A stretch of 12,284 nucleotides of DNA, from the NCBI RefSeq assembly GCF_000275845.1, contig NW_006766905.1, positions 8,550-20,833 on the forward strand, given 5' to 3'. The notes beneath the pieces are model-generated. The model did not search any database, was not told where the DNA came from, and was given only the letters and a program-made list of their open reading frames with translations. A program made the translations under genes and the position numbers. Origin of the DNA: Dichomitus squalens LYAD-421 SS1 (taxonomy: Eukaryota; Basidiomycota; Agaricomycetes; Polyporales; Polyporaceae). Positions 1 to 12,284 of the stretch are shown here, one piece after another. Position 1 is the stretch's first letter; the number at the start of each line of letters is the position of its first letter.

Positions 1-87
1 AATGCGAAGCCTGGCCTCCATATCGAGTCTCCATTGCTGGTAGTTGCGATTGGAGAGCTTGGGGAAAGCGGCGGCGGCTGGTGCCAT
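1..87 (-). CDS. Ty1/Copia Gag, N-terminal fragment (element A)
   Basis: Reading the minus strand from the ATG at 87 gives 29 codons open to the window edge. The peptide begins MAPAAAAFPKLSNRN and continues through YQQW and LDMEARL. The pattern 'KLsNRNYxxWrxdMeaxL' is the hallmark start of Copia-type Gag (the DUF4219/UBN2 region, 'L.G.NY..W...M...L'). Gag forms the virus-like particle that packages the element RNA in the cytoplasm. The start is supported by position: it lies about 200 bases downstream (in the minus sense) of a primer-binding site and a complete LTR, as expected for a 5' leader. Only the first exon-like stretch is visible, so integrity of the rest cannot be judged. Family assignment is by motif memory from a short peptide plus context; the context makes it firm. 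Confidence 0.8.
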   Translation of the reverse strand, partial: MAPAAAAFPKLSNRNYQQWRLDMEARLRI

Positions 88-290
88 GGTGGAGGGGTAT
101 TGGCGTGGCGCGCGGCGAGCTGACGAAGCGACGAAGCAGGGGGACGAAAACTGCGTCCAGGAGCAAAGAAAATGAAAGCAGAGTCCTAGAGCGAAAATGC
201 GACAAGCAGAGCAGGTAGGAGTGCAGGGAGAGCTTGGTGCGGACTGTAGAGCGATAGGACAGGCAGGGATGGACGTCTGAAGCAGCTAGA
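88..290 (-). other. 5' leader of Copia element A
   Basis: Purine-rich sequence between the primer-binding site and the Gag ATG on the minus strand. No open frame of note is seen. In Copia elements this region is the transcribed leader that carries packaging signals; nothing specific for packaging is recognisable here. Confidence 0.5.
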
Positions 291-307
291 GCGCAGGGCT
301 CATAACC
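291..307 (-). promoter_or_regulatory. Primer-binding site, half tRNA-iMet type (element A)
   Basis: On the plus strand 291-307 reads GCGCAGGGCTCATAACC, which has the sequence of the 3' D-stem and anticodon arm of fungal initiator tRNA-Met (CAT anticodon inside GGGCTCATAACC). The minus-strand (element-sense) sequence is therefore complementary to an internal part of that tRNA and directly abuts the LTR end at 308. Drosophila copia is known to prime reverse transcription with a 5' half of tRNA-iMet cleaved in the anticodon arm, and this site has the same geometry. The 17-base match to yeast tRNA-iMet is from memory. Confidence 0.75.
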
Positions 308-729
308 TGTTGGCTGCAGTGGGCCTCAGAGGGGTCACAATGGCCTAAGTCGAGCTCTGTAAGTCTTTACTATTGCAAGGAAACTGTGCTACACACCTAA
401 GTCGAGCTCTGTAAGTCTTAAGGACCACAGAGTCGACTCAGGCGCAGATGACGGCGCACAGAGCGCGTGGGAACTAGCTAACACGACCATACACTACGTG
501 GCGCTGGAATGGCGCCAAACGGACCAGAAGTGCGTAAGACACTATTCTATAGTGCAGTCAGATCTACAGTAATGGAGACTACTAGTGAAAGAAATGCGGT
601 ATCTGTATGGAAACGAGAGTTGTGACTATACGAAAATTACCGTAGATAGCGGACAGCGCGAACTATGTATGGCGCGATGCGGGACTTGATGCGATTAAAA
701 TCGACGGCGCTACAGCACCGACTCCAACA
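308..729 (-). mobile_element. 5' LTR of Copia element A (422 bp)
   Basis: In element sense the LTR starts TGTTGG (minus, from 729) and ends CCAACA (at 308), a perfect 6-bp terminal inverted repeat with canonical TG...CA ends. It is followed with zero spacing by a primer-binding site and then a Copia Gag start, so it is the 5' LTR. It has inserted into repeat X, whose homology resumes close to 730. The matching target duplication and 3' LTR lie outside the window. The bases flanking the outer end are ATTTG (730-734), the expected left partner of a 5-bp duplication. The LTR contains a 24-bp direct repeat (separate entry). Confidence 0.8.
344..419. repeat. 24-bp direct repeat inside LTR A
   Basis: The 24-mer beginning CCTAAGTCGAGCTCTGTAAG occurs exactly at 344-367 and again at 396-419, a spacing of 52 bases. 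It lies in the downstream part of the LTR (near R/U5 in element sense). It may be a short tandem duplication or a repeated RNA or protein site. Confidence 0.85.
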
Positions 730-976
730 ATTTGTCCCTGCTTGGTCAGAGTCCGCTGACTTATGTCCTGCCTCCTGACCTGTCACATGGTGTCCCCATG
801 ACTAACACCTGAGTCATGCTAAGTCCGGGCTTCCTCCGATGAGTAAGCGCCCCCTACAAGGTCCTGGGTTCGATCCTGGCTCCTCCACCTTCCGATACAA
901 GTTGCCCGTGGTCAAGGTGAGCGTCTGTCATGGTTCACATGACCCCCAGGTCACGTGGCACGAGAAAACTGTGACA
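730..976 (+). repeat. Repeat X, left copy (tRNA-like B box)
   Basis: This stretch is homologous, in inverted orientation, to 4681-4990. The best block is 936-976, where 39 of 41 bases match the complement of 4681-4721. Homology continues outward through GATGAGTAAGCGC (839-851) and TTGGTCAGAG (741-751) to near the LTR A insertion point. It contains the pol III B-box-like GGTTCGATCC (868-877). Relative to the right copy it lacks about 60 bases just before the B box. Element A has inserted at its outer edge. It may be a tRNA-derived SINE or one arm of a long inverted repeat. Confidence 0.6.
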
Positions 977-2033
977 GTTCCCTAGTCATGGTCCATTTTG
1001 AGGGTGGAGGTAAAACAACTTCATCGTGCAAACGCGGTTGTGATCGTGGATTAGATTTGGAAGAGCTAGGTCCGGGAACCTGTGACTCATTCCGAGGACT
1101 TGGAACTGACGCAGGTCGAGAGCGACTCAATTCTCCGCGCTGTTCTACCAAGTTTCTCCACAATGTTTGTTTTTCTATCTTGTTAAAAATGTCTGTAGGG
1201 TGCCGTGATTCACCATAGACATTGCCCTCGCGGGTTGGTACTTTCCGCTCTCTCCCAGATCGGCGCAGTGAGGGCGCACGAGATCTGACCGGTGGAGGTG
1301 GTGGCGACACTGGGCGTTGCACAGGCACAGGCTGTTGTCTGTGCAATGGCTGCAGCACAGGAGGATTTGCTGGCGGCGCATTAAGTGCGACATCTCGACC
1401 TTTGCTCTTGCCCTTTGTAGAAGGTTTTGGGAGCGGACAATGTGGTTTCTCATCATCATCAGGGAGAAAAAAAGAAGCGGGTGCCTGGTTCGCAGGTTTT
1501 CCATTATTTTCCTCTTCAGGCGCAGAAGGCTGCCTTTGTCATTTTGTTCCGTGTCCAGGACACTTGGGAAACATGTGTTCATCAAACAGTGCTTGAGCGG
1601 CCGTAAAGATGACATTATTGGGTAAACGCATGAACTTATGGTTGTAATTACCATCACCAACGCCGAGATAGACCATCAGCTCCGATTTGGGCCATAGCTT
1701 GTTCTTGTGAACCTCGCATGGTAAGAAGACATAGGCACCGCATCCGAAGACACGTAGATAGCTAATATCTGGTTTAGAACCATGCAGAACTTCATATGGA
1801 GTGCGCCAGTGAAGTCGTCGCATGGGAGTTCTGTTATAGACATGCGCTGCATACTCGAATGAGAATTCCCACCACGATTGTGGTATGCAAGCATCATGAC
1901 GCATTGCCTCCCCCTTTTCCATAATTGTGCGAATGATTCGTTCAGCACGTCCATTCTGCTCGTGAATGTTTGGAGCGGAGGGTATTCTCTCAATCCCACG
2001 ATCCTTGAGCATGTCTGTGAAGGCGGTCAATTT
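977..2033 (-). pseudogene. Copia element B Pol: integrase C-half and linker
   Basis: This is the downstream half of a Copia polyprotein, read on the minus strand. Right after the transposon junction it encodes the end of the integrase catalytic core: 'RGIERIPSAPNIHEQNGRAER' carries the third acidic residue (E of NGxAER). It continues with 'VYNRTPM', 'TPYEVLHGSKPD' and 'LRVFGCGAYV', standard Copia integrase landmarks. An in-frame TGA at 1539-1541 interrupts it. The same frame then continues through a proline-rich linker ('PVSPPPPPVRSRAPS') and the 'RRSGRERKVP' motif that precedes RT in Copia. Coding stops at repeat X (976) before any RT motif, so the element is dead. It is the same frame as 3665-4680 once the 1631-bp insert and one duplication are removed. 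Confidence 0.85.
2026..2033. repeat. Left target-site duplication of hAT-like element
   Basis: GTCAATTT at 2026-2033 is repeated at 3665-3672, exactly bracketing 2034-3664. Eight-base duplications are typical of hAT transposases. Confidence 0.8.
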
Positions 2034-2044
2034 TAGGCAATAGC

Positions 2045-2152
2045 AAGGGTGTCACTGACCCTCAAGGGTTACCAAGGGTCGAGTGCTAAGGGTCAGATCA
2101 AGGGTCACCAGCCCCTGACCCTTGCCAAACCCTTGACCTGTGGTAAGGGTTA
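2045..2152 (+). repeat. Subterminal AAGGGT/ACCCTT cluster, left end
   Basis: Six AAGGGT and two ACCCTT hexamers fall within about 110 bases, directly inside the left terminal repeat. Dense short subterminal repeats of this kind are the usual transposase-binding sites of hAT elements. The right end carries a looser matching array. Confidence 0.7.
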
Positions 2153-2220
2153 CGGGTATAAGCGCTTGAGTAAGCGCCCAAAACGCGTATGTATAAACCC
2201 ATAAATATATTGTGGTATAA

Positions 2221-2300
2221 GCTGCTATGGTGTAGTGGTTAATGGCTTTTGGGCGTCTGTGCTCAGACCGTGAGGCCTTGGGTTCAATCTACATCTGGAA
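2221..2300 (+). repeat. tRNA-like SINE head 1 inside the hAT-like element
   Basis: It has an A box TGGTGTAGTGG at 2228-2238 that fits the pol III consensus TRGYNNARNNG exactly, and a B box GGTTCAATCT at 2281-2290 with one deviation. The spacing (about 42 bases between boxes) is that of a tRNA gene. A short hairpin GTCTG/CAGAC sits where the anticodon arm would be, but its loop is only 4 bases and the acceptor stem does not close, so it is not a working tRNA. Best read as a tRNA-derived SINE head or relic. Confidence 0.55.
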
Positions 2301-2940
2301 AAACAGCCTTTGCGAATTGACGCTAATTATCACTATTCAGATAATCTCATCTATATTAGCAAGTGTTAGCAGAGATAACCTCTACATTAGAGCTACTATT
2401 CAGACACACTTCTTCAGTAGTGCAATTAAGCACTAATTAGTATACTTGGTACTAGTTATAACTACTCTTCACTATCACTTTTTCTATAGTGCCATGTAGT
2501 GCCAACATGATACTATTATAGCACTACTGCAAATGTGGTCCGCCAATTTTCGCTATTTTGCACTACTGTAGTACTATTTTGCGCTATTTTAGCACTACTC
2601 ATTTAGGGGAGACTCAAATACAATGACAATCCTTTATTTAGCTCATAGTTCTCAACTCAAGCATTACACACCTTTATAGCTGCAAAATCACCATGATAGC
2701 TGACTTATATTTGAGGGCACAACTCAACACAGAACTGATTATCATTGTATAGGATTAGGCTGTCAGCATAGCATTTATATCATGAAGCATACTCTATAGC
2801 ACACTCCATATTATATATATAGTTCTAGACATTACACATATGCAAGTTCCAGCAGGTGGAACTCAAGGTGAGGTGTCACCACTTTGCCCAAGTCCAGCAG
2901 TGATGGATATATACAATACTTGTGGGGAGGATCTATATAA
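2301..2940. other. AT-rich interior of hAT-like element, no gene
   Basis: No open frame of substance. Sequence is dominated by repeats of CACTA, TAGTGC and GCTATTTT (for example around 2440-2600) that recur in inverted form at about 3150-3290, suggesting a second, internal layer of inverted repeats. Confidence 0.5.
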
Positions 2941-3034
2941 GCTCTGGTGGTGCAATGGCATAGAGCACCACCTTGGAACAGGTGTCATATAAAGGTGAGG
3001 TTGAGGGTTCAAGACCAGCTGAGGACATTTTTTT
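2941..3034 (+). repeat. tRNA-like SINE head 2 with pol III terminator
   Basis: A box TGGTGCAATGG (2948-2958) and B box GGTTCAAGACC (3006-3016) both fit the pol III consensus exactly. Between them CACCT and AGGTG can pair around a short loop at the anticodon-arm position. Twelve bases after the B box a run of seven T (3028-3034) would end pol III transcription. The acceptor stem is not convincing, so a tRNA-derived SINE or short pol III transcript is more likely than a tRNA gene. Confidence 0.6.
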
Positions 3035-3499
3035 CATATATTTTTCCAGCACTTTAAATGCATCCGGGGCTTATAAACAGATGGTTTTGAGGTCATAGAA
3101 AGCATCTCTACACCAGTCAGAAATCATAGACCCACTCTATCCACTACTATCAACGTCTACTATAGCACTATTTCCGTCTACTATAGTGCTACTTTGCACG
3201 AATTTGCATTGATAGTGCAAAATAGTGCAATTATTTTTGGGGACCTCTCGATTTTGCGCTATTTTTCACTATCCAACTACTGTGTCTATTAAGAGCTAAT
3301 TTGTACTAAATAGGTGTAATTCACAAAGGTGGTTTTTACAGATGTAGCCTGGTGCCAATCCATTTCTCTGTCGCTTTTCTGTTTGAACCGCTCCCACCAG
3401 CTACTATAAGCTACTTACGGTTGTTATTGAGCTCCTTACGGGTTGTTATTAAGGTTACATTGCTGTTTAGTGTGCTGCGGACACTCAGTTAGCTAGGTA

Positions 3500-3655
3500 A
3501 GCAGCGGGTAAACCCTGGGGTTGACCCGTACCCGCCATACCCTTGGTACCCGGTGCTCGCACCCTTGACCCGCTGTGACCCCCAGGTCACGGGTAAGGGT
3601 ATTTCACGGGTTGGATCGAGGGTCACATAGGTGACACCCGAGGGTAGACCCGTGC
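3500..3655 (-). repeat. Subterminal GGGT/ACCC cluster, right end
   Basis: A run of ACCC, GGGT, ACCCTT and AAGGGT motifs in both orientations lies just inside the right terminus, with less regular units (many ACCCG/CGGGT) than the left end. It includes an interrupted palindrome, GTGACCCCCAGGTCAC. It is the counterpart of the left array. Confidence 0.6.
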
Positions 3656-3664
3656 CATTGCAAA

Positions 3665-3672
3665 GTCAATTT
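3665..3672. repeat. Right target-site duplication of hAT-like element
   Basis: GTCAATTT, identical to 2026-2033. The duplicated target lies within the integrase core codons of Copia B, just after the second catalytic aspartate. Confidence 0.8.
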
Positions 3673-4680
3673 CAACTCACCTGCAGAATCAGATTTCCAT
3701 TTCTGCACTTTGGCATTGAACTGGTTCTCGACATATGCGAGCCATTGCCGTGTAACTTGAAGTGCAGCAGCCTTTGTATGAAGTCCGATAGTCCATACGT
3801 GCGATGTGTAGTCGTCAAAGTACAGTATTTCGTGCTTGTACTTGTGGTATGAAGGCACAGGGAAATCTTTGAGATCCGAATGAATAAGCTTGAAAGGACG
3901 TGTCGCTCGATGAATGTCAAGCGGATGAGGTTGTGATGGCATTTTGCCTTCAGCACATCCTCGACAGATTGAGTCATGAAGAGGGAATTTAACAAGCGAG
4001 CATTTTTCTGTGTGTTTCTGTGCATGTTTCAGCACATCGCGCGAAGGGTGCGCGAAACAACGGTGAAGAGTTTCATAGTCAACAGCATTACTAGCTGCGA
4101 CAGCATATCGCGCTGATCTAGGCTGCGTATGAGTGACATATATAGTGTCGTTCTCAAAGCGCGGTTTAAACACGACTATAAGCCTATCATTCTAATAGAA
4201 AGAGATCTCAGCAGTGCTTGCACGTGCTTCCAATCCATCCTTGAGCAATGCTCCTAAGGATATAAGCTTATACGTGAGGCTGGGTACCATAGCGACGTCC
4301 ATCAGCTTCAAGGTAGTTCCAAGCTCAGTTGGTATGATGACTGTTCCTTTGCCAATCATAGTAGTAACACAATCTGCCGTGTGTAACGGTTGAGGTGTAC
4401 TGTAGTAACGGAAGTCGACATAGTCGTGGAGACAGAATGTAAAGTGCATTGAAGCACCTGAGTCGATCATCCATACTAGGTTGGGATCATTGTACTCAGT
4501 TGATGTTCTGCCATTTCCTTTGCAGCGTGCGCACTCAGCATATGAAGAGTGGTGAAGACGTATATTATCTTCTGTAGCTAATTGTAAAGGCGTAGCTATA
4601 GGTACATCATCGCGCAGATCATCTATTCTACGAGAAGGACTTGCGACACTAGTCACTGCAGAATGCAGGCAGTCAGCATA
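3665..4680 (-). pseudogene. Copia element B Pol: protease and integrase N-half
   Basis: Minus-strand reading gives a Copia aspartic protease with the catalytic motif WMIDSGASMHF (DSGA at 4454-4465) and the downstream 'PSLTYKLISLGALL' core, then a TAG at 4192-4194. The same frame continues into the GAG-pre-integrase domain with its HHCC zinc site (LHRCFAH ... CRGC). The integrase core follows, with the first acidic residue in HSDLKD and the second in KSDSAGE. It ends at the hAT-like insertion and continues at 2033. No Gag precedes the protease: repeat X begins at 4681, and the apparent start further upstream (4755) is read-through from X. Lesions are one nonsense codon, one insertion, and loss of both ends. 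The protease cleaves the polyprotein and the integrase joins cDNA to the genome; neither can work here. Confidence 0.88.
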
Positions 4681-4990
4681 TGTCACAGTTTTCTCGTGCC
4701 ACGTGACTTGGGGATCATGTGTACTGGGACAGACACTCGCTTTGACCGCAGACAACTCGTATCGGAAAGGAGAGAGGCCAGGATCGAACCCCAGACCTTA
4801 TGATGGCCGGGAACGCCCATCCTCACTCACTGACAGGTGACTGATGTGATAGCAGGAGCGCTTACTCATTGGAAGGGGTCCGGACTCGGCACAACTCAGA
4901 TATTAGTTGTAAGGTCACTATGAGGCAGGTCAGAGGGTAGGACATGAGGCAGAGAACTCTGACCAAACAATGGTCAATAGGTACCTGGTC
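4681..4990 (-). repeat. Repeat X, right copy (tRNA-like)
   Basis: Inverted homologue of 730-976, reading on the minus strand from about 4990 to 4681, and more complete than the left copy. It retains a 60-base stretch just before the B box (GGTTCGATCC, complement of about 4769-4782) that resembles a decayed tRNA D-arm and anticodon arm. Its inner end directly abuts the protease segment of Copia B. The outer limit is approximate, because homology can be followed only as far as the left copy survives. Candidate SINE or long terminal inverted repeat arm. Confidence 0.6.
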
Positions 4991-5281
4991 TGTGCACCGT
5001 TGTATTAGCATATATAGTAGGGAGTTTGAGGTAGGGAACCTCAGACTTGATCTTCTCGTCGATTCCCCATCTCTTCTGTAGGTAGCTAGCAGCCCTACCT
5101 CCCTCACTGCCCCTTCTAGTCTAGGGAATACATCTCTTCACATCTCTTGCTGTGTCACCTCTGGTTGCTTCGCTTCTCAGCACCAACCTCTGCATCAGTA
5201 AGCTTTGCCCTTGTTTGTTTTGGTGGCACAGCTCATTGGCTGTGACATTAGATCAAGTCTCTTACCCATCCCCTCCGTGGA
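4991..5281. other. No recognisable gene
   Basis: Repeat X may extend some way into this stretch. A TATA-like ATATATAG lies near 5013, and GAGGTAGGGAACC echoes the complement of 5090-5105. No coding pattern is supported. Confidence 0.4.
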
Positions 5282-5830
5282 GTGTCTCAATCACTTGCGG
5301 ACCGTATCTCTTCTCCCAGGAGTTTTTTGAAACATTTATCATCCCCCCCCACTATCCTTCCATCTGACTCGGACCTACCGGAGTTTACCTGTCGTCACTT
5401 TAAGAGACATGGTCACCTCGACGTCCAGTCCCAAATTGACTGTGCCCTTGCCAACGATACGTCAGATCGACTTTATCATCGCCGTCAGTATCAGCATACC
5501 CCAATTGTCCCTCGTCACAGGGCACTCCCACCTTTTATACCCTCTACTCAGCCCCTTGATAGACCACTCGCTATGCGCCTCACCACACCGCCACCACCCT
5601 TTGTCCCATCCACCCCTACAATCCCTCTCTAGTACCACATCTCTGCACCACCTCTGCCTTTGCACGTCGTGATCCCACCAACCTCCTCGCTATTGTCGGT
5701 TCCAAGGTCAGCGCTATCATCAAAAGACTGCAGGCCATCTTCGATCGCAAGGATCAATTGCTTGACATTCCCCACAATCTGTTAGAGTTTGCCATCTGGC
5801 CATCACCGAGTGACCAAATACATACAAATA
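5282..5830 (+). pseudogene. Decayed coding region, family not recognised
   Basis: Two plus-strand frames carry protein-like sequence that cannot be joined without a shift. One runs to a TAG at 5630-5632 and is rich in P, R, H and T ('HGHLDVQSQIDCALAND', then 'TTPPPPFVPSTP'). The other, from about 5665, reads 'TNLLAIVGSKVSAIIKRLQ' followed by 'FDRKDQLLDIPHNLLEF', a plausible amphipathic helix. Placement upstream of the Gypsy Gag suggests either the element's own 5' region or an older gene fragment into which it inserted. No family was recognised and no start can be chosen. The call of decayed coding is tentative. Confidence 0.3.
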
Positions 5831-6105
5831 GCACATCGGTACTGCCAGCTCATCATATACCTACCTGCTCTTTAGTCCGTATGGCGACGAGCCTCTTCGG
5901 TTTGTGTTTGAGGCCTGGGTGGGGCTTTGTTCTGTCTGGGCCTGGAGAGCCCTGAGTACCATTTTGGTGCCCTAAACCTCTTGTCTATGTGTCTATGCCT
6001 CTCTCTCTCTCGCTCTTCCTTAACCCTATCATTCGCTCTCTGCACTCGCTATCTGTGCCCAATTCACCATCATTGACCAGATCACACCACTGCCACTAAC
6101 ACGAT
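5831..6105. other. Unassigned stretch with (CT)6 tract
   Basis: A pyrimidine-rich part contains a short CT microsatellite (5999-6010). The part at about 5870-6010 shows patchy similarity to the 161-bp segment at 6559-6719 (AGTCCGT..., CTTCGGTTTG, GTCTATGC then a CT-rich tail). No convincing coding sequence or LTR boundary was found. Confidence 0.35.
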
Positions 6106-6330
6106 CATCGACTCACCCTTCAACGCATCAGTGATAAGCTTGAGTGGATACTCGACAACATTGAAAACGGTTCTTCGTGGACAGGCAGTCAGTAGCAAAA
6201 CATCGACTGGTTTTGCAAGGAGTTTGGAAAGGTCAAGTTCAGTGGACTTGGACAGAACTTTGAGCGCATTGTCAAGGCTTTAGTGGAGTTAGAACATTTT
6301 GGGTACTTAGGTTGGATCATTATTTAGTTT
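6106..6330 (+). pseudogene. Decayed reading frame, family not recognised
   Basis: One plus frame reads 'LQRISDKLEWILDNIENGSS', passes a TAG at about 6193, then continues 'NIDWFCKEFGKVKFSGLGQN' and 'FERIVKALVELEHFGYLGW'. The composition (charged and hydrophobic alternation, W and F) looks like a real helical protein rather than a random frame, but I cannot name it. It may continue the traces at 5665-5830 after an interruption. Confidence 0.35.
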
Positions 6331-6558
6331 TGTACATCGGATACCATTGCAATGGCTTCAGGCTCTCGTTACGCCCCTCTGGCAGAGGATAACTTTGAGT
6401 CAGATGACCTGGGATCATTCAATCACCCGGGACCATCACATGCACACACCCGCCCGGCTTCACCCACTGCCACGCTTCAAGCGTACCCGGAAATTCTGTT
6501 AGCGTCGGTGCCTAATTGCGTCGGACGGACAAACACGGACAAACATTAGCAGTACGAC

Positions 6559-6719
6559 GCTGTAGCCACGTCACTGTACAATCCCCAGTCCGTCGCTATG
6601 AAGCCTTCGGTTTGAGCCCAAATCCCCTGTCTGTGTCTGAGTTCTGAGGTGCTGCTGGGCCCTCGTCTATGCTTGATTTCTCTCATTCTAACAAATTCAA
6701 TGGATCTACGCTGGTGTTG
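6559..6719. mobile_element. 161-bp insertion in Gag between 8-bp repeats
   Basis: AGTACGAC at 6551-6558 is repeated at 6720-6727. Removing the 161 bases plus one repeat joins codons Q-Y-D directly to S-L-E-N-A-V in the downstream Gag frame, which supports an insertion. No clear terminal inverted repeat is visible at the edges, and there is no A-tail. The interior resembles part of 5870-6010. It could be a small MITE or SINE relic, or chance. Confidence 0.45.
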
Positions 6720-7260
6720 AGTACGACTCGTTGGAAAACGCTGTCCCTGCCCCGGCAGATAGCTTAGGCATCAACAACCAGGCTTACGTCGACTGGACTA
6801 TCTCCGTGACAAGGGACATCACACGGCGCGAAGTGGTCAATGTCTACAACGTCCTCGGCAGCAAGATATATGAACATCAGAACAATTTCCTCAATGAGTG
6901 CGACACCACCCACGCCACCTTCAAAGAGTTGGACACGTCTATAACAGGCCTTCACACCAAGGCTGACACTGCTGGAAACCTCGCTCTCAAAGCTGTGGAA
7001 GAGAACAAACAGCTGAAGGCGGAACTGGTCACTGTCAATGCGGACCTGGAGGTTCTCAACTGGAACAACACGGAGCTCGTCAAACAGTACAAGGAACTCG
7101 CGGCCAAGTTTACACAGTTGGAGCAAGGTCTGTCGACTCGCACCACACTTGGTATCAGTACCGCCCCAGCCCCTGTTGTATCACAGGCCTGGCATATCAA
7201 GGCATCAGAACCACCCAAGTACAAAGGCAACAAAGGCTCAGACATCACTCTTAAACAATG

Positions 7261-7265
7261 GTTAC
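7261..7265. repeat. Left target duplication of solo LTR
   Basis: GTTAC at 7261-7265, repeated at 7699-7703, brackets 7266-7698. Five bases is the usual duplication for LTR-retrotransposon integrases. Confidence 0.85.
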
Positions 7266-7698
7266 TGTCACGAACCGCCCTCATGGCGCTACATTTCCTT
7301 TTCGATTCGGACCATTGCCTCGTATGTTTCCTTATTGTTCACTACCTGCTATGGTTTCCCTTTGTCCGCACACGGACAATAGCTCCCTTTGTCCCCACGT
7401 CCGCTATTGTCCTACATCCCTTGTACTCTGTACCCATGGCGATGCTATTGTTCTCTAGCACCCATTGTTCGTTCCCGGTATATAGCTGGATCCCTTGCTA
7501 CCTGGAGACTCTAGTTTCAACCTCTTGTCTCCAGGTAAGCCATCATGTATTTCGCTATATAGATACTTTGCTCAATACACAACTTGTCTCCAGTCCTGCC
7601 TGTTGAGCTCCGCTCCAGTCTCACTGTGATCAGAGCTCGTCGGCGCTCCTGCCTGCCTCGCTCATCTCCACTTACTCGCTTGACAGTCACTCGTAACA
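7266..7698 (+). mobile_element. Solo LTR (433 bp) inserted in Gag
   Basis: It begins TGTCACGA and ends TCGTAACA (7 of 8 inverted matches, TG...CA ends) and is flanked by the 5-bp duplication GTTAC. Excision of 438 bases rejoins Gag in frame: 'ITLKQWLQKMGLWFRVQNIT'. It contains TATA-like TATATAG at about 7479 and 7554, and a pyrimidine-rich 3' part, so plus orientation is favoured. A solo LTR is the product of recombination between the two LTRs of a full insertion. The family is unknown; the TGTCACGA terminus differs from LTR A. Confidence 0.88.
7499..7537 (+). repeat. 11-bp hairpin inside solo LTR
   Basis: TACCTGGAGAC (7499-7509) and GTCTCCAGGTA (7527-7537) are perfect inverted copies around a 17-base loop. 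Another CTTGTCTCCAG (7525-7535) copy recurs near 7586. It lies between the two TATA-like boxes, so it could be a protein-binding palindrome in U3 or a structure in the transcript. Confidence 0.7.
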
Positions 7699-7703
7699 GT
7701 TAC
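7699..7703. repeat. Right target duplication of solo LTR
   Basis: GTTAC, identical to 7261-7265. Gag coding resumes from here. Confidence 0.85.
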
Positions 7704-8206
7704 AGAAGATGGGCCTTTGGTTCCGTGTTCAGAACATCACCACGGACGACAACAAGATTACCCTGGCCCTCATGTACTTGGAAGGCGGTGCGCACAACTA
7801 TGTCGAGGACTACGTCGAGACGGCATCCAACAGTGGAGCCCTTGGGACCTGGGCCGACTTCACCAACCGACTCAAGGCAGGCTATCGTCAACTGGCTCTG
7901 GAGAAGACAGCACAAACATCTCTCGAAGAATGGTGCTCGAAGACTCACTCCACCATCATTCAGTTTGCTGAGAATTTCCACCGCTACGCCTTGAAGTCTG
8001 GTTACGCTGATGTAGAACTCATTGGTCATATCGACAACCAAGTTGGCAAGAACTCGCAGATCCTGACAGTCATTACGGCAATGCGGCAAATCAACCCGAT
8101 GTTGATTCCTACAAAATGAGAACACTACCTGGACTGGGTGCTTAAGCTGGAAATGGAAACTCAGGGAAATCAGGCAAAGTCGTCTTCGCAGAAGCACATG
8201 ACTACT

Positions 8207-8577
8207 TGACCTCGACAATGCGTGCGGCAGTCTCAGTTTCCGGTGCCTTGCCTTTGCCTTTTCCCTTGGCGGTCTCAAACTCCTCGAGGGCTCGACGGAT
8301 GTACTCCCACTTGTCTTCTTTGGGCATATCCATCGTGCGTACCTTGGTCGGAGCAGCTGGCTGTTTCTTCATGTCCGGAAGTTCGTAGTAACCCGTGTAC
8401 TGAGGGTTGCGACACTTCTGGCCAGTCGTAAACTTGTGCTTGCCACAGTGGAAACAGAGCTTCTTGTCGAGCCATTTGAGTTGTTCCTTGGAGAGCTTCT
8501 CCAGCTTGCACATTGCGTCAACATCCATGGCATTGGGGTCCCGTGGGGGGCGACGAATCTGAGGAGGATTTTCTGGA
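8207..8577 (-). pseudogene. Inverted Gag nucleocapsid segment of element C
   Basis: The minus strand encodes 'PENPPQIRRPPRDPNAMDVD', then 'LSKEQLKWLDKKLCFHCGKH' with a zinc-knuckle-like CFHCGKHKFTTGQKC. It continues with 'WEYIRRALEEFETAKGKGKG' to a TAG at the segment edge. This is the C-terminal, nucleic-acid-binding part of a Ty3/Gypsy Gag. It sits exactly where that domain is missing from the plus-strand Gag, between the capsid (ending about 8205) and the protease (from 8578). The simplest reading is a local inversion of about 370 bases; insertion of a second copy in the opposite direction is the alternative. Breakpoints are estimated to within roughly 10 bases, from where each frame loses sense. 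Confidence 0.75.
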
Positions 8578-9520
8578 ATGGGTATTTTGAAGACTGACCA
8601 AAGTATCCGACTCTGTAATCATAGCGTAGACCTAGAGGACTCTTTTGTTCCACGTTCAAATGTTATTTATCTCGCGTCAGCACGTTGCCCGCGAAATTCG
8701 TTCGATCTCAAAGTTTCCCTCACTCAAGGTACGCATGAAGTTCAGTCAGAAGCCCTCCTCGATTCAGGAGCCTACTCTTGTTTTATCCACCATCGGTTTG
8801 TTCAAGAACATGGACTCACCCTACAGCGTCTCTCTCATGATGTACACATCTTCAATGCAGATGCCACTGAAAATAAGAAGGGGTTGATCACACACTACGT
8901 CCGTTGTTTACTCCGTATCGGAGATCACCTGGCTTGGCAGTCGTTCCTTGTCACGGATATCGGGCGGCAAGACATCATCATTAGCATGGCATTTCTACGT
9001 GAACATAATCCTGAACTCGATTGGAATGCAGGGAACATTGAGTTTACATGCTGCCCCTCAACATGCACCTGGCACACAGTGCAGGATGAAGAACTACAAA
9101 GTTTGCAACTTCCCCAAGTGGAAGATGTTGCGCAAGATCAGTACGGTGACTCCGGCCCTGAATCCTAGGAGAACAACGATCAGTTTATTCATTGGGTGAA
9201 CTTCTCAGATGACCCGAGTGCGCGTCAGATGCGAGCCAGGTTGGAAGAGAAAAAGGACATCAACCCTGCAACGAAAGGTGAACAGGATCGGGAATACTGG
9301 TCAAACCATATACCGGAGCAGTACCGGCAGTATGGCAACATCTTTTCCAAGAAAGCCTCGGAAAGAATGCCAACATGGAAGCCCTACGATCATGCAATCA
9401 AACTAGTCCCTAGAACCTCACTCCCTAAGCCAGCCAAATTGTACCTGCTCAACCTCGATGAATGGAACTCGCTTGAAGCTTGGATCACAGAGCAAGAAGA
9501 CAAAGGCTACATCCGCACGT
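8578..9520 (+). pseudogene. Gypsy element C Pol: protease and RT N-terminus
   Basis: The frame opens at 8578. The aspartic protease has its catalytic triad in 'LLDSGAYSCFI' and the flap/core motif 'TDIGRQDIIISMAFLREHNP' followed by 'LDWNAGNIEF', typical of Ty3/Gypsy Pol. A single TAG at 9166-9168 is crossed without frame change. The polypeptide continues 'NNDQFIHWVNFSDDPSARQM', 'IPEQYRQYGNIFSKKASERM', 'PYDHAIKLVP' and 'EQEDKGYIRT', the canonical approach to RT. Coding ends in mid-RT at the 2028-bp insertion and resumes at 11549 in the matching frame after excision. The protease would process Gag-Pol and RT would copy RNA to cDNA. The copy is inactive through the stop and the insertion. Confidence 0.88.
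9517..9520. repeat. Left 4-bp target duplication (ACGT)
   Basis: ACGT at 9517-9520 matches ACGT at 11549-11552, flanking the 2028-bp TG...CA element. It is short, so not decisive alone; frame restoration of RT across the junction supports it. Confidence 0.65.
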
Positions 9521-9641
9521 TGTCAGGCACCAAAATGGATTGGCACCTGGACATGGCTTACAACGAGCTACATAATCATGTGATTAGTAACAATTGGAAC
9601 CTATCACGTAACCACAGGCGTCAAACATCAAAAAGGCGTAA

Positions 9642-10273
9642 AACGGTGGGTCCATGTTTTGTGATGTGGCACCTCCCATCATGTCTACCGTCCCCCGACA
9701 GACCCTCACAATCCCCGACAAGATGATCCCATACCTCTCGGACCACCTCAACTTGGACAACATCATCCGCTGCCCAGTAATTGTACGCAAGGACTCTCAC
9801 CATCTTCACTTCCACACTCCGCGGATTCGTGTGCCGGAAACGCACCCATTTGGTCCAATTCCGCCTCCCAATACCCCATGTTGGCTTATCCTTCCGAGCA
9901 AGTTAGAGCCGGGTTGGACATTGCCTAAGGATGTACACTTTCTTGGTCGAGTCCTTTGAGTAGCCGAGTATCAGGAGAGCCGCGTCATCGTGCTCGTACA
10001 ACACATTCAGTCGCCGGCGATCCTTAGCCTCGCTGTACCATACGAGTACTTTGTCGGTGACACGAGTTCCTGGTGGGCGCAAGTGGTTTGGAATGTGGTC
10101 AGCAGAGTCAAGATCCTGCGGAAACTGGATAATGAAGACTATCTTCCAGGTGAGCTGTACTGTTTGTCATTCAAGTATAGAAAACTCATAAGTTGTTAGG
10201 TGTCCCCCTTAATTCTATCACAAACAATTGGAAGATCAATGACGAGGTTCAGGCCACGTATAGTTCTGTATAG
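9642..10273 (+). pseudogene. Gene-like frame with intron, family unknown
   Basis: The frame is open from 9642, just after a TAA, with the first ATG at 9654 (MFCDVAPPIMSTVPRQTLTI). It reads 'YLSDHLNLDNIIRCPVIVRK', 'PFGPIPPPNTPCWLILPSKL' and 'GWTLPKDVHFLGRVL', crosses a TGA at 9957-9959, and continues 'EYQESRVIVLVQHIQS' and 'SWWAQVVWNVVSRVKILRKL'. At 10149/10150 a CAG|GTGAGC donor begins a likely 50-nt intron. After it the frame continues GVPLNSITNNWKINDEVQ to a TAG at 10271-10273. I do not recognise the family; there are no retroelement motifs, no signal peptide and no obvious membrane span. An ATG at 9535 in another frame suggests further coding upstream with a shift or another intron. It may be a captured host gene piece or an LTR-encoded protein. 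Confidence 0.5.
10150..10199 (+). other. Candidate 50-nt spliceosomal intron
   Basis: GTGAGC donor at 10150, TTAG acceptor ending at 10199, and a CTCAT branch-like site (fits CTNAY) at 10185-10189, ten bases before the acceptor. Length and layout suit a fungal intron. Splicing replaces an immediate in-frame stop (10197-10199) with 24 further open codons. Confidence 0.5.
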
Positions 10274-10407
10274 TTACAAAAGGATCAGACAGGACTTGTT
10301 TGGTAGTTGTATCAATGGACGTGAAACTGCAGGCTAGAGTGACAACTTGCGTATCTGAGCTTGGATTGATTAAGTGTTTGGGAGAAACATGTGCAGGCTA
10401 TGATCAT

Positions 10408-10532
10408 AGAACATTCTAAAATGTCCTGGCATATAACTATAAAGGGTAACAGTTGACTAAGCATCTTTCAGAACTGGGGAACAAGGTGGAGAATATTCCA
10501 GAACATTACAGAAAGTTTTAGAACATTCCAGA
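10408..10532 (+). promoter_or_regulatory. Heat-shock-element array (GAA/TTC pentamers)
   Basis: From 10490 to 10529 four consecutive 10-bp units read AGAATATTCC, AGAACATTAC, AGAAAGTTTT, AGAACATTCC. GAA falls at 10491, 10501, 10511 and 10521, and TTC (or TT with one change) five bases after each. Alternating nGAAn/nTTCn pentamers in exact 5-bp phase is the definition of a binding site for trimeric heat shock factor. A further AGAACATTCT lies at 10408-10417. Function is inferred from pattern only. Confidence 0.65.
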
Positions 10533-10659
10533 CTTTTATGCAAGAAAATGGTCTCATATAAAGCTCATAGGGACTTGCCTGCTTATGACTCTACTAGGCA
10601 TGACTCAACATAAGACCAATAGTCCATGGATAACATAATAGAATGAGCTAGAAGATCAC

Positions 10660-10669
10660 AGAATATTCC
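10660..10669 (+). promoter_or_regulatory. Additional HSE-like dyad
   Basis: AGAATATTCC, identical to the first unit of the main array; a single GAA/TTC dyad. Confidence 0.5.
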
Positions 10670-10747
10670 AGCACATACCAGATTATTCTACTAGGTCCTG
10701 GAGTATCTCAGGCATGTTGGAGAAGGTTCCGGAAGAATATTAGTAGG

Positions 10748-10791
10748 GATTAGTAAGCGATTAGTCAGCAATTAGTCAGCGCTTAGTAAGA
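10748..10791 (+). repeat. Four-unit 11-bp tandem repeat
   Basis: GATTAGTAAGC, GATTAGTCAGC, AATTAGTCAGC and GCTTAGTAAGA run head to tail with no gaps. The unit length is one helical turn, so each copy faces the same side of DNA. It lies between the HSE array and the TATA box, fitting a regulatory role. Confidence 0.8.
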
Positions 10792-10819
10792 CACTAGAAT
10801 AGACATATGTAAGCTAGAT

Positions 10820-10857
10820 AGAACATTCTGGAAGGTCTTCAGAAAGGTATATATACC
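10820..10857 (+). promoter_or_regulatory. Proximal HSE and TATA box
   Basis: AGAACATTCTGGAAGG places GAA at 10821, TTC at 10826 and GAA at 10831, a three-pentamer HSE. About 15 bases on is TATATATA (10848-10855) inside the palindrome GGTATATATACC (10846-10857). This is the arrangement of a heat-shock promoter and the likely start of transcription (U3/R border) of the 2028-bp element, reading rightward. Confidence 0.65.
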
Positions 10858-11548
10858 GGACTGAAAGCGCTCCCCAGAGAAGACAATCAGTAAAGAATTC
10901 ACCAGTTCAAAGCAAGTGTGCTTAAAGCAAGTGTTCAGTAACTGCATAAGCAATTGATAGTGAGGCTAGAAAGTCTAGTTTCATATCAGTTGAGAGTTGT
11001 ATAGCCTTCCCTAAGAAGGGAGAGACATACTGACTCGGCAGTTGAAGTAAGTATAGTGTTAGTGTTAGTCAGTTGGACCTTAGCAGGATCGGATTCCTGG
11101 GGTTTAGCAATTGGTAAAACTCAGGTCAGCTGATAGTCAGAGGGCTAGTCAGCATAGGTAAGACAGGAAGAGTCTCGGATAGACTCGCGGAACAAGCACA
11201 GACTGCATAGAACAGCCGGATATAGAGGAAACTCTGCTGGAACAATCAGTACACCCGAAATAAGTTGTGAACAGAGTCTGTGGAGCCAGTAAACGGTCTA
11301 CATAGTCAGAGTACGCACACACAGTGCCATAAAGCTAGACAGTATTGCACATACTTTTGTCAGAATCGTCAAATACAACCACAACCAACCCAAACTCGAC
11401 GAAGTCAATTTTGGAAAAACAGGAAACCCCATATACCTTGTGGCAGAGCTTCTTAGGTTTATAGAGAGCTGAGATTCACCCCTCACCCAAACATTTAGAG
11501 AGTTGTTACATAAACTCTTCTCACACTCAAACCTCGAGAGGTACGACA
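10858..11548 (+). other. Leader-like region downstream of TATA, no gene
   Basis: About 690 bases with no supported coding sequence. It contains a short direct repeat AAAGCAAGTGT (about 10911 and 10926), GTTAGTGTTAGT-type repeats near 11060, and a small hairpin CTTCCCT/AGGGAG near 11010. If the element is an LTR this would be R-U5. Confidence 0.45.
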
Positions 11549-11552
11549 ACGT
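11549..11552. repeat. Right 4-bp target duplication (ACGT)
   Basis: ACGT after the terminal GACA of the 2028-bp element, matching 9517-9520. Confidence 0.65.
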
Positions 11553-12284
11553 CCAAGAGTCCTACTGCTGCCCCAGTCTTCTCTGTTTGTAAGAAGGACA
11601 GAAGTTTACATTTGGTACAGGACTATCGTGCACTGAATGCAGTCACAAAGAAGGACAAGTTTCCGATTCCCCGGATCTCAGACCTTGTGAAGAGACTTTC
11701 TCACGCATCGATCTTCACCTCACTCGACCTAAGGTGGGGCTACAACAATGTTCGCATTCACGAAGGAGACGAAGAGAAAGCCGCGTTTATCACTCACAAG
11801 GGACTGTATGAACCAACAGTTATGACCTTCAGTTTATGCAATGCGCCCAGCTCATTCCAGGCAATGATGAACGAGGTCCTAAAGGAAGAAATTGCGACCG
11901 GACATGTTGTGGTCTACATCGACGACATCCTCATCTTCACCGATGACCTCACTCTGCACCACCAACTGGTAGAACGGGTTCTGAAGAAGCTATGCGACAA
12001 CGATCTCTTTATCAAGCCTGAAAGGTGCAAGTTTGGACAGCCCTCGGTTCACTTCCTCGGACTTGTCGTATCGAAGGAATCAATCTCCATGGACGAGTCT
12101 AAGGTGCAAGGTGTCAAGGAATGGCCTACTCCAACCAAAGTCAAACATGTTCAAGCCTTCCTCAGATTAGCCAACTTCTATTGGCATTTCATTAAGGACT
12201 TTGCCAAGATTGCCCGACCGCTCACTAAGCTCATGTGCAAGGACATTCCATGGCAATGGGGAGAGGAACAAGAGCAGGCCTTCG
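11549..12284 (+). pseudogene. Gypsy element C Pol: reverse transcriptase core
   Basis: It is open without a stop to the window end, resuming the protease-RT frame after the 2028-bp element. The sequence begins SKSPTAAPVF and continues 'DRSLHLVQDYRALNAVTKKD'. RT motif A is in 'TSLDLRWGYNNVRI', followed by 'EPTVMTFSLCNAPSSFQ'. The catalytic box is 'VVYIDDILIF' (YIDD), then 'KPERCKFGQPSVHFLGLVVS' (thumb), 'FLRLANFYWHFIKDFAKIAR', and 'WQWGEEQEQAF' at the start of the RNase H connection domain. Catalytic aspartates are all present. Small departures from usual Gypsy RT (VCKKDRS where VKKKDGS is typical; LCNAPSS where LTNSPAT is typical) suggest drift. The open frame upstream to 11465 is element sequence, not RT. 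RNase H and integrase lie off the window. Confidence 0.92.

Follow-up and report, generated by a model that had tools for sequence, protein, structure and literature searches.

Vertebrate retroviruses have LTR-encoded accessory genes, and the superantigen gene of MMTV lies inside the 3' LTR, upstream of the LTR promoter. In Arabidopsis, the LTR of ONSEN/COPIA78 carries the HSF-bound motif nTTCnnGAAn and has a CG-poor promoter (PMC3907296, available portion). Two putative HSEs were reported in the LTR of Cryptococcus TCN3 and one in that of TCN12, with mobilisation increased at 37 ˚C (PMC12810828, available portion). Bdelloid rotifer LTR retrotransposons have an additional, family-specific ORF3 (PMC5408684, in excerpt), and extra ORFs in LTR elements were also reported in PMC2864245 (in excerpt). 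No report of a conserved protein gene in a fungal U3, or of such a gene combined with HSEs, was found in the literature searched, which was mostly open-access.

The DNA analysed here (the window; 12,284 nt) corresponds to contig C23:8550-20833 of the gapped, 116-contig, 40.35-Mb genome of Dichomitus squalens LYAD-421 SS1, a white-rot polypore. At 9521-11548 on its plus strand, a complete unit of 2,028 bp (TGTC...GACA) was delimited by the ends common to its copies and by its empty site. Judged from sequence features, this unit is probably the solo LTR left by a Ty3/gypsy retrotransposon of low copy number, with a U3 that would hold a gene upstream of an HSF-type promoter. The original prediction had offered two readings, a very long LTR encoding a protein in U3 or a non-autonomous element with a captured host gene. 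The first was supported by fixed ends, 4-bp repeats, empty sites and a TATA/HSE region two thirds of the way along the unit, together with the lack of an inner direct repeat of at least 25 bp and with a copy on contig C3 that adjoins Ty3 pol and a purine-rich tract.

The unit is bordered by ACGT on the left (9517-9520) and on the right (11549-11552), the 4-bp target-site duplication that had been proposed, and lies in the RT gene of another Ty3 element. Upstream of the insertion, a plus-strand pol frame of this host element (9169-9520) is in phase with the downstream RT frame and had no Pfam match of its own in a profile search; downstream, RT continues on the plus strand (11553-12284; PF00078, E 1.3e-27). 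Position 9520 is codon base 1 and position 11553 codon base 2, so that the RT frame is restored in phase when the insertion is removed, as claimed. Undisturbed relatives of target sites were located by BLAST between flanks. The joined 60-nt flanks of the window copy with a single ACGT were aligned without gaps (87% over 110 nt) to L021, a relative in the same genome with an uninterrupted site and a single ACGT. For the copy on C26, joined 60-nt flanks were aligned without gaps (82% over 119 nt) to an empty site within a protease frame of L024 (PF08284, 6.6e-11). The C16 copy sits in a pol frame just past its RT match (PF00078, 9.9e-11), and the right flank of the C3 copy resembles the RT region of the window by BLAST. 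Ty3 genes are thus touched by 4/6 copies; no clear gene was seen by eye in the C7 and C25 flanks.

Other insertions were observed in the window. A segment of ~434 bp at 7266-7699 (TGTCACG...CGTAACA, 5-bp repeat GTTAC) breaks the gag-like frame of the Ty3 element in the window and has similar copies on C3, C7 and C26; it probably represents a solo LTR from a different family. At 2024-3672, an insert of ~1.6 kb with GTCAATTT at both edges splits the integrase region of a minus-strand Ty1/copia element; parts of it recur on C3 and C7 at 94-97%, and by its 8-bp repeat it looks hAT-like. Inverted arms border the copia element at 739-976 and 4681-4969 (119 and 115 nt; 83 and 76% complementary). The plus-strand Ty3 element contains, at 8202-8618, a frame that reads on the minus strand and has what by eye is a CCHC-like motif; the arrangement is as though a piece of gag had been inverted. 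No tRNA or Rfam families were found in the window.

Copies of the LTR unit were found by genome search at six places (a lower bound, as are all copy counts from this search), three complete and three running into N. The complete copies are on C23 (the window copy, 100% identity), C26 (96%) and C3 (89%), and the N-cut copies cover query bases 1-1162 (C7), 1-622 (C16) and 1524-2028 (C25). The 5' ends of five copies and the 3' ends of four fall on identical bases, in agreement with the TG...CA borders first drawn for the window copy. Target repeats flank two of the three complete copies (ACGT on C23, GCGG on C26); the C3 copy has none. Six two-mismatch matches to the 5'-end pattern were rejected as LTR copies because their loci had no blastn match at E <= 1; the reversed-pattern control gave three matches. 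Copies differ mostly by transitions (69/81 differences between C23 and C26, with 32 of the 69 at CpG-type sites), which fits decay after insertion. Further copies had been sought along with an LTR pair flanking an internal Gag-Pol: the copies exist at fixed ends, and such a pair was seen at none of the six places (three complete, three N-cut). No direct repeat of at least 25 bp was found inside the unit, which therefore hides no pair of shorter LTRs.

The C3 copy (C3:627483-629518) adjoins an interior with Ty3 pol (L020:2788-7983, on C3). Broken RT, RNase H and integrase frames lie upstream of this LTR, in Ty3 order and on the same strand. The RT match (PF00078, 6.4e-6, 26.5 bits) is under the cut-off of 29.6, and RNase H and integrase were matched by PF17919 (2.3e-8) and then PF17921 (2.8e-10). 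The last frame ends 365 bp before the LTR, with a weak match to SH3_Tf2-1 (E 0.01, below cut-off). The sequence gtggggcgga abuts the TGTC of this copy; the junction, ...actgtggggcgga followed by TGTC, is purine-rich, is not a perfect purine run, and is represented by one locus only. From this single locus, the C3 LTR is probably the 3' LTR of a 5'-truncated parent, and its lack of a target repeat is consistent with a 3' LTR that has lost its 5' partner; alternatively, it could be a solo LTR with its left side swapped by rearrangement. The Ty3 assignment of the parent is accordingly that of one 5'-truncated copy with pol broken into several frames. DNA searches of the genome did not find the C3 interior a second time, and the region upstream of pol gave one match of 162 bases (84%, on C1). 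In a protein search, the C3 RT had one relative at 56% (C23:29166-29510) and twelve at 30-38%. With this single moderately close RT relative, the Ty3 lineage of the C3 interior seems rare in the genome. The relative at C23:29166-29510 carries no LTR gene detectable by protein searches.

Upstream of the putative TATA box, an HSE cluster was mapped on the plus strand at 10409-10833, comprising 9 perfect dimers and 3 trimers (10491, 10722 and 10821). An 11-bp tandem repeat array (4.8 copies, plus strand) occupies 10739-10790, and a period-10 tandem repeat was reported by TRF inside the cluster at 10490-10532. A putative TATA box of the LTR promoter, TATATATA, lies at 10848-10855 (plus strand) and is present in 3/3 covering copies, at element positions 1328-1335 in C23 and from 1329 and 1335 in the other two. 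The putative R-U5 was placed at 10880-11548 on the plus strand, with its boundary set ~25-30 nt after the TATA box; this part is present in four copies. HSEs, tandem repeats and a TATA box had been predicted to follow the reading frame, and all were found there. All dimers and trimers of the window copy lie within the block 10274-10900, which was chosen after the sequence was seen, and none elsewhere in the copy. In 1,000 dinucleotide shuffles, means were 0.36 dimers and 0.006 trimers for the block and 1.16 dimers and 0.019 trimers for the whole element, and no shuffle reached the observed HSE counts. The background was drawn from flanks of copies only; the ten sets, together 68,082 bases, contained 29 dimers and a single trimer.

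The HSE is a short motif. That the block simply results from a 10-bp tandem repeat, without binding HSF, is rather unlikely, if by no means a negligible possibility. TRF does assign some of the block to a period-10 array, and individual HSE units vary between copies. Trimers number 3 in C23, 6 in C26, 6 in C3 and 4 in C7 (which extends only to element position 1162); C26, C3 and C7 include runs of four contiguous units, and C3 has one dimer outside the block. Against a by-product, contiguous runs of at least 3 units recur in 4/4 copies extending into this region (C7 only partly), at 3-5 separate places over ~420 bp and not as one array. The block is poor in CpG (observed/expected 5/17.8 in C23, 6/18.0 in C26, 1/16.4 in C3 and 3/10.7 in the part covered by C7), and the gene gave 29/32.6, 32/32.6, 20/30.5 and 31/33.6 for the same copies, so that CpG is hardly reduced in the gene of C23, C26 and C7; CHG sites are present. 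The CpG depletion of the block resembles that of the CG-poor ONSEN promoter, though it could also have been produced by deamination of methylated DNA.

The position of this promoter also bears on another reading, in which the unit would be MITE-like or a DNA transposon with short TIRs, related for instance to Ginger, and would make 4-bp target duplications. Ginger elements use a Ty3-type integrase, and Ginger-like short-TIR DNA transposons have long terminal inverted repeats. The 4-bp duplications and the inverted TGTC/GACA ends would suit such an origin, but those ends are equally typical of an LTR, the inverted match extends over 4 bp only, and the element contains no inverted pair of at least 25 bp. 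As the TATA/HSE promoter is in addition placed as in a U3, and the C3 junction shows a purine-rich tract and pol, a DNA transposon is extremely improbable.

Between the left end and the HSE block of the solo LTR, a small two-exon gene was predicted on the plus strand. Exon 1 (9681-10149) was started at the MST... methionine, as in D. squalens gene models, with an upstream in-frame ATG at 9654. A 50-nt intron (10150-10199; GTGAGC...TTAG in the window) was placed from homologues and is followed by a predicted exon 2 (10200-10273; homologues, ...DPIT..WEI.D.VQ..YSPV). The predicted donor is GT in the window copy and GC in the other three copies spanning the intron, and the donor of the public model P0002 lies ~12 nt later than the predicted one. 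Several homologues have extra sequence of variable length after PG, which fits a predicted intron at this point. Exon 1 is open in 2/5 copies (C7 and C26) and is interrupted by one in-frame stop in C23 (9957-9959), one in C16 and two in C3. The predicted exon 2 terminates in a stop in 4/4 covering copies, with one earlier stop in C3. When compared with residues ~160-196 of P0007, exon 2 of the four copies gave E values of 1e-5, 7e-5, 0.004 and, for the window, 0.13, with matches that also span part of the predicted intron.

Three protein searches, one of them limited to scoring the 7,993 candidates with the most words in common, returned 20 distinct homologues, seven from D. squalens strains (one being the C3 copy itself) and 13 environmental; the latter share 31-67% identity, compared as proteins. 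The C-terminal exon is kept in some homologues. No match to a Pfam or NCBIfam family was obtained in profile searches, no fold match was found for the product, and no relatives of the protein were found in IMG/VR. The intron-bearing frame of no recognised family that had been noted in the window corresponds to a predicted two-exon gene, and its conservation, on which that proposal had turned, was seen both among copies and among homologues. By sequence, the LTR at C3:627483-629518 appears to hold the annotated host-style gene model DICSQDRAFT_166243 (P0010), and close relatives occur among the hypothetical proteins from other D. squalens strains.

A gene of no Pfam family with a predicted intron, in a unit of which three complete copies exist and none has an interior between two LTRs, could also be expected of a non-autonomous retroelement, that is, a 2-kb unit that captured a host gene and was mobilised by the proteins of another element. 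Such a unit, having no inner direct repeat of at least 25 bp, could not replicate by the LTR mechanism, and Ty3 pol adjoins the C3 copy. Furthermore, no copy of the gene was found outside LTRs in the gapped genome; the protein was detected only in the five covering LTR copies, and one further match (E 0.208) was not significant. Capture of a host gene, the second reading of the original prediction, was thus not upheld and is very unlikely.

Selection on the frame was assessed as NG86 dN/dS over exon 1, with stop codons excluded, for the ten pairs (non-independent) of the five copies. Values were 0.83, 0.22, 0.09, 0.35, 0.29, 0.26, 1.65, 0.20, 0.21 and 0.12, that is, 0.09-0.35 in 8/10 pairs; the values of 0.83 and 1.65 fit the decay expected after insertion, without being proof of it. 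In a simulation, the same substitutions were placed randomly within base and CpG class. Amino-acid changes were below the simulated number in 6/10 pairs at P <= 0.03 (0.0015, 0.0025, 0.0015, 0.0055, 0.029 and 0.001), and the other four pairs gave P values of 0.075, 0.82, 0.41 and 0.96. As a control, 17 other frames were run for two pairs each, and one of them (element 782-1380, forward) was also low (0.004 and 0.000); taken by itself, the selection test is therefore not clean. The case for a real gene is made by the homologues, and not by this test alone.

It is unlikely, though less so than gene capture, that the LTR is real and the frame a decaying relic without function for the element. Stops in the window, C16 and C3 copies, a predicted donor GT in 1/4 copies and GC in 3/4, and the dN/dS of 0.83 and 1.65, which come from two close pairs, are what a relic would show. 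Diverged copies have low dN/dS, however, exon 1 is open in two copies, and homologues are conserved at 31-67% identity, some of them keeping the C-terminal exon.

For the solo LTR of a Ty3/gypsy retrotransposon, the following history is proposed. The element would have inserted into another Ty3 element, after which recombination between its LTRs would have removed the interior; the other solo copies would have arisen likewise. The LTR would be very long because its U3 accommodates a small but complete sense-strand gene of two exons, with the HSE block and the TATA box downstream of it. In an intact element, the promoter of the 5' LTR would drive Gag-Pol RNA, most likely under HSF control, and heat, by activating HSF, would induce transcription of the parent RNA. 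The gene in the U3 of the 3' LTR would serve as an accessory gene, with expression from the 3' end, through splicing or under its own promoter. More tentatively, and with odds somewhat short of even, a polypore Ty3 lineage may keep a dedicated U3 accessory gene that has long been under selection, moves only with the element and stands under or beside an HSF promoter; its product, perhaps a small beta-barrel, would then act on behalf of the element at heat induction, perhaps on chromatin, silencing or target choice. Some hypothetical proteins that are annotated in D. squalens as host genes would, the analysis suggests, belong to a retroelement.

Compared with the systems described above, the locus resembles MMTV in having a gene within the LTR, upstream of the LTR promoter; MMTV is a vertebrate retrovirus, and the fungal product matched no Pfam family. 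Should the gene serve the element, the LTR accessory genes that vertebrate retroviruses carry would have a fungal counterpart. The bdelloid rotifer elements likewise have a gene in addition to Gag-Pol, although none of their extra ORFs is placed in the LTR in the available excerpt (PMC5408684), unlike here. As in ONSEN, HSE arrays lie near the LTR TATA box in a CG-poor block; unlike ONSEN, a plant Ty1/copia element, the adjoining pol is of Ty3 type, the host is a basidiomycete, CHG sites are kept and the LTR has a predicted gene (PMC3907296, available portion). TCN3 and TCN12 are likewise LTR retrotransposons from a basidiomycete, and their LTRs contain putative HSEs (PMC12810828); the available portion of that account mentions no LTR gene of the kind predicted here. 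Against one putative HSE in TCN12 and two in TCN3 as given there (PMC12810828), the present LTR has 3-5 runs of at least 3 units, and these denser clusters make it a good test case.
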